A stretch of DNA of 64,000 nt from Blastopirellula sp. J2-11 (GTDB lineage: Bacteria > Planctomycetota > Planctomycetia > Pirellulales > Pirellulaceae): positions 5,332,001 through 5,396,000 of the forward strand of contig NZ_CP097384.1 in the NCBI RefSeq assembly GCF_024584705.1, given 5' to 3'. This document shows, in pieces, positions 1-64,000 of the stretch. Under the pieces are notes generated by a model. The model had not been told where the DNA came from. It saw only the letters and a program-made list of their open reading frames with translations, and searched no databases. Numbering within the stretch: position 1 is the first letter of the stretch; every line of letters starts with the position of its first letter. The translations under genes were made by a program, and so were the position numbers.

Positions 1-479
1 CGAGCGCCGCACGCATCTTCGAGCAGATCGAGAATTCGTTCTCGCTCGCGAAACGCGTACAAAAAGGGACTGAACGAACCGAGATCGAGTCCATACGTGC
101 CCATGCCGACCAGATGACTCGCGACACGATTCAGCTCGGCGATGATGACCCGCAGATGGCGAGCTTTCTCAGGCAGGTCGTAGTCGATCAATTTTTCGAC
201 CGCCAACGCCCAGCCGAGATTCATGTTCATACCAGCCAGATAGTCCATCCGGTCGGTATAGGGAATCCATTGCCGCGGCGTCAGATTCTCGCCGATTTTT
301 TCGGCGCAGCGATGCAAATAGCCGATATGCGGCGTCGCTTCCGAAACAACTTCGCCATCGGTTCGCAGCACTAACCGCAACACGCCATGCGTGCTGGGAT
401 GCTGCGGGCCCATGTTGACCAGCATTTCATCGGTTCGGACGTCAATCTCAACGATGCCGGAAGTAGATGCCGTCGCCAT
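1..479 (-). CDS. nuoD: NADH-quinone oxidoreductase subunit D (partial)
   Basis: This is the N-terminal part of the 49-kDa subunit of respiratory complex I, which lies in the peripheral arm and helps form the quinone site. About 159 codons are present; the rest lies beyond the left edge. The translation contains the family hallmark HPSTHGVLRL near residue 27, then IGYLHRCAEK, a tyrosine-rich YTDRMDYLAGMN stretch and ELNRVASHL. The ATG at 479 is chosen because the protein then starts just ahead of the conserved block. The gene lies 64 bp downstream of nuoC and should be co-transcribed with it. NuoD and NuoC are fused in some bacteria but separate here. Confidence 0.95.
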   Translation of the reverse strand, partial: MATASTSGIVEIDVRTDEMLVNMGPQHPSTHGVLRLVLRTDGEVVSEATPHIGYLHRCAEKIGENLTPRQWIPYTDRMDYLAGMNMNLGWALAVEKLIDYDLPEKARHLRVIIAELNRVASHLVGMGTYGLDLGSFSPFLYAFRERERILDLLEDACGA

Positions 480-543
480 AACCGCTTCGTTCCGCTGATG
501 CCAACAAATGTTACTAAACTGACCGTCAAACTCTTCGCCGCAA

Positions 544-1074
544 CTAACGTCCGCGAATGCCGTGGTATTCCAACGGCATCTCATAATCTTTCCGCAAGGG
601 ATAGCCGACCCAATCTTCGGGACACAAGATTCGCTGGAGATTGGGATGCCCGGTGAACCAGACGCCTGACAGGTCGTACGCTTCCCGTTCGTGCCAGTCG
701 GCGGTGCTCCAGATGCCGGAGACGCTAGGAACTTCGGGCAATTGCCCCGGCACGTCCTCTTTCCAGCGGGGCAGCATCACTTTCACGACTAGCGTCGTTT
801 TGTACTGAATGCTGGAAAGGTGATAAACCACTTCCAGATGCGGGCCCCAAGCAGTCTTGGCCGCTTTCTTTGCGTCGGGCTCAAAATAGTCGACGACGCA
901 AATCGAATTGCAGTAATTAAACCGCAAGTCTTCGGCGTCGCGCAGATAGCGGCAAAGCTCGATCACTCCGCCTGGCTCGACTTCGATCCACGGATCGATC
1001 GCTTCCAACTCGACACGCGCCACCAAATCGCCGAATCGCTTTTCGAGTCGCTCGATAAATTGTTTACCGCTCAT
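544..1074 (-). CDS. nuoC: NADH-quinone oxidoreductase subunit C
   Basis: This is the 30-kDa subunit of complex I, a cytoplasmic-side peripheral-arm protein. The 176-residue product has the family signature around residues 125-165: WHEREAYDLSGVWFTGHPN followed by RIL and GYPLRKDYE. The length is normal for a stand-alone NuoC. It starts 45 bp after the nuoA stop and is followed by nuoD. In most bacteria nuoB lies between nuoA and nuoC, but there is no room for it here. The upstream sequence before the ATG lacks a strong ribosome-binding site, so translation may depend on upstream genes; that is inference. Confidence 0.95.
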   Translation of the reverse strand: MSGKQFIERLEKRFGDLVARVELEAIDPWIEVEPGGVIELCRYLRDAEDLRFNYCNSICVVDYFEPDAKKAAKTAWGPHLEVVYHLSSIQYKTTLVVKVMLPRWKEDVPGQLPEVPSVSGIWSTADWHEREAYDLSGVWFTGHPNLQRILCPEDWVGYPLRKDYEMPLEYHGIRGR

Positions 1075-1119
1075 GTCGTTCGCCGCTCAAGTTGTGATCT
1101 CAAAGTTGAATCAATACGT

Positions 1120-1749
1120 CTAGCGAGTTTCGGCCAGTTGCTGGGGCCGAGGAGGGGTCGTATGAACCGACATGCTTGGCCCAGCGCGCGTATCGCGTGT
1201 GATCGCGCGCACCCAATCCAGATCGCCTCGCTTCCAAACATACGCGAAGCCAACCAGCAGCACCGCGAAGAAAACGCCGATATCGGCAATGCAGGTCCAA
1301 AGCAGCGAACTCGCGCCTTTGCGAACTTGCTCTGGAGTCACCGTGCCTGCGAGAACCTCTTCGTTCAACGTTTCCGGCAAACCAAATTCGCGATGCAGTC
1401 CAGCAACCGCCGGAGAGAGGGTGACCGCTCCTTCGACGCTTTCATAAACGACCGGAGCGCCAGGGTCGGACAATTGCGCCGACTTGCCAAACACAACCGC
1501 CCACGGAAAGAAGAACGCGACTTCGACATCAAAGATGATGAACAGCAACGCGACAACGTAAAAGCGAAGATCGAACTGAACAAAGCTAGAGCCAATCGTT
1601 GGCTCGCCGCATTCGTAGATCTCCAGCTTTTCATCGCCGGGATTGTTCGGCCGCAGGAACATGCCCAACAAGATATTGAAGAACACGAACGCCATACCGA
1701 CACCGCCGAACAGCAATAGATAGCCGACGATCGTCGTAGAAAGTGTCAT
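1120..1749 (-). CDS. nuoA: NADH-quinone oxidoreductase subunit A, enlarged
   Basis: This is a membrane-arm subunit of complex I near the quinone-reduction site. The first helix is at about residues 5-27. It is followed by the conserved YECGEPTIGSS and the FDVEVAFFFPWA helix, and by a third helix near residues 150-172 ending in VWKRGDLDW. The product has 209 residues against roughly 120-150 usual for the family. The extra length is a loop of about 55 residues between helices two and three plus a C-terminal tail. An AGGGATCG ribosome-binding site precedes the ATG. The 178 bp upstream, before the DUF2203 gene, could hold a secondary promoter. Confidence 0.93.
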   Translation of the reverse strand: MTLSTTIVGYLLLFGGVGMAFVFFNILLGMFLRPNNPGDEKLEIYECGEPTIGSSFVQFDLRFYVVALLFIIFDVEVAFFFPWAVVFGKSAQLSDPGAPVVYESVEGAVTLSPAVAGLHREFGLPETLNEEVLAGTVTPEQVRKGASSLLWTCIADIGVFFAVLLVGFAYVWKRGDLDWVRAITRDTRAGPSMSVHTTPPRPQQLAETR

Positions 1750-1927
1750 AGCGATCCCTGCGATGGCGATGGGAAAACCTTGCCGTGCCTGCGGATCGAT
1801 CGTTGATAGAAATCGCCGATCTGATCTTTAGGGACGACAGAAGCAATTAACCCCGGATTGTAGAACTACGGGGGATCAATGCAACTAGCTGGCGGTCAAG
1901 GAGAAGAAATTTCCCGCAACTGTTGAA

Positions 1928-2371
1928 TTAATTCTGAAAGATGGTGTCTGACGTGATCGGCTGACGACCGGCGAAACCAGCGTCCATTTCGTGCCAATGC
2001 GTCACGACCGGCTCTCCCAATTTCCAACAGAGATAGACCGTCTTGCCGTTGATGTTGGCCGGAAAATCGACCAGACCTTCGGGACCGCTCTTCGGTTCGA
2101 CGCCCAATTCGCGCAGTTCTTCGACATAACTTTGCAGGCGCTGTGAATCGCTTTGCAATTCATCTTTCACCAATCGCAATTCTTCAGCATAGACGCGCGG
2201 GGCGCTGTCATAATTGGCGCGGCGCTCAAGATCGACGAGACGTTCACGACGAGAAATCACATCCCGCGAAAGCTCGACGATGTCAGCCACGATTGCCGAG
2301 ACAAGGGGCAACATCGCATTCGCCTGGGCGACCGTAAAAACGCGAACCGACTGAGCGGAAGATGAAGTCAT
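1928..2371 (-). CDS. DUF2203 family protein
   Basis: This small soluble protein of unknown function belongs to the DUF2203 family. A long N-terminal helical region (about residues 8-90) is followed by the family's conserved C-terminus: ELGVEPKSGPEGLVDFPA, then VYLCWKLGEP, then WHEMDAGFAGRQP. The reading frame is open further upstream to 2452. The ATG at 2371 is preferred because it has a CAGGTT motif upstream and places VFTVAQANAMLPLV at the usual family start. It sits between nuoI and nuoA on the same strand, so it is probably transcribed with complex I genes. Whether it assists complex I is unknown. Confidence 0.88.
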   Translation of the reverse strand: MTSSSAQSVRVFTVAQANAMLPLVSAIVADIVELSRDVISRRERLVDLERRANYDSAPRVYAEELRLVKDELQSDSQRLQSYVEELRELGVEPKSGPEGLVDFPANINGKTVYLCWKLGEPVVTHWHEMDAGFAGRQPITSDTIFQN

Positions 2372-2488
2372 CGAATAACCTGCATCGCTTTTCAAGACAA
2401 GACTTACTTCATCAAGTCTAAGCCTGACTCGCGTAATTGAAAAGCGACCCACCGCGGTTTCTTGAGATGACGGTCGAACCTGACGGTT

Positions 2489-3016
2489 TTACTGATTAGG
2501 GCCGCCGTGAACCGGCTCAGCGATCACCTTCGATTCGGCGACGGCAGTTGGATTCAGCGAACTCCGTCCCCAAGCGATATCGACCGGCAAGCGGGAGAAG
2601 TCGACAATCGCGCCGTCGCGACTATAGCTGCTCAGATCGAGCGTCCCCCCCATAAAAATACAGTCAACCGGGCAAGGCTCGACGCACAGCGCACAGAACA
2701 TGCACTTCGTGTAATCAATCGTGAACCCAGTGACAGCGAAACCTTTCGCCCCTTCAACCCGCTCTTTGCCAATATAGATGCAATCGACCGGGCAAGCTTT
2801 GGCACACTGATCACACGCGATGCAGGTAGTCAGGTCGTAGCGATGAAATCCACGGTAGCGCGGCGAGACCTGCACCGGCAGCTCGGGATACTCGTAGTGC
2901 TCGGCAAAGGCCTTACGATCTTTATCGTAAGTGCTGAACCAGTAACGAATTGTGATTGAGAGCCCTTCGGCTACTGTCACGACCGCTGAGTAGACGTTTC
3001 GTATCCAAGTCAACAT
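2489..3016 (-). CDS. nuoI: NADH-quinone oxidoreductase subunit I
   Basis: This is the ferredoxin-like subunit of complex I that carries clusters N6a and N6b and passes electrons toward the quinone site. Two eight-iron ferredoxin-type motifs are visible: CIACDQCAKACPVDC at about residues 65-79 and CMFCALCVEPCPVDC at about 105-119. The length of 175 residues is normal. A strong GGGAGGTG ribosome-binding site lies eight bases before the ATG. It is the first gene of the local minus-strand run nuoI, DUF2203, nuoA, nuoC, nuoD, an unusual order compared with the classical nuoA-N operon. Confidence 0.95.
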   Translation of the reverse strand: MLTWIRNVYSAVVTVAEGLSITIRYWFSTYDKDRKAFAEHYEYPELPVQVSPRYRGFHRYDLTTCIACDQCAKACPVDCIYIGKERVEGAKGFAVTGFTIDYTKCMFCALCVEPCPVDCIFMGGTLDLSSYSRDGAIVDFSRLPVDIAWGRSSLNPTAVAESKVIAEPVHGGPNQ

Positions 3017-3558
3017 CGCGGATGCACCTCCCTTACCAAACTGGCTGCGTGCGTGCGTGCAAGATATCGCGATTTTGGCCGACTGTCACGCGTGGAACGG
3101 AGAAAAGGAGAAGAATAATCCACTTCGACTTATTCGCGTGCAAATTGCTTTTTGGCATTCACGATAAATTCGCAAGGTCATTTGTAGCAATGACTTAGTA
3201 CTTTACGGCCTAGGCGAACCGAGCAGGCTAGCGAAGCACGGCAACTTATACCAAATGTGCTTTTTCCCAGAAAAAGATTCCAGGTTTTCCTCAAGCTGGG
3301 CGAGAGTCGTCGCTTGACGACGCACTTTTAGCACGTAGAGTGAAGGGGAAGCGTGTATGCGCACAGGCCGTGCGACGCCTGAGATGATCCGCTAGGGCCC
3401 TTTGATTTGCTGCTCGCCTGAGCGAATTCCTCAAAGGGACTCAGAACGATCCAGGTAATTTAACGCAGTTGGGATTGCCCATCAAGCGCCCGACGAAACC
3501 CAGTCGCCAAAAAGTTCGCTCCCCGGTGTATCAACTGGCGACAGTGGAGATGTAGGAA
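3017..3558. other. intergenic region between nuoI and csrA
   Basis: This 542-bp gap separates divergently transcribed nuoI and csrA, so it should contain promoters for both. I see no coding frame with family features, no tRNA and no convincing pair of -35/-10 boxes. The sequence just before csrA contains a GGAGATGTAGGAA stretch that serves as its ribosome-binding region. Confidence 0.5.
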
Positions 3559-3768
3559 ATGCTGGTTCTCTCAAGGAAAAAGAACGAAAGTATTGTCATC
3601 AACAATGACATTACGATCGTGGTCGTGGAAATTCGCGGCGACAAGGTACGCTTGGGCGTGGAAGCTCCCAAAGAAGTCCCTGTGCATCGCCGCGAGGTTT
3701 ATGATGCGATTCTTCGCAACGAGTCTCAGGAAAAAGCGGGCGCAGACACGCCCAGCGCCGAAGGCTAG
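3559..3768 (+). CDS. csrA: carbon storage regulator CsrA
   Basis: This post-transcriptional regulator binds GGA motifs in mRNA leaders and changes translation or stability. The 69-residue product has the classical start MLVLSRKKNESIVI, the core V-EIRGDKVRLGVEAP, and the RNA-binding VPVHRREVYDAI segment. A short hydrophilic tail follows. The ATG is preceded by TAGGAA. It stands alone, with nuoI divergent upstream and tRNA-Glu downstream. No FliW gene or flagellar locus is visible here, so its local partner is unknown. Confidence 0.96.
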   Translation: MLVLSRKKNESIVINNDITIVVVEIRGDKVRLGVEAPKEVPVHRREVYDAILRNESQEKAGADTPSAEG

Positions 3769-3935
3769 TTGATGATGCTCGCGTTGTATATTTCCGCCGC
3801 GAAACTGCACATCGTGCCGTGTTTTTCCTGTTTCTTGCCTGAACCGATCTCTTTTTTTCCTCTCCAATGCAGATGAAGCCGTGACCCGCCTTCACATAGT
3901 CGGGTGACGACGTTATTTTAGTGTTTTCGACCTAG

Positions 3936-4008
3936 GGCCCCATCGTCTAGTGGCCTAGGACTCCGGCCTTTCACGCCGGCAACACGGGTTCGAACCCCGT
4001 TGGGGTCA
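3936..4008 (+). tRNA. tRNA-Glu (anticodon TTC)
   Basis: A cloverleaf folds with acceptor arm GGCCCCA/TGGGGTC (one G-U pair), anticodon stem CCGGC/GCCGG with loop CTTTCAC (anticodon TTC at 3970-3972), and T-arm ACGGG TTCGAAC CCCGT. The discriminator is A4008 and CCA is not encoded. Length is 73 nt. Confidence 0.96.
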
Positions 4009-4015
4009 CTTCGAT

Positions 4016-4049
4016 ATAGCCCTTCTCCATGAGAGGGGCTATTTTTTTG
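4016..4049 (+). terminator. intrinsic terminator after tRNA-Glu
   Basis: Stem ATAGCCC (4016-4022) pairs with GGGCTAT (4036-4042) and is followed by a run of seven T on the plus strand. It ends the tRNA-Glu transcript before hemH. Confidence 0.88.
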
Positions 4050-4110
4050 CGCCGAGCGGCTACAACTCTATCAATTCGAGGCCAGTTTTTTCGTAGCCCT
4101 AGAAACCTCC

Positions 4111-5130
4111 ATGAAATACGACGCACTTCTCGTTCAGTCGTTCGGCGGCCCGGAAGGACCCGATGACGTCATTCCGTTTCTGGAAAATGTCCTCCGCGGA
4201 CGAAATGTTCCCCGCGAGCGGCTGCTGGAAGTCGCGGAGCATTACCAGCACTTCGGCGGCGTCAGCCCCATCAACCAACAAAACCGCGATCTCATCGCGG
4301 CACTGCGAGTTGAACTCGCCGCGTACAGCATTGATCTCCCCATTTATTGGGGCAATCGCAACTGGGCGCCCTATCTGGTCGATGCGATGACCCAGATGAA
4401 AAACGACGGAGTCGAATCGGCGCTCGTCTTCGTCACCTCGGTCTTCAGCTCCTACTCTGGCTGTCGCCAATATCGGGAAGATCTCACCAAAGCCCAAGTC
4501 GAAGTCGGCGATCAAGCGCCTCGCTGCGACAAAATCCGCACCTACTACAATCATCCCGGCTTCATCGAGACGATGGCGTCCTGCGTGCGTGAGTCGCTCG
4601 ATCAGATTCCGGCCGAGCGCCGCCAGCGTGCGGAGTTGATCTTTACCGCACACAGCATTCCGCAGGGGATGTCTGACAACTGCAACTACGTGAAACAGCT
4701 CGAGGAAAGCTGCCGTCTCGTGAGCGAAGCGACGCAGCACGCAAACTGGCGACTGGTTTATCAAAGCCGCAGCGGTCCGCCGACCCAGCCTTGGCTCGAG
4801 CCAGACGTTTGCGACGTCATTCGCGATCTGGGCGCATCGAGCGCAACGGACGTAATCATATCGCCGATTGGATTCGTCTCGGATCACATGGAGGTCCTCT
4901 TCGATCTCGACACCGAAGCCAAAGAGACGGCCGCCGAGGTCGGACTAAACTTCATTCGCAGCGGCACGGCCGGCGTCCGCCCACGATTCGTCCAGATGAT
5001 CCGCCAACTGATCGAAGAACGACTTGATCCTGACATGCCCAAACAAGCGCTCGGACCGCTGGGACCGTCCCACGACTTCTGTCCTGCCGACTGCTGCCGT
5101 TACACGCCGCAGCGACCTCGACCTGGTTAA
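4111..5130 (+). CDS. hemH: ferrochelatase
   Basis: This enzyme inserts ferrous iron into a porphyrin ring near the end of heme synthesis. The 339-residue product starts with the family pattern YDALLVQSFGGPEGPDDV and contains HFGGVSPINQQNRDL near residue 50. The catalytic histidine region LIFTAHSIP is near residue 178, then come QSRSGPPTQPWLEPDV and SPIGFVSDHMEVLFDLD, with the conserved acidic residue near residue 262. Whether the substrate is protoporphyrin or coproporphyrin cannot be told by eye. The aldo/keto reductase gene begins three bases after its stop, so the two are co-transcribed. Confidence 0.95.
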   Translation: MKYDALLVQSFGGPEGPDDVIPFLENVLRGRNVPRERLLEVAEHYQHFGGVSPINQQNRDLIAALRVELAAYSIDLPIYWGNRNWAPYLVDAMTQMKNDGVESALVFVTSVFSSYSGCRQYREDLTKAQVEVGDQAPRCDKIRTYYNHPGFIETMASCVRESLDQIPAERRQRAELIFTAHSIPQGMSDNCNYVKQLEESCRLVSEATQHANWRLVYQSRSGPPTQPWLEPDVCDVIRDLGASSATDVIISPIGFVSDHMEVLFDLDTEAKETAAEVGLNFIRSGTAGVRPRFVQMIRQLIEERLDPDMPKQALGPLGPSHDFCPADCCRYTPQRPRPG

Positions 5131-5133
5131 GCG

Positions 5134-6099
5134 ATGATGGAACGCCGACAAATCGCCGACACGGAGCTGCAGGTTTCGCCGGTCGCACTCGGTTGCTGGC
5201 CGCTGTCAGGAATGACCAGCCCCGGAGTTACCGAAGCCGACAGTCGCGCAACGATCGCCGCCGCTCTCGACCTGGGGATTAACTTTTTTGACACCGCGTT
5301 CGCCTATGGCGCCGCCGGCGAGAGCGAACGCTACATCGCCGAAGTCCTCGCCGCACATCGGGACGAATACGTCGTCGCCACCAAGGCCGGCCTGCACTGG
5401 GAAAACGGGACGCAGCATCGCGACGCTCGCCCTGCAACCATTCGCCGCGAAGTCGCCGAAAGCTTGCGGCGTTTAAATACCGATCGCGTCGACGTACTCT
5501 ATCTGCATGCCCCCGATCGCAACACGCCGATCACCGAAACGGCCGCCGCTTTCCGCCGCTTACAGCAGGAAGGCGCCGCGATCGCGATCGGCGTTTCGAA
5601 CCTGACGCTCAGTGAAACGCTTGAATTTCACCAAGTCTGTCCGATTCAAATCATCCAGCCCCCTTACAACATGCTCTTTCGCGGAGCCGAGATGGATCTC
5701 GTCCCTTGGTGCCGCGAACAGAATATCGCCGTCGCTTGTTATTGGCCGCTGATGAAGGGACTTTTGGCCGGCAAAATGTCGCTGGACCAGAAGTTTGAGC
5801 CGCGCGACAGTCGCCCGAAATATCCCTGTTTTCGCGGCGAAGAGTACGCCAAGAACCTAGAGCTCGTCGAAAAGCTGCGAGCAATGGCCGAGCGGATGGG
5901 ATGCACCGTCTCGCAATTGGTCATTCGCTGGACGATCGATCAGCCTGGCGTTACCGCGGCGCTGTGCGGAGCCAAGCGAGTTGACCAATTGACCGACAAC
6001 GCCGGCGCCCTCGGCTGGGAACTGACGCTGGGCGAGCAAGCCGAGATCGCCTTACTGTTGCGCGATCGCGGAGTTCCTTATGTCGTCGCAACTCCGTAG
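5134..6099 (+). CDS. aldo/keto reductase
   Basis: This is a predicted NADPH-dependent oxidoreductase with a TIM-barrel fold. The visible catalytic tetrad is Asp and Tyr in FFDTAFAYG (about residues 50-58), Lys in VVATKAG and His in DVLYLHAPD. The C-terminal cofactor region includes IRWTIDQPGV and the typical ALCGAKRVDQLTDN. The 321-residue length is normal. Two adjacent ATG codons occur, at 5134 and 5137, and either could start translation. It is coupled to hemH upstream and to the C15 peptidase downstream, 11 bp away. The substrate is unknown; heme-pathway involvement would be guesswork. Confidence 0.92.
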   Translation: MMERRQIADTELQVSPVALGCWPLSGMTSPGVTEADSRATIAAALDLGINFFDTAFAYGAAGESERYIAEVLAAHRDEYVVATKAGLHWENGTQHRDARPATIRREVAESLRRLNTDRVDVLYLHAPDRNTPITETAAAFRRLQQEGAAIAIGVSNLTLSETLEFHQVCPIQIIQPPYNMLFRGAEMDLVPWCREQNIAVACYWPLMKGLLAGKMSLDQKFEPRDSRPKYPCFRGEEYAKNLELVEKLRAMAERMGCTVSQLVIRWTIDQPGVTAALCGAKRVDQLTDNAGALGWELTLGEQAEIALLLRDRGVPYVVATP

Positions 6100-6110
6100 C
6101 AGGCCAACCC

Positions 6111-6704
6111 ATGAAACGCATCCTGGTCACCGGTTTTGAACCGTTTGGCGAACTCACCGAAAACTGCACCGAACTTGCACTGCGCCCGTTGCCCTTGGCC
6201 AATCTGGCGCCGGACATGCTGGTCGAACAGCTCATCTTGCCGGTCGACTACGCCGCAGCTCAGGCACAACTGGACGATCTCTACAGCAAAAAATCGTACG
6301 CCGCCACGCTCCACTTCGGCCAATCAGGGATCGCGAGCAACGTCGAATTCGAGATGTTTGCGATCAACTGGAAACAAACCGGCGCCGCCCAACCGGGTCC
6401 GCTTGCCGCCGAGGGCCCGCAAGCATTCCGAACCAACCTGGATCATCCAAGCTGGCTCGCCGCGATGCAATCCGCCGCCATCGACGGTGAAGTCAGTTTT
6501 CACGCCGGCGCGTACCTCTGCAACGCCGTCTACTACTGGAGTCTGCAGCACAGCGCAGCAACCGGCAGCCCCGGACAAGCCCTCTTTGTGCATGTCCCGC
6601 TCGCCAACGAGCAAGGCCCCAGCGCCAGCGGAGATTGGCCGGTCACGCGCATCCAAACCATGATGGCCTCCACGTTTCTCTGGCTGGCCGATCAAGTCGC
6701 GTGA
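6111..6704 (+). CDS. pyroglutamyl-peptidase I-like (C15) protein
   Basis: This is a cysteine peptidase-like protein of family C15, whose members remove N-terminal pyroglutamate. The start MKRILVTGFEPFG matches the family. The triad can be read as Glu in ASNVEFEMFAINW (about residue 80), Cys in AGAYLCNAVYYW (about residue 140) and His in FVHVPL (about residue 163). At 197 residues it is slightly shorter than typical (about 215). It is the third gene of the hemH operon. It could also be a divergent C15 homologue with another amide substrate. Confidence 0.85.
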   Translation: MKRILVTGFEPFGELTENCTELALRPLPLANLAPDMLVEQLILPVDYAAAQAQLDDLYSKKSYAATLHFGQSGIASNVEFEMFAINWKQTGAAQPGPLAAEGPQAFRTNLDHPSWLAAMQSAAIDGEVSFHAGAYLCNAVYYWSLQHSAATGSPGQALFVHVPLANEQGPSASGDWPVTRIQTMMASTFLWLADQVA

Positions 6705-6716
6705 GCGTGAGATCGA

Positions 6717-6746
6717 AAAAAACGCCGCTCGATGGAGCGACGTTTT
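6717..6746 (-). terminator. intrinsic terminator of the chemoreceptor gene
   Basis: An imperfect hairpin AAAACG..GCTC/GAGC..CGTTTT between two convergent genes. Read on the minus strand it ends in a run of seven T, which fits termination of the chemoreceptor mRNA; on the plus strand the T run is shorter, so weak two-way action is possible. Confidence 0.65.
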
Positions 6747-6775
6747 CTGAATTTCGTTTTCGCGCAGAAGCTCGC

Positions 6776-8764
6776 TTAAACTTGAAACTGGGCGACCAGG
6801 GTTTGCAGTTTGTGCGAGATCCCGGTCAGTTGATCGCTGGACGTCTTAGTGCGTCCGGCGTCTTCTGAGACCTTGAAAGCGCCCTGGTCAACCGAAATCA
6901 CGTTGCGTGAGATCTCTTCGCCGGCGGCGGCCGATTCGGTCACTGCTTGCGACACCTGACGTGCGGCCGTGCTCGACTGGGCGACGTTGTTAGCGATCTC
7001 GTGCGTTGCGGTCGATTGTTGTTCGACGGCGGCGGCGATTCCTCGTGAAATCTGGCTGAGGTTGCCAACAACTTTGCGAATCGATTCGATCGATTCGATC
7101 GACTCGTAGGAAGCTTCCTGCATGCCGCCGACCCGTTTCCGAATGTCTTCGGTCGCCGTCGCGGTCTGCCGCGCGAGTTGCTTCACTTCTTCGGCGACCA
7201 CCGCGAAACCTTTCCCAGCATCGCCGGCTCGGGCCGCTTCGATTGTCGCATTCAAAGCGAGCAGATTGGTTTGCTCAGCAATATCTTGAATCAGCTCCAC
7301 AACCTTGCCAATTTCACTGGCCGCTTCGCCCAATTGTCCCAATCGCTGGCGGCTTCCTTCGGCCAGATGATTCGCTTCATCGGCGACCTGGTTGGCCTGT
7401 TCGGTGTTGCGAGCAATCTCGTTAACGCTGATCGACATCTCTTCGACCGCACTAGCGACCGAATCCATGTTGGTCGACATCTGCGTCGCCGAAGCGGAGA
7501 TTGTTCGCATATTGGCCGACATTTCTTCCGCCGCTGCGGCGGCCGATGTCGATTGCGATTTCGTGTCGGTCGAAACGGTCGCCATGCTGGCGGCGGTTTC
7601 GTTCATGTCGCCAGCCGAACGAGCGATCTCATCGGCATTGGACGCCAAAGCGACCATCGCGGCCTGCAATTGATGGACAACCGTATTGAGCGAGTTTGAC
7701 ATGGCGCCGATTTCGTCTTTGCTTTCGACCGTTAAACGCTGGCGCAGATCTCCGGCGGCGACCGAATTCAAGATCAACATCACCTTGCGAATCGGCATGA
7801 TAATCGAACGGCTGAGCATAACGGCGATCACAATACCCAACACCAGCGCCACGGCGCTAACGATGGCCACACTCAACAAAGTCGCCTGGTTCGAGGCTTG
7901 CAGTTGTGGCCCCAGTAAATCTTGTTCGCCGGTGATCGCACCTTTCAGTTCCGCCGCTTTCGTCGCAACCATGGGGCCGATGACGTCCAATTTTCCGGTC
8001 ATGAGCTCCCGTTCCGATTTCAACGCATCGGCCATTATTTCATAGGCGGCGACATACGTCTGCTTGGCTTCCATCGTTTGGGCCAACAGTTCGCGGCGCT
8101 GCGGGTTTTGGAGTTCGGCGTCCAGTTTTTCGAGATCTTTTCCCATCTCGTTCAAAAACTCGGTGGTAGCTTGGCGATGTTCCGGCAATGCCGAATCGAG
8201 AAACTTATAAACGCTCAAGCGAATTCCCATTAGTTTGTTCAACGCGATTCCAGCGGCGGTCGCCGCTTCGGCGTCGCCATCCGCTTGAGCCGAATTCATG
8301 ATCGCGACTAGCTTTTTTGACATCAGCGGCCCCTGAACATCGAGCACGCCGCTCTGCTTCGCATCGCGCAACTTGCGATTGGCGACGACTTCGACGAACG
8401 CCGCATCGTACTCGGCGATCATGTTTTCAATCTCGCGGACCAACGCCTGACGTTCAGGATTGTTGATTCGCGTCTTCGCTTCGTCCAGCAATGCCTGCAT
8501 TTCATCGCGGCGTTGGCCGAACTTGGCCACATCGCTGTCGCGACCATAGATGTCGAAGTTCTTCGCACTAAAGCGAGCCAGCATCATGCCGTCTTGTAAG
8601 CTGGCGCAGAAATTAGAGTCGCGGGCCAGCTTTCGATAACGAGCGAATCCGGCCGCGGCGCTGCTAAGCCCGCTCCACGATACGCCGGCGGCGATGACCA
8701 TTAGTAAAAGTACAGCAGCAAATCCAAAGATCGTTTTTTTCGTTAAACTCAATCGATTCAACAT
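6776..8764 (-). CDS. methyl-accepting chemotaxis protein
   Basis: This is a transmembrane chemoreceptor. From the ATG at 8764 (CAGGTT ribosome-binding site) the 662-residue protein has a first helix at about residues 9-30. A large all-helical extracytoplasmic sensor of about 250 residues follows, resembling a helical-bimodular (HBM) type domain. A second helix lies at about 290-314, then a HAMP linker starting [11 protein letters not shown], and a long signalling coiled coil. The conserved hairpin tip [18 protein letters not shown] is near residue 490. The open frame extends upstream to 8845, but that part lacks receptor features. No che genes are nearby, so it must feed a system encoded elsewhere. 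Confidence 0.94.
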
Positions 8765-9144
8765 AACCTGTCCCCAGCACGAATTCTTTGTTTCGAAAAC
8801 TCGACATCGGCGATTGCCATGTCCTCGTTTGTCAGAACGGCGCAAGCAACACCGCTGAAAAAAGTAGGCCGCGATTAGCCATCAACGAACAGGCATTTTT
8901 GGCAATGAAGCCCGAAAGAGGCGTTTGACCGACGCCCAAGGGTGGGAAAGGGAAGCGTGAAACCCACTCAAGTGCAAATAGAAGGCCCTGTGCGCCCCAA
9001 ACGACCGGCGTGCGGGTTACCGCACACCGGTTTGCGCATTGGTCAAACAGTTGCGCATTTCATGAACGATTGCAAAGCGGCGGCCGATCCGCTTGTCGGC
9101 TACCGTTTTAAAAGTCGGTGGAACCGCCGAACATCGAGAAATGC

Positions 9145-9606
9145 CTAGGGAGATTTCGGCTCGTGCAATCGCTTTTCAAACTCGTTGATTTTTTCGATCC
9201 GACGAGCATGACGCCCACCTTCGAATTCAGTCGTGAGCCAAATTTCGACCATCCGATCAATCAATCGTTCGCCGAGCATGTCGGCCGACAAGCACAACAC
9301 GTTCACATTGTTGTGACGTCGGCTCATTTCGGCGGTCAGGTCATCGTGACAAGTCGCGGCGCGAACGCCGGGCACTTTGTTGGCGACAATCGCCATGCCG
9401 ATGCCGCTGCCGCAGATGAGGATGCCGCGATCGACTTCTTCCGAGGCGACGCTTTGACTAACCGTCGCCGCAATATCGGGGTAATCGACACTACCGCAAT
9501 CGAAAGCGCCGACGTCTTGCACTTCGTGCCCGAGTCGTTTGAGCAACTCAATAATACTGTGTCGAACGCTGACGCCGCGATGGTCGCTGCCAATGGCGAT
9601 GCGCAT
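9145..9606 (-). CDS. rpiB: ribose-5-phosphate isomerase B
   Basis: This enzyme interconverts ribose 5-phosphate and ribulose 5-phosphate in the pentose phosphate pathway. The 153-residue product starts MRIAIGSDHRG and carries the active-site block GILICGSGIGMAIVANK with the catalytic Cys near residue 65. GVRAATCHD and the helical end typical of RpiB/LacAB follow. It lies 30 bp downstream of the Sua5/phosphatase fusion on the same strand. The same three functions are neighbours in Bacillus subtilis (ywlC, ywlE, ywlF), so the linkage looks conserved. Confidence 0.95.
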   Translation of the reverse strand: MRIAIGSDHRGVSVRHSIIELLKRLGHEVQDVGAFDCGSVDYPDIAATVSQSVASEEVDRGILICGSGIGMAIVANKVPGVRAATCHDDLTAEMSRRHNNVNVLCLSADMLGERLIDRMVEIWLTTEFEGGRHARRIEKINEFEKRLHEPKSP

Positions 9607-9636
9607 GATACTAGTTCCCTCCCCTCTCGCTAAATA

Positions 9637-10779
9637 TCAGGAGGTCGCCGGCAACTGATCAAGATCAATCGCTCTTACGCGAGCGATGACTTCCGCCTCG
9701 ATCTGGTCGGCGCACTGTTGATAGACGACTTCGGGATGACCGATCGGATCGGCCACGTCGAATCCATCCAAGCATAAATTGTGAGTGTATTCCGCCGCGC
9801 CGGGCCACTGCGCTAGTATGGCGTCTCGGTGGCTGCTGGTCATCGTCAGAATTAAATCGGCATGCTCCACTAAGCGATCGCTCAGCGGCTGACTCGCATG
9901 GGCTGACAAATCGAGTCCGCGGTCTCCCATCACCTTGATCGCTTCCGGCGCGGCGCGGCCCCCTGGAAATGCGGCTAGTCCTGCCGATGCGACAATAAAC
10001 CCCCGCGCGTCGAGCTCTTCGAGTTTGCACCCAAATCGCTCGGCCGCATGTTTTTGCATCAGAACTTCGGCCATGGGACTTCGGCAAGTATTGCCAGTAC
10101 AGACAAATACGACGCAGTAACTACTGAGACGCTTCAAGATTTTCTCCGAGACGACGCCAGAACGCAAAATCTCCACGTGATTGCCGACAACCCGCACCAC
10201 CGTCGATGGTTGCGAGTAGCGGCATTTCCCGCAGTCTAACACCAAACCAAGCGCATCGCCCAGCGCTTCCGTAACTTCGGCCCCCCGAACGGCGTCAGGC
10301 TGACCCGATCGATTGGCGCTGGTCAGCGCCAACGGTCCCGGCAGTAGACGCATCGCCTCTTGGATCAAGTCGTGCGAAGGGATCCGCAATCCAACAAATC
10401 CGCTGGGCGCAATCGCTGGAATCACGCTGTCAGGCAACCTTTGCACGACGCTGCGAGGATCGTCGCACGGCAACACCAGTGTAACCGGCCCCGGCCAACA
10501 TCGCGTCGCCAGCCGCTTCATCAGTGGAGTCGCTTGAGGAACATAGTCGGCCAATTCATCTTTGCTGCGAATGGCCAACGCAAACGGTTGATTCTTCGGA
10601 CGACCTTTCGCCTCCATCAATCGATCGATCGCGCCACTGTTAAGCGCCGAGACGGCGACTCCGTAAACGGTTTCGGTCGGAAAGGCGACGACTTGCCCTT
10701 CGGCGAGCGCCTGAACCGCACGGTGAATGACGTCTCGACGGTCTTCCGCCGCCTTTACGTCGATAACCCGAACTGTCAT
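9637..10779 (-). CDS. Sua5/YrdC threonylcarbamoyl-AMP synthase fused to low-Mr tyrosine/arginine phosphatase
   Basis: This is a two-domain protein of 380 residues. Residues ~1-210 match the YrdC/Sua5 fold that makes threonylcarbamoyl-adenylate for the t6A37 tRNA modification: VVAFPTETVYGVAV, KGRPKNQPFALAI, PGPVTLVLP and GPLALTSANRSGQPD. Residues ~218-380 are a low-molecular-weight protein phosphatase. Its CX5R loop is VFVCTGNTCRSPMAEV near residue 228 and its acid-loop aspartate is in DPIGHPEV near residue 340. The threonine in the P-loop (CTGNTCR) is the feature associated with arginine phosphatases such as YwlE. One frame runs through both halves, so this is a real fusion. It is co-oriented with rpiB. 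Confidence 0.92.
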   Translation of the reverse strand: MTVRVIDVKAAEDRRDVIHRAVQALAEGQVVAFPTETVYGVAVSALNSGAIDRLMEAKGRPKNQPFALAIRSKDELADYVPQATPLMKRLATRCWPGPVTLVLPCDDPRSVVQRLPDSVIPAIAPSGFVGLRIPSHDLIQEAMRLLPGPLALTSANRSGQPDAVRGAEVTEALGDALGLVLDCGKCRYSQPSTVVRVVGNHVEILRSGVVSEKILKRLSSYCVVFVCTGNTCRSPMAEVLMQKHAAERFGCKLEELDARGFIVASAGLAAFPGGRAAPEAIKVMGDRGLDLSAHASQPLSDRLVEHADLILTMTSSHRDAILAQWPGAAEYTHNLCLDGFDVADPIGHPEVVYQQCADQIEAEVIARVRAIDLDQLPATS

Positions 10780-10935
10780 GCTCGCCGCTTGCGCTCCGCT
10801 AGGGGCTGATTGCCCGAAGTTATTGTCTTGTCAAAAGTTAACTATACGGAATCCGGGCCACGCCAGACAAGTGGAAGCCCCAAATGGGCCTAATTATGGC
10901 CGAACCGTTTCCCTTACAGGCGTTTTCACGAAATA

Positions 10936-11874
10936 ATGGGTCCCATGACTCGTGAACTGCCCCTCATTTCGACGCTTCTCTTGCTGCTTTGCGGCTGCGT
11001 CCCCGGCTTGGATTCGCCGGGAGGATTGGAAGCTGTCTGGGGTGAACGAGGGATCTCTGACGGGAAATTTGAAAAACCGCGCGCCGTCGCGATTGACGCC
11101 AACGACCAGTTGTACATCGTCGATATGACGGCCCGGATTCAGGTTTTTGATCGCAATGGGAGTTTCTTACGTGCGTGGCAAATTCCGGAATACTATCGCG
11201 GTCGACCATCCGGCTTGTCCTTCAATCGGGCCGGCGATCTGCTGATCGCTGACACGCACTACAACCGGATGCTGGTCTATACGGCGGACGGTCGCAAGCT
11301 GGATGACCAAACGATCGGCGGAGTCGAAGGACATCGCCCCGGCGAATTTGGCTTTGTGACCGACGCCGTGCAAGACTCCCATGGTAACTACTACATCGCC
11401 GAATATGGCCAGTTTGATCGAATTCAAAAATTTACCGCCAGCGGCGAATATCTCTTCGAATGGGGAGGCCACGGCGATCAGCCGGGGCAATTTGTCCGCC
11501 CCCAAAACTTGGCGATCGACGCCGACGATCGGATCTGGGTCGCCGATGCGTGCAACCATCGGATTCAAGTCTTCGATGCGACCGGCGATAAAGCGGTCCT
11601 CATTAAAATGTGGGGCGCACACGGCGAACGGCCCGGCGAGTTAAGTTACCCGTACGATTTGATCCTCGACGGCCAAGGACACGTCTACGTGATCGAATTC
11701 GGCAACCATCGGTTGCAAAAATTCACGCTCGACGGTCAAAGCGTCGGCGTCTGGGGCGGCAACGGGCGAGAACCGGGGCAACTGTTTTGTCCATGGGCGC
11801 TGGCGCTGGACAGTCGCGGACGCGTGCATGTGGTTGATTCGAACAATCATCGTGTGCAGCGCGTGGCGCTGTAA
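10936..11874 (+). CDS. NHL-repeat lipoprotein
   Basis: This is a predicted exported protein with a beta-propeller. The N-terminus has a hydrophobic segment ending in LLLLCGCVPG, a plausible lipobox with acylated Cys. About five to six NHL-type blades follow. Each pairs a phrase such as IDANDQLYIVDM, NRAGDLLIADTHYN, IDADDRIWVADACNHR or LDSRGRVHVVDSNNHR with an IQVFD/VQRV strand and a GGHGDQPGQF-like turn. Start codons at 10936 and 10945 are both possible. NHL propellers bind proteins or ligands or are lyases; nothing here fixes the role. It is divergent from the Sua5 fusion and 161 bp upstream of the VWA operon. Confidence 0.86.
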   Translation: MGPMTRELPLISTLLLLLCGCVPGLDSPGGLEAVWGERGISDGKFEKPRAVAIDANDQLYIVDMTARIQVFDRNGSFLRAWQIPEYYRGRPSGLSFNRAGDLLIADTHYNRMLVYTADGRKLDDQTIGGVEGHRPGEFGFVTDAVQDSHGNYYIAEYGQFDRIQKFTASGEYLFEWGGHGDQPGQFVRPQNLAIDADDRIWVADACNHRIQVFDATGDKAVLIKMWGAHGERPGELSYPYDLILDGQGHVYVIEFGNHRLQKFTLDGQSVGVWGGNGREPGQLFCPWALALDSRGRVHVVDSNNHRVQRVAL

Positions 11875-12035
11875 ATCGGTCGAATCTTCAAACCGCCTAT
11901 CAGCTATCGCTTTGCGCTTTTCCAAGCGGTACCATAGGGGAACAACCGACCACCTTCTCTAAAAGCCTTCGCAACGCGCCGGCGACGTAACCTACGCGGC
12001 GATTTCATCACCCTATCCAGCCAAACGGGCGCATC

Positions 12036-15000
12036 ATGTTCGGGATCGACATCGCGTTCAACAAGCCGGCTTGGTTATGGCTGCTGTCCACCTTGCCGCT
12101 GCTCTGGTTTTTCAGCTATCGCAGTCTGGCGGGTCTCGGTCCGGTGCGCCGCTTGATGGCGCTCGGTCTTCGCTCAGCGGTGCTGGTGATGTTAATCTTT
12201 GCGCTGGCCGAGGCGCAGTTTTTACGCGTCAGCCAGCGGATGACAGTAATCTATGTGCTGGACCAGTCGCTCAGCATTCCCGAAGATCAGCGCGCCGCGA
12301 TGGCGCAGTACGTCTCGAAAGAAGTCAAAAAGCATCGCCAACCGTCGCGCGGCGATCGTGCGGGCGTGATCGTCTTTGGTCGCGAAGGGGCAATCGAAGT
12401 ACCGCCGTACGAAGATGACGTTCCGATCGGCCGCCGCCGCCTGATTGGCTTGGATCATATCAAGCAAGACGCGACCAACCTGGAAGCCGCGTTAAAGTTG
12501 GCCCAAGCTTCGTTCTCGGAGGATGAGGCGAAACGCATTGTCGTGGTGACCGACGGCAATCAAACGTTGGGAGACGCTCAGCCGATCGCCCGAGCGCTGT
12601 CCGCCAGCGGAATCGGCGTCGATGTCGCGCCGATCGAACTGTCGAGCCGCTCGGAAGTCGCCGTCGAAAAGGTGACGCTGCCAGACGACATTCGCAAAGG
12701 CGAGACGATTCGGACCTCGGTGGTGATTAACAACATGACCGAGCCGACGGCCGAAAACGCTGGCGTCGTGCGCGGCAAGCTGGTCGTCTTGCGAAAAGCG
12801 GGCAAGCTGGAAGAAGTGCTGGCGGAACAACCGATCGAAGTCGCACCGGGCAAAAAAGTGCTGACCTTTGAGCACGTGATCGATCGCCCTGACTTCTATA
12901 CGTACGAAGCCCGTTTTTTGCCGGATGATCGCACCGACGATTCGATGCCGCAAAACAACATCGCGACGGCGTTCACGCATGTTCGCGGCAAGGGCAGCGT
13001 CCTGCTGATAGAAGATTGGACGACGCCGGGCGAATACAGCGTGCTGGTCGATCGCCTGAAAGCGAACGATATCGAAGTCGACGTCATGCCGACCAACGAA
13101 CTGTTCGCCTCACTGGCCGAACTGCAGCGTTATGACTGCGTCATTCTGGCCGGCACGCCGCGATCAAGCGGCGCCGACGCTGGCGACTTGGCCAGTTTTA
13201 GCGATCAGCAAATCGAAGTGCTGGTCCGCAATACGCAGCAGATGGGTTGCGGCCTGGTGATGCTCGGCGGTCCGCAAGCGTTTGGCGCCGGCGGCTGGGC
13301 CAATAGCGAGTTGGAAAAGGCGATGCCGGTCGACTTTACGATCAAAGACGCCAAAGTGGTTCCGGTCGGCGCGTTGGCGATGTTGATGCACGCCTCCGAA
13401 TTGCCGCAAGGAAACTATTGGCAAAAAGTGATCGGCCGCGAGGCGCTGCAGGCTCTGGGCAACTCCGACTACTGCGGCCTGATCCATTACGCTGCGACTG
13501 ACCAATGGCTCTGGACCAGCAACGGAAATGGACTAATTCGCGTCGGACCGAATCGCCCCGGCATGCTGGCGAAGATGTCGCGAATGACGCCAGGCGACAT
13601 GCCGCAGTTTGATCCGTCGCTGCAAATGGCGCTGCGTGCGTTCAACCAGCTTCCGCCCAACGAAGTCGCCGTTAAGCACATGATCATCATCAGCGACGGC
13701 GACCCGTCCCCCGCCAATCCATTTACGTTGAGCGCGATCGCCAAAGCGGGCATCAAAGTGACCACCGTTGCGATCGGCACGCATGGTCCGGCGAACAGTT
13801 TAGAGCTGAAAAAAATCGCGACGGCGACCGGCGGCAAATATTATGAAGTGACCAACCCCAAGGCGCTGCCCCGGATTTATCAGCGCGAAGCCCGACGCAT
13901 CGCGCAGCCGTTGGTGAAAGATCATCCCGGCATGGTTCCTTTGGAACGATATCCCCACGAAATTACGACCGGCATCAACAGCTTTCCGTCGTTCGACGGC
14001 TACGTGATGACGTCGCTCAAAGACAATCCGTTAGTCGACGTCGCGCTGATTGCGCCCGACCCGGCGCAACATCCCGAGAACGCGACGCTGCTGGCGAGTT
14101 GGACGTTCGGGCTCGGCCGTTCGGTCGTCTTCACCAGCGACGCCGGACATCGCTGGACCAATCAATGGACCGGCTGGGATGGGTACGACAAGTTCTACAC
14201 GCAGATGATTCGCTGGGCGATGCGTCCCAGCGGCAACGAAGGGAAGTACACGATCGCCAGCGAAGCGAAAGATGGCAAAGTCCGCGTCGTCGTCACGGCG
14301 ATCGATCAAGAGGACGAGTATCTCAACTTTTTGAATATCTCCGGCAACGCCGTCGACCCGCGGATGGAAACGCACGATTTTCGGCTCGAACAAGTCGCGC
14401 CAGGGCGCTATGTCGGCGAGTTCGACGCCGACGAGTCTGGCAGCTATTTTCTGTCGCTCGTCCCTGGTCCCGGCGAAGCTCCGCTGCGAACCGGGGTGAA
14501 TGTTCCCTATTCGGCCGAATTTCGTCAGCAATTTACGAATTACAACTTGTTGGAGACCCTGGCCGATTTAGAGCCAACAGGGGGAGAAAAAGGGGAGCTG
14601 ATCCAGGGGAGAATGGCGCTCGGCCGCGTCGACGATTTGCTTGAGGTCGATACTTTCCGGCATAATCTGGCCAAAGCGGTCAGCAGTCAGCCGATCTGGC
14701 CCCTGTTGGTGGTAATCTGTGCGGTCGCATTTTTTCACGACGTTTTCATCCGCCGAGTTACGATAGGATTACAGTGGCTGGCGCCGGCAGCTCGATACGT
14801 CGGGCGAGCATTCGGCTTTGGCAAAGAAGAAAAGCAAGACGATCGGCTCGAGCGGTTGCGGATGAGCAAAGAGCAGGTCGCTTCCGACATCGACCAGCGC
14901 CGCGCCAGCACGCGTTTTGAAACCGACGCCGACGCACCGGAAGCAGGCGACGCCGTCTCCGACGAACTCTCGTCGGCGACTCCGCGTATCGATCGTCGAG

Positions 15001-15128
15001 TTCAATCCCCATCCCAATCAGAACCGAGCGAAGAAGATAACTATACGTCCCGCTTGTTAAAGGCGAAGCAAAAGGCTCGCCGACAACAGGCGCGCCCCGG
15101 GGATTCGTCCCCACCCCCCAAGGAATAA
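12036..15128 (+). CDS. large VWA membrane protein with glutamine amidotransferase-like domain
   Basis: A 1030-residue membrane protein heads a four-gene operon. Two N-terminal helices (about residues 11-28 and 44-62) precede a von Willebrand A domain whose metal site starts DQSLS (DxSxS, near residue 76) and continues with VVTDGNQTL. A middle region (residues ~320-560) begins VLLIEDWTTPGEYSVL and reads like a class-I glutamine amidotransferase-like fold without an obvious catalytic Cys. A second VWA-like strand IIISDGDPSP follows near residue 550. A helix at about 888-905 leads to a charged cytoplasmic tail of about 110 residues. Families of this layout accompany MoxR ATPases. The function is probably chaperone-like assembly or stress tolerance. 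Confidence 0.88.
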   Translation: MFGIDIAFNKPAWLWLLSTLPLLWFFSYRSLAGLGPVRRLMALGLRSAVLVMLIFALAEAQFLRVSQRMTVIYVLDQSLSIPEDQRAAMAQYVSKEVKKHRQPSRGDRAGVIVFGREGAIEVPPYEDDVPIGRRRLIGLDHIKQDATNLEAALKLAQASFSEDEAKRIVVVTDGNQTLGDAQPIARALSASGIGVDVAPIELSSRSEVAVEKVTLPDDIRKGETIRTSVVINNMTEPTAENAGVVRGKLVVLRKAGKLEEVLAEQPIEVAPGKKVLTFEHVIDRPDFYTYEARFLPDDRTDDSMPQNNIATAFTHVRGKGSVLLIEDWTTPGEYSVLVDRLKANDIEVDVMPTNELFASLAELQRYDCVILAGTPRSSGADAGDLASFSDQQIEVLVRNTQQMGCGLVMLGGPQAFGAGGWANSELEKAMPVDFTIKDAKVVPVGALAMLMHASELPQGNYWQKVIGREALQALGNSDYCGLIHYAATDQWLWTSNGNGLIRVGPNRPGMLAKMSRMTPGDMPQFDPSLQMALRAFNQLPPNEVAVKHMIIISDGDPSPANPFTLSAIAKAGIKVTTVAIGTHGPANSLELKKIATATGGKYYEVTNPKALPRIYQREARRIAQPLVKDHPGMVPLERYPHEITTGINSFPSFDGYVMTSLKDNPLVDVALIAPDPAQHPENATLLASWTFGLGRSVVFTSDAGHRWTNQWTGWDGYDKFYTQMIRWAMRPSGNEGKYTIASEAKDGKVRVVVTAIDQEDEYLNFLNISGNAVDPRMETHDFRLEQVAPGRYVGEFDADESGSYFLSLVPGPGEAPLRTGVNVPYSAEFRQQFTNYNLLETLADLEPTGGEKGELIQGRMALGRVDDLLEVDTFRHNLAKAVSSQPIWPLLVVICAVAFFHDVFIRRVTIGLQWLAPAARYVGRAFGFGKEEKQDDRLERLRMSKEQVASDIDQRRASTRFETDADAPEAGDAVSDELSSATPRIDRRVQSPSQSEPSEEDNYTSRLLKAKQKARRQQARPGDSSPPPKE

Positions 15129-15194
15129 TCGCGACGCGGTTCCAGCAGCGATTTAGAAGATCACTCGTCATCCATCTACTTTGAGGAAAGCGAC

Positions 15195-16229
15195 ATGAGC
15201 GTCGGCGAGACGATGCAGCAACAAGCGGAAGAGTTCCGCAATCGATATAATGCGGTGCGCGAGCAAATTGGGCGCGTGATCGTCGGTCACGACGAAATCG
15301 TCCACGGAGTGCTGACCTGCATGTTTGTCGGCGGGCACTGCCTACTCGAAGGCGTGCCGGGGCTCGGCAAGACTCTGCTAGTGCGCACCCTGGCCGAGAC
15401 GCTTGATCTGCCGTTCAATCGTATCCAGTACACGCCCGACTTGATGCCGGCCGATATTCTGGGGACCAACATGGTGATGGAAACGCCAGACGGTCGCCGG
15501 ATTTTTGAATTCCAAAAAGGGCCGATCTTCACCCAGATCTGTCTCGCGGACGAAATCAACCGCGCTACCCCCAAAACCCAATCGGCGATGCTAGAAACGA
15601 TGCAAGAGTTTTGCGTCACCGTCGGCGGCGTTCGTCATGAGCTCAAGAAGCCGTTCTTTGTGCTCGCGACGCAAAACCCGATCGAGCAAGAGGGAACCTA
15701 TCCGCTGCCCGAAGCTCAGCTCGACCGCTTCTTCTTCAAGCTGGTCGTCGGTTATTCGACCGCCGAAGATCTCGCGACGATCATCGATCGCACGACCAAA
15801 GGAACCTTCGCCAAGCCAGAAAAGGTGATGGATGGCGAAGAGATCATGAAGTGGCAAAAGCTGATCCGCGAAGTGATCTTGGCCAAACATGTGCAAGATT
15901 ACATCGTGCGATTGACTTTGGCGACGCATCCCGACGGCCCTATGGCCTTGCCGGTCACCAATCAATACTTGCGTTGGGGCAGCAGCCCGCGCGGCGCCCA
16001 AACGCTGGCCCTCGCAGCGAAGGTTCGCGCCTTGCTCGACGGCCGTTACAACGTCAGCTTCGAGGATATCCGCCGCGTTTATCTGCCGACGATGCGACAT
16101 CGCGTGATCCTGAACTTCGAAGCTCAAGCCGAAGGACTCGACACCGACCATGTGCTGCTCGAGATCTTGGAGAAACTACCCGAGAAGAGTGACGACGAGC
16201 CGATCGTGGCCCGCGTCGCAAATCGTTAA
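15195..16229 (+). CDS. MoxR family AAA+ ATPase
   Basis: This AAA+ ATPase acts with VWA proteins as a chaperone-like machine. The 344-residue product shows Walker A GVPGLGKTLL (about residue 56), Walker B with LADEINRATPKTQSAMLE (about 117-134), and sensor-1 region VLATQNPIEQEGTYPLPEAQLDRF. The C-terminal lid contains GSSPRGAQTL. A GAGGAAAG ribosome-binding site precedes the ATG. It lies 66 bp after the large VWA gene and 50 bp before the DUF58 gene, the standard MoxR-DUF58-VWA arrangement. Confidence 0.96.
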   Translation: MSVGETMQQQAEEFRNRYNAVREQIGRVIVGHDEIVHGVLTCMFVGGHCLLEGVPGLGKTLLVRTLAETLDLPFNRIQYTPDLMPADILGTNMVMETPDGRRIFEFQKGPIFTQICLADEINRATPKTQSAMLETMQEFCVTVGGVRHELKKPFFVLATQNPIEQEGTYPLPEAQLDRFFFKLVVGYSTAEDLATIIDRTTKGTFAKPEKVMDGEEIMKWQKLIREVILAKHVQDYIVRLTLATHPDGPMALPVTNQYLRWGSSPRGAQTLALAAKVRALLDGRYNVSFEDIRRVYLPTMRHRVILNFEAQAEGLDTDHVLLEILEKLPEKSDDEPIVARVANR

Positions 16230-16279
16230 CTTTCGCCTGTCTCGCTTCGCCGCCCCTGCCAGAGGACGCACCCGCGCGT

Positions 16280-17185
16280 ATGCCTGTCACGACGACTTCT
16301 TCGATCGAATTGCTCTCGCCCAAGATGCTGGCTCAGCTCGAACGTCTCGAGTTGGTCAGCCGGAAGATTTTTCGTGGGCGGATGAAGGGAGAACGACGCA
16401 GCAAACGCAAAGGGCAGAGCGTCGAGTTCGCCGACTTTCGCAATTACGTCCACGGCGACGATCTCCGCTTTATCGACTGGAACACCTACGCGCGACTCGA
16501 TAAGCTCTTCCTCAAGCTCTTCCTGGAAGAAGAAGACCTCCACTTCTTTACGCTGATCGACGCCAGCACCTCGATGGATTTCGGCGAGCCGACCAAGCTT
16601 CACTTCGCCAAACAGATGGCCGCGGCCCTCTGCTACATCGGCCTCTGTCGCGCTGACCGCGTCAAGTGCGAATCCTTCGGCACGCCGCTCCGAAAACCGG
16701 GCCCCGTCTTACGCGGCAGGCATAGCCTGATGCGGATGCTCGATCATATCAATCAGATCGAACCCGGCGAAAACGTGCCGCTGCTCGATGCGGTCAAATC
16801 GTTCTGTCTCCGCAACCAAGGCAAAGGAGTCTTGGTGCTGATCACCGACCTGATGGACAAGTCAGGCTACGAGGCGGCCTTCCGCTTTCTCACCGCCCAG
16901 CAAATGGACGTTTACGTCATTCATACCCTGTCACCGGTCGAACTGAACCCCGAAGACCAAATCAAAGGCGACTTGCGACTGGTCGACAGCGAAGACGCTG
17001 ACGCCGCCGAAATCACCGTCAGCCGACCGCTGCTTGAGAAATACAAAAAGACCCTCAACGCGTTTGTCGAAGGGGCCAAGTCGTATTGCACCAAACGCGG
17101 CATGACTTACATGCTGGCGAATACGGAAACGCCGGTCGATCAAATCGTCTCCTCCTATCTGCGTCAGAGGGGGCTCGTCCGCTAA
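16280..17185 (+). CDS. DUF58 domain protein
   Basis: This soluble 301-residue protein is of the DUF58 type and usually pairs with MoxR. The diagnostic segment SVEFADFRNYVHGDDLRFIDW followed by NTYARLDKLFLKLF lies at about residues 51-80. It then enters a VWA-like fold with LIDASTSMDFGEP, which preserves a DxSxS metal-binding pattern. The stop codon TAA shares its last A with the ATG of the next gene, so translation of the two is probably coupled. Confidence 0.94.
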   Translation: MPVTTTSSIELLSPKMLAQLERLELVSRKIFRGRMKGERRSKRKGQSVEFADFRNYVHGDDLRFIDWNTYARLDKLFLKLFLEEEDLHFFTLIDASTSMDFGEPTKLHFAKQMAAALCYIGLCRADRVKCESFGTPLRKPGPVLRGRHSLMRMLDHINQIEPGENVPLLDAVKSFCLRNQGKGVLVLITDLMDKSGYEAAFRFLTAQQMDVYVIHTLSPVELNPEDQIKGDLRLVDSEDADAAEITVSRPLLEKYKKTLNAFVEGAKSYCTKRGMTYMLANTETPVDQIVSSYLRQRGLVR

Positions 17186-19155
17186 TGTTTCTCCCGACGC
17201 TAGGTTGGTTGGGTTGGACGCTGCTGGCCGTCGTGCCGGCCGCGATCATCGCCCTCTATTTTTTGAAGTTGCGCCGTCAGCCGATCGAAGTGCCCAGCAC
17301 CTATCTTTGGAGCCGCACGATCGAGGATCTGCACGTCAACAGTCTCTGGCAACGACTGCGGCAAAGCATCCTGCTGCTGTTGCAACTGCTGTTCGTACTG
17401 CTGCTGATCCTCGCTTGTCTGCGTCCCGGCATGCAGGGACAAAAGCTGATCGGCGATCGGTTTGTCTTTCTCGTCGACAATTCGGCCAGTATGAGCTCTG
17501 CAGATGTCGCAGGGCAAAAAGACCGCTTGGCCGAAGCCAAACGCCGCATCGCCGAAATGATCGACCAAATGCAATCGGGCGACGTCGCGATGCTGGTCAG
17601 CTTCGCCGATCGCGCCAAGATCGAACAAGCGTTTACTGACGACCGTCGGATCTTGCAGCGCAAGCTGACCGCGATCGAACCGACCAATCGAGTCAGCGAC
17701 ATCAGCGAAGCGCTCCGCGTTGCGTCGGGCCTGGCCAATCCGGGTCAAACAGCGTTTAGCGAAGGAGACGCAGGCGTCGCCGAAGCGAAGCCTGCGACGT
17801 TGTACATCTTCAGCGATGGGCGATTTCCCCCGATCGCCGACTTTACGTTTGGCAATCTGGCCCCGGTTTATGTGCCGATCGGCGATCCCTTGAGCGGCAA
17901 CGTCGGCATCGTCGCGTTCAGCACGCAGCGCAACCCCGATCGCAATAATGAACTGCAAGCCTATGCCCGTATCGAACGCTTTGGCGCCGCGCCCGATGAG
18001 ATCGCCGCCCAACTCTACTACAACGACGAACTGCTCGACGCGCAAACCGTGAAGCTGCCGGAAGAAGGCGCCGCCGGCATTCAGTTTGAACTGGGTAATC
18101 TGGACGCCGGCAAGTTGCGTCTGCAAATCGAAGTCGAAGATGCGCTCGCCAATGACAATATCGCTTACGCGGCGATCAATCCCCCCCGCAAAGCGAACGT
18201 GTTGATGGTCACCGCGGGGAACGACTACTTTCGCCTGGCGATGGCGACCGAAGCGATTGACCGCCTGGCTCGCACCACCACGGTCGAGCCCAGCTATTTG
18301 CAGGAAGACCAGTACAAGCAGGAAGCGGCGACCGGCGTCTTTGACTTGATTATCTACGACAACTGCTCGCCGGAGACGATGCCCGAATCGAGCACGCTCT
18401 TCCTGGGAGCGATCCCGCCTGGCGATCAGTGGAAGTTGGGGGAAGAAGTGACCGTGCCGCAGGTGATCGACATCGCCCATTCGCATCCGATGATGAACTT
18501 TATCGAGATGACCAACGTGATGATCGGTTACGCGACCCCGGTCGAAGTCTCCGGGGGGACAACGCTGATCGATTCGCAGTTTGGTCCGCTGTTGGCGATC
18601 GCGCCGCGCAAAGGCTTTGAAGACGCCGTCCTCGGCTTTCATTTTCTGATCGAGAAAGATGGCTCGCTCCTCTACAACACCGAATGGCCGAAACGCCAAA
18701 GCTTTCCGGTCTTTGTCAAAAACGTGATCGAGTATCTCGGCGACGTCCGCCAAGGCGCCGCCGATCTGTCGATTCGCCCCGGCTTGCCGATCGAACTGCG
18801 GACCTCGACGCCGGTCGCCGAAGTCAAGGTTTCACCTCCCACGGGTCGGGAGCGCACGATCGGTCGCGAAGGAAAAAACATCTTCAGCTTCAGCGAAACC
18901 GATCAACTCGGCACCTATAGCGTCCGCGAAGGAAGCGGCCCCGACGTCACCCAAAGCTTTTCGGTCAACATCTTCGACGCCCAAGAATCGAACATCCTGC
19001 CGACCGAAGCGATCGCCACCGACTGGGGAGAACCGATCGAAGGCCAAAGCAGTTGGGAACCAGTCCGCGTCGACTTCTGGAAATGGATCGTCGCCGCCGC
19101 CATCGTGGTGCTGCTGGTGGAATGGTGGATTTATAACCGGCGGGTTTATCTGTAA
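17185..19155 (+). CDS. BatA-like VWA membrane protein
   Basis: A 656-residue membrane protein. The ATG at 17185 overlaps the DUF58 stop by one base and is preferred over an upstream in-frame start inside that gene. The N-terminus is the BatA type: a first helix LGWLGWTLLAVVPAAIIALYF, then LRRQPIEVPSTYLW and a second helix at about 60-78. A VWA domain starts FLVDNSASMSS (DxSxS near residue 96). A long beta-rich region follows, and a C-terminal helix near residues 630-648 ends the chain. It closes the VWA/MoxR/DUF58 operon and is expected to face the periplasm. The precise client is unknown. Confidence 0.92.
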   Translation: MFLPTLGWLGWTLLAVVPAAIIALYFLKLRRQPIEVPSTYLWSRTIEDLHVNSLWQRLRQSILLLLQLLFVLLLILACLRPGMQGQKLIGDRFVFLVDNSASMSSADVAGQKDRLAEAKRRIAEMIDQMQSGDVAMLVSFADRAKIEQAFTDDRRILQRKLTAIEPTNRVSDISEALRVASGLANPGQTAFSEGDAGVAEAKPATLYIFSDGRFPPIADFTFGNLAPVYVPIGDPLSGNVGIVAFSTQRNPDRNNELQAYARIERFGAAPDEIAAQLYYNDELLDAQTVKLPEEGAAGIQFELGNLDAGKLRLQIEVEDALANDNIAYAAINPPRKANVLMVTAGNDYFRLAMATEAIDRLARTTTVEPSYLQEDQYKQEAATGVFDLIIYDNCSPETMPESSTLFLGAIPPGDQWKLGEEVTVPQVIDIAHSHPMMNFIEMTNVMIGYATPVEVSGGTTLIDSQFGPLLAIAPRKGFEDAVLGFHFLIEKDGSLLYNTEWPKRQSFPVFVKNVIEYLGDVRQGAADLSIRPGLPIELRTSTPVAEVKVSPPTGRERTIGREGKNIFSFSETDQLGTYSVREGSGPDVTQSFSVNIFDAQESNILPTEAIATDWGEPIEGQSSWEPVRVDFWKWIVAAAIVVLLVEWWIYNRRVYL

Positions 19156-19302
19156 GATGTCGCCCCCACATAAAACCGCAACACTAGAGCGTTTTTCAGT
19201 AAGCTGAACAAATAGTCGCCTTTCGCTCCCGCGAAAGTAGCGTCTTACTGCAGCACCGGTAATCTGCAGAACTGGACACCCTCGTGAAAATTGCTCTAGT
19301 GT
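19156..19302. repeat. repeat-associated hairpin segment
   Basis: This segment between the BatA-like gene and the tandem repeats holds AATAGTCGCCTTTCGCTC and a small palindrome CTTTCGC/GCGAAAG. A related stretch (cagtaagc..aatagtcgccttacgctcc) recurs at 39986-40017 next to another copy of the repeat family. No gene is visible. Confidence 0.55.
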
Positions 19303-19611
19303 TGTGTCAAACCGCTATTTTCGGCTTCCACGAAATCAGCCGCACGGCGTTAGTCGCGGTTTCTGTCACCAAGTGTCTTTCGCAAATGAGTTCCCATCAG
19401 AAACCGGTGCTAACGCACTACGGCTAATAAAACATGGCGCCTGAAAATTGTCGCGTGACAGAACACTAGCCCGCAGCGCAAGCGAGGGAAAGCGGCTCGC
19501 CACTTCAATCCGTGTTAGGATCGCCAACTCTATTCCCTCGCTCGCGCAGCGGGCTAGTGTTGTGTCAAACCGCTATTTTCGGCTTCCACGAAATCAGCCG
19601 CACGGCGTTAG

Positions 19612-19629
19612 CCCAATGCCGCTTACTTT
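19612..19629 (+). repeat. left terminal inverted repeat of the IS
   Basis: 18 bp, CCCAATGCCGCTTACTTT, perfectly complementary to 21117-21134; preceded by target duplication CGTTAG at 19606-19611. Confidence 0.9.
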
Positions 19630-19687
19630 GTCAAAATCCTGACCGCATTTCGGTTTGGGTACGAGATTTGCGCCAAGTTGAGAGATT

Positions 19688-21112
19688 TTGATCTCTCTGT
19701 CACAATGGCGGCTAGTCATGATTCCATCTCCCACTCTGCCCGATTCGCCCGAAGCGCAGTTTGTCGCCGCCAGAACTCTGCTCAGTGAGATTCTGCGCGT
19801 TCCACAAATCGAGGCGATCGTTGATTTTGATGATCGCCCCAACACCAAGATGGTCTACACTCAGGCCGTCACGATTTGGCTGTTGATTCTGCAACGTCTG
19901 CTCGGCGGGGCATCGCTGCAAGCGGTCGTTTCGGAAGCGATCGAACATCCGAGCGAACTCTTTCCTGACAACAAGCGGGTCCACGAAGGCGCCTTGGGAG
20001 CGAACACTTCCTCGTTCAGCGCCGCTCGCAAACGTCTGCCGTTGGATGCGATCGAAAGATTCTCGCGATGCGTTTGCGACCATCTTGGACGGAGCGCCGA
20101 GCCTGTTTTCGATGATCGGCGCGTGTTCATCATCGACGGGACCACGATCACGCTGCCGCCAACGCCTGTTCTGAAAAAGGCGTTTCCGCCGGCGACCAAC
20201 CAGCTTGGCGAAACGGTTTGGCCAGTCGCGATGCTGATGGTGGCCGCCGAGATGCAAACCGGCTGCATCCTGGTTCCCAAGATCGATCCGATGTACGGCC
20301 CCCATAATTCCAGCGAAGCCAAACAAGCACGCGAGATTGTCGGCGAACTGCCCAGCCGCAGTATCGTCTTAGCGGACAGCGGTTTTGGGATCTTCAGCGT
20401 AGCTTATCACACGCGAGCAGCAGGGCACGATTTTCTGTTTCGCCTGTCGATGTTACGGTTAAAAGCGCATCGCAAGCAAGCCGAGCTAATCGATCAAGGC
20501 GAAGGCTATAAGAGCTTCCGTTTGAACTGGCGTCCCTCGGCCAAGGAACGCAAGACCAATCCCGACTTGCCGACCGACGCTTCGCTGAATGTATTTGTGC
20601 ACGAAGTCGAACTGGACGACGGCTCGACGCTGGGATTGGTGACGTCAATGAGCTTCGACGCACGATGCTTGGCGGAGCTTTACCATCGGCGCTATGACGT
20701 GGAATTCGACATTCGCGATTTAAAGGTGACGATGGACACCGAGAACCTGCGGGCCCAGAGCGTCGAGATGGTGATGAAGGAGTTAATGGGTTCCGTGGTT
20801 GCGTACAACTTGGTGTCGCAGCTTCGTCGCGGGGCCGCGAAGCTGGCGCGGATCGAGCCGCGAAAACTGAGCTTCACCGGGGTCTGGGTGACCTTTCAGG
20901 TCCAACTGCTGCGCAAGTCGTACGAGACGTTCGAGCAGTGGAGTACGGCTTTTACGAAAGCCTTGGTCAGCGCGTCGAAGCGAACACTACCGAACCGCAA
21001 GTCGCCGCGCAGCTACCCTCGGGTCGCCCATCCTCGCCGCGCAAAGACGACGAAGTTCCAAAAATCGCTTCGCAAAAAAGCAAAATCACCAGACCCGCCA
21101 CTCCCTGAATAG
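19688..21112 (+). CDS. IS4-family transposase
   Basis: This DDE transposase of 474 residues fills the insertion sequence. The first catalytic aspartate is in VFIIDGTTITLP (about residue 150) and the second in IVLADSGFG (about residue 228). The glutamate lies in the family signature Y-(2)-R-(3)-E-(6)-K, seen as YHRRYDVEFDIRDLK near residues 332-346. Start codons at 19688 and 19718 are both plausible. The stop lies five bases before the right inverted repeat. With all three acidic residues and both termini intact, the element may be active. Confidence 0.94.
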   Translation: MISLSQWRLVMIPSPTLPDSPEAQFVAARTLLSEILRVPQIEAIVDFDDRPNTKMVYTQAVTIWLLILQRLLGGASLQAVVSEAIEHPSELFPDNKRVHEGALGANTSSFSAARKRLPLDAIERFSRCVCDHLGRSAEPVFDDRRVFIIDGTTITLPPTPVLKKAFPPATNQLGETVWPVAMLMVAAEMQTGCILVPKIDPMYGPHNSSEAKQAREIVGELPSRSIVLADSGFGIFSVAYHTRAAGHDFLFRLSMLRLKAHRKQAELIDQGEGYKSFRLNWRPSAKERKTNPDLPTDASLNVFVHEVELDDGSTLGLVTSMSFDARCLAELYHRRYDVEFDIRDLKVTMDTENLRAQSVEMVMKELMGSVVAYNLVSQLRRGAAKLARIEPRKLSFTGVWVTFQVQLLRKSYETFEQWSTAFTKALVSASKRTLPNRKSPRSYPRVAHPRRAKTTKFQKSLRKKAKSPDPPLPE

Positions 21113-21116
21113 CCGT

Positions 21117-21134
21117 AAAGTAAGCGGCATTGGG
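21117..21134 (-). repeat. right terminal inverted repeat of the IS
   Basis: 18 bp, the exact complement of the left end; followed by the duplicated target CGTTAG at 21135-21140. Confidence 0.9.
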
Positions 21135-21825
21135 CGTTAGTCGCGGTTTCTGTCACCAAGTGTCTTTCGCAAATGAGTTCCCATCAGAAACCGGTGCTAA
21201 CGCACTACGGCTAATAAGAACATGGCGCCCGAAAATTGTCGCGTGACGGAACACTAGCCCGAAGCGCCAGCGAGGGAAAGCGGCTCGCCACTTCAATCCG
21301 GGTTAGGATCGCCAACTCTATTCCCTCGCTGGCGCAGCGGGCTAGTGTTGTGTCAAACCGCTATTTTCGGCTTCCACGAAATCAGCCGCACGGCGTTAGC
21401 CGCGGTTTCTGTCACCAAGTGTCTTTCGCAAATGAGTTCCCATCAGAAACCGGTGCTAACGCACTACGGCTAATAAGAACATGGCGCCCGAAAATTGTCG
21501 CGTGACAGAACACTAGCCCGAGGCGCGAGCTAGTGTTCAATCGGTATGCACGCCAAGAGAGCTTGCTTTGTCTGGCCGTCAAAGATTGTCCGTTGACAAG
21601 GCGCACGGAGTTCGGGTCGATTGAGGGGTGCGGCGGATTGCGCCGATGGCGGTTGCTGCTGCATGGTTCAAACCGTGCGAGCGACCTGCCCCAGATGTTA
21701 CCTAAGTGTGCGGTTTACACCCGATGTCGCCTGTTGTGCGATTGCGTTTTCACACGTGGGGGGGGAGGACCAAGACGATTGACAGGCTCTGGTGCGTCTC
21801 GACGCACCCTACGAAACCTCCCAGA

Positions 21826-22086
21826 TTAACTCTCAGGCAGAATGGGCAAGCTTCCAAAAAAATATGGGGAGCGGTCCGGTCCAACTGGTCAAACCGTAGG
21901 TCAGGCCTCGGTCTGACGCTGTGAAAACTACCCAAATCACCATTGGGGCAGCTTAGGCGATTTGATTGAAAAAAATTACTGCAGTCCGGTCCGGTCCAAC
22001 CTGTCGATCCTGGCCGCCAAACTGCGCAGCTTAACTCTCAGGCAACATCGGAGGTTGGACGCAAAAAAATTTTGCGGTCCGGTCCA
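21826..22086. repeat. short dispersed repeat around GGTCCGGTCC
   Basis: Two units share TTAACTCTCAGGCA (21826-21839 and 22031-22044), followed 43-45 bp later by GCGGTCCGGTCCA (21871-21883 and 22074-22086), with an A-run between. A third, shorter unit has AAAAAAATTACTGCAGTCC then GGTCCGGTCCAAC around 21970-22000. The last unit touches the stop of the metallophosphoesterase gene. Read on the minus strand it forms GGAC.GCAAAA/TTTTGC.GTCC with a T run, so that copy may serve as the gene's terminator. The stretch 21539-21825 before it holds no gene I can recognise. Confidence 0.6.
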
Positions 22087-22089
22087 GTC

Positions 22090-23271
22090 CTACGTTTTGC
22101 GGCGGAGGATCAGCCGAGTGATTTCGGGTTGGCAGCGGATGCGCAAGGGAAACGTGCCGCAGAGTCCGCGGGAGACGTGCATCAGGGAGGGGGCTTCGTA
22201 GAAGACGCCGCTGGCGTAGCGGACTCCGTAGCGGCTGGGGCTGATCAGCGGGCCAACCACCGGCAGGCGAATTTGCCCGCCGTGATTGTGTCCGGCCAGG
22301 ATTAGGTCGAAATCGTGAGCGGCGCCCCAGTGCAAACGATCGGGCGTATGCGCGACGAGCAGGCGAAAGATCCGCTCCCCGTTTTCGTAGGTCGGACAAG
22401 CTTCGATATCCTGCACCGTCGACAACCACGGGGCTTCGTCGCCGGCGAGGATGATCGGCGTGTCGCGAACGCTTGTTTGCAGCCAACGTCCGCCGAGATC
22501 GATCAGGCCTTGGCTCTTTAGCTCGGCGCGTGCCGGCGCAATATCGGAAAGCCGCGTGTCATGATTGCCCAGCACAAAATGAACCCCGCAGGGCGCCGAC
22601 AACTGCCCCAGTGTCGACTCGCTCCAGGCAATGCAACGATCGACATCGAAGATGTCGCCGCTGATCACCATCAGTTCGGACTGCAGATCGTTGGCCGCGG
22701 CCAACGCATGCTGATAGAACGGCGGGAGAAACTCGCCGGTCAGGTGCAAATCAGAAAGATGCGTGATCGTAAAACCTTCGAGCGCCGCCGGCAGCCGCGG
22801 CAGAAACAGTTCTTTCTCGGTGACGACATACTGCAAGATCTGATTGCCGGGAAAGCGATGCGCGAATCGAACCTTGGGGATCGCGAGTTCCGCAATGTCG
22901 AACTTGCGGGCCAGATGAACGCTCGAGAGCGTCTTGCTCGTGAAGTAGTTCGCCGCGTGCCGTTCGTCGTAACGATGCTGAACCCACAAACCGCATGCGA
23001 CCAGCAGCGCCGTCCAACAGGCCCAAAAGTAAAGCAGGGGAAACTCCATCCAGACCGCGCGGCTGCTCCAATCGAGCGCCGGGCCCCACAGCAAATAGGC
23101 CAGGAAACCAATCGGCGTCGCCGCGGTGATGAACATGATCGCAAGTTCGATCCAATCGATCACGGTTTGCTTCCAGGGAAGCGAATGAAAGAAGCAATGG
23201 ATCCGCGTCCAAAGCGCCAGATGCCCGGCAAGTGCGAGCAGGATCAGCAGCCAAACCAGAGGAGAGTGCAT
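22090..23271 (-). CDS. membrane-anchored metallophosphoesterase (YkuE-like)
   Basis: This 393-residue protein has several N-terminal hydrophobic segments (about residues 5-23, 37-62 and 76-95) and a calcineurin-like phosphoesterase domain. The metal-binding motifs appear in order: THLSDLHLTG (DxH) near residue 170, VISGDIFD (GD), LGNHDTR (GNHD), LLVAHTP and LAGHNHGGQIRLP (GHxH). This pattern fits YkuE-type enzymes, some of which act on lipid-linked or nucleotide substrates; the substrate here is unknown. The next gene upstream on the same strand is 90 bp away. A long antisense frame across this gene is judged to be a shadow. Confidence 0.92.
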   Translation of the reverse strand: MHSPLVWLLILLALAGHLALWTRIHCFFHSLPWKQTVIDWIELAIMFITAATPIGFLAYLLWGPALDWSSRAVWMEFPLLYFWACWTALLVACGLWVQHRYDERHAANYFTSKTLSSVHLARKFDIAELAIPKVRFAHRFPGNQILQYVVTEKELFLPRLPAALEGFTITHLSDLHLTGEFLPPFYQHALAAANDLQSELMVISGDIFDVDRCIAWSESTLGQLSAPCGVHFVLGNHDTRLSDIAPARAELKSQGLIDLGGRWLQTSVRDTPIILAGDEAPWLSTVQDIEACPTYENGERIFRLLVAHTPDRLHWGAAHDFDLILAGHNHGGQIRLPVVGPLISPSRYGVRYASGVFYEAPSLMHVSRGLCGTFPLRIRCQPEITRLILRRKT

Positions 23272-23361
23272 CGTGCAAGGTCGTTCGGTTCAACGGCGAG
23301 CGTTGCCGGACGATCGAAACCCTGCATGGGGCGGTTGCGCCAGCAAAGTCGCCAGGCAAGT

Positions 23362-25089
23362 TTATTGCGAAGCGGCTTGAGGCTGATTGGCGTAAGCTTC
23401 AATGATACGTTCGACCGTCGCCAGCAAGTCGTCCAGCCGGAACGGTTTGTACAGGACGGCGTTGGGCAACAGCCCAGTCTGTCGCGCCTTGACGATCGAG
23501 TGCCCTGGATCGTAGCCGAACCCGGTCATCAAGATCATCGGCACCGGCGTGACGACATCCTTCAAGCGTTGATACAAGCGATTGCCCGACATGTCAGGCA
23601 AGTGCACGTCGCAAATGATCACGTCGTAGCCGGAACCATGCAAGCCGGCGCGAACCATACACAACGCTTCGGCGCCGTCGTGCGCGGTTTCGATATCGCA
23701 GCCGTAACGGTCCAGCAGAGCATGAGCGGCGCTGCGGACCGATTCGTCTTCGTCCACGACCAGCACGCGGGCGCCGCGCAAACGAGGGCGAACCTCAGGC
23801 TGCACCGAAGCCGGGACCGCTTTGCTGGGGGTCATCCGCTCGCCCACTTTTTGGATCACGCGTTTGATGTCGCGACCGTTTTGAATGATGCGGCGCAGTC
23901 GATCGACGACTTCCTCGTCATGTCCGATGTAGCGTTCCATCACGTTGACGGCGTCGTTGAGGATCTCATCGACCGGCAACGCGACGGCGCTGTGGATCGC
24001 TTCGACGCTGGCCTGCGCGGTATTGGCCTGCTGCGCCGAGAGCAACTCAAGCGTGTTGAGCGCCAGGGCCAGGTCGCGACAGAAGATCTCGAGGAACTGG
24101 AGGTCGCTTTCGGTAAAGGCCCGGGGTTCGGGACTTTCGACATTGAAAGAGCCGATCACCGCATCGTGCAAGATCAGCGGCACAGTCAGCGAGCTTTTGG
24201 CCCCTTTGAAACCTTCCAGATAGAGCGGATCGGACTGGGTATCTTCGCAAAGATAGCTTTTGCCGGTCGATGCGACGAAGCCGGTCACGCCGTTGTTGGT
24301 CGATTGAGCGTAGAGCTCTCGCTCGGCCGCGATCTTGTCAATGCCGACCGAAAGGAGCGGGACGAGCTCGCCGGTCCGTTGATCAAGCAAGCGAATCTCG
24401 ATCACGTCAAAATTGAGCAGGTCTTTGGTGTAATGCAGAATATTCGACTTGAGCAGTTCGATCCGCTCCGAGACCTCCATGTTGAAGATCTCTTCCGTCG
24501 TCAGATCGGCCAGTTCGATGCCGGCCTTGTGAATCGCTTCCAGCTTTTGCCGCTGGAGCACTTCTTCCGTCACGTCGCGGATGGTGACGATCAAGTTCTT
24601 CGGCGGCGCGTTGACCGTAATAACCGGCGCGGCGTGCACCTGGTAATACTGGTTTTCTTCGGTGCGCAACGTCGAAGTGCTTGGTCGGCCGGACGTCAGC
24701 GCCGTATGGAACGGACAGAAGTCAGGGCCCAAAATTTCGGGACTATTGAGGGCGCTGTAAAAATTACGGCCGACTACGTCGTCGCAGCCGGCCCAACGCT
24801 GCAAACAGCTATTCGCCCAGAGTACGGTGTTATCGCGATCGAGCATCGTGACGCCGTCAGGCATCCCCTCCAGGATCCGCTCGTTCTGCAGCAAGTTGCC
24901 GATGCGGGAGGAGTCTTCGAAGTAGTCTGTACAGATGTAGACGCCGTCGAACTCATGATTCTTCAAGAGCGCGAAGGTGCGCAGCGGAGTCTGCGCTTCC
25001 GTGATGTCATAGTCTGTGCGCAGTTGCTCCAGTACCGAGTGTTGTCCACCTGGAGCGCACAAACAGAGGATCTTGGGTTTACCAGCCAA
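23362..25089 (-). CDS. PAS-GAF-receiver signalling protein without a kinase ATPase domain
   Basis: A 575-residue cytoplasmic signalling protein. The first ~70 residues resemble a degenerate receiver (ILCLCAPGGQHSVLEQL). A PAS domain (about 70-180, GMPDGVTMLDRDNTVLWANS), a GAF domain (about 225-365, NNGVTGFVASTGKSYL) and a helical hairpin (about 368-425) follow. The last part is a receiver domain at about 445-565 with VLVVDEDESVRSAAHALL, phosphoacceptor Asp in IICDVHLPDMSG and Lys in YKPFRLDDL. The hairpin sits where a HisKA dimer domain would be but has no clear phospho-histidine context. No HATPase motifs are present. It probably receives phosphate from a separate kinase; the output is unknown. 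Confidence 0.88.
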   Translation of the reverse strand: MAGKPKILCLCAPGGQHSVLEQLRTDYDITEAQTPLRTFALLKNHEFDGVYICTDYFEDSSRIGNLLQNERILEGMPDGVTMLDRDNTVLWANSCLQRWAGCDDVVGRNFYSALNSPEILGPDFCPFHTALTSGRPSTSTLRTEENQYYQVHAAPVITVNAPPKNLIVTIRDVTEEVLQRQKLEAIHKAGIELADLTTEEIFNMEVSERIELLKSNILHYTKDLLNFDVIEIRLLDQRTGELVPLLSVGIDKIAAERELYAQSTNNGVTGFVASTGKSYLCEDTQSDPLYLEGFKGAKSSLTVPLILHDAVIGSFNVESPEPRAFTESDLQFLEIFCRDLALALNTLELLSAQQANTAQASVEAIHSAVALPVDEILNDAVNVMERYIGHDEEVVDRLRRIIQNGRDIKRVIQKVGERMTPSKAVPASVQPEVRPRLRGARVLVVDEDESVRSAAHALLDRYGCDIETAHDGAEALCMVRAGLHGSGYDVIICDVHLPDMSGNRLYQRLKDVVTPVPMILMTGFGYDPGHSIVKARQTGLLPNAVLYKPFRLDDLLATVERIIEAYANQPQAASQ

Positions 25090-25265
25090 CCCGCATTTCT
25101 CCTACCGAAACACCTTGACGTTGTAATTATAAGGTCGGTCAAATTTGAAACAACGTCATCGCCTTGGCGTTTCCCTATCATACTAAGGTCGGAAGCGACG
25201 CCCGCAAACCTGAGAATGCTTTGCCTGACGGTTAGAATCGGAAAAGTCTTCCGTCCCTGCCGACG

Positions 25266-26294
25266 CTAGTGATCGGCAGTGGCTTCCATCGCCGCCGTAT
25301 CAAATCGTAGCGAAAGCTCTTCAAGGGCCAGTCCGGGCTGGAAATGCTGAAACAGCTTACCGCCCAGAAAGCCGCCTCTATACTCTTGCTCAGGAGGCAA
25401 GACCGACACAGCAACGTCTTGCAACAACACCGGCCCGACGCGAATCGCGGCGATTCGACCGCGCCGAACCTTCACTTTTTGCTTGCCCAACACAACCTCG
25501 GCCCCTTCCTCTGGCGTGTATCGCACACCCACGCTCTGGGCCATATTGGCGGTCAAAACTATTTCTTGGCCTTGCGGATTCCAGGTAAAGATTTGCGGAT
25601 TGTCTTGATCCAAGACCGCGGCAACCCGTGGCTGACCATTTTGGAGGAAGACGGGCAGTCGGTCTTGGCGCGCGAGTCGTTCGAAGCGCGCGAGCCTTCC
25701 CAAGCGACGCGCTAGCGGCTCTAGCGGCCCCATGCTTTCCTGCTCCGCTTCCGGCAACTTCGCTTTGATCTGGGCGTAGCGCTGGTCGAGCTTCACCATT
25801 TCTTCCCGCAGTAGGAAGGTCCGCGTTGTCAGTGTCGCCAGTAACTGCGCTTGCTGCATCAGCAATTCACGGACATTCGGTTGAGCCGCCAGCTTCGCCG
25901 GTTCGACCGCATCGCCGGCGCTGGTCGCCATTTTGCGAAGTCGATCGATCTCCTGGGCCAACTCTTTCTCTTGGTCGCTACCGACCGCATGTTCCTTCAG
26001 ATGCTTCGCCAAGCGGTCAATTCCGGCCAGCGTGGCCTGCTTTTGCTTCCACTGCCGAGCGTTGTCGTCCTTCGCCAGACTGACTTGTCGCTGAAAGAAA
26101 CTGAGCTGTTGCTCCAACGAATCCAATTGGCGCAATTCCGGAGCCAAGTTCGTTTCGCTCGGCAAAATCCAGCGCCGACCGTATTTCACCAATCCCTGCT
26201 GTTCCAATAGCGACCGCGATTCCTCTTGCGCCGGCAATGGAAGGACGGAAAACAGCAGCGTGGCAAGCGCCAATGGACCTGCGAATCGAGACAA
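25266..26294 (-). CDS. exported retropepsin-like protein lacking the catalytic motif
   Basis: This 342-residue exported protein has a signal peptide (MSRFAGPLALATLLFSVLPL, cut near PAQ) and a helical, Gln/Lys-rich middle (about 35-195). The C-terminal part is laid out like a retropepsin fold: a first strand, then IVLTANMAQSVGVRYTPEEG, VRVGPVLLQDVAVSVLP and FLGGKLFQHF, matching the order of DTGA, ...GI, ...V.V, LLG..FL. The position expected to hold D-T/S-G reads TWNPQG, so the catalytic aspartate appears lost. The assignment is by pattern only. It may be a binding or structural protein. It is 176 bp upstream of the signalling gene. Confidence 0.55.
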   Translation of the reverse strand: MSRFAGPLALATLLFSVLPLPAQEESRSLLEQQGLVKYGRRWILPSETNLAPELRQLDSLEQQLSFFQRQVSLAKDDNARQWKQKQATLAGIDRLAKHLKEHAVGSDQEKELAQEIDRLRKMATSAGDAVEPAKLAAQPNVRELLMQQAQLLATLTTRTFLLREEMVKLDQRYAQIKAKLPEAEQESMGPLEPLARRLGRLARFERLARQDRLPVFLQNGQPRVAAVLDQDNPQIFTWNPQGQEIVLTANMAQSVGVRYTPEEGAEVVLGKQKVKVRRGRIAAIRVGPVLLQDVAVSVLPPEQEYRGGFLGGKLFQHFQPGLALEELSLRFDTAAMEATADH

Positions 26295-26694
26295 GGAGTA
26301 ACCCTGAATGGGTGAGGTTTCGACGGGAGTTCTTCATCATGCCGTAGACGCGCAAAAAACGCAAACACTCCGACCATTGTTTCCATGATGAGCGAACGCT
26401 ACATGGTTGCGTCGCAGCAACGTGCGCCCTGAGAAATGCTGTCAAAATACAACATCGGCATCGCGGCCGGCGGATTTGATGCAAACTCAAACCACGAAAC
26501 AGCAATGACTTACGCTGCAAAACCGCCATATTCTGCGGTTTTGGCCCGGCGAATGCAAAAGGTACTCTCGATCGCCTGATGCGTCCTCTCCCTTCCCCCA
26601 GGCTAACTGCTTGCCGTGAGAGCCCTTGTCCCCTCGGGCTCTCACGGCCCTTTTTCCTCCGCCTCCATGTCGCCTGAGCCGAAGAAATCACCGA
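26295..26694. other. intergenic region with an orphan hairpin
   Basis: 400 bp between a minus-strand gene and a plus-strand gene, so it should contain divergent promoters. The only clear structure is the strong plus-strand terminator-like hairpin at 26613-26655 listed separately. I see no further gene. Confidence 0.5.
26613..26655 (+). terminator. perfect 13-bp stem terminator with no upstream plus-strand gene
   Basis: GCCGTGAGAGCCC (26613-26625) pairs perfectly with GGGCTCTCACGGC (26636-26648) around a 10-nt loop, followed by CCTTTTTCC. The T run is on the plus strand only. The preceding gene points away, so this ends a short unannotated transcript or acts as an attenuator for the gene starting at 26695. 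Confidence 0.75.
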
Positions 26695-27564
26695 ATGCAC
26701 GCACGAGACCAAGTACAACTGGCCGCCTTGTTGGCGACGCACGCCCCGTTTCAGATCCGCACGATGAATCAGATTTCGCCGAAGGGGCTCGAGCAATACT
26801 GGACGCACTCTAAATCACGTCTCGATCGCTGGGGCCGCTTGCTGAAGGATCACTCGGAGAGCATTAAGGAAGCTCCCACCGCTCAACTGCCGGGCCATTG
26901 GGATACGATCCGTCCCATCCTGGAAGAGATCTTGATAAGCGATGTGTTGACCCGCGTCTGGACCGCTCTTTGCATCGCCTTTGACCGGATTCATCGGGGA
27001 GAATCGTCCGAAGCGACCGTTCGCAGCGTCTTTATCGGTCATCTCGAGGCTCGGAACCGAGCGCTCAATCTGATGGTCTACGGACGCGGACTCGACGCCG
27101 ATCTGGCGGTCAAACTAAACCGACTCCGCCGCCGGACCGAACGCTGGACCGATATGCTGCTAGGCTATGTTTCGGTCGCGACCGACGTGAAAAACATGGG
27201 ATTCGATAACGAGCGTGTCCAAGAGTTCTCCCGTGATATTCGAGAGCAAGCTCGAGACGGATCGCACAGCGCTGGCTGGCCTCTCTTGCTCTCTTCCGCG
27301 CTCGACGCTTTCCGCAGCAGCACGATCGACGCGCCCGCTCATCCGCACCTCAACCAGAGGATCACAGCGGCGATTATGTCTTGCTTCGGGCCTGAATTAT
27401 TCGATTCAACCGGGGTGATTCGCCCCTTGTGGGAACTGCGGATCTCGAACTACGCTGACGACACGCAAACCATGGTCGAGCAGTTGTTGTCACTCGAATC
27501 TCCCGAAGCAGCCGTTCCGATCGAGTTAGGATCAGGCCCCAATGCTCCGCCCCCACGTTTCTAG
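26695..27564 (+). CDS. hypothetical helical protein
   Basis: I do not recognise this protein. From the ATG at 26695 it has 289 residues; other in-frame starts are at 26626 (inside the hairpin, unlikely) and 26764. It has no signal peptide or membrane helix. It looks soluble and mostly helical, with many Arg, Trp and Leu residues (for example YWTHSKSRLDRWGRLLKDH and LNRLRRRTERWTDMLLGYV). The C-terminus is Pro-rich. Codon use resembles its neighbours. The strong hairpin upstream may control its expression. The next gene starts 154 bp downstream. Confidence 0.72.
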   Translation: MHARDQVQLAALLATHAPFQIRTMNQISPKGLEQYWTHSKSRLDRWGRLLKDHSESIKEAPTAQLPGHWDTIRPILEEILISDVLTRVWTALCIAFDRIHRGESSEATVRSVFIGHLEARNRALNLMVYGRGLDADLAVKLNRLRRRTERWTDMLLGYVSVATDVKNMGFDNERVQEFSRDIREQARDGSHSAGWPLLLSSALDAFRSSTIDAPAHPHLNQRITAAIMSCFGPELFDSTGVIRPLWELRISNYADDTQTMVEQLLSLESPEAAVPIELGSGPNAPPPRF

Positions 27565-27718
27565 GGTTCTGCGTACAAGGGATGCACGAAAATCGGCAAG
27601 AGAAGTATCTTGGGACGACATGTCAGTGTAAAATTCGTTCCTAAGGTCTGTTTAATGACGGCCTAAGCGATACCGCTAATCCCGCCTTTCTCCCCCCCTT
27701 TCATCTGGAGCATCCGTC

Positions 27719-29986
27719 GTGCGCCGACTGCTACCCGCACTCTTATTGTTCGCATGTGTCGCCCCCGTATTCGGCCAATCGGTATTGATCGAGGCCGAGA
27801 GCTTTGATCAACGCGGCGGCTGGAAACTCGACACGCAGTTCATTCGCGAAATGGGTTCACCCTATATGCTCGCGCATGGGCTCGGCACGCCGGTCGCCGA
27901 CGCGACGGCGAAGATCACCTTTCCCGAGACCGGCGAATACAAAGTCTTCGTGCGCACGAAAGACTGGGTCGCTCGTTGGAACGCTCCCGGCACGCCTGGT
28001 CGTTTTCAACTGCTGGTCAATGACCAACCGCTAAGCGAAACCTTCGGAACCCAAGGCGCCGAATGGGCTTGGCAAGCTGGCGGAACAGTCAAAATTGACG
28101 CGAAAGAAGTCGAACTGAAATTGCACGACCTGACCGGTTTTGATGGCCGCTGCGATGCGATCTTCTTTACGAAAGAAGATGCATCGCCTCCGAATGAGAG
28201 CGCCATCCTTCCGGCTTGGCGCAGTCGTTTGCTGGGCCTTAAAGAAAAACCGACCGAGAAGAGCGGGTACGATCTGGTGGTGGTCGGCGGCGGATACGCC
28301 GGAATGGGCGCCGCTTTGTCAGCGGCTCGCATGGGCTGTAAAGTCGCGTTGATTCAAGATCGGCCTGTTCTGGGCGGCAACGGTTCGAGCGAAGTTCGCG
28401 TCTGGGCGATGGGCAACATTCGTCGCGGCAAGTTCCCCCGTGTCGGTGAGATTATCGAAGAGTTCGCCGACCAGGCCAAAAAATCGCCCGGCACGTACGA
28501 AGAGTTTGGAGATGAAAAGAAAGAAGCGGTCGTTCGCGCCGAACCGAATATCGACCTCTTCCTGAATCATCACGCCTATCAAGTCGACATGGACGGCGAA
28601 AAGAAGATCGCCGGCGTCTATGCCTTTGATACGCGAACCAGCGAACAAAAACGATTTACCGGCAAGCTATATGTCGACTGCACCGGACATGGCACGATCG
28701 GATTTTTGGCCGGCGCTGACTTTGACATGGCCGAAAAAGGGCGCATGGGAATGAGCAACATGTGGGCCTGGGACGAAGCGGACAAGCCGCGTGAATTTCC
28801 GGCGACTCCTTGGGCGCTCGACCTAACGATGAAAGACTTCCCTTATCCGCGCGATCATCATGGGCAATGGTTCTGGGAAAGCGGGTTCGACAAAGATGCG
28901 CTCGGCGACGCCGAAGGAATCCGCGACTGGAATCTGCGCGCCGTCTATGGCGCGTTCAACGCGATGAAAAACAAAGATGGCGCCGACAAACATGAACCCG
29001 CGTTTCTGACTTGGGTCGCCTATGTCGGTGGTCCGCGTGAATCTCGTCTCCTGCGAGGCGACGTCGTGCTGAACCAAAACGACATCATCAGCAAGCGTGA
29101 GTTCTCAGACGGCTGCGTACCGAGCACCTGGTCGATTGATCTTCACTACCCGAAGAAGCAGTTTGCCGAAAAGTTCCCCGACAACCCGTTCATCTCGATC
29201 GCGGTCCACGATCAACGGGTCGATCGCAACTTTGGCTATCCAGTTCCTTACCGCTGTTTCTACTCACGCAACATCGACAATCTCTTCATGGCCGGCCGCT
29301 GTATCAGCGTCGATCACGAAGCCCTCGGTACTGTCCGCGTGATGAAGACTTGCGGCATGATGGGCGAAGTGGTCGGCAAAGCGGCCAGCATCTGCGCCAC
29401 GTATGACTGCACGCCGCGCGAAGTCTACGAACGTTACTGGCCCGAGATGGACACGTTGCTCAAACTGCCGGGCAAAGCCCATCGCGCTGAGTTGGACGAT
29501 GAAATTGAAATCCCCGACGACATTCCAGCGCTCGCCGGCCCCAATGGTCCGCCGACGGGACTTGATCCCAACAAGCTGGCCGGCACAGTCGTCGATGACG
29601 CCGAAGCGGAACGAATCGGCAACTGGACAGTCGGCACCGGGCTGAAGGGCTATGTCGGCTATGGCTACCTTTACACCTCCGGCAATAGCGGCGGAGCGGT
29701 TCGCTTCGCGGTCGAAGCCCCGGAAGCTGGCGTCTATGACGTTCGGTTCGCGTACCAGCCGCACGAAAACCGCGGCAAGACCGTTCCGGTGATGGTGGAA
29801 ACGAAAAGCGATCGCTTGGAAGTAAAGATCAACCAGCAAAAAGATCCGCCGATCGAAGGTGGTTTCATCTCGCTGGGCGAGTTGCAACTCGACAAGGGCG
29901 AAGTGGTCACCATCGTCGTCGCAACGGCCGGCGCCGGCGGAACCGTCCATGCCGACGCCGTTCAGCTTGTGCCTGCCAAGAAGTAA
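27719..29986 (+). CDS. exported FAD-dependent oxidoreductase with golvesin-like C-terminal domain
   Basis: A 755-residue exported flavoprotein. The GTG start has a GGAG ribosome-binding site. A Sec-type signal peptide (MRRLLPALLLFACVAPVFG) precedes a beta-rich region (about 20-165) resembling a carbohydrate-binding module. Next comes a Rossmann FAD motif, DLVVVGGGYAGMGAALSAA, near residue 184. Features of the FAD-dependent oxidoreductase superfamily follow: VLGGNGSSEVRVW, LYVDCTGHGTIGFLAG, and the FAD-closing LFMAGRCISVDHEALGTVR near residue 520. The last ~125 residues (VVDDAEAERIGNWTV to VHADAVQLVP) look like a golvesin/xanthan-lyase-type binding domain. Its stop codon abuts the start of the FMN-binding gene. 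The substrate may be a sugar-like compound; that is inference. Confidence 0.86.
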   Translation: MRRLLPALLLFACVAPVFGQSVLIEAESFDQRGGWKLDTQFIREMGSPYMLAHGLGTPVADATAKITFPETGEYKVFVRTKDWVARWNAPGTPGRFQLLVNDQPLSETFGTQGAEWAWQAGGTVKIDAKEVELKLHDLTGFDGRCDAIFFTKEDASPPNESAILPAWRSRLLGLKEKPTEKSGYDLVVVGGGYAGMGAALSAARMGCKVALIQDRPVLGGNGSSEVRVWAMGNIRRGKFPRVGEIIEEFADQAKKSPGTYEEFGDEKKEAVVRAEPNIDLFLNHHAYQVDMDGEKKIAGVYAFDTRTSEQKRFTGKLYVDCTGHGTIGFLAGADFDMAEKGRMGMSNMWAWDEADKPREFPATPWALDLTMKDFPYPRDHHGQWFWESGFDKDALGDAEGIRDWNLRAVYGAFNAMKNKDGADKHEPAFLTWVAYVGGPRESRLLRGDVVLNQNDIISKREFSDGCVPSTWSIDLHYPKKQFAEKFPDNPFISIAVHDQRVDRNFGYPVPYRCFYSRNIDNLFMAGRCISVDHEALGTVRVMKTCGMMGEVVGKAASICATYDCTPREVYERYWPEMDTLLKLPGKAHRAELDDEIEIPDDIPALAGPNGPPTGLDPNKLAGTVVDDAEAERIGNWTVGTGLKGYVGYGYLYTSGNSGGAVRFAVEAPEAGVYDVRFAYQPHENRGKTVPVMVETKSDRLEVKINQQKDPPIEGGFISLGELQLDKGEVVTIVVATAGAGGTVHADAVQLVPAKK

Positions 29987-31675
29987 ATGTCTGAGCCGCA
30001 AAAGCGACGCCCAGCTTGGCGACCTTTCGTCCACGCCGGGCGCGTGCTGATCTTAGTTGCGATCGCGCTGATCATTCACTTGGCGGCGACGCTTCATGCG
30101 CCTGCCCACGACGGGCCGGCGCCGGTACTAGACATCGCGATCGTCCAAAAGCTCTTTCCTGCCGCCGATCACGTTGTAGATGACGGCACGGTGAAAGACG
30201 CCGCCGATGCAACGCTCGGCCGCGTCCAACAAACGTCCCCCATCGGCGACAAAGCGATCGGCTTCTCAGGTCCGACCAACGTGCTGATCGGTTTTTCGCC
30301 CGACGAAAAAATCATCGGGCTGGCGATCCTTGCGAGCCGCGACACGCGCGAACATGCCCGCGAAGTGGAGCGTCACGATTCGTTCCTGCATAGTCTTGAC
30401 GGCCTGACCCGCGACGAAGCGATCCGCCAATCTGACGTCGACGCCGTCTCAGGGGCGACGCTAACCAGCCTGGCGATGATCGAAGCGGTCCAGCGCCGAC
30501 TCGGCGGCGGCCAACAATCGCTGAAGTTTCCGGACTTGCCAAAGCTGGATGTCGTTCGCAAGCTGTTTCCCGCCGCCGAATCGCTCGAACCGGACGAGTT
30601 CTATCCGTCGCTGCTGATCGTCAAAAACGGGGACGCGACACCGCTGGGTAAGATTCTGCGGACATCGCCGGCAGCCGACAATCTAGTCGGCTATCAAGGT
30701 CCGACCGAGATGCTGATAGGTTTGGACAACGAGGACATCATCATCGGCATGGCGCTAGTCCGCAGCTATGACAATGAGCCGTACGTCGACTACGTTCGCG
30801 AAGACGACTACTTTTTGAATTTACTGAATGGACAATCGATTTACGCTTTGCCCGAAACCGATCTTCGTGAACTGCAAATCGAAGGAGTCTCCGGCGCGAC
30901 CATGACCAGCCAAACGGCGGCGACCGGCGCATATTACGCGGCGGATGAAATGCTGCAGTCGTACTTGGCGGTGGGCAAAGCGGATGAGAAAGACCAGATT
31001 CGTCTGCACGAGCGCGACTACAAAACGATCGCCGTCGTGGTCATCGGCGTGCTGCTGGCGTTTAGTCCTTGGCGCGGCAATCCGTGGGCGCGGATTCCGT
31101 TTCAGATCGTCGTCTTCGTTTATCTCGGCTTCGCCAACGGCGACTTTGTATCCCAAGCGTTGTTGGTCGGTTGGGCGCAAAACGGCGTCCCCTGGAAGTC
31201 AGCCCTCGGGCTGGTGCTGTTAGTCGGCGCGGCGGTGGCGCTGCCGATCTTTACCCGCACCAACGTTTATTGCAGTCATCTTTGTCCGCACGGCGTCGTG
31301 CAGCAATGGACCAAGCGGCGGATTCGATGGCAGTGGAAACCGTCGAAACGGCTCCTCCCCTGGCTCAAAGCGATCCCCAGCGTATTGCTAGCGTGGGTCG
31401 TATTGGTCGCGGCGGCTCGCTGGTCGTTTAGCCTGGTCGATATCGAGCCGTTTGACGCCTATGTATGGCATATCGCCGGTTGGGGAACCATCGGCATTGC
31501 GATCGTCGGACTGGTCGCGTCGCTCTTCACGCCGATGGCCTATTGCCGCTTTGGTTGCCCGACTGGCGCGCTGCTCGACTACGTTCGCTACAATGGGAAG
31601 AGCGAATTCTGGACGCGGCGCGATTGGGTCGCCGTAGGCCTGTTGGCGCTGGGCGCGGTTGCGCTGTTGCTCTAA
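29987..31675 (+). CDS. NosR/RnfG-like membrane protein with two FMN-binding domains and a CxxxCP iron-sulfur module
   Basis: A 562-residue membrane redox protein. An N-terminal helix (about 17-38) is followed by two FMN-binding domains facing the periplasm. Each has a covalent-flavin motif, DAVSGATLTS near residue 154 and EGVSGATMTS near residue 302, where ApbE-type enzymes attach FMN to the threonine. About five further helices and two cysteine motifs resembling NapH/NosR C-termini follow: CSHLCPHG near residue 428 and CRFGCPTG near residue 519. It starts directly after the exported FAD enzyme, which suggests an electron path between quinone or iron-sulfur centres and that enzyme. No apbE gene is visible in the window. 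Confidence 0.9.
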   Translation: MSEPQKRRPAWRPFVHAGRVLILVAIALIIHLAATLHAPAHDGPAPVLDIAIVQKLFPAADHVVDDGTVKDAADATLGRVQQTSPIGDKAIGFSGPTNVLIGFSPDEKIIGLAILASRDTREHAREVERHDSFLHSLDGLTRDEAIRQSDVDAVSGATLTSLAMIEAVQRRLGGGQQSLKFPDLPKLDVVRKLFPAAESLEPDEFYPSLLIVKNGDATPLGKILRTSPAADNLVGYQGPTEMLIGLDNEDIIIGMALVRSYDNEPYVDYVREDDYFLNLLNGQSIYALPETDLRELQIEGVSGATMTSQTAATGAYYAADEMLQSYLAVGKADEKDQIRLHERDYKTIAVVVIGVLLAFSPWRGNPWARIPFQIVVFVYLGFANGDFVSQALLVGWAQNGVPWKSALGLVLLVGAAVALPIFTRTNVYCSHLCPHGVVQQWTKRRIRWQWKPSKRLLPWLKAIPSVLLAWVVLVAAARWSFSLVDIEPFDAYVWHIAGWGTIGIAIVGLVASLFTPMAYCRFGCPTGALLDYVRYNGKSEFWTRRDWVAVGLLALGAVALLL

Positions 31676-31699
31676 ACCAAGCGAACTCAGGAGGGTTAC

Positions 31700-31996
31700 G
31701 TGGCGCGCAAAGGAGGCGATTGGCCGTTGCATGCGATCTATCTCGGCGTGATCTTGCTATTGGCCGGCGTCACGCTGAAGTCGGTCGAGTCATTCACACT
31801 GACCCCCACGGCGACGCGACTGTTATCACGACACGCTGGACCTTCGACAGAAACTACCGAAGGGGCGCTGCAAAGCATGATTGTCGAGAACACCGACCAG
31901 CGCCACATGATTCGCCCTCGCAGTTGGATCGGCTGGGGCTTGTTGTCAGCAGGCGCGGTTCTGGTAGTGCATGGGATCATTTTGAAAGTGAAATGA
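31700..31996 (+). CDS. small two-helix membrane protein
   Basis: A 98-residue protein with two hydrophobic helices (about residues 10-24 and 75-95) and a hydrophilic loop with many Thr/Ser/Arg. The start is GTG with an excellent AGGAGG ribosome-binding site, 24 bp after the FMN-binding gene. I do not recognise a family. The spacing suggests it is a small accessory subunit or assembly factor of the FAD/FMN redox pair. Confidence 0.75.
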   Translation: MARKGGDWPLHAIYLGVILLLAGVTLKSVESFTLTPTATRLLSRHAGPSTETTEGALQSMIVENTDQRHMIRPRSWIGWGLLSAGAVLVVHGIILKVK

Positions 31997-32166
31997 TCGC
32001 AGCACGCATTTTCGCCATCGGGTCTTGCGCAATTTGCGGATTGAGCGGATTGCTCGCCGTTCGTTTACTTGGTTTTTGCGTTGCAAGGGATCCCTCTCGA
32101 CAATTTCTCTACGAAAATCACGAATATCCAGAGAGAACAACAAGAGAAACGCACCAGGGAGAACCC

Positions 32167-32352
32167 ATGAATCCACTTTCACTTCTGCTGATTATTGTCG
32201 GCGGCGTCATTCAGATGCTCGGCGTCATCTTTTGTATCGTCAACGCAGGCGATGCCGGAATCAACATGCCGCTATTGATCGGCGTGCTCGTCGTCGGATC
32301 GATGTTTGAGACCGGCGCGGTCTTCTGGCACATCTTGCAGAAGCGCATTTGA
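32167..32352 (+). CDS. small membrane protein, 61 residues
   Basis: A 61-residue hydrophobic protein with two helices (about residues 4-26 and 33-57) and a short charged end (ILQKRI). A GGGAGA ribosome-binding site sits ahead of the ATG at 32167. The frame is open back to an ATG at 31993 that overlaps the previous stop as ATGA and would give a 119-residue protein. The A-rich region 32100-32160 argues for the shorter form. No family recognised. Confidence 0.7.
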   Translation: MNPLSLLLIIVGGVIQMLGVIFCIVNAGDAGINMPLLIGVLVVGSMFETGAVFWHILQKRI

Positions 32353-32458
32353 TCGCCGCAGAGACTGAAAATCTACTGGTCGGTCCCGGGGCTCGTCTGA
32401 TAGACTAGGCGAAGTTAATACAGCGCTTCCCTATCCTGCTTGCCTAGAAAGATTGCCG

Positions 32459-32977
32459 ATGTCCCAGGCCATCGCCGGAGTCGCTCCCAGCGCCGGATCG
32501 GAAACCAGCGTCATGACGGTCTGGCCGTCAAACGGAGCATCGGGGCTAGGGCGTTTGCTCGGCCGCTTGTACGAAATCGACCAAGGGGTCCGCTTTGTCA
32601 CCGTCGGCAATCTGCTGGCTTTGGCGACCAGTCCAATCGGCGCCGCGATCTATTTGTGGCACGCAGCGCCCGGCGTCGGTACGCACTATCGGTTGACGAA
32701 CCGCCGCGTGATCATCGAGAAAGGGCTCAGCGGCAAGCCGGATCGCTGGGTCGATCTTGATCGCTTCAATCGGATCGAGATTGAAGTCCGTCCGGGACAA
32801 GCGTGGTACCACGCCGGCGACATGATCTTCTTTCTCGACAATATCGAGACCTTCCGTCTGAAAGGGGTCAGCCGCCCCGAAACGTTTCGCTCGGCCTGCA
32901 TGAAAGCCCACCAGACGTATGTCGGCGTGCGAGAAGCGCTGCAGCGCGAAGTCGATCGTGCGCGGGCAAAGACCTAA
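32459..32977 (+). CDS. bacterial PH-domain protein
   Basis: A 172-residue protein with a hydrophobic stretch near residues 48-66 (VTVGNLLALATSPIGAAIYL). A bacterial PH fold follows, with the typical THYRLTNRRVIIEKGLSG strand pair, VDLDRFNRIEIEV and FRLKGVSRPETFRSACMKA. The ATG at 32459 is preferred over the upstream TTG. Such proteins are membrane-associated, of unknown function. It stands alone, 106 bp after the small membrane proteins, and converges on the phosphodiesterase gene 22 bp away. Confidence 0.8.
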   Translation: MSQAIAGVAPSAGSETSVMTVWPSNGASGLGRLLGRLYEIDQGVRFVTVGNLLALATSPIGAAIYLWHAAPGVGTHYRLTNRRVIIEKGLSGKPDRWVDLDRFNRIEIEVRPGQAWYHAGDMIFFLDNIETFRLKGVSRPETFRSACMKAHQTYVGVREALQREVDRARAKT

Positions 32978-32999
32978 AAAGCTCACCATCCGGCGAAGC

Positions 33000-33482
33000 C
33001 TACACCGGCACGATGTTCACTTCTAACTCTGGCAAGTCGACAATCGCAATCGTGTGACGACTGGCGCGAAACAAGGCCCCGGGATTCAGCACGCGCGTCT
33101 CACCAACCAGATAGTTGGCGGCCTGATGCGTATGTCCATGACAAACCAGATCAAAATCGCCGGAATGAATGGTCGATTCGAGCCGATCTTCGTCGTGACC
33201 ATGAAGAAACGCGATTTTCCGGTCGGCGATCGCCAGTTGGCCAAACATTCCGCAAAAAGTTTGCCCTGCTGATTCGATTTTTTCTTGGAGATACTCGGGG
33301 TCGCGGTCCACGTTCCCCAGGACGTAATGTGTCGGCCATTTGGTGAAAAGTTCGATAATTGCGGCTCCACCGATATCGCCACAATGGATCACCTGAGCGA
33401 CCTCAAACGACTCCAACATGCGAATTGCCGCACGAGTGAACTCGACCTGACCGTGCGTATCGCTCACAATTCCTATCTGCAT
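33000..33482 (-). CDS. YfcE/MJ0936-type metallophosphoesterase
   Basis: A 160-residue phosphodiesterase. The ATG at 33482 has an AGGAACGAAG ribosome-binding site and gives the standard start MQIGIVSDTHG. Metal motifs follow in order: SDTHG, VIHCGDIGG, VLGNVDRD (GNxD in place of GNHD, as usual in this subfamily), AFLHGHDE and LVCHGHTHQ. NPGALFRASRHTIAIVDL matches the YfcE C-terminus. Upstream in-frame sequence to 33578 overlaps the divergent acyltransferase and is not used. Confidence 0.93.
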   Translation of the reverse strand: MQIGIVSDTHGQVEFTRAAIRMLESFEVAQVIHCGDIGGAAIIELFTKWPTHYVLGNVDRDPEYLQEKIESAGQTFCGMFGQLAIADRKIAFLHGHDEDRLESTIHSGDFDLVCHGHTHQAANYLVGETRVLNPGALFRASRHTIAIVDLPELEVNIVPV

Positions 33483-33519
33483 CTTCGTTCCTGTCCCTGT
33501 TCGAATCGGAAACGCCGCG

Positions 33520-34302
33520 TTGATACGCGACATCATCTCAGCAATATTTTTGATCTCGATCCTGGCGATCCCGGTCATCTGGTGGCTAGCCGGCTGGTCG
33601 CGGCGCGTTTATACGTTTCCGCGATACATCCTCGCTTGCATCAACATTGTCTTCTCCAAATGTTGGTGGCGAACATCAATTCCTCCTAATTTGCCTGTTC
33701 CGATCGACAAGGGCGCCGTCTTGATCGCTAACCATCGTAGCAGCGCCGATCCGTTTTTCATTCAAGTTGCTGCGCATCGCGTCGTCCACTGGATGGTCGC
33801 GAGAGAGTATGTTGAGCACCCCGCTCTGGCATGGTTCCTGCGACAATCGGGCGCTATCGGGGCCAATCGCGGAGGTCGCGACACCAAAGCGATCCGCCAT
33901 GCGATCGAGTTGTTGAAGGCGGGAGAGTTGGTCGGCGTATTGCCAGAGGGGCGAATCAACATGACCGATCAGCTGTTGCTGCCGGTTCGCCCCGGCGCCG
34001 CGATGATCGCGCAACATGCTGGCGTGCCGATCGTGCCGATCTATATCATCGGAGCACCGTACGACCGGACGCCGCAAAGCGCCTTCATGATGCGAGCCCG
34101 AGTAATCGTCAAGATTGGCGAACCGATCGATACGTCGACCGGTACGCCGCAAGAGCTGATGGAACAAGCGACACGCGAAATCGCTCGCCTGGCCGAAGTA
34201 GACGACTTTCAACCGCAGCACGCCGGTCGCAACTGGAAACCGACCAGCGCCGATCTGAAAGAAGCGCTCGCAACCGCCGAGCAGCGCAAACGGAGAAGCT
34301 AA
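33520..34302 (+). CDS. 1-acylglycerol-3-phosphate acyltransferase-like protein
   Basis: A 260-residue membrane-bound acyltransferase of the PlsC type. The N-terminal helix (about residues 4-24) anchors it. The catalytic NHx4D motif is seen as ANHRSSADP near residue 71. The glycerophosphate-binding motif is LPEGRINMTD near residue 141, followed by GVPIVPIYIIGAP. The start is TTG with GGAAA upstream; no closer ATG fits. It is divergent from the phosphodiesterase with 37 bp between starts. The C-terminal ~40 residues are charged and not part of the core fold. Members transfer acyl groups to lysophosphatidate or related lipids. Confidence 0.88.
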   Translation: MIRDIISAIFLISILAIPVIWWLAGWSRRVYTFPRYILACINIVFSKCWWRTSIPPNLPVPIDKGAVLIANHRSSADPFFIQVAAHRVVHWMVAREYVEHPALAWFLRQSGAIGANRGGRDTKAIRHAIELLKAGELVGVLPEGRINMTDQLLLPVRPGAAMIAQHAGVPIVPIYIIGAPYDRTPQSAFMMRARVIVKIGEPIDTSTGTPQELMEQATREIARLAEVDDFQPQHAGRNWKPTSADLKEALATAEQRKRRS

Positions 34303-34309
34303 CTCCGGT

Positions 34310-35434
34310 TCACTTTTCCGACGACAGCCGCTGCAGCATCTGCTTGGCCCCATTGCGCAGCCGGTTCGATACGACGCCCAGTTCGGCTGCAGAGCCAAGC
34401 AACGTCAACAAAGGCGCTGACCGTGGAATGAGGACGCCTGGCATCGGGATGTCGGCGATTTTGAGCGACATCTCCGCCGCCGTTTGCTGCAAGATCCCTT
34501 CGAGCGATTCCGTCCAGGCGACATCGCATGGTGCGTACAGATACCGCTTGCCGCCTATTGCGGGGGCCGATGATTTCCGATCCGGCCCCTCCTTCCTCCA
34601 TTCAGGCAGCCACGCCGACAGATGCAAACGCATCGCATCGATCGGCAACAGTTCCATCCCGGCGGTAAAACGCGGGTTGATCTCTAGCGGCCATAATTCG
34701 TCGCCGCGAATGATCAAGTCAACGCCGAACAGACCTTGCAGCGATGTGGTTTCGACCAGGAAATCGGCCAACGACTGAAGCTGTTGTTGCTGCGACGGCG
34801 ACAGTTGGACCGGCCCAATCGAACCGGCATATTGAAATGGCTGCGGCGTCTTCCATTTTCGCCCGATCAATTGCCGCATAACGCCCAGGCATTGGGCTTT
34901 TCCTGCGATCGCGACAAACGCGGCGCCAAAACAGCGGCCAGGGACAAATCGTTGGTAGACGACATCCACGTTTGGCGCCGACTGCGCGCAATCGCGGATG
35001 TGCAACCCGCCTGCTGAACTTCGCGGCTTGGAGATCCAGCGATCCGCCGCGGGAGGTTCGACCTGCGTCTCGGGAAATCGAAAGCCGGCGGCCAACAGTC
35101 GCGATTGGAGCAACAACGGATCACGAATCGCCGGCAGAGCAGGGGCGTCAACACCCAAGAGAGGGCGGATCTCGGCGGCGGCGGCGACGACATCGGGATG
35201 ATTTTCGAGCCCCCCGACATACATCCAATGGGTCGCATCGGTCGTCGCCAGCCACGCGGGAATATCGTGGGGATAGTGGTCCAGTTGGCTGGTGGGAGCC
35301 ATTAGCCGGAGGTCGGCGTCGGCGAATTGATCCGCCGCGACGACAGCGACGCCGCTGCGCCGCAAACAAGCGACTGCGGCGCGACAACTAGATCCCACAA
35401 CGGCGATGCGTAAAGGAGTGGGAAGAGGAGTCAT
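34310..35434 (-). CDS. ATP-grasp protein, possibly of the H4MPT C1 pathway
   Basis: A 374-residue ATP-grasp-type ligase. The N-terminal region RIAVVGSSCRAAVACLRRSG resembles a preATP-grasp Rossmann-like domain. The ATP-binding half contains WISKPRSSAGGLHI (the conserved Lys near residue 135), VYQRFVPGRCFGAAFVA, and the metal-binding end LFGVDLIIRGDELWPLEINPRFTAGMELL near residues 240-265. ATP-grasp proteins of unknown reaction occur with tetrahydromethanopterin-dependent C1 genes in planctomycetes and methylotrophs. Two such genes (fae and the dehydrogenase) lie 2.3 kb away, so that role is a reasonable inference. It converges on the acyltransferase, 7 bp apart. Confidence 0.82.
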   Translation of the reverse strand: MTPLPTPLRIAVVGSSCRAAVACLRRSGVAVVAADQFADADLRLMAPTSQLDHYPHDIPAWLATTDATHWMYVGGLENHPDVVAAAAEIRPLLGVDAPALPAIRDPLLLQSRLLAAGFRFPETQVEPPAADRWISKPRSSAGGLHIRDCAQSAPNVDVVYQRFVPGRCFGAAFVAIAGKAQCLGVMRQLIGRKWKTPQPFQYAGSIGPVQLSPSQQQQLQSLADFLVETTSLQGLFGVDLIIRGDELWPLEINPRFTAGMELLPIDAMRLHLSAWLPEWRKEGPDRKSSAPAIGGKRYLYAPCDVAWTESLEGILQQTAAEMSLKIADIPMPGVLIPRSAPLLTLLGSAAELGVVSNRLRNGAKQMLQRLSSEK

Positions 35435-35715
35435 GGGAGGCTCACGACGATTTTTGCGATTTTTTTTCTCTGCGGCGGCCTGCCGAAAGATTTCGAGCTA
35501 TGGTTTCCATTGGGCAAGGACACTGGATTCATTTCGACTGGCTTTTCTATTTCCCATTGCTGCGGAAGGCGTTCGCCTGCCGTTCCTATATCGCGACGTA
35601 CCCGCACGAAGCGGCTCGAAGCCCAAACTCTCCCCACCAATTTGTCCATGATACCCGCGTCAGCGCCAACCTGTCGGCTGCTGCGCCCATTCGCCCAACC
35701 ACTAGGAGAGTCGAA

Positions 35716-37452
35716 ATGTCGTCGCGTCGTAGAGATCGAGAAAAACCATACTCCGTACATCCTGCGCCTCGGCGCGGGGTGATCGTCGTGCTAGCCGCCG
35801 TGTTGATGATCGTGATGATGGGCTTCATGGCGCTCAGCGTAGATGTGGGCTACATGTTCACGATGCAATCGCAATTACAACGATCGGTCGATTCCGCTGC
35901 GCTGGCCGGCGCCGGAACGTTGATCGAAGGGGAAGATATCGCTACCGGCACAGTGCACGAATACCTGACGCACAACCCTGTCGGTCTGCAATGGAAAGAA
36001 TTTACCGAGGGAAACACCGCTGACAACGTCGATAAATTTCTGACAAAGTACGGCGACGGCTTGCAGTTAACGATCGGCGAGTGGAACGACGCCGAGGGAC
36101 AAGTGGTCACCGCCGAGAAGAATCCCACGACGGTCAGTGTCCGCATGACCTACGAAAATATGCCGTTCTTTTTTGGGCATTTGCTCGGACGCGACTCGTT
36201 TGACATCACCGCCGAATCGATCGCGACTTATCAATCTCGCGACATCATGCTCGTGCTTGACCTTTCAGGCTCCATGAATGATGACAGCGAATTCAATTCG
36301 ATCGGAAAATTGGGGTTCGATCATATCTATAGCAACTCTCAGCAGATGTACGCCGATCTTGGATCGCCCGCCTTTGGAGAGCTGCAGTTTGATCCGAACT
36401 ACGCCGTGGTCAACGGGCCGACGCCGCAGTCCGGCGGCCAGGCGAATTCATCCGTCACCTATCGCGGCAAATCGATTGTCGTGAAGTCTGATAAAACGAT
36501 CAAGCAAGTCCGCGTAAGGACCAGCAACGGATCGACCTACAACTACAACCCCGGTTCGTCACTCAACTATACGGCCAATCCCAATCAAGAGATTCGCTAC
36601 GTCTGGGTGACCAGCGGCAAGAACCCGGACAATTCTGACCAGGTGCAGTCGTTTGATTTCGACGGTCAACGAACCAATACGATCCGCACGGCGTTGGGAC
36701 TCAATAACACCGCCTATCCCTATCCAGGCGGAAGCTGGAACGACTACATCAACTATTGCCTGGGGACGGGTCAAAATAATAACGCCGGCTATCGTTATCG
36801 CTTCGGCTACTTCAACTGGATCAATTATTTACTGGAGCGTCAGTATTCGTCGTATTCGACGCCCGATTTGTGGAAAGCCAGCGCCCAACCGATCACCGCG
36901 GTGAAGAACTCGGTGGATCTGTTCGTTCACTTCATGCAAGAAGGGGATGGAAGAGACCGAATTGGTCTAGCTGTTTACAATGCCCCAGACGGTGATGGCC
37001 TGCTCGAATCAACGTTGACCGAGAACCTGCCGTTTATCATGACCCAGTCACGGCAGCGCCAGGCCGGGCACTATCACAACTACACCAATATCGGTGGTGG
37101 GATGACCGTGGCTCGTGAGGAGCTGCAAGCTCGGGGGCGCAAGGGCGCCGTGAAAATGATGGTGCTGCTGACCGACGGTCAAGCGAACTGGGTCAACGGA
37201 GGCGTCAACAATAACGCCGCCAAAAATTACGTCCTGAACGAAGCCTATCTCTGTGCTGATCAAGACTTTACGATCATCACAATCAGTCTTGGCGCCGGAG
37301 CCGACAAAGCGTTGATGGATCAGGTCGCCGAAATCACCGGCGGAGTCCACTTCAATGTTCCCGGCGGTCAAACCGTCGATGAATATTCAGAGGATTTGAC
37401 CGATATCTTCCGCCAGGTTGCTGGCCACCGTCCCCTAAAACTGGTGAAGTAG
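35716..37452 (+). CDS. TadE/TadG-like VWA protein
   Basis: A 578-residue protein resembling TadG of Flp pilus loci. The ATG at 35716 has an AGGAGAG site; the open frame extends upstream without domain features. One N-terminal helix (about residues 20-42) merges into the characteristic ALSVDVGYMFTMQSQLQRSVDSAALAGAG. A VWA domain starts LVLDLSGSMND near residue 181. It is interrupted by about 200 residues rich in Asn, Tyr, Ser and Gly, and resumes with MMVLLTDGQANWVNGG near residue 482. The insert is unusually aromatic and may be surface exposed. No tad secretion genes lie nearby. A terminator follows at 37494. Confidence 0.85.
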   Translation: MSSRRRDREKPYSVHPAPRRGVIVVLAAVLMIVMMGFMALSVDVGYMFTMQSQLQRSVDSAALAGAGTLIEGEDIATGTVHEYLTHNPVGLQWKEFTEGNTADNVDKFLTKYGDGLQLTIGEWNDAEGQVVTAEKNPTTVSVRMTYENMPFFFGHLLGRDSFDITAESIATYQSRDIMLVLDLSGSMNDDSEFNSIGKLGFDHIYSNSQQMYADLGSPAFGELQFDPNYAVVNGPTPQSGGQANSSVTYRGKSIVVKSDKTIKQVRVRTSNGSTYNYNPGSSLNYTANPNQEIRYVWVTSGKNPDNSDQVQSFDFDGQRTNTIRTALGLNNTAYPYPGGSWNDYINYCLGTGQNNNAGYRYRFGYFNWINYLLERQYSSYSTPDLWKASAQPITAVKNSVDLFVHFMQEGDGRDRIGLAVYNAPDGDGLLESTLTENLPFIMTQSRQRQAGHYHNYTNIGGGMTVAREELQARGRKGAVKMMVLLTDGQANWVNGGVNNNAAKNYVLNEAYLCADQDFTIITISLGAGADKALMDQVAEITGGVHFNVPGGQTVDEYSEDLTDIFRQVAGHRPLKLVK

Positions 37453-37493
37453 CGATCACCGGCCCACCTTTGATTTTATCCCACCTGTTGCTG

Positions 37494-37533
37494 GACCGCC
37501 GCGTGGCATCTGCCCCGCGGCGGTCTTTTCTTT
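37494..37533 (+). terminator. intrinsic terminator after the TadG-like gene
   Basis: GACCGCCGCG (37494-37503) pairs perfectly with CGCGGCGGTC (37516-37525), followed by TTTTCTTT. It separates the TadG-like gene from fae; nothing else is visible between them. Confidence 0.88.
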
Positions 37534-37742
37534 GCGTGCCGCTCCCCGTTACGCTTCCATGGTTGCAATCGCGTGTGGGTTTGATAAGTTTTGCACTACG
37601 GCAATCGCCCCGACCCGATGCGTTTCGCGCTCTTTTTTTCGCGACATTGCGCTGCTAGGGCTGCCGCCCCGATAGCCTTTCCCCGAGCGGTCGCCCCCTT
37701 CGGGACGCTCCATCCAATTTTCACTTCCGGGAGAAACTACGC

Positions 37743-38240
37743 ATGTCGATGTTCATTGGCGAAGCGCTCGCCGGCGATGGTAACGAAATCGCCCACATTG
37801 ATCTCATGATCGGTTCCAAAACCGGTCCCGTCGGCGCCGCGTTCGCCAGCGCCCTATCGACCCAAACCGCTGGCCACTCGAACTTGCTGGCCGTGCTCGA
37901 ACCGAATCTGCTGGTCAAACCGGCGACGGTCACGATCACCAAGGTCACCATCAAAGGCGCCAAGCAAGCGACCCAGATGTTTGGCCCGGCCCAAGCGGCT
38001 GTCGCCAAAGCGGTCGCTGATTCGGTCGAAGCTGGTATTATCCCGAAAGATCAGTGCGAAGATCTCGTGATTGTTTGCGGCGTCTTCATTCACTGGGAAG
38101 CGGACGACGACAAGAAAATCTTCGAGTACAACTACGAAGCCACCAAGGCGGCGATCGCCGGCGCCATGGGCGGCAAACCGACTATCGACGAAGTCTTGGC
38201 CGGCAAAGAAAAAGCGGCCCACCCGTTCCGCGGCTTCTAA
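37743..38240 (+). CDS. fae: formaldehyde-activating enzyme
   Basis: Fae condenses formaldehyde with tetrahydromethanopterin to methylene-H4MPT, the entry step of the H4MPT-linked C1 pathway. The 165-residue product is of full family length. It contains the catalytic-histidine segment GNEIAHIDLMIGSKTGPVG near residue 17, LEPNLLVKPATVTITKVTIK, and the ending GKEKAAHPFRGF. A GGGAGAA ribosome-binding site precedes the ATG. The next gene encodes the following step in the pathway. Planctomycetes are among the few bacteria known to carry this pathway without being classical methylotrophs. Confidence 0.97.
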   Translation: MSMFIGEALAGDGNEIAHIDLMIGSKTGPVGAAFASALSTQTAGHSNLLAVLEPNLLVKPATVTITKVTIKGAKQATQMFGPAQAAVAKAVADSVEAGIIPKDQCEDLVIVCGVFIHWEADDDKKIFEYNYEATKAAIAGAMGGKPTIDEVLAGKEKAAHPFRGF

Positions 38241-38277
38241 GTCGCCAGACGACGCTTTTGCTCTTTCGACAACTTCA

Positions 38278-38310
38278 GAAAACCGTCCTTCCCGGGCGGT
38301 TTTCTTTTTT
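38278..38310 (+). terminator. terminator-like hairpin between fae and the methylene-H4MPT dehydrogenase
   Basis: GAAAACCGTCC (38278-38288) pairs with GGGCGGTTTTC (38294-38304), with one G-U pair and T-rich flank TTTTTT. It lies 37 bp after the fae stop and 22 bp before the next start, so it may give partial read-through and lower expression of the downstream gene. Confidence 0.75.
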
Positions 38311-38332
38311 GCCCACTTCGTGAGTTCTGCGC

Positions 38333-39199
38333 ATGTCGACCTCCAAAGTTTTATTGCAGCTTGATCCTGACCCGCAAATCAGCACCTTCGACAGCGTTGT
38401 CGCCGTTGACTCCGGCGTCGATCAACTCTTTCGACACGGCGCAGTCAGCGCCGCGCAAGTTCGTGATCTAGTCTACGGCTTGATCTTTACGCGCTCGCCG
38501 GCCGAGTTGAAAAACTCGGCGATCTTCATCGGCGGCAGCGACGTGGCGCAGGCCGAAACGTTGCTGTCGGCTGCCGTCGGCAGCTTCTTCGGACCGATGC
38601 GCGTCTCGATCTTATTTGATCCCAACGGCGCCAACACCACCGCCGCAGCAGCCGTCTTGGCCGCCGGCAGACATCTTCAACTAGCCGGGGCCGAGACTCT
38701 CGTCTTGGCGGGAACCGGTCCGGTAGGACAACGGGCGGCGCGACTCTTGGCCCGGCAAGGCGCGCATGTGCGTATCGCCTCGCGGCGACTTGAAAAAGCG
38801 ACCAACGTCTGCGAGAGCCTGCAAGCCGATGTCGCGGAAGGCGCCTTCCAACCGTTCGCCGTCAGCGATGACGAAAGCCTACAAGCGGCCCTGCGCGGCG
38901 TCGCCGTCGTGATCGCCGCCGGCGCCGCTAACGTGCAACTCGCTGGTCAAGAAACCTTGCGACAAGCGGCTGACCTACAAGTATTGATTGATCTGAACGC
39001 CGCCCCACCGGTCGGTTTAGCAGGCGTCGATCCAATGGACAAAGCCGAGAATCGCGATGGGCGAATCTGCTATGGCGCCATCGGCGTCGGCGGAACCAAA
39101 ATGAAAATCCATAAGCGAGCGCTGGCGCGGCTGTTTGAACAAAACGATTGGGTTCTGAACGCCGAAGAAGTCTACGCAATCGGGCGGACGCTCGAGTAA
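38333..39199 (+). CDS. NAD(P)-dependent methylene-tetrahydromethanopterin dehydrogenase
   Basis: This enzyme oxidises methylene-H4MPT to methenyl-H4MPT, the step after Fae. The 288-residue product has the MtdA/MtdB-type N-terminal region (KVLLQLDPDPQISTFDSVVAVDSGVD, with LKNSAIFIGGSDV) and a Rossmann motif LAGTGPVGQRAARLLA near residue 128. The coenzyme end is near residues 218-262 (LIDLNAAPPVGLAGVDPMDK and YGAIGVGGTKMKIHKRAL). Planctomycete members of this family are called MtdC; I leave the symbol open because MtdA, MtdB and MtdC cannot be separated by eye. Confidence 0.92.
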   Translation: MSTSKVLLQLDPDPQISTFDSVVAVDSGVDQLFRHGAVSAAQVRDLVYGLIFTRSPAELKNSAIFIGGSDVAQAETLLSAAVGSFFGPMRVSILFDPNGANTTAAAAVLAAGRHLQLAGAETLVLAGTGPVGQRAARLLARQGAHVRIASRRLEKATNVCESLQADVAEGAFQPFAVSDDESLQAALRGVAVVIAAGAANVQLAGQETLRQAADLQVLIDLNAAPPVGLAGVDPMDKAENRDGRICYGAIGVGGTKMKIHKRALARLFEQNDWVLNAEEVYAIGRTLE

Positions 39200-39357
39200 C
39201 TGAGCCCGGCATAATCGGCAAGATCGCTACCATCTGACCTGACTGACGAAAATCGGGAAGACGCGGCGAGCATCGATCAGCCGACAACGTTACGATTGCC
39301 GATGCAGAGGAAAGTTGCACCAGCGCAACATTTTCTATCGCAGCAAGGCCGCTTCCT

Positions 39358-39618
39358 ATGATTCGCACCCTCTTGGCATCTCTGACGCTTAGCATCGCTA
39401 TGGTTGCGATCAGCCAGGCTGCTCCGCCGTCGTATTTGATCCTGACTCCGCAGAAGTCCAACGCCGCTCCGTACTACGGCCACTATTACCAGGGCTACGG
39501 CTATTCGGTCAGCACGCCGGCTTACAGTTACGGCTATTTCGGCGCCTGTTCGGCGCGCGACACATGGTCAGGTCACACCGGCTATCACAAAGAATACTTC
39601 GAGTGGCGAACGTACTAA
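39358..39618 (+). CDS. small exported tyrosine-rich protein
   Basis: An 86-residue protein with a signal peptide (MIRTLLASLTLSIAMVAISQA, cut near QAA) and a mature part of about 64 residues rich in Tyr, Gly and Ser (YYGHYYQGYGYS, YSYGYFG). Two or more mature residues are Cys/Trp. No family is recognised. It could be a surface or cell-wall protein. It sits between the C1 gene and a repeat region, 158 bp from the former. Confidence 0.7.
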   Translation: MIRTLLASLTLSIAMVAISQAAPPSYLILTPQKSNAAPYYGHYYQGYGYSVSTPAYSYGYFGACSARDTWSGHTGYHKEYFEWRTY

Positions 39619-40284
39619 CGCCGAGTCGGAACGGTAGTTCACAACGCAGGTTTTAAAGGCGCCCTGTTGAGACGGTTGGGCTAACCGTTTCTCTTCGTAG
39701 CCCGAATTGCAAGCTTTGAAGTTGCGATATTTCGAATCAATCGAACACTAGCCCGCCAGCGAGGGAATACGGTTGGCGATCCTAACACGGTTTGAAGTGG
39801 CGAGCCGCATTCCCTCGCTGGCGCTGGCGGGCTAGTGTGACGATTTCCGGTTGATTCTGGCCGTATTAACGTCCTTCATTTATGTTCGATCGTTCGTGAA
39901 TTGCAAATAGCGCAACTCCAAAAAGCGCGAGCGAGGGAAATGTGGTCAGAGAATCCAATGCGGCTCGAAGTAAATCGCTGTTCAGTAAGCAAAACCAATA
40001 GTCGCCTTACGCTCCGGCTTCTCCCCCAAGATGAACCGCACGGCGTTAGCCGCGGTTTCTTGTCTTCAATTTTCCGTCGTCAATGAGTTCCTGTCAGAAA
40101 CCGCGGCTAATGCATTGCGGCTGACGCCAATACAGGGACGCCATGTCTCACCGTCTTCGCTTCCCCGTTTCTATCGTGGGAAGATCAAAATGGATCAGCT
40201 AGTAGGAACGCTTGACGAGCAACACAGTCGCTCGCGCAACGCGCTATCAAGAGAGGTTGACGCCTAAGAGTCGTCAGGCAACTG
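39619..40284. repeat. second locus of the composite hairpin repeat family
   Basis: 666 bp without a gene. Module H2 is at 39745-39838 (ACACTAGCCCGCC..TTCCCTCGC facing ..GGCGGGCTAGTGT). Its loop runs in the opposite sense to the copies near 19500. It is followed by a spacer with GGCCGTATTAACGTCC, a stretch related to 19200-19230 at 39986-40017, and module H1 at 40036-40122 (GGCGTTAGCCGCGGTTTC facing GAAACCGCGGCTAATGC). The segment ends with GATCAAAATGGATCAGCTAG at 40181-40200, which recurs near 50936. Confidence 0.75.
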
Positions 40285-41955
40285 CTACCGAGCGTAACCG
40301 ATGAAGAAGCTGAAGACCTGCGTGCGGTCTGTGTCGGCCTTGTTCACTGGGAACGCGAAGTCGAGCGCGATCGGCGCCTGACCCAGCGCCGGAACGGAAA
40401 CGCGAAGACCGAAGCCGGGAGCAACTTCAAATTCGTCGGCGACAAATTTTGTCGACTCTTGCACCGTACCGAAGTCGGTGAAGATCACCCCTTTCAGCAT
40501 ATCGTCGGCGGTGATCGGAAAGGTATACTCAACCGAGCCCAAGACGCGGAATGGACCGCCGGTATAAACGCCTCCTTGCACTGGGCCGATGCCGCGGAAG
40601 TCAAAACCACGCAGCGTCGAGTAACCGCCCGCAAAGTAATTCTCGAAGATCGGCGTATCCGAACCAGCGAACCCAGCACGACCTGAAATACCGAGCGTAT
40701 GTCGTCCCGATCCATCTGGACGTTCTCGCAATAAAAAGTAGCGACGCATATCGACTTCGGCACGCGGGAAACTGTAGCTGCCGAAGGCTTGTTCAAAGCT
40801 GAACTCGATCAGGTGACCTTCGGTCGGTGCAAACGCTTGATCGCGCGTGTCGTGCGTGACCGTCAACTGGCCGCTAAACAGATCATGCGTGCCGAGGGCG
40901 TCATTCAATTCGGTCGAGCCGTTCAACCGGGGATCCGAGATGTCGACGTTTTCCATGCGAATGTTGGCGCCGACCGACAAGTCCGGGGTCAAGCGATAGC
41001 CAAAACCGACGCGACCGCCAACACGGTTTTCGTTCCAATCGCGATAGATGCGATCAAAGTAATAGGCGCTCAGGTTCATGCTGACGTTGCTGCGAAACAA
41101 GTAGGGCTCGGTAAACGTCGCCATGTATCGCTGCACTTGGGTGCCCGGCAATGCTTCCAACCGGAAACCCTGCCCTGCCCCGCGAAACGCACGTCCATTC
41201 CAGACGTCATCCCAACTGGTCGGAACCGCCGAGTAGTCAAAGTTTCGTTCATCAACGACGATCGACCCCGTCACGCCAGCGTCGGAGTTCACGCCGACGC
41301 CAAACTGAAAGCGACCGGTCTGCGCTTCTTGAGCATTGACCAAAATGTCGGCGGTCCGTCCTGGGATATATTGTTGCCGACCGGGATCGTACATCGGGTT
41401 CGGCCCGACGATCGCATCCGGACCAAGCGGCGGGCTATACATCGGAGCACCGCCGAGAGGACGTCCCAGCGGCTGGATCGAAGCAGGCGGCGGCAATTGC
41501 TGCTGTTGCACATAGCCGTTGTTCACCGCTTGCTGATAAGCGTTTGGATTGTAGGGCGCGGCGCCGACTACGCTCGACTGCGGATACGGGTTCGCTTGCG
41601 GTGCGGCAGTGTAATTACCTGGCGGAACGTTCTGCCCGGCGGCGGGCGCCTGCGGCAGCGGAGGCGTTTCGTACTGGACCTGTTGAACCGGCTGTCCCGA
41701 CGCGGGCATTCCCCCACGGTACTGGCTGTCATTGCCAGGCGAAGCTTGTCGCGGCGCACCGCTATCGGCCGCGAGCGGCGCATCCTGAGCGCGCACAATC
41801 GGCGGCTTGGCCGCGGCGACAAGCGTACGATCCGCAGGTCCGGCCGAGAACGTCGATGGGAGGGCCGCGACGTGAGCGCCAGGCGTTGTGCAGCCGATCA
41901 TCATGATGATGGCCGATAACAGCATCAGGCTTTTTAGTTTACAGCTGTCTCGCAC
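40285..41955 (-). CDS. Omp85/BamA-type outer-membrane barrel protein
   Basis: A 556-residue outer-membrane protein carrying the barrel half of an Omp85 protein. The GTG start has GAAGGATTC upstream. A signal peptide ends in MMIGC, a possible lipobox. A low-complexity Pro/Gln/Ala/Tyr-rich segment (about 50-190) leads to a 16-strand-type barrel (about 205-556). The barrel has the DERNFD repeat start, TEPYLF, HDTRDQAF..PTEGH and the lid motif STLRGFDFRGIGP near residue 440; the chain ends in FSFFIGYAR. There are no POTRA domains. They are encoded by the gene immediately upstream, so the two probably act together in outer-membrane protein insertion. Confidence 0.9.
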   Translation of the reverse strand: MRDSCKLKSLMLLSAIIMMIGCTTPGAHVAALPSTFSAGPADRTLVAAAKPPIVRAQDAPLAADSGAPRQASPGNDSQYRGGMPASGQPVQQVQYETPPLPQAPAAGQNVPPGNYTAAPQANPYPQSSVVGAAPYNPNAYQQAVNNGYVQQQQLPPPASIQPLGRPLGGAPMYSPPLGPDAIVGPNPMYDPGRQQYIPGRTADILVNAQEAQTGRFQFGVGVNSDAGVTGSIVVDERNFDYSAVPTSWDDVWNGRAFRGAGQGFRLEALPGTQVQRYMATFTEPYLFRSNVSMNLSAYYFDRIYRDWNENRVGGRVGFGYRLTPDLSVGANIRMENVDISDPRLNGSTELNDALGTHDLFSGQLTVTHDTRDQAFAPTEGHLIEFSFEQAFGSYSFPRAEVDMRRYFLLRERPDGSGRHTLGISGRAGFAGSDTPIFENYFAGGYSTLRGFDFRGIGPVQGGVYTGGPFRVLGSVEYTFPITADDMLKGVIFTDFGTVQESTKFVADEFEVAPGFGLRVSVPALGQAPIALDFAFPVNKADTDRTQVFSFFIGYAR

Positions 41956-42013
41956 GAACGAATCCTTCTCGACCGGGGGGAGGTCGCCTCAATCAATGTC
42001 GCAGGCTTCAAGG

Positions 42014-43594
42014 TTACCAGGGCGCAGCGGCAGGACTTGCCGAATACCGAGACGAACGCAAATCGGGCGGGGCCGTCTGCCGACCCATCTGAACCGCAGG
42101 CATTTGCGACGAATTGTATCCGCTGGGCTGCATCGTCGGCTCAGGACTTTGTCCTCGATAAGTCGGACCGGAGTTGCTCGAGCGTTGATCGGCAATGTCG
42201 CTCACTTCCGGCGGTTTGACTTGAATCGTCGGCTTGATTCCGCGATGCGGCTCGTTGACGAACAGCTGCGAAGAAATCAAGCGTCGTTCACTGTCGCGAA
42301 TCTTACGAATGTCGATGATGTCGCCGGGCACCAAGTCCAAGCGGTTCAAGACAACGTCACGTTGCGTATGCGGATAGTCGCCGTCAATCTTTACGTCGAT
42401 CTTACCGACGCGATATTGATCCCCTTCGCGAATGTCATAGACCAGGTCGAGTTGGCCCGGCTCTTCCAAAAATCGGGGTTCGGCTTGCACATCGGCGTGA
42501 ATGTAGCCTTGGGCGCCGTATAGGTCAGTCAGCGCCGCCAGGTCCGAGTTCATTTTCTTCTGATCGAAGTACTGACCTTCCATCAAATTGACCTGCGTCG
42601 CCAACTGCTCGTCGGTGAACTTCGTCTGCCCCACGAATGCGACGCTGCGCACTTCGTAGCGAGGACCTTCGTCCACGACAAACGTGATGTTCACCCACTG
42701 TCCCGAGTCGTTGTATTCCATGATCCGATTGATCTGGGCTTTAAAGTAACCGAGCCCGCGGTAGTACGACGTCAGCGCTTCCACGTCGGCTTCAATTTGG
42801 TCGTATTCCACTTTGCCGCGGATGTACCACAAAATGCCCGGCTTGGATTTCACCTGCGTTTTCAAACGGCCGCCGGAAGCGATCGTGTTACCGACAAATT
42901 CGGTCGACCACACGCGAGCCAAGGGGCCTTCGTGAACCATGAACGCGACCCCTTCGTCGTCTTTCTCGTTTCCCTCGGCGATCGTCACGGTCGCCATCCC
43001 GTGTCCGCGCGTGCGATAGTATTCTTCGACGCGGCGTCGCGCGTCTTCGACCACAAAGCGATTGAGAGCGCCGCCGACCGTCAGGCCCGATTTTTTCAGC
43101 AACGTTTTCTCGGTCGCCGATTCGTTGCCGAGAAACTCGACGTATTTGATCGCCGGGCGTTCAAATACCTGGAACGTGACCACAACCCCTTCGGCCGACT
43201 GCTGCGTCAAAATCTTGACGTCTTTGAATAGGCCTGACTCGGCCAATTTGCGAACGTCGGACTGAATCATCTCGGGATCGAACTCGCGATCCGCACGCGA
43301 GCGAATCATCGAGCGAATTTTCGCTTCCTGCGTTTGGTTGTTGCCGGTTATCCGCAAATCGACGATCAACGGCCGACTGGGGGTCATGCCTGGCCCTGCC
43401 GGCGAAGTCGCAAGCAGCGCCGGATCGATCGTTGTGGGATCAAATTCTTGGCTGTAGCCGGTGTTGCAGTTTGCTAGCAAGAGCAACAGTCCACACCCCA
43501 GAGCGAGCGTGAAAGCAGTTCGTTGGCGGCAATTTCGCACTGTTTCGTCCTTGAATTTTGGCCCACCGCGCAATCCGTGCGCGGCGTTAGGCAT
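42014..43594 (-). CDS. POTRA-domain protein (BamA N-terminal half)
   Basis: A 526-residue exported protein. A signal segment (about 26-45, LALGCGLLLLLANC) precedes about five POTRA repeats. Recognisable starts are LIVDLRITGNNQTQEAKIRSMI, IKYVEFLGNESATEKTLLKKSG, VWSTEFVGNTIASGGRLKTQV, EVRSVAFVGQTKFTDEQLATQV and RVGKIDVKIDGDYPHTQRDVV. The chain ends in a Ser/Pro/Gln-rich tail (about 460-526) with no barrel. The barrel gene follows 58 bp downstream with its own signal peptide, which argues against a frameshift of a single bamA. The tail may tether the POTRA protein to the barrel. Confidence 0.9.
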   Translation of the reverse strand: MPNAAHGLRGGPKFKDETVRNCRQRTAFTLALGCGLLLLLANCNTGYSQEFDPTTIDPALLATSPAGPGMTPSRPLIVDLRITGNNQTQEAKIRSMIRSRADREFDPEMIQSDVRKLAESGLFKDVKILTQQSAEGVVVTFQVFERPAIKYVEFLGNESATEKTLLKKSGLTVGGALNRFVVEDARRRVEEYYRTRGHGMATVTIAEGNEKDDEGVAFMVHEGPLARVWSTEFVGNTIASGGRLKTQVKSKPGILWYIRGKVEYDQIEADVEALTSYYRGLGYFKAQINRIMEYNDSGQWVNITFVVDEGPRYEVRSVAFVGQTKFTDEQLATQVNLMEGQYFDQKKMNSDLAALTDLYGAQGYIHADVQAEPRFLEEPGQLDLVYDIREGDQYRVGKIDVKIDGDYPHTQRDVVLNRLDLVPGDIIDIRKIRDSERRLISSQLFVNEPHRGIKPTIQVKPPEVSDIADQRSSNSGPTYRGQSPEPTMQPSGYNSSQMPAVQMGRQTAPPDLRSSRYSASPAAAPW

Positions 43595-43740
43595 CTAGCC
43601 TAAGTAAGCGGTTGGGTAGAGATACTGAAAGAGCGACTCTACGACAAGACGGATTCAGTCTTGTTTGCGCAACTATCAGCAATGCGATACGTTACGAGAC
43701 GCAGCAGCGTTCTGTTCGGCGCCGGAAGAGCTCGCGATTG

Positions 43741-44457
43741 CTAGCTCGCGGGGAAGTCGGTCCAGTCGCCAGCGATGCGACGCTGATGCGGCAAGAACGA
43801 GGCTTTGTAGTTCATATGGGGAGATTCGGCGATATAGAAGCCAAGATAGAGATAGCGTCTGTCGCTCTCGCGACAAAACTCCCATTGTTTGAGAACGGAA
43901 TAGGTCCCCAATGACAAGTCGCTCTCGGTCGGGTCATAGCTGCAGTAAACCGCCGACAACGAGTTCTCTCCCAAATCGGCGATTGCCGCAGCGACCAGGC
44001 GATCTTTCCGAAAATATCCAAACTCAACCGTCTCGCAGCAGGTCTCGACCAGAAACTCGCGGTACTGATCGGCGTTGATCGGCGAATGCCCTTCATCGGC
44101 CAAGCCGCGCTGCTCTTTGTGGAGGTTGTAGATCGCGGCTCGCTCTGCATCTGCAACGGCCGGACCGATGACCGTCGCCAGCTGCGCGTCCCCTTTCGCT
44201 AGCACGCGACGATGCCGACGCCGCGGTTCAAACTGACGGACGTCTATGCGAATCGGTTCGCAAGCGCGGCAGGCACGACAACTGACATGGTAGAGATAGA
44301 CGCCGGCACGACGCGCGCCTTGCGACAACGCGAGATCGAGATCGGCGCCAGACATTACGGTCAAGGGATAGTAGAGCGGTAGCCTTGCGCGGCGTCCCGC
44401 TAAATAAGGACACTTTTCTTCGTGGTCCCAAACCTTGAAGCCGAGGATTTGATCCAT
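43741..44457 (-). CDS. bpt: aspartate/glutamate leucyltransferase
   Basis: This is an aminoacyl-tRNA-protein transferase of the N-degron pathway, which adds Leu to N-terminal Asp or Glu of proteins. The ATG at 44457 gives 238 residues; a TTG further upstream at 44478 is possible. Family marks are CPYLAGRRARLPLYYP, YLYHVSCRACRACEPIRIDV with the cysteine cluster, QYREFLVETC, and SDLSLGTYSVLKQWEFCRES. LYLGFYIAESPHMNYKASFLPH follows near the C-terminus. It follows dnaB by 39 bp on the same strand. Confidence 0.92.
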   Translation of the reverse strand: MDQILGFKVWDHEEKCPYLAGRRARLPLYYPLTVMSGADLDLALSQGARRAGVYLYHVSCRACRACEPIRIDVRQFEPRRRHRRVLAKGDAQLATVIGPAVADAERAAIYNLHKEQRGLADEGHSPINADQYREFLVETCCETVEFGYFRKDRLVAAAIADLGENSLSAVYCSYDPTESDLSLGTYSVLKQWEFCRESDRRYLYLGFYIAESPHMNYKASFLPHQRRIAGDWTDFPAS

Positions 44458-44496
44458 GCAGGCGCTCGTTGCTCGCAAGAGTCCGTGGAATCGGCG

Positions 44497-45921
44497 CTAA
44501 AACTCGCCCCCCCCGTTGAAGGCTGAAAAGTCGTCTGGTTCTCGCTCGAAAGCGTTTTCAAAACGGGTAAAGTCTCGGAGCCAGGTCAGGTGAACGTCGC
44601 CAATCGGGCCGTTACGCTGTTTCGAGATAATGATTTCGGCCTTGCCGGAGAACTGATCTCGCTCCTCTCCATGATGATAGTACTCTTCACGGTGAACGAA
44701 CATCACGACATCCGCATCTTGTTCAATAGCCCCCGATTCACGCAGATGGCTCAACTTCGGCCGATTGTCTTTGGAGGCTTCCGCCTGGCGATTCAACTGG
44801 GCCAAACACAAGATCGGCACGTCCATTTCACGAGCCAGTCCCTTCAAGCGGCGAGCGATCTTCGCGACCTGCTCTTGCCGGGGGTCGTTGGAATTGTCGG
44901 GTTCGATCAGCTGCAAATAGTCAATCACGATCATCCCCAACCGCCCATGACGCCGTTTGATCCGACGAGCGCCGGCCGCGATCTGCGAAACGGTGCGCGT
45001 CGGAGCGTCGTCGACAAACAGCGGCGACTCGGCGACAAGCGCCGACTTTTCGACCAAGCGCCGACGATCGTCCGCCGAGATCGTGCCGTTGCGCAGCCGA
45101 TGGCCGTTCACACGGGCGACTGAGCAAAGCAAGCGATCGCAAAGCTCGGTCGAACCCATTTCGAGACTGATAAACAGCACCGGCGTCTTGTCATGCACGG
45201 CGACGTTCTCGGCGATGTTCATTGCAAACGCCGTTTTTCCCATCGAGGGACGAGCCGCCAGAATCAGTAGTTCCTGGCCATGAAAGCCGCCGGTCAGCCC
45301 ATCCAAGTCGGTGTAGCCGGTCGCCACGCCGTCATCGAGGTGCTCGCCGCGCAGCCGCGCGTCGATCCGTTCCATCGACGCGGTGACGATCTCGCTCATG
45401 CTGGCCATCGAGCTCGAGCTACGGCTATCGTTGATCGCGAAGATTTTTTCTTCCGCACTGCTGACCAACCGATCGGCCTTGTCGTTTTCGTCGTAGGCGT
45501 CCCGCAGGATCTCGGTTGCGGCGGAAATCAGATTACGGTTGATTGACTTCGCGGCGACGATCTGGGCGTAATGCTCAGCATGCGCTGCGTTCGGCACGCT
45601 GTTGAGCACGCGGGCCAGGTAGGCGGCGCCTCCGATAAACTCAAAGTCACCATCCGATTTCAGCTGTTCGGCCAACAACGTCAGGTCAACTTTGCGACCG
45701 CTATCGTGCAAGCGGACCATATGCTCATACAGCTTCTTGTTCGCCTCGTCGTAGAAGTCGTCTGGGCGAACGATCATCACCACTTCGTCGGCGCAGTCCG
45801 GCAGCAGAAAGATGCTCCCTAGTACGCCCATCTCGGCTTCCAGATTGCACGGCGGTTGCCGATCGAGGATCTCCGCTGTCGGCCGCTCGGGCTGATCGAC
45901 GCGTTTGAATTTGGACTTCAT
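44497..45921 (-). CDS. dnaB: replicative DNA helicase
   Basis: This is the hexameric helicase that unwinds DNA at the replication fork. The 474-residue product has the N-terminal DnaB helical domain (NLEAEMGVLGSIFL to about residue 125). The RecA-like domain shows Walker A LAARPSMGKTAFAMNIA near residue 224, Walker B LGMIVIDYLQLIEP, and the loop LSHLRESGAIEQDADVV with FVHREEYY. The AAGGAAGG site before the ATG is strong. No intein interrupts it. It follows rplI, from which it is separated by a terminator at 46092. Confidence 0.97.
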   Translation of the reverse strand: MKSKFKRVDQPERPTAEILDRQPPCNLEAEMGVLGSIFLLPDCADEVVMIVRPDDFYDEANKKLYEHMVRLHDSGRKVDLTLLAEQLKSDGDFEFIGGAAYLARVLNSVPNAAHAEHYAQIVAAKSINRNLISAATEILRDAYDENDKADRLVSSAEEKIFAINDSRSSSSMASMSEIVTASMERIDARLRGEHLDDGVATGYTDLDGLTGGFHGQELLILAARPSMGKTAFAMNIAENVAVHDKTPVLFISLEMGSTELCDRLLCSVARVNGHRLRNGTISADDRRRLVEKSALVAESPLFVDDAPTRTVSQIAAGARRIKRRHGRLGMIVIDYLQLIEPDNSNDPRQEQVAKIARRLKGLAREMDVPILCLAQLNRQAEASKDNRPKLSHLRESGAIEQDADVVMFVHREEYYHHGEERDQFSGKAEIIISKQRNGPIGDVHLTWLRDFTRFENAFEREPDDFSAFNGGGEF

Positions 45922-46091
45922 GAGAACCTTCCTTGATGAATCATCGAAGAGAGCGACCGCTTGCCGCGGGCTTCATCATACCGAGGCGATCTAGCGTCAC
46001 AATCGAACGATGCCGCTGGGCGCCAAAGTCGCGCCGCAAGTCTTGGCGGCATAACGCTTCCACGCAAAAAAGCGGGCGTGCATAACTTGTC

Positions 46092-46123
46092 AAAAAAAGA
46101 GCCGTCCTTTGCGGGACGGCTCT
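46092..46123 (-). terminator. intrinsic terminator after rplI
   Basis: AGAGCCGTCC (46098-46107) pairs perfectly with GGACGGCTCT (46114-46123). On the minus strand it is followed by seven T. It lies between the rplI stop and the dnaB start, so dnaB probably has its own promoter or relies on read-through. Confidence 0.88.
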
Positions 46124-46169
46124 TTGTTGGGAATGGATCAGTCGCGAAAAATCGCCTCGTGAGAGGAGA

Positions 46170-46700
46170 CTATTCGTCGCCAGAAACGGTCGGCACGACC
46201 CACACTTTGAGTTCCGATTCGATCTCGGCGTGCAGATGAATCTTGACCGTGTAGAGCCCCAGTTCCTTCAGCGGACCTTCCAGGCGAACCTGATCGGCGG
46301 TGATCGTGAAGTTCTGTTCTTTCAAAGCCGAAACGATATCAGCCGGGCCAACGCTACCGTACAAGTGACCTTCGTCGTTGGCGTTCGCTTCGATTGTGAC
46401 GCTCTGGCGGTTGAGCAGATCGGCGATGGCGCGAAGCCCGGCCAGACGCGACTTTTCAATCTCCAGCAACTTGGCGCGATGCTTGTCGACCATGCGTTTG
46501 TGATGCGGGGTCGCGATCGTCGCCAGGCCTTGCGGGATCAAATAGTTGTTGGCGTAGCCGGGACGGACTTCGACAACGTCCCCTTGCTTGCCCAAGTGAT
46601 CGACCGATTGGATCAGCAGCAATTCGATACCGCCGTTTTGCCCTTTGGGCAGACGCTTCCAAACACGTTCGCTATGCTTTTCAGCTTTCGTGGTCGCCAT
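46170..46700 (-). CDS. rplI: 50S ribosomal protein L9 with N-terminal extension
   Basis: L9 binds 23S rRNA. The conserved N-domain reads IELLLIQSVDHLGKQGDVVEVRPGYANNYLIPQGLA and is followed by the connecting helix and a C-domain ending VKIHLHAEIESELKVWVV. Most L9 proteins begin directly at the first strand; here about 25 basic residues (MATTKAEKHSERVWKRLPKG) precede it. The extension is supported by an AGAGGA site before the ATG at 46700 and by the lack of a closer start. It follows ssb by 106 bp without an intervening rpsR. Confidence 0.95.
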   Translation of the reverse strand: MATTKAEKHSERVWKRLPKGQNGGIELLLIQSVDHLGKQGDVVEVRPGYANNYLIPQGLATIATPHHKRMVDKHRAKLLEIEKSRLAGLRAIADLLNRQSVTIEANANDEGHLYGSVGPADIVSALKEQNFTITADQVRLEGPLKELGLYTVKIHLHAEIESELKVWVVPTVSGDE

Positions 46701-46806
46701 AATCGCTGTTCCTCTCGCTTCTCACTCGGCCCAGCGAAACGGCAAATCACCACTGTTTGGCGTTTGCTGCGCGGGGCTTCTGATCAGTACTGTATGTGTG
46801 TCTGTA

Positions 46807-47310
46807 TTAAAACGGGATGTCGTCTGACGACGAACCACCGAACGAATCGTAATCGTCACCGCCGCCATAATTGCCTGCGTCACCGCCACCTTGGCCGCCG
46901 CCGCCGCGATTGGGCGCCGATTGCGGTTGGCGTCGCTGTCCGCCGCCCGAAGGACCAGCTTGGCCTCCGCCGCCGCCAGCGCCGCGAGCGCTGAGCATCT
47001 GCATCTTTTCACCGACGACGCGAAGCTTCGAGCGCTTTTGCCCGTCGGTTTCCCAAGTATCGAGTTTCAAACGACCTTCAATCAACACCGGCGAGCCTTT
47101 GCTCAAGTATTCGCCGGCGATTTCCGCCGTCCGGCCCCAGAGCGTCACGTCGACGAACGTTGTTTCGTCCACCCACTCGCCCGAAGCGGTCTTGCGGCGA
47201 TCGTTGACGGCCAAGCCGATTTCCGCGACAGCCGATCCGCTTTGGATGTAGCGGACCTCGATGTCTCGCGTCACGTTGCCGACCAGGATCACCCGGTTAA
47301 AACTCGCCAT
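46807..47310 (-). CDS. ssb: single-stranded DNA-binding protein
   Basis: SSB coats single-stranded DNA during replication and repair. The 167-residue product has the OB-fold start [21 protein letters not shown] with [25 protein letters not shown] Gly-rich linker follows from about residue 110. The acidic tip DDIPF binds partner proteins. An AGAGGAGAT site precedes the ATG. It lies between rpsF and rplI. Confidence 0.97.
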
Positions 47311-47433
47311 GTGTCGATCTCCTCTGTAGCTAAAACCGCGGGAGCGATCGCCGCGATGGTGAACGCTTGTTAACTACAAGCGTACCAAAACGACTGGCGT
47401 CACGCGACTTGCCAAACGCAAAAAATGCGTGTC

Positions 47434-47847
47434 CTATTCGGCGGATTCCGCCGCCGCTTCGACGGTCGCCGGTTCGGCGGTCTCAGCTGGCGTTTCTTCT
47501 TCGGGGGTCTCTTCCGCCGAACCATCGGCATGAGCGACCAACATGTCGACAATCCGCGGATCGTGCTTTACGAACATAAACCGCAGGAAGTTATCGTTGA
47601 TGTTGCACTGGTAAGTCAGATCGGTCAGCTTGGTGCTTTCCAATCGGAAGTAAGCCAACCAGTAGGTCCCTTTGCGGTGGCCGTTGATCGGATAAGCGAG
47701 ACGTTGCTCGATCCACATTCGGCTTACCAAAATTTCGCCGCCGAGCTTCTCGACGTGTTCCTGAATCTGGCCCGCCACGCCGCCTGGGTCGCGACCGTAC
47801 CGATTGGAATCCAGGATAAACAGCCCTTCATAAACGTTGGCCGCCAA
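47434..47847 (-). CDS. rpsF: 30S ribosomal protein S6
   Basis: S6 is a small-subunit protein next to S18. Residues 1-100 carry the fold (VYEGLFILDSNRYGRDPGGVAGQIQEH, then RLAYPINGHRKGTYWLAYF and LRFMFVKHD). An acidic Ala/Glu/Thr-rich tail of about 32 residues follows. The start is TTG at 47847; an AGGAGATC site seven bases upstream supports it and no ATG competes. It follows pth by 42 bp and precedes ssb. Confidence 0.95.
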   Translation of the reverse strand: MAANVYEGLFILDSNRYGRDPGGVAGQIQEHVEKLGGEILVSRMWIEQRLAYPINGHRKGTYWLAYFRLESTKLTDLTYQCNINDNFLRFMFVKHDPRIVDMLVAHADGSAEETPEEETPAETAEPATVEAAAESAE

Positions 47848-47889
47848 GGTTGATCTCCTAAATTGTGTTGTTGCTAACCGAAGTCGGCG

Positions 47890-48444
47890 TTAGTTGTATT
47901 GGTTCATGCAGTACTTGAGGTCGTGAGCGATCCAGTCCGCTACGCCGCGTATTGCGCGATCCAGCGTAAAGTCGATCTCGGCCCGCTCTTGGGGAGCAAA
48001 TTTCCCCAGGACGAAACTGGTGACGTCTCTCGATTGCGGCAATGGACCGATGCCGATCCGCAACCGGGGCACATCGTTCGTCCCCATTTTGCGAAGGATA
48101 TCCGCCAGCCCTTTTTGGCCGCCGGCCGAACCTCCGCTGCGAAACCTCAATGTACCGACTGGTAAGTTGAAGTCGTCGCAAACGACCAGCACCGACTCGC
48201 TGGGCAGCTTGAAAAAATCCAATGCGGCCCGGACGCTTGTCCCGCTGTTATTCATAAAGGTGTGAGGGTAGAGAAGAATCGTCTTCTCTTCTCCCACGCC
48301 AAGTTCGAGGATATTTCCGTTGAATTTGGCTCTCGGCGTAACGCCTGTTCCGGCGGCGAAGCGATCCAGCGCCTCGAAACCGACGTTATGCCGCGTTTTG
48401 TCGTATTTAGGTCCAGGATTTCCGAGACCCACTACCAATTTCAT
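47890..48444 (-). CDS. pth: peptidyl-tRNA hydrolase
   Basis: This enzyme releases tRNA from stalled peptidyl-tRNA. The ATG at 48444 gives the typical start MKLVVGLGNPGPKYDKTRHNVG with the catalytic His near residue 20. VVCDDFNLPVGTLRFR holds the conserved Asp. The loop usually written GGHNGLKSI reads SAGGQKGLADI, so the His-Asn pair contributing to substrate binding in the E. coli enzyme is Gln-Lys. The length of 184 residues is normal. The neighbours rplY, rpsF and ssb form a typical translation cluster. Confidence 0.94.
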   Translation of the reverse strand: MKLVVGLGNPGPKYDKTRHNVGFEALDRFAAGTGVTPRAKFNGNILELGVGEEKTILLYPHTFMNNSGTSVRAALDFFKLPSESVLVVCDDFNLPVGTLRFRSGGSAGGQKGLADILRKMGTNDVPRLRIGIGPLPQSRDVTSFVLGKFAPQERAEIDFTLDRAIRGVADWIAHDLKYCMNQYN

Positions 48445-48470
48445 GCCGCATTCAAGCTTGACTGCAAGGA

Positions 48471-48743
48471 CTAGCGGTAAAAATCGATGTGTTGGACGTC
48501 GACGCCAAACGTGTCCCATTGAATGTCGCGCATCACCACGTTGCCCGTGATGTCGCCGGCCAATTCAATGTTCTTCACTTTGTGGCGAACGATCGCCGCA
48601 AACTCGTCGGCGCAGACTTCCAACGACACAGACTCTTGCCCGTTGCCGTACAGCACAGCCGGGATTTTGCCAGCGTTACGCAGGCGACGGTTGTTAAGCT
48701 TGCCCGTCAGCTCACGCTTTTTAACGTTCAGCACTTCGGCCAT
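48471..48743 (-). CDS. rplY: 50S ribosomal protein L25, short form
   Basis: L25 binds 5S rRNA. The 90-residue product has the family start MAEVLNVKKRELTGKLNNRRLRNAGKIPAVLYGNG and the C-terminal strand QWDTFGVDVQHIDFYR. It lacks the long C-terminal domain of TL5/CTC-type proteins, so it resembles the short E. coli L25. The ATG at 48743 has GAGGG six bases upstream, better than the TTG at 48755. It leads the minus-strand translation cluster rplY, pth, rpsF, ssb, rplI. Confidence 0.92.
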   Translation of the reverse strand: MAEVLNVKKRELTGKLNNRRLRNAGKIPAVLYGNGQESVSLEVCADEFAAIVRHKVKNIELAGDITGNVVMRDIQWDTFGVDVQHIDFYR

Positions 48744-49100
48744 CGGAACCCTCAAAACTCAATTGTCTTATATGGATATTCCGCCGCATTTCACAGCTTC
48801 GGCGGAGTCAGGAGCTTCTCTTGCGACTCTTGAGAGAATCGGAAACACGTTATTTTGCCAGATGTTTTGGGGTTTACAAGCCCAAACAACGCTCTGCGGT
48901 GGGAAAACGCAGCCGATCCGCCGCAATTGTCCAATATTGCTAAGTTGTTGTCGCGCCATACGATAGCAACGAATCCCCTATTTCGCCGCTGCTTTTCTCA
49001 AAACTTTGCGGTCCGCCGGTTCGTCATTTGCCTCTGATGCTGTCCCTGGATAGGCTAAAATACGAGATGCCGGAACACTACACCATTTAGAGGGGAGACC
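48744..49100. other. divergent intergenic region between rplY and a DUF1559 gene
   Basis: 357 bp separating a minus-strand translation cluster and a plus-strand DUF1559 gene. It must include promoters for both, but I could not find boxes with good spacing. An AGAGGGGAGACC site precedes the DUF1559 GTG start. No other gene is visible. Confidence 0.5.
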
Positions 49101-50078
49101 GTGATCGCTCGCGGCCGTACTGGTTTTACGCTGGTTGAGCTTTTGGTCGTGATCGCGATCATTGCGATCTTGATTGCGCTGCTTCTTCCCGCGGTACAGA
49201 TGGCTCGCGAAGCGGCTCGCCGGATTCAATGCACCAACCATCTGAAGCAAATCGGCCTCGGGTGGCACAATCACCACGATACCTTTCGATATCTTCCCAC
49301 CGGCGGCTATTCGCAAAGCGTTCACCCCTCCTTTACCGGCGGGCGTCCCGAAGTGGGAGAACGTCAGGCAGCCGGCTGGGCCTTCCAGATCCTGCCGTTT
49401 CTAGAACAGCAGGCGATCCACGAAGGAGCCGGCGGAACGACCGACCTAGAGTGTTCCTCCAATGCAATCGGCGGGGTGATCCCTGGCTACTACTGTCCTT
49501 CACGTCGCCAACCCTACGCCAAAGCACTAACGAATGATTTCTTTTGCATGGGGCCAGACCATGCAACCTTGCCGGTTAGCGCTAGTCGCAAACTGACGCA
49601 CGGCCTGACCGACTACGCCGCGTCCAATGCCGATGGAACAGGCATTCTGACGCAAACCTGGCCGGGCGCCACCTCCGGCAGTTGTCCAACCGACACTGGA
49701 AGCATGAAGAAGCGTCTGTTTCGATTCGCCGATGCAACCGATGGCACGAGCCAAACGTTGCTGGTCGCCGAGAAGAAAGTGAATCGCTCGATCATCAGCA
49801 GCGAGTCCGATCGTGAACCAGGCGAAAACGCCGGGTATGTTTCTGGCTGGGTTCCAGGGACGTCGACCACTTTCGATACGGTTCGCTCCACAACGCTTAA
49901 TCCTCAACCAGATGCGTTGAACACCGAAGGACAGCAACGCTTCGGCTCTTCGCACCCCGGCGGATTAACGGCGCTGCTGCTCGACGGCAGCGTTCGCTTC
50001 CTGCCGTTTACCATCGATTTGGCGGTATTCACGAATCTCGGCAATCGTAGCGACGGCAACCCGGTCAGTCTCGACTAA
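49101..50078 (+). CDS. DUF1559 prepilin-like protein 1
   Basis: A 325-residue planctomycete-type protein with a type IV prepilin N-terminus. [20 protein letters not shown] shows the Gly-Phe peptidase cleavage site, the Glu at +5 and the hydrophobic helix. [26 protein letters not shown] follows, as in other DUF1559 members. The C-terminus has the H-x9-DG motif: [18 protein letters not shown]. The start is GTG with GAGGGGAG upstream. Members are exported and probably processed by a prepilin peptidase; the function is unproven. A close paralogue lies at 51500 and a decayed copy at 51194. Confidence 0.93.
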
Positions 50079-50194
50079 CGCCCCGTTCCGCTTCTCCGCC
50101 TCCCCCGTTTCTCCGCCTCCGCGTCATGGCTCGACGCGTCGGGCCGGCATGCGGCTGTAAATGTCTACCTTCAGCGCCCACCAGTCCTGGGCTG
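50079..50194. other. short spacer before the minisatellite
   Basis: Pyrimidine-rich CCGCTTCTCCGCCTCCCCCG sequence, no gene or regulatory site seen. Confidence 0.4.
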
Positions 50195-50468
50195 GGACTG
50201 GATCCGAAACGTTGGACAGGACTGGATCCGAAACGTTGGACAGGACTGGATCCGAAACGTTGGACAGGACTGGATCCGAAACGTTGGACAGGACTGGATC
50301 TGAAACATGGGACAGGACTGGATCCGAAACGTTGGACAGGACTGGACCCGAAACATGGGACAGGACTGGACCCGAAACGTGGGACAGGACTGGATCCGAA
50401 ACGTGGGACAGGATTGGATCCGAAACATGGGACAGGATTGGACCCGAAACGTGGGACAGGACTGGACC
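50195..50468. repeat. 24-bp tandem repeat, 11 full copies plus a half copy
   Basis: Consensus GGACTGGATCCGAAACGTTG then GACA, repeating every 24 bp with no spacers. Copies 1-4 are identical; later copies vary at a few positions (ATGG for GTTG, ACCC for ATCC, ATTGG for CTGG). The period is a multiple of three, so several frames on both strands stay open and translate to eight-residue repeats such as GSETLDRT, GLDPKRWT and QSCPTFRI. I see no start with a ribosome-binding site, so I treat it as a minisatellite and not as a gene. Confidence 0.92.
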
Positions 50469-50560
50469 ACTTCGCTTTTCTGTCCAACTGATTGAACCGA
50501 TCCAACACTAGCGTTCTGCACCACCGACCATCTCTTAGGCCCAACGCGGCCGTCCTGTTT

Positions 50561-51014
50561 CTAGCCCGGGGTGGAGTTTTTGGAGTTGCGCTATTTGCAA
50601 TTCACGAACGATCGAACACGAAAGAAGGACGTTAATACGGCCAGAATCAACCGCAAATCGTCACACTAGCCCGCCAGCGCCAGCGAGGGAATAGAGTTGG
50701 CGATCCCAACACGGATTGAATTGGCGAGCCGTATTCCCTCGCTGGCGCTGCGGGCTAGTGTTCCGTCACGCGACAATTTTCAGGCGCCATGATTTTATTA
50801 GCCGTAGTGCGTTAGCACCGGTTTCTGATGGGAACTCATTTGCGAAAGACAATTGGTAACAGAAACCGCGGCTAACGCCGTGCGGCTGATGTCGATACGT
50901 GCCGCGCAGCACCGTCTTCACTTTCAATCGTTGGAAAATCAAAATGGGTCAGCTAGCTGAAAACCGCTCTAGTGTTTACTTGGCTCGAAAAATCGCAACT
51001 CCACCCCGGGCTAG
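50561..51014. repeat. composite repeat element bounded by a perfect 16-bp inverted repeat
   Basis: CTAGCCCGGGGTGGAG at 50561-50576 and its exact complement at 50999-51014 enclose 454 bp. Inside lie H2 (50663-50762, ACACTAGCCCGCC..GCGAGGGAA facing TTCCCTCGC..GCGGGCTAGTG) and H1 (50800-50888, GTGCGTTAGCACCGGTTTC facing GAAACCGCGGCTAACGC). The order and orientation are a reverse-complemented version of the tandem units near 19303. A spacer shared with 39841-39920 lies at 50577-50660. No transposase is encoded, so it may be a non-autonomous mobile element. Confidence 0.78.
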
Positions 51015-51193
51015 GTTGGAACGGCCGCTTCGGGCCTAAGGGCTGGAGATCCTCTAGGTCCGCCATCGACCAGATTGCGATTCGACTGCAACTATCGTCA
51101 GCAAATAATTACACAATCGTGACACTTTGTCAATACTTATTTCCGTGAAGGCGGCGTCATCGCGAGAGCTATTCTCCGTGCATCCATGGCATC

Positions 51194-51275
51194 GATTCGC
51201 CGGCGCCACGCCCCAAACGTTGCTGGTCGCAGAGAAGAAAGTGAATCGCTCGATGATCAGCAGCCAGCGATCTCT
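51194..51275 (+). pseudogene. remnant of a DUF1559 gene
   Basis: Positions 51213-51263 match 49 of 51 bases of DUF1559 gene 1 (49751-49801) and translate to [17 protein letters not shown], against [17 protein letters not shown] in the intact copy. The flanks match only in pieces (GATTCGCCG at 51194, then a deletion). The start, prepilin helix and H-x9-DG end are missing, so this is a decayed third copy. Confidence 0.8.
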
Positions 51276-51499
51276 TCACGGTCTGATCGTCAACACAGAC
51301 ATCGCCTCCGCATCTTTCATCATTCGGAAATAGTCATGCGTTCATGCATCCCGAATCGCTAGCGGTCGCGCCAAACAGATTCTCGTACGATCGGCGCTAA
51401 TAGTCTGCCAATCTTGACCGGTTCTTTGCCGTCTCTGGTGAGCAGCGTTAGCTTAAAAATTATTCCGTGCCGGGACCTCTCCAATTTTTGAGAACCGCG

Positions 51500-52498
51500 A
51501 TGACTGCTCGTAGCCGTACTGGATTTACGCTGGTCGAACTTTTGGTCGTGATCGCAATCATCGCCATTTTGATGGGGCTTCTACTACCTGCAGTGCAGAT
51601 GGCCCGCGAGGCCGCTCGTCGCATTGAATGCGCCAACCATCTGAAGCAAATCGGTCTCGCCTGGCACTTTCACCATGACTCGTATCAGTTCTTCCCTGCC
51701 GGCGGGTACGCCTATGACCTGCACCCAACGTTTACGGATGGAAAACCAGAAATCGCCGAACGTCAGGCAGCCGGCTGGGCCTTTCAAATCTTGCCCTTTC
51801 TTGAGCAACAAGCCGTGCATGAAGGGGGCCCCGGCGCTAGCGATCATGAACGCGCAATTTTCGCCACCGCCGCGACCATTCCGATCTATTTTTGTCCAAC
51901 TCGGCGTCGACCGATAGCAAAAGGACCGTCCAACGACTTTTACTGCCGCCTGAAAAATAACGGTGACTATGCCGAGAGTCTTGACGAAACTCCGATCGTG
52001 CGCGGACTAATTGATTATGCCGCCGCAAATCAGGAGGGGACCGGCATGATTACGCGGACCTGGGGAGTCGATGTCACTTGCCCTCCTCCTCCACCGGATG
52101 TCCCCTACCCGATCGACGTCCAAAAAAATTTGCTCCGTTTTGTCAACGCGAGCGATGGAACGACCAACACATTGCTGATTGCCGAAAAGAAAGTGGCGCT
52201 GGATGATGCCGACGATGAATCGGTATCGACCACCTACCCCGACAAACTTGGCTATGCCGCCGGCTGGGAAGGACCAAACGATCCGTCCACGTTCGCCAAC
52301 GTACGAGCTACCACGTTGGCTCCCACGCGTGACGCTCGTGGTGAAGCTGGTCAGCAGCGATTCGGCTCGGCGCATCCTAGCACCTTCAACGCGCTGTTGC
52401 TTGATGGCGGCGTTCGCGCTCTTCCATATACGATTGATCGAGACGTATTCTCGAATCTCGGTAATCGCAACGACGGCAATCCCGTTAGTTTCAAGTAG
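51500..52498 (+). CDS. DUF1559 prepilin-like protein 2
   Basis: A 332-residue paralogue of the gene at 49101. The ATG at 51500 aligns its start with that gene ([20 protein letters not shown]); a GTG further upstream at 51467 is possible. The prepilin helix, the [20 protein letters not shown] region and [22 protein letters not shown] are strongly conserved between the two. The central 130 residues diverge, with a Pro-rich [14 protein letters not shown] segment. H-x9-DG is [18 protein letters not shown]. Tandem duplication followed by divergence of the middle is the likely history. Confidence 0.92.
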
Positions 52499-52737
52499 AG
52501 CAATTTCGCCAAGGTCGCGTCGCTTGCCGCTTCACCACCACTTGGCCACATTAGGACGGACCGCTGCGGCTTGTCCAACTCGATAGCGTTAGCGCAACGT
52601 TGATTCTTCTCCTGCTTTTCCGTACTTCATCCATGGGCTTGTTGTGTTCCATTCCTTCGCTTCCACCAAATCTCGCCACTGCAAAATGGGGGCTGCAAAC
52701 GCCAAAGTGAACCGTCTTGGCGTTTCGATCGGCGCAT

Positions 52738-52770
52738 AAAAAAAGAGCGCCGCCCAGACGGACGACGCTC
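52738..52770 (-). terminator. intrinsic terminator of the pilus-type operon
   Basis: GAGCG.CG.C at 52745 pairs with G.CG.CGCTC ending at 52770 (two G-U pairs). On the minus strand it is followed by about seven T. It lies 38 bp after the stop of the Gly/Met-rich gene. The rest of 52499-52807 holds no gene I can recognise. Confidence 0.75.
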
Positions 52771-52807
52771 CGAATCGCATTTGCTTTTTACGAGACGCGA
52801 GAGTGGT

Positions 52808-54922
52808 CTACTCTCCTCGCCCGCGACCGCGACCACGTCGACCGCCTTCCTCCATCCCTTCGCCATAACCATAGGGATCATCAGAACCGCCGGACGTCTT
52901 TTTCACCTCAGGCGGAGTGAAGTCAAACAGCGAGAAGTCGTTGCGGTCTTTCAGTTCTTTATGAATAGAGATGTTCCCCCTTGCGTCCATGACTAGAATC
53001 TCGCCGGGACTCACCAGCGCTTCGTTTTCGGCAGGATCACGATATCGTCCCGGCAGCGTGTCGCCGCCGCGCATATCGAGCACCACCGCATTGGTCTTCA
53101 TCTCGTAGTCCTCTTTCTTATCGAACATCAGCGTGCCGGGATTCAAGGTCCACAAGTCATCGACCACATTCACCGAATCTCCCCGTTCGACCGATATTTT
53201 CTGGGTCGACAAGAGACCTTCCGCCTCATCCCAGGCGACGCCCAATACGGTCGCTTGAGGTTCACGCGAATTCAAAAGTCGATTGGCTCCGTCGTTGGAT
53301 CGTTGCTCACGCCCGGTCTTCACGTTTCCGGCGAGGACAGTCGATTCGATCGTCGTCTTCACTACGGAACTCGGTTTCGAGTAGTCCGTTTCCAACCGAG
53401 AGGCTTTGCTCAGTTTCACCGGATCTTTGCCAGCTTCCTGCTTCTTCTGGGCGATTCGCGCCAGCGTTTCGCGGCTAAGCGTCACCGAAGAAGGAGCCAT
53501 GTTCGAGCCTCCTCGCTGTTGGGCGCCACCAAGCGGCGCCACCGGATTGTTTGGATCCTCGAGCCAGAGATTGACTTGATATTGGTACTGCGTGTTTCCT
53601 TTAACGGTGGTGTCATAAAAGCGGAACATCTTCTCTTTCGAGTAACCCGATGCGCCGCCTCCCATGCCGCCTTCGCCGCCATACATTCCGCCGCCCATGC
53701 CACCGCGACCGCCCCTGACGCGTCGACCGGCGCCGCGACCTTCCATCATTTCGCCAGCGCCGCCATACCCTGGCATGCCGCCGTAGGCGCCCATGCCGCC
53801 GGGAAATCCGCCTTCCCCCATACCGCCGCGTCCCCCTTGGTTGGCGAACCCAGGAAAGAAAGCGGAGTCTGCGTTGAATTCCGGCAATTGCGGGGTCGGC
53901 ATCACTCCGTCCGCGGTCTCCATGCCGCCATATTCTCCCATGACTCCGCCGTAGCCGCCTTCGCCCATCATTCCGCCCTGCATTGCAGGCAGCCATTTCG
54001 GCACCTCCGAATGCCGTGCGTACTCGGCCGGATCGACCAATAACATCGGCGCGATTGGGAAAGTGAGCAGCGGATGCGCGTATTCCGGCGGGATCACTTC
54101 CTCAGGTCGGAAGGCCCATTTGATCGCATCGGCGAAGGCCAATTGCGGCACCAGGTCTTTGTATTCGCCCCACTTGCCGTCGGGCGACATCTCCCGACGA
54201 CGCACGCCGAAACCGATGTATTTCGGCACGTCGCGTTGCGGATCGTAGCCTGCGGCGTCGAGCAGTGCGGCGTCAAATTCATCCCATTGTTTTTCAAACG
54301 GAATCAATCCGGTAATCACGACAAAGTGCTTGCCTTCGATGCGCGTGCCGGCGGTCGCTCGGGCTGGTCCAAATCGCTTTTGCTGCTCCGGGGTCATCAC
54401 CGGGGGCATATCTTTCGACTGGCGTCCGCCGGGTCCATACTCCATTCCGCCGCCGTATCCGCCTGCATCCATCATTTCGCCTCGGCCTCCGGCCAATCCG
54501 GCCATTCGTTTGTCGTCATAGACAAACGGAGCGAAGCCGGACTTCGCTTCCAGCTTTTCGACCGTCAGAACTTTGGGATCGATACGTTTTTGAATCGATT
54601 GATACATCGGCGGACCGAACTCGCTCATCGCCGCATAGTTGCTGATGTTGATCGGGTTTTGAGCCAACTCGGCGCGTTGCTCGTAGACCGGATCAGTCCA
54701 ACGCTTCTTTTCGACCGGCGTCCATTCCGAGTTGTTGATCGTTGCGGAAGCTTGTTCAGCGACTTGTTTCACCTGATCCGGCGTCACGCTAATCCCTTCG
54801 CGCTGCGCGCCGAAGTAGATGAACGTCACGACCAGCAACACCGCCACGCCAAAGACGATCTTCTCAATGTGCAAGATCAGCTTCGATTTCATGCCGCCGC
54901 TTTGCAAATCTAATTTTTGCAT
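52808..54922 (-). CDS. Gly/Met-rich single-pass membrane protein of the PilM operon
   Basis: A 704-residue protein with one N-terminal helix (about residues 20-40, IVFGVAVLLVVTFIYFGA) and a large periplasmic part. Folded stretches (for example VVITGLIPFEKQWDEFDAALLDAAGYDP) alternate with Gly/Met/Tyr-rich segments such as GEMMDAGGYGGGMEYG (near 150) and GMGGGMYGGEGGMGGGASGY (near 420). A region near 430-445 reads RFYDTTVKGNTQYQYQVNLW. The C-terminus is GRRGRGRGRGE. A GAGGGAACT site precedes the ATG. It is the last gene of the operon pilM, PilO-like, this gene. I know no family for it; PilP-like placement is a guess from gene order. Confidence 0.78.
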   Translation of the reverse strand: MQKLDLQSGGMKSKLILHIEKIVFGVAVLLVVTFIYFGAQREGISVTPDQVKQVAEQASATINNSEWTPVEKKRWTDPVYEQRAELAQNPINISNYAAMSEFGPPMYQSIQKRIDPKVLTVEKLEAKSGFAPFVYDDKRMAGLAGGRGEMMDAGGYGGGMEYGPGGRQSKDMPPVMTPEQQKRFGPARATAGTRIEGKHFVVITGLIPFEKQWDEFDAALLDAAGYDPQRDVPKYIGFGVRRREMSPDGKWGEYKDLVPQLAFADAIKWAFRPEEVIPPEYAHPLLTFPIAPMLLVDPAEYARHSEVPKWLPAMQGGMMGEGGYGGVMGEYGGMETADGVMPTPQLPEFNADSAFFPGFANQGGRGGMGEGGFPGGMGAYGGMPGYGGAGEMMEGRGAGRRVRGGRGGMGGGMYGGEGGMGGGASGYSKEKMFRFYDTTVKGNTQYQYQVNLWLEDPNNPVAPLGGAQQRGGSNMAPSSVTLSRETLARIAQKKQEAGKDPVKLSKASRLETDYSKPSSVVKTTIESTVLAGNVKTGREQRSNDGANRLLNSREPQATVLGVAWDEAEGLLSTQKISVERGDSVNVVDDLWTLNPGTLMFDKKEDYEMKTNAVVLDMRGGDTLPGRYRDPAENEALVSPGEILVMDARGNISIHKELKDRNDFSLFDFTPPEVKKTSGGSDDPYGYGEGMEEGGRRGRGRGRGE

Positions 54923-55006
54923 GTCGTAGTTCCCTCACCTTTTGGGAAGTCGCTTCCCCGCATGTTCCGTAACTTTTTTCTATCCGCCGCGCTCGACTCA
55001 CGCTGA

Positions 55007-56548
55007 CTAGCGAACCGCAGTGGACCGCAGTGCGGTCTCGCCGTCGGCACTATCGCCATCTTCCGATTCGCTCTCGTTGGTAATGCCCAACAGTTCTTTA
55101 TTCACGGGATTGTAGATGTAAACAATGCCGTAAACCTCGATCGGCACATCGTACCGATTATCGGCTTTTTGTTGTCCGCCGCCGGGCGAGCTCGAGTACA
55201 TTTCATCATAACCGCCTCCTCCGTCGAAGCCGCCCAAACCTCCTCCGTAAGCACCGCCGCTGCTGCTCCCAGCAGTCGGATTCAAGCGAAGCTGGCGCAC
55301 TTCCAACATCAAATCGGCGTTGCCGCACTCGACGAGCAACTTGTCAATTTTGCGTTGATCGATCGTGATCCGCATCCGGACCGGCAAACGCTTAGCCACC
55401 GCGAGATAATAGTCTTCGGAGGTGGGAGCGGTCATCGCCGTTTTCAACGTTTCGGCATCGATCTTCTTGTAGTCTTTATCGACATAGCGAAATTGGGCGG
55501 GATCGATCGGCGCCATAGCGCCTCCCATCATTCCACCTTCGCCGTAGGGGCTATCCATGCCGTCCATCATTCCTTCTTCCATCATGTCGGGATCCATGCC
55601 GTCCATCCCGCCCATCATTCCATCCATTCCCATCATGCCGTCTTCACCCGCGGCGGCGATCATGGGAGGTTTTTCGAGCTGGATACGGAGCGTTGCGACT
55701 CCTTTACCGAGTTCGATCGCTTCGATTCTTTTAATCGCCGCGAGGTGGTGCTCGGTGGTATCGCCGTTGACCGCTTTAATGATTCGCATCAGGTTTTCGA
55801 GGACCCAGAGATCTTCCTGAGCGTACAAAACTTCGCGCGGCGTGGGACGATTGTTCGGACGCTTCGACCAGTCGAAGTTTTCAGACTGAATCTTCTGCTG
55901 ATTCGCTGAATCCCATTCGACCACAGGACGCTTCACCAATCCGACGCCCCCTATCCCGGCGCCGCCCATCGGACCTCCCCCTTCAAAGGCATAGTCCGTG
56001 GCGCTATAGGCGTCCATTCCGCGTCCCCCGCCTTCTTGGGCGGTCCACTTGGCGTCAATGATTTCGGCCAACTTCGGCAATTCTTCTTTGATATAGTCGC
56101 GATAAAGTTCGCACAGCGAGGTCGTTAGTCCGGTCCTGCCTTTGACCAACTCTTCGTCGAGCGCCGCTTCGATGGGACGATTTTGCAACACGGAATTTAC
56201 GGTCGCGGCAAAATCGATTCGCCCGGCGTTCAGTTCTTTCGGCCAGACCAACTCTTTCTGCTGCGACTCCCATTGATACTGCCAGCTTTTGGCGATGTCT
56301 TGGCGATAGCGCTGCAGCCAATCTTCCATCCCCGCCGCAAACTTTTCGTTCGGATGCTCGAGAGTCGAAGCGATCATTTGCGCCGAACTTTTCTTCGCTT
56401 CGATCGCCGATTTTTGCTTCGCCAGGTCTGCGTCGATCGACATCGACGCGTACATCCAGACGCCCAAGGAGACGCAAAGCACCGTTCCGGTCAGGACCCA
56501 GAATCCGTACTTCTTCATCGTCATGAGAAAGACGCGAATTTTATCCAT
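55007..56548 (-). CDS. PilO-like membrane protein with Met-rich insert
   Basis: A 513-residue single-pass protein. A helix at about residues 14-33 is followed by a helical region, then a ferredoxin-like fold typical of PilO: LPVRMRITIDQRKIDKLLVECGNADLMLEVRQLRLNP near residue 385, and YDVPIEVYGIVYIYNP near 470. A Met/Gly/Asp-rich insert lies at about 300-340 (GMMGMDGMMGGMDGMDPDMM). A strong GAGGAGGG site inside the end of pilM precedes the ATG, three bases after the pilM stop. It should bind the PilM/PilN part in the inner membrane. Confidence 0.75.
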   Translation of the reverse strand: MDKIRVFLMTMKKYGFWVLTGTVLCVSLGVWMYASMSIDADLAKQKSAIEAKKSSAQMIASTLEHPNEKFAAGMEDWLQRYRQDIAKSWQYQWESQQKELVWPKELNAGRIDFAATVNSVLQNRPIEAALDEELVKGRTGLTTSLCELYRDYIKEELPKLAEIIDAKWTAQEGGGRGMDAYSATDYAFEGGGPMGGAGIGGVGLVKRPVVEWDSANQQKIQSENFDWSKRPNNRPTPREVLYAQEDLWVLENLMRIIKAVNGDTTEHHLAAIKRIEAIELGKGVATLRIQLEKPPMIAAAGEDGMMGMDGMMGGMDGMDPDMMEEGMMDGMDSPYGEGGMMGGAMAPIDPAQFRYVDKDYKKIDAETLKTAMTAPTSEDYYLAVAKRLPVRMRITIDQRKIDKLLVECGNADLMLEVRQLRLNPTAGSSSGGAYGGGLGGFDGGGGYDEMYSSSPGGGQQKADNRYDVPIEVYGIVYIYNPVNKELLGITNESESEDGDSADGETALRSTAVR

Positions 56549-56551
56549 GGC

Positions 56552-58870
56552 TTAGTAGCCCTCCTCGGCTAACGCGGCGGCCGCAGCTTCGGCCTCGGCT
56601 TCGGCTTGAATTTTCTTGTTTTCGATCCGCTTGCTCATCGGCGTTTCTTGCCAACAAAACTGCACGGTAAACTCGTAAACCTTGACCGGAATTTTCGCCG
56701 GCACAATTTCAATTTCGGTTCCCATGGGACCCATTGGTCCGCCGGGCCCTATCCCCGTCGACATCATGTCGCCATTTCGGCTCATCGTCTCCGGATCGTA
56801 ATCGGGGTTATCAAGCATGACGAGCTTGGGCACGCTATCCAGCACAATCACCGGATGCGAAACCCCCAATTCCTTCATCGTGATTTCGACCATTTGACCA
56901 CTGCCGTCGTCCAACATGATCATGCCGGTATCCAGCTGATGAATCAGCGTATTACGAACGTACTGCGGTCCAAAGTTCTGACGCGCCTTGGTGCTATTGT
57001 GATAGTGCTTACCCTTCAACTGGATCACCCAGCCGCTTTCGGTCGGGCCCGCCAATTCATCGACAACCTCACCAAACTCATCGACTTCGCCCAGCGCCTC
57101 TTCTCCTTCGGCTTCGCTGATTTCGGCGCCAGCCTCCGGCATAGCGGCAGCGGAATTGGCGTTTGCATTGGCCGGCGCCGCCGCGCCGCCAACCGGCGGT
57201 TGACCATCCTCACCCATCGGTGCGGCCCCTTGTTCGTCGAGGTCTTCTGGGGTCAAACCTTCTTCGGCCGCAACTTCCAAACGTTTGCTATTGTCGACTG
57301 TTTGCTTGTATCTTTCTCGGACCCCTTCGGTGTACCAAAAACTGACATCGGGGTAATACTTCGATTCGACGCTATCGATATAGAGAAACGGTCGCTCGTC
57401 GATCGGCGTCTTCCAGATGTCCTCCGGTTTCCCTTCAAACACCGGCAGCGACGCGGTCACGGCTCGCAACAGTTCGGGCCACAGCCGACGATTCTCTTCG
57501 TTGCCGACGACATAGTTGCCAATCGTCTTCAGATTCTCGGCGTCGGTCATAAACTGATCGTCGGTCGATTTATGACTGCTGCTAGTGCGTTCGACCTGCT
57601 CGACGGCGCTGATCGCGCTGGCGAACTTCTCCGGATCGGCCGTGTACCAGGCCTTCCAGTGGAAGAAGAAGTTGACCGTACAGGCCAACAGCAGTGCGGC
57701 GACCGCGGCGACCGCCCACGGCTTCTTCTCGCGGATCAAACGATCGACCAGAATCTCTTGCGGCAGCAGATTCGTTTGCAGACACGACTTGCGCAGCCCT
57801 TGCAAACACATGCCGTAGCACGCGGCGAACGACATGATGTTGTCGCGGAACGCCGCCGAAGATGTAACTTCAGAACCTGACAGTTTTTGGAAGCCATCGA
57901 TCTCGACCGCTTCGTATCCCAAATTTTTCGCGAGATACGAGACCAGCCCCGGCAGCTTCATCGCATTGCCGACCGGCACGATTCGCGAGATTTTCGCTTT
58001 GCGGTCGAGCGTCTGGAAAAAGCCGATCGAACGCTGAATGTCGGTGACCAGCTCGTTGAACTTCGGCCGCATCGATTGGAAGATCAGCTTAGCGTCATCC
58101 GCTTCGCGTGCATGCCGTTTCAGATGCTCCGCTTTGGCGAAGGTCAGCTTCAGGTCTTTGGTCAGTTGTTTCGTAAAGTGGTTACCGCCGATCGGCAAAC
58201 TACGCTGCCAAACGCGGAATCCGTTGGTGATCACCAGGTCGGTCGTTTCGGTTCCCATCGAGAGGATCACGTACGACTCCGGCTGATTGGCCGGGTCATA
58301 CTCTTCCTTCGTCGGATTGACCGTCAACAGATCGTGCGAGACGAAGTTGTAGAGCGACACCGGCGAGAGCTGGACATAGTCGACGTCGATGCCAGCGTCT
58401 AAGAACGGCTGCAACGAACGGAAGACTTGATCCCGTTTCATCGCAAAAATGCCGATTTCGGTCTCCAGCGAGATCCCTTCGTCGACATGGGCGCCCGGCA
58501 TCGCCTGAAAGTCCCAGACGACCTCGTCCAGCGGGAATGGGATCTGCTGTTTCGCTTCGTACTTGACGATGTCGGGAATGCGCTTCGCTTCGACCGGCGG
58601 CGCTTTGAAGAAACGCGCGAGACCCGCTTGCCCCGGAACCGAGATCGCGACCTTGTCGTTTTTCAGTTCGTTGCGTGACAAAAATTCCTTCAGCGCGTCC
58701 CGAATCATTTGTTCTGGGTTCGCGTCAGGCAGCGTCAGCAGTTTCGGGTATTCGATGTAATCGAAGGCGTCGGCAACCAGCCAGAAACCATCGTCATGCA
58801 CCGTGCAGCGGAGCGCCTTGATCGCGGCGTGCCCGATGTCGATACTCCAAACGCCTTTCCCAGCAGCCAT
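56552..58870 (-). CDS. pilM: PilM with fused transmembrane/periplasmic (PilN-like) half
   Basis: A 772-residue protein. Residues 1-370 are the actin-like PilM ATPase of type IV pilus and type II secretion systems (GVWSIDIGHAAIKALR, VAISVPGQAGLARFF, YVILSMGTETTDLVITNG, RSIGFFQTLDRKAKISRIVPVGNAMKLPGLVSYLA). A transmembrane helix at about 385-405 (AVAAVAALLLACTVNFFFHW) and a periplasmic part of about 360 residues follow, rich in Glu/Ala at 590-640. PilM and PilN are normally separate and bind through the PilN N-terminus; here the two roles appear in one chain. A GAGGACC site precedes the ATG. It is the first gene of this operon. Confidence 0.88.
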   Translation of the reverse strand: MAAGKGVWSIDIGHAAIKALRCTVHDDGFWLVADAFDYIEYPKLLTLPDANPEQMIRDALKEFLSRNELKNDKVAISVPGQAGLARFFKAPPVEAKRIPDIVKYEAKQQIPFPLDEVVWDFQAMPGAHVDEGISLETEIGIFAMKRDQVFRSLQPFLDAGIDVDYVQLSPVSLYNFVSHDLLTVNPTKEEYDPANQPESYVILSMGTETTDLVITNGFRVWQRSLPIGGNHFTKQLTKDLKLTFAKAEHLKRHAREADDAKLIFQSMRPKFNELVTDIQRSIGFFQTLDRKAKISRIVPVGNAMKLPGLVSYLAKNLGYEAVEIDGFQKLSGSEVTSSAAFRDNIMSFAACYGMCLQGLRKSCLQTNLLPQEILVDRLIREKKPWAVAAVAALLLACTVNFFFHWKAWYTADPEKFASAISAVEQVERTSSSHKSTDDQFMTDAENLKTIGNYVVGNEENRRLWPELLRAVTASLPVFEGKPEDIWKTPIDERPFLYIDSVESKYYPDVSFWYTEGVRERYKQTVDNSKRLEVAAEEGLTPEDLDEQGAAPMGEDGQPPVGGAAAPANANANSAAAMPEAGAEISEAEGEEALGEVDEFGEVVDELAGPTESGWVIQLKGKHYHNSTKARQNFGPQYVRNTLIHQLDTGMIMLDDGSGQMVEITMKELGVSHPVIVLDSVPKLVMLDNPDYDPETMSRNGDMMSTGIGPGGPMGPMGTEIEIVPAKIPVKVYEFTVQFCWQETPMSKRIENKKIQAEAEAEAAAAALAEEGY

Positions 58871-59352
58871 GTTGGGTCCTCAATAAACTCTAAATTTGCG
58901 CAGAGACTTAGCGGTAATATAGCGAAGTTGTACGGAGATTGCCCCCGTGCCAGAAATGCCAGCCGCCACGTGCCGTTCGCGAAAAGGAATAATTAGATCG
59001 AAAGATGAGAACTGTCACCGCAGCAATACTGGGCGGCAGCGTAATTCATTCTAATGTGGCCGCTCGGGAAGTGTCAATGAATTTGCGAGCGCCTTAAAAC
59101 TCCGTAAAACATTACTACATCTAGGGATACGAAGCAATTCCGTCGACCCGCAACTCGAATTTTAAAGATTTCGCGTGGGGGGGGACCCTTCCAAAAGGGA
59201 GCAAGCGTTCGTGATGTAACGTGTTTAACGACAATAACTTCCGACCGAAACTTCCGGAACGGCGGATGTCACCGACCACCCATCGTCGGCTATAATGCTC
59301 ACTCGTCCGCCCCCGCGAATTGCCACGCAATCTCTCAAGAGTCGCCTCGCTG
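58871..59352. promoter_or_regulatory. divergent intergenic region with a TATAAT box
   Basis: 482 bp between the pilM start and the GH38-like gene. TATAAT at 59291-59296, 57 bp before the GH38-like ATG, is a candidate -10 box on the plus strand, although no good -35 lies at 16-18 bp. An odd run of nine G is found near 59177. No gene is visible. Confidence 0.45.
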
Positions 59353-62163
59353 ATGTACCAAGAAGTATTCATCCTGGTTCCCTGCCACAGTTTCGAGGAC
59401 TTTCCTACGCATCACCGCGGGGACGAAGCGGCGAGTCTGCTCGCTTGCTGGTCTGCGATGTGGCGGCCAGAATTGATCGCCGCGACCGGCAAAATGCCCG
59501 CCTGGGCTCGGATTGATTCGCCTCCAGAAGAGCTGGAAGGCCGTTTGCTGCTGATTCCGCTGGTCAGCGAACAAGAGATGCAAGCCGGCTTCGCGCGCCG
59601 CGCCAAAGAATCTGGCGCCAAAGTCATTCGAAAAATGGTGGATCGCGACGAAACGATCGCCGCCGCCCTCGAAGGCCTCGAGAAGCCTGCCAATCTGGAC
59701 GAAGAACTCGCCGCCGACTTTGTAGCGCTCGGTTACTGTTATTTACAAACCGAGTTGTTGACGCGACAGATGCGTTATTCCAGCAACCTCGACGAAGTCT
59801 ATTTTGGTGAAAAGCTGATCGCCGCGGCCCAATCGGCCGTCATCGGCGAAGCCGAAGCAAGTCGCGTGCTGCTGCAAACCTGCTTCGATGTGCTCGCCGA
59901 AGAACGCAATAGTTTCTATCCGGTCGACTCGTACTTTCTCGACCTGACGTTGTGCGCCTCGACCACGCTCGGCGCTTTATCGAGTGAATTGCAAAACGCG
60001 CAGCCATGCAATTTGGTCGCCAGCGGCGAAGTGGTTGCGAAGTTGGCCGAGTCGCATCCCGAGACGACGTCGCAGCTGCGCGAATTGCTAACAGCCAAGA
60101 AATGCGGACTCGTAGGGGGAGAATTCCGCGAGGGCCCGCTGCCGCTGTACGATCCCGAAACGCTGCTGGCGAACTTTCACGACGGGCTCGCAGCCTATGA
60201 AAAACATTTGGGACATCGCCCGCTTGTGTACGGCCGCCGGCGATTTGGACTCTCGTCGTTTTTGCCGCAGGTGCTGAAAAGCCTTGGTTTTCATGGTGCG
60301 ATCCACGCGACAATGGATGACGGCAAGTTTACGCATTCCAGCCAGACGAAGGTCTCCTGGCAAGGGAATGATGGCTGCAAGATTGACGCGATCGCGCGCC
60401 CGCCGCTCGACGCCAGCACCGCCGACAGCTTTATCGCGCTCTTCCAACGCTTGAGCGAAGCGATGGACTCGGACCATGTCGCGACGATTTGTTTCGCCCA
60501 TTGGCCAGGTCGCGTCTCGCCGTGGTACGACGATCTACGACGGATCGCGCGTTACTCTCAAGGACTCGGCAGCTTTCTGACGATCGAGCGCTACTTCTCA
60601 GAAACAGAGCTTCCCCCGTATCACGATTCGTTCAAAGACGCTCGCTACAACTCTCCCTATCACAAGCAGGCGATCATTCGCCGCCAAAATGGGCCGATCT
60701 CGACCCATCGTGACCGCGCTGTCGAAAACGCCAAGTATGACGCGGCGAGCAACATGGAAGCGTTGACCGCACTGATCACCGGTCACGCCGGGCCCAAACA
60801 TGATCCGCATCGCAGTTGGACAGAACCAGCCGAAGCGAAAGCCGAAGCGAACAACGCGGATGCGATCGTCGAGGGAGCGCTAACCGACTTCGCCGCCAAA
60901 CTGCCGCGCCGCAGCGATTCGCCCACGCCCAGTCTGCTGGTCGTCAACCCGTTCAGCTATTCGACGATCGCGGGCGACGATACGGATCAACTTTCATCGC
61001 TGCCTGGCGGTAAAGCGGTTTTAATCGCGGCCGAAGACAAAAGTGGTCGGCACGCGGTCTGGGAAACGCCTTCCTGCGGCTATGCCTGGCTTCCCGATGG
61101 CGGTTCGGCGCCCAGCGGCAAGACGCAAACGATGATCAAAGACGGCGTCCTGCGAAATGAGTACATGGAAGTTCATTTCGATCCGATCACCGGCGCGTTG
61201 CAGTCGATTTACGACTACAAGAGCCGCGGCAATCGCTTGTCGCAGCAGCTCGCGCTGCGACTGCCGGGCGAACGTCCGCCGACCGGAAGCAAGTATGTCG
61301 ATCCCGACGAAACGGCGATCTATTCTGTCATGGCCGCCGATTCGATCGACGTGATCTCGAACACCGCCGCCAAAGGACAAATCAAAATCGTCGGGCGACT
61401 GCTCAACACGGCCGGACACACCCTCGCCCAATATGAGCAAGTTTACACGCTCTGGCGATCAAGCCGCGTCCTGCAAGTGGATATCGACCTGACGCCGCAC
61501 GAAGAGCCGAAGGCCGAACCGTGGAACTCGTATTTCTGCGCTCGCTTCGCTTGGAGCGACGGTTCGGCTTTCCTTTATCGCGACCAACATTGGCAGCGAC
61601 GCCGAGTCGATTCAAAGCGGATCGAAGCTCCCAACTATGTTGAGATTGAAAACGGCAAAACGCACACGCAGGTTCTGACCGGCGGCGTTGCGTTCCATCA
61701 GCATGTTCGCGGCCGCATGCTCGATACGATCTTGATCCCGCGGGGCGAGACGGCTCGGACCTACCGCTTGGGGATCGGCATCGACTTGCCCTATCCGTTG
61801 CAAGAGGCGCGCCGACTAACCTTTAGTCCGCCGCCAAGAATAGAAAACGCACCGTCTCCCACGCCGGGCGACACTTCATGGGCGTTGCATATCGACGCCA
61901 AAAATGTCGTCATCACCTCATTGAAACCGTTGACCAAAGGGGAGCATGTCGTTGGCTTCTCAGTACGCCTACTAGAAACGGAAGGGCGCGCCGCGAAGGG
62001 AAACCTCCGTTGCTTCCGCAATGTCGGACGCGCGATCTTGATGGAGTTCAACGGAGAATCGTCCGGCGTCGCCAAGACCAGTGAAGATCGCGTGCAATTT
62101 GATCTGCATGCGGAAGAATGGCGGCAGATCGATGTCTATTGGGAAGAAGAGGCGAAGGGCTAG
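59353..62163 (+). CDS. GH38-like (alpha-mannosidase family) protein with altered active site
   Basis: A 936-residue cytoplasmic-looking protein without a signal peptide. The middle and C-terminal parts follow GH38 architecture: the catalytic-barrel end, a helical bundle (EALTALITGHAG) and a beta-rich domain with VLRNEYMEVHFDPITGALQSIYDYKS. The usual nucleophile motif of GH38, W-x-x-D/P-D-x-F-G, is replaced at about residues 292-298 by YGRRRFGLSSFLPQVL, with Arg where Asp is expected. The N-terminus (MYQEVFILVPCHSFEDFPTHH) also lacks the zinc-binding His-x-Asp of standard GH38 starts. The ATG at 59353 is preferred to the upstream 59320. It precedes cmk by 5 bp. Confidence 0.75.
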   Translation: MYQEVFILVPCHSFEDFPTHHRGDEAASLLACWSAMWRPELIAATGKMPAWARIDSPPEELEGRLLLIPLVSEQEMQAGFARRAKESGAKVIRKMVDRDETIAAALEGLEKPANLDEELAADFVALGYCYLQTELLTRQMRYSSNLDEVYFGEKLIAAAQSAVIGEAEASRVLLQTCFDVLAEERNSFYPVDSYFLDLTLCASTTLGALSSELQNAQPCNLVASGEVVAKLAESHPETTSQLRELLTAKKCGLVGGEFREGPLPLYDPETLLANFHDGLAAYEKHLGHRPLVYGRRRFGLSSFLPQVLKSLGFHGAIHATMDDGKFTHSSQTKVSWQGNDGCKIDAIARPPLDASTADSFIALFQRLSEAMDSDHVATICFAHWPGRVSPWYDDLRRIARYSQGLGSFLTIERYFSETELPPYHDSFKDARYNSPYHKQAIIRRQNGPISTHRDRAVENAKYDAASNMEALTALITGHAGPKHDPHRSWTEPAEAKAEANNADAIVEGALTDFAAKLPRRSDSPTPSLLVVNPFSYSTIAGDDTDQLSSLPGGKAVLIAAEDKSGRHAVWETPSCGYAWLPDGGSAPSGKTQTMIKDGVLRNEYMEVHFDPITGALQSIYDYKSRGNRLSQQLALRLPGERPPTGSKYVDPDETAIYSVMAADSIDVISNTAAKGQIKIVGRLLNTAGHTLAQYEQVYTLWRSSRVLQVDIDLTPHEEPKAEPWNSYFCARFAWSDGSAFLYRDQHWQRRRVDSKRIEAPNYVEIENGKTHTQVLTGGVAFHQHVRGRMLDTILIPRGETARTYRLGIGIDLPYPLQEARRLTFSPPPRIENAPSPTPGDTSWALHIDAKNVVITSLKPLTKGEHVVGFSVRLLETEGRAAKGNLRCFRNVGRAILMEFNGESSGVAKTSEDRVQFDLHAEEWRQIDVYWEEEAKG

Positions 62164-62168
62164 CAGCG

Positions 62169-62825
62169 ATGATTGTCACTATTGATGGGCCCGCCGGAGC
62201 CGGGAAAAGCTCGATCTCGCGCCAAGTCGCCGCGCATCTCGGATTCGAGTTTCTCGATACCGGAGCGATGTATCGCGCCGTCGCTTGGGCCGTCATTCGT
62301 CAGGGCCGCGACCTGAACGACGAATTGTCTGTCGCCGAGGTCGCCAAAAATATTCGCCTCGATCTAGCTGGCGGACGCGTGCTGGTCGATGGCTCGGATG
62401 CGACGGACGACATTCGTTCGCCCGAAGTCACCCAGGCGACTCGCTTCGCCGCGGCCAACGTCGCCGTCCGGATGCATCTGGTCAAGCTGCAACAACAATT
62501 CGGCCGCGAGAAAGATTTGGTCACCGAAGGCCGGGATCAAGGAACCGTCGTCTTTCCGCATGCCGAGTGCAAGGTCTACCTGACCGCGTCGCCGGAAGAA
62601 CGCGCCCGCCGCCGCGTCGCCGACCTGGCGACGCGCGGAGTCACCGTCGAATTTGACGACATCTTAGCGCAGCAGAATCGTCGCGACGAGGAAGACTCTA
62701 GCCGAACCGTCGGCCCGCTGCGCAAAGCGGACGACGCGATCGAATTGTCCACCGACGGCATGACGCCGGAAGAAGTGATCCAGCGTCTGATCGACATCGT
62801 CGAGCAACGGCGAGCTTCCCTCTGA
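62169..62825 (+). CDS. cmk: cytidylate kinase
   Basis: This enzyme phosphorylates CMP and dCMP. The ATG at 62169 gives 218 residues with the P-loop IDGPAGAGKSSISRQVA at residues 4-20 and LDTGAMYRAVAW. EVTQATRFAAANVAVR, VTEGRDQGTVVFPHAECKVYLTAS and RRRDEEDSSR-like lid residues (QQNRRDEEDSSRTV) follow. The upstream in-frame ATG at 62118 lies within the GH38-like gene. It starts 5 bp after that gene's stop and is followed by plsC after one base; cmk-plsC is a common pair. Confidence 0.96.
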   Translation: MIVTIDGPAGAGKSSISRQVAAHLGFEFLDTGAMYRAVAWAVIRQGRDLNDELSVAEVAKNIRLDLAGGRVLVDGSDATDDIRSPEVTQATRFAAANVAVRMHLVKLQQQFGREKDLVTEGRDQGTVVFPHAECKVYLTASPEERARRRVADLATRGVTVEFDDILAQQNRRDEEDSSRTVGPLRKADDAIELSTDGMTPEEVIQRLIDIVEQRRASL

Positions 62826-62826
62826 T

Positions 62827-63489
62827 ATGAACAAGCAAGCATCGACGGTCGGGCGCTCGCTCGCAAAACGACTTTGGTATGACGCGCTACGCGTGATCGC
62901 GCGGCTCAGCGGCGTCTGCCTGTTCCGTATCCGGGTGTATGGCCGCGAGAACTGGCCCGCCAACGGCGGGGGCTTGGTTTGTCCCAACCATCAAAGCTAT
63001 CTTGATCCGCTCTTGATCGGACTCACCTGCGATCGACGACTCAATTTTCTGGCGCGGCAATCCCTCTTCAAGTTTCCCCTTAGCTGGATCATCCAATCCC
63101 TCGATTCGATCCCCGTCGATCGTGACGGGTCGGGACTTGCTGGTTTGAAAGAAACGTTGAAGCGTCTGAAGCGTGGAGAGCTAGTCCTGATCTTTCCCGA
63201 AGGAACTCGCACCCCCGACGGAAAAATCGGCCCGCTGAAGTCGGGCTTTATCCCGCTGGCGCGACGCGGCGGCGTACCGATCATCCCGATTGCCGTCGAC
63301 GGAGCGTTTGACGCTTGGCCTAAACAGGCCAAGGCGCCGCAGCGTAGCATCATCCATATCCGCATCGCGCCGCCGATTTCGCACGAGTTGCTGCAAACGA
63401 TGTCGGATGACGAGCTGTTGGAAGAGTTGAATCGGCGCTTGGATGAGGCGTTTACAGCGATTCAAGCGTCGCGTGAACTGGCGCAATAG
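62827..63489 (+). CDS. plsC: 1-acyl-sn-glycerol-3-phosphate acyltransferase
   Basis: This enzyme makes phosphatidate from lysophosphatidate. The 220-residue product has an N-terminal hydrophobic region (residues 16-35), NHQSYLD (NHx4D) near residue 54 and FPEGTRTPDGKIG near residue 126. GVPIIPIAVDGAFDAWPK follows. It begins one base after the cmk stop. It is about 40 residues shorter than the other acyltransferase at 33520 and closer to canonical PlsC, so this is likely the housekeeping copy. Confidence 0.93.
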   Translation: MNKQASTVGRSLAKRLWYDALRVIARLSGVCLFRIRVYGRENWPANGGGLVCPNHQSYLDPLLIGLTCDRRLNFLARQSLFKFPLSWIIQSLDSIPVDRDGSGLAGLKETLKRLKRGELVLIFPEGTRTPDGKIGPLKSGFIPLARRGGVPIIPIAVDGAFDAWPKQAKAPQRSIIHIRIAPPISHELLQTMSDDELLEELNRRLDEAFTAIQASRELAQ

Positions 63490-63523
63490 ATTTCGTACAA
63501 CAACCAAGCTGCCTTACGAAAAA

Positions 63524-64000
63524 CTACGCCACCGCGTCACGCTGCAAAGAGAGCGGGGCAGGGGAGGCCTCCAGCAGTTCCAGCAGACGCGTCGTCCCGC
63601 GATTCTCGGCCATTTTCTGTTCGGCGGCGGTGATCGGTATCAAATAGAGGAACCGGGGCTGCTCGCCGGCTAGTTGCGGCAGCTGAATCGACGGCAGGAA
63701 GCTCGCCTTCTCGGCGATCGCCATGTGCGTGAAGCGAGGAGCGACTTGCTCCAGCGCTTCAGTCGAGATCGTATGTCCATGATCAAAATGCGTTGCGTAG
63801 CGCCATGGATAGCGAGCCCAACTCGACAGCTGTCCGCAGATGGTTTGGTCAGCATCGGTCGTCTCGATGAGAATGCCCATCTCGATGCGGCGCGATGGCT
63901 GTTCGTCGCTGGCGTTCTCGGCGCCGGGCATCGGCAAGATCGCCATTCCTGCGGTCGCGATAAAACTGCGGCCGGCGTTGCTGGATAGGGTGATCGCCAA
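63524..64000 (-). CDS. suppressor-of-fused domain protein (partial, C-terminal part)
   Basis: About 158 C-terminal codons of a protein that enters from the right edge. Family-like stretches are MGILIETTDADQTICGQLSS, the ARYPWRYATHFDHGHTIS segment comparable to the GHTIP motif of bacterial SUFU proteins, and FLYLIPITAAEQKMAENRG followed by LLELLE, matching the family's LIPIT-E motif. The start is not in the window. Bacterial SUFU-domain proteins are poorly characterised. It converges on plsC with 34 bp between stops. Confidence 0.78.
   Translation of the reverse strand: MAITLSSNAGRSFIATAGMAILPMPGAENASDEQPSRRIEMGILIETTDADQTICGQLSSWARYPWRYATHFDHGHTISTEALEQVAPRFTHMAIAEKASFLPSIQLPQLAGEQPRFLYLIPITAAEQKMAENRGTTRLLELLEASPAPLSLQRDAVA

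Follow-up and report, generated by a model that had tools for sequence, protein, structure and literature searches.

The window analysed here, that is, the whole stretch of 64,000 nucleotides, comes from a 6.43-Mb genome in a single contig (G000), and the nearest named relative found for this host genome is Blastopirellula marina DSM 3645. Between positions 27719 and 32352, the forward strand of the window carries four genes, a span that had been given exactly in a preliminary description of this DNA. The first gene (27719..29986) starts with GTG and encodes a putative exported FAD-dependent oxidoreductase of 755 aa, with a signal-like N-terminal end, a beta-rich N-terminal domain, a PF12831 core (residues ~184-569) and a Golvesin_C domain whose best stretch spans residues 625-751 (Pfam). 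Its TAA stop codon is followed directly, with zero bases between, by the ATG of the second gene (29987..31675), which encodes a predicted membrane electron-transfer flavoprotein of 562 aa. This protein comprises an N-terminal hydrophobic segment, two FMN_bind domains (Pfam) encoded at 30260..30496 (G000:C1:5362260-5362496) and at 30689..30931 (G000:C1:5362689-5362931), the latter being the one kept in single-domain relatives, and a C-terminal membrane part with two CX3CP motifs. Two open frames follow on the same strand, encoding small proteins of 98 aa (31700..31996) and 61 aa (32167..32352) with two hydrophobic segments each. Both small proteins had been proposed as further components of the system. 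Among the loci searched, matches to them were found only in the window and at L024 and L088, which correspond to Blastopirellula marina and to one genome of the window's own genus. Due to this restriction they were rejected as members of a conserved system, and the 98-aa and 61-aa two-TM proteins, detected in Blastopirellula only, probably stand outside it.

The FAD enzyme belongs to PF12831 by gathering score (232 bits, cutoff 27; Pfam). PF12831 matches were found at 20 places of its own genome; 18 of them exceed the cutoff, including two that correspond to the FAD gene itself, and many are confined to the nucleotide-binding stretch. Sugar-binding-like domains had been suggested at both ends of the enzyme. 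When scanned alone, its C-terminal part reached 68.3 bits for Golvesin_C (cutoff 31.6), whereas the N-terminal part gave a sub-threshold 22.8 bits against the same cutoff; the suggestion thus holds at the C-terminal end and is weak at the other. The Golvesin_C domain also shows a weak match to CBM_35. Export of the enzyme, which had likewise been suggested, agrees with the signal-peptide-like start that was recognized by eye in those members of its clade (see below) with an intact N-terminal end. The predicted structure of the enzyme is too poor (mean pLDDT 47) to support an argument from its active site. In genome G460, the enzyme of this clade lies inside a 1288-aa frame (L168:7454-11320) with a long N-terminal stretch of no assigned family; a signal-like stretch is found internally, just ahead of the enzyme, and the true start may be there.

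The membrane protein matches FMN_bind over two stretches (69.7 bits, cutoff 22) and Fer4_5 (PF12801) also over two stretches (44.2 bits, cutoff 22; Pfam). A simple hydropathy cut yields segments at residues 20-38, 401-419, 456-474 and 493-522. The sequence SGAT occurs at residues 155 and 302, CSHLCP at 429 and CRFGCP at 520. Taking into account that the flavinylation motif is [S/T]GA[S/T] (PMC11334425), the two putative covalent-FMN sites, one in each FMN_bind domain, and the two CxxxCP motifs are found as the preliminary description claimed. Its Fe-S character we infer from Fer4_5, as no ferredoxin-type cysteine motif was seen in the protein (Pfam). For the CX3CP motifs of RdhC, two readings stand, formation of disulphides or binding of a cluster (PMC5928378). 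In the structure model of the membrane protein (mean pLDDT 63), RnfG/NqrC rank first among PDB entries, weakly (E 0.003-0.02), and no PDB fold match reached E 0.001.

Conservation of these motifs was followed in an alignment of 45 membrane proteins, four of them from the outermost group of the membrane-protein tree, a tree in which 13 of 42 inner branches are unresolved. Both cysteines of both CX3CP motifs, four in total, are kept in all 45 rows. The FMN site near the membrane fits [S/T]GA[S/T] in 42 of the 45 rows and is degenerate in the other three. Twenty-seven rows have the outer FMN domain, whose site fits in 21 of them and is degenerate in six; a single FMN domain is found in 17 of the 45 rows, and SI075 is a truncated contig. 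In four rows (L092, L094, L096 and L030, from G024, G137, G194 and SI075, respectively) Ala replaces Pro in the first CX3CP. G024, G137 and G194 form one genus-level group, in which the FAD gene is unlinked.

A scan with the membrane protein as the sole query recovered eight loci. In six of them, the FAD gene lies directly upstream, encoding proteins 65-95% identical; of the remaining two, L030 begins inside the membrane gene, and no FAD gene was found in the 8 kb upstream available at L031. The analysis was extended to 534 genomes, 294 from Planctomycetota and 240 from the phylum of L028 (Opitutae, a Verrucomicrobiota record); the centre genomes G000 and G294 are part of the sample because they carry the pair. 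Within Planctomycetota, the FAD protein was detected in 32 genomes (E <= 1e-100) and the membrane-protein profile in 24 (E <= 1e-40). In the second phylum, the membrane protein was detected in 14 genomes, and 50 gave FAD-profile matches at E <= 1e-120. In a tree, a single FAD clade (36 rows, support 100/99) stands apart from the other PF12831 groups, and a second, quicker tree with more members recovers this clade with 41 rows (SH-aLRT 100). When FAD genes are restricted to the clade, 22 genomes of Planctomycetota encode both proteins, none the FAD clade only, two the membrane protein only and 270 neither; the corresponding figures for the L028 phylum are 11, two, three and 224. In the combined sample, 33 genomes encode both, two the FAD clade only, five the membrane protein only and 494 neither (Fisher p 7e-45, counts and p being uncorrected for phylogeny or kinship). 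Each of the 33 genomes with both proteins has one FAD gene within the single FAD clade. Hence the pair is conserved beyond the window, occurring in 33 of 534 sampled genomes and adjacent in six of the first eight loci; a lack of conservation elsewhere, which would have refuted the preliminary description, is not what we observe.

Assignment to the clade combined trees and scores. Among the 32 Planctomycetota genomes with a FAD match, 22 fall in the clade and nine outside it by tree, and G079 was placed outside by score (387 bits). Of the 50 in the L028 phylum, 13 belong to the clade by tree, nine others have rows outside it, and the remaining 28 were excluded on score and coverage (<=581 bits, with the match extending only to about position 584). 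Per-genome scoring covered the best three to five candidates, and split genes may miss the cut-offs in either phylum. Five Verrucomicrobiota genomes do not, as might seem, have the membrane protein only: their FAD match is split into two sub-cut-off pieces, and all five fall in the clade. The own-genome loci L005, L008 and L011 have no FAD-profile match and are absent from the trees, and L004, L006 and L007, too distant, were left out of the second FAD tree. PF12831 relatives outside the clade come mostly from genomes with no detected membrane partner, the exceptions being the own-genome paralogues and a second gene of G515.

Co-occurrence of the two genes is not a by-product of their linkage, since they are non-adjacent in 15 of the 33 genomes: 10 of the first 28 tallied (the other 18 being adjacent) and five further Verrucomicrobiota genomes with the FAD and membrane genes on different contigs. 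Distances between FAD proteins and between membrane proteins are also correlated. The partial correlation given rpoB is 0.71 (n=29), and it takes the value of 0.69 both in the 10 unlinked genomes and in the 19 others (p 0.0001 for each set, 9,999 permutations). This test excluded G294, with a fragment of rpoB only, G277 and the five Verrucomicrobiota genomes whose FAD match is split. Some groupings are repeated in both trees (G105 and G216, from Planctomycetota, with G402, from the second phylum; G517 with G366); resolution is lacking at many other forks of the membrane-protein tree. Identity to the window proteins across the test genomes, excluding the two same-family genomes G121 and G205, ranges from 49 to 72% for the FAD protein, from 48 to 75% for RpoB and from 27 to 50% for the membrane protein. 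As judged from these ranges, the FAD enzyme has a rate of change close to that of RpoB and much lower than that of its membrane partner. It might be argued that both genes are chance neighbours, that is, unrelated periplasmic redox genes sharing an operon in some PVC lineages only. Their separation in 15 of 33 genomes and the lack of a shared substrate clue in their neighbourhood would suit this explanation; however, genes that lie apart and still co-occur and co-diverge make it highly improbable.

Seven genomes depart from the pairing. The two with the FAD clade only, G320 and G307, are sisters. In each of them a large frame (1420-1536 aa; L249:3849-8459 and L250:3390-7652) combines FMN_bind with Fer4_5 but escaped the profile search at the cut-off used. 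About 1000 aa precede the FMN_bind and Fer4_5 module in these frames, whose start codons are uncertain; no Pfam match was found in this extension at E 0.001, and by eye it consists of a membrane part and a spermidine-synthase-like part. The five with the membrane protein only are G036 (69% complete), G051, G368, G379 and G485. No FAD match was found in G036 and G051 at E <= 1e-20. The G051 frame (L116:7751-9580) has FMN_bind and Fer4_5 fused to a nitroreductase domain, and a second nitroreductase-family gene follows it. G368, G379 and G485 give the weakest membrane-protein matches (148-164 bits) and, together with G051, make up the outermost group of the membrane-protein tree.

The membrane-only genomes bear on the alternative that the FMN/CX3CP protein acts as a general hub for many periplasmic enzymes, with the FAD enzyme as one client. 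That 5 of the 38 genomes with the membrane protein do without the FAD clade, one of them with a fused nitroreductase domain, points in this direction, as does the description of the membrane class as modular (PMC8238504). Nevertheless, membrane-protein scores are lowest in precisely these five genomes (<=290 bits, as opposed to >=303 elsewhere), and of the several PF12831 groups it is a single FAD clade with which the membrane protein closely co-occurs and co-diverges, so that we consider a general hub quite improbable. Covalent-FMN membrane proteins with CX3CP motifs are known to link quinol or other donors with periplasmic enzymes, delivering electrons to reductases or taking them from oxidases (PMC8238504, PMC5928378). 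Because of this role of the class, and with the FAD enzyme as the conserved partner, we read the two genes as a dedicated relay. On the genomic evidence, we are confident that the two large genes would form a dedicated extracytoplasmic electron-transfer pair.

Flavin attachment offers a further link. ApbE is the enzyme that attaches the flavin. It was found fused with the membrane gene, or adjoining that gene or the pair, in 16 of 44 loci searched (the window was outside that run), a count to be taken as a lower bound since some loci are short contigs. In four genomes (G105, G216, G402 and G534) ApbE is fused, in 11 cases it adjoins the membrane gene and in one (L026) it lies upstream of the adjacent pair; all 16 exceed the Pfam cutoff. 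None of 10 loci with a stand-alone FAD gene had ApbE nearby. ApbE therefore goes with the membrane gene, as expected if it flavinylates the membrane protein. Among the neighbours scanned (Pfam), no ApbE gene accompanies the pair of the window; its genome has three elsewhere, one of which (at 1505833) is close to another FMN_bind gene (at 1502864). At L026 (4190-5632), the ApbE frame has a C-terminal NqrM match and directly precedes the FAD gene.

Most of the remaining neighbours vary between genomes, and many of them look by eye like housekeeping genes. Such varied neighbours suit a general role better than a single polysaccharide locus. Membership of a polysaccharide locus was rejected, no neighbour family being widely common. 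After the two genes themselves, the commonest neighbour cluster occurs in 8 of 44 stretches (43 loci and the window), and its listed example is a sulfatase; sulfatases are very abundant in these bacteria. Single loci show other associations, from which we deduce no substrate: a 3-keto-disaccharide hydrolase gene upstream of the FAD gene at L028, a GntP permease near the pair in one genome (L166) and a BNR_4 gene that overlaps the end of the FAD gene in G320 and G307. In Verrucomicrobiota, the membrane gene has an aminotransferase gene as a direct or close neighbour at L158, L159 (by eye) and L160; a subtilase gene of 1806 aa then follows at L158, and one of similar size at L159.

It is very probable that the pair connects the respiratory chain, by electron transfer, with the outer side of the inner membrane. 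We infer the direct transfer of electrons, its direction, the quinone end and the kind of substrate. The exported FAD enzyme would perform a two-electron redox reaction on a periplasmic substrate, which its Golvesin_C domain suggests might be carbohydrate-like; a glycan-like substrate is proposed tentatively. Electrons would be exchanged between the FAD enzyme and the covalently bound FMN groups of the membrane protein, and would travel through the membrane part, which has the two CX3CP motifs, into or out of the quinone pool. The FMN would be attached by ApbE, whose gene is linked or fused in many relatives and which would act in trans in the window's genome. The exchange of electrons between both partners, as the preliminary description had it, is well supported on genomic grounds, by co-occurrence with and without adjacency, co-divergence and ApbE association, and the small proteins drop out of it.

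Regarding direction, we lean slightly towards oxidative use, in which electrons would flow from the substrate to FAD, to one FMN and then the other, to a membrane cysteine or Fe-S site and finally to quinone. This order is favoured because the enzyme is not of the fumarate reductase type and the membrane class includes an example linked to an oxidase. In the reverse case, the membrane protein would take electrons from quinol or the cytoplasm and feed a FAD enzyme that reduces a periplasmic compound, after the models of NosR-NosZ, PceC-PceA and flavin-linked fumarate-type reductases. Characterized members of the membrane class do serve reductases (NosR, PceC), and the same class has also been linked to an alcohol oxidase (PMC8238504, PMC5928378). 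Solved structures matching the FAD core include flavocytochrome c fumarate reductases, over ~40-50 Rossmann residues only, and similar matches of ~40-50 residues come from many other flavoenzymes. PF12831 matches the core broadly, whereas FAD_binding_2 spans only residues 185-221 (Pfam), so that, by its domain matches, the enzyme is not of the fumarate reductase type. A full-length match to the fumarate reductase-like (flavocytochrome c) family TIGR01813 was not obtained (23.5 bits, cutoff 285.45). Blastopirellula marina, the nearest named relative found, is an aerobe, which also argues against a reductive role. Reductive use is thus somewhat unlikely. Going beyond the oxidative reading, the FAD clade might represent an undescribed periplasmic dehydrogenase, conserved in two phyla to about the degree of RpoB, that oxidizes a common component of envelope or algal glycans and delivers electrons to the quinone pool along a flavinylated conduit of its own. 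PVC bacteria would then have a respiratory entry point peculiar to them that dispenses with cytochrome c; this we advance as a speculation, unlikely as it stands.

The pairing provides one flavinylated electron-transfer system with a defined, conserved enzyme partner, open to purification and screening, and hints that periplasmic redox chemistry in Planctomycetota and Verrucomicrobiota may run by way of flavins. Since the two genes often lie apart, and apart from ApbE as well, surveys that start from ApbE gene clusters could miss this pair. In the open-access literature, we recognized no description of the FAD partner or of this exact pair, and the main text of Meheust et al. 2021 (PMC8238504) does not mention PF12831, Planctomycetes or Verrucomicrobia. 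The earlier statement that no described system has this set therefore stands for the exact set, within open-access text, but not for the membrane module, which is of a described kind (PMC8238504, PMC5928378).

Its domains place the membrane protein with the NapH-like class (Meheust et al., 2021; PMC8238504); it is also similar to RdhC/PceC, to whose plan it adds an FMN domain. It shares with NapH-like flavinylated proteins the PF12801 membrane domain, an N-terminal FMN_bind domain with [S/T]GA[S/T], presumably on the extracytosolic side as in that class, and the pairing with a periplasmic oxidoreductase; ApbE-linked gene clusters, another trait of the class, were seen at 16 of 44 loci of relatives and not among the neighbours scanned in the window. 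It differs in having two FMN domains (one in 17 of 45 rows) and a PF12831 enzyme as partner, in genes often unlinked from partner and ApbE, and in the fusion to ApbE in four genomes. The likeness to RdhC/PceC (Buttet et al., 2018; PMC5928378) extends to an FMN domain that follows the first helix and lies outside the membrane, and to a membrane part that contains two CX3CP motifs and lacks C-terminal ferredoxin sites. Six helices are predicted for RdhC, as opposed to the four to five segments obtained here with a simple hydropathy cut; the window protein has a second FMN domain and, as far as gene clusters tell, its conserved neighbour is the PF12831 enzyme instead of a reductive dehalogenase. 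NosR also combines FMN_bind with a CX3CP membrane module, and the NCBIfam NosR model aligns to residues 409-530 (26.2 bits, cutoff 1000); unlike NosR, the window protein lacks C-terminal 4Fe-4S sites and a NosZ partner. On the side of the FAD enzyme, the closest parallel is a domain family shared with the PF12831/Golvesin_C enzymes of PVC bacteria.
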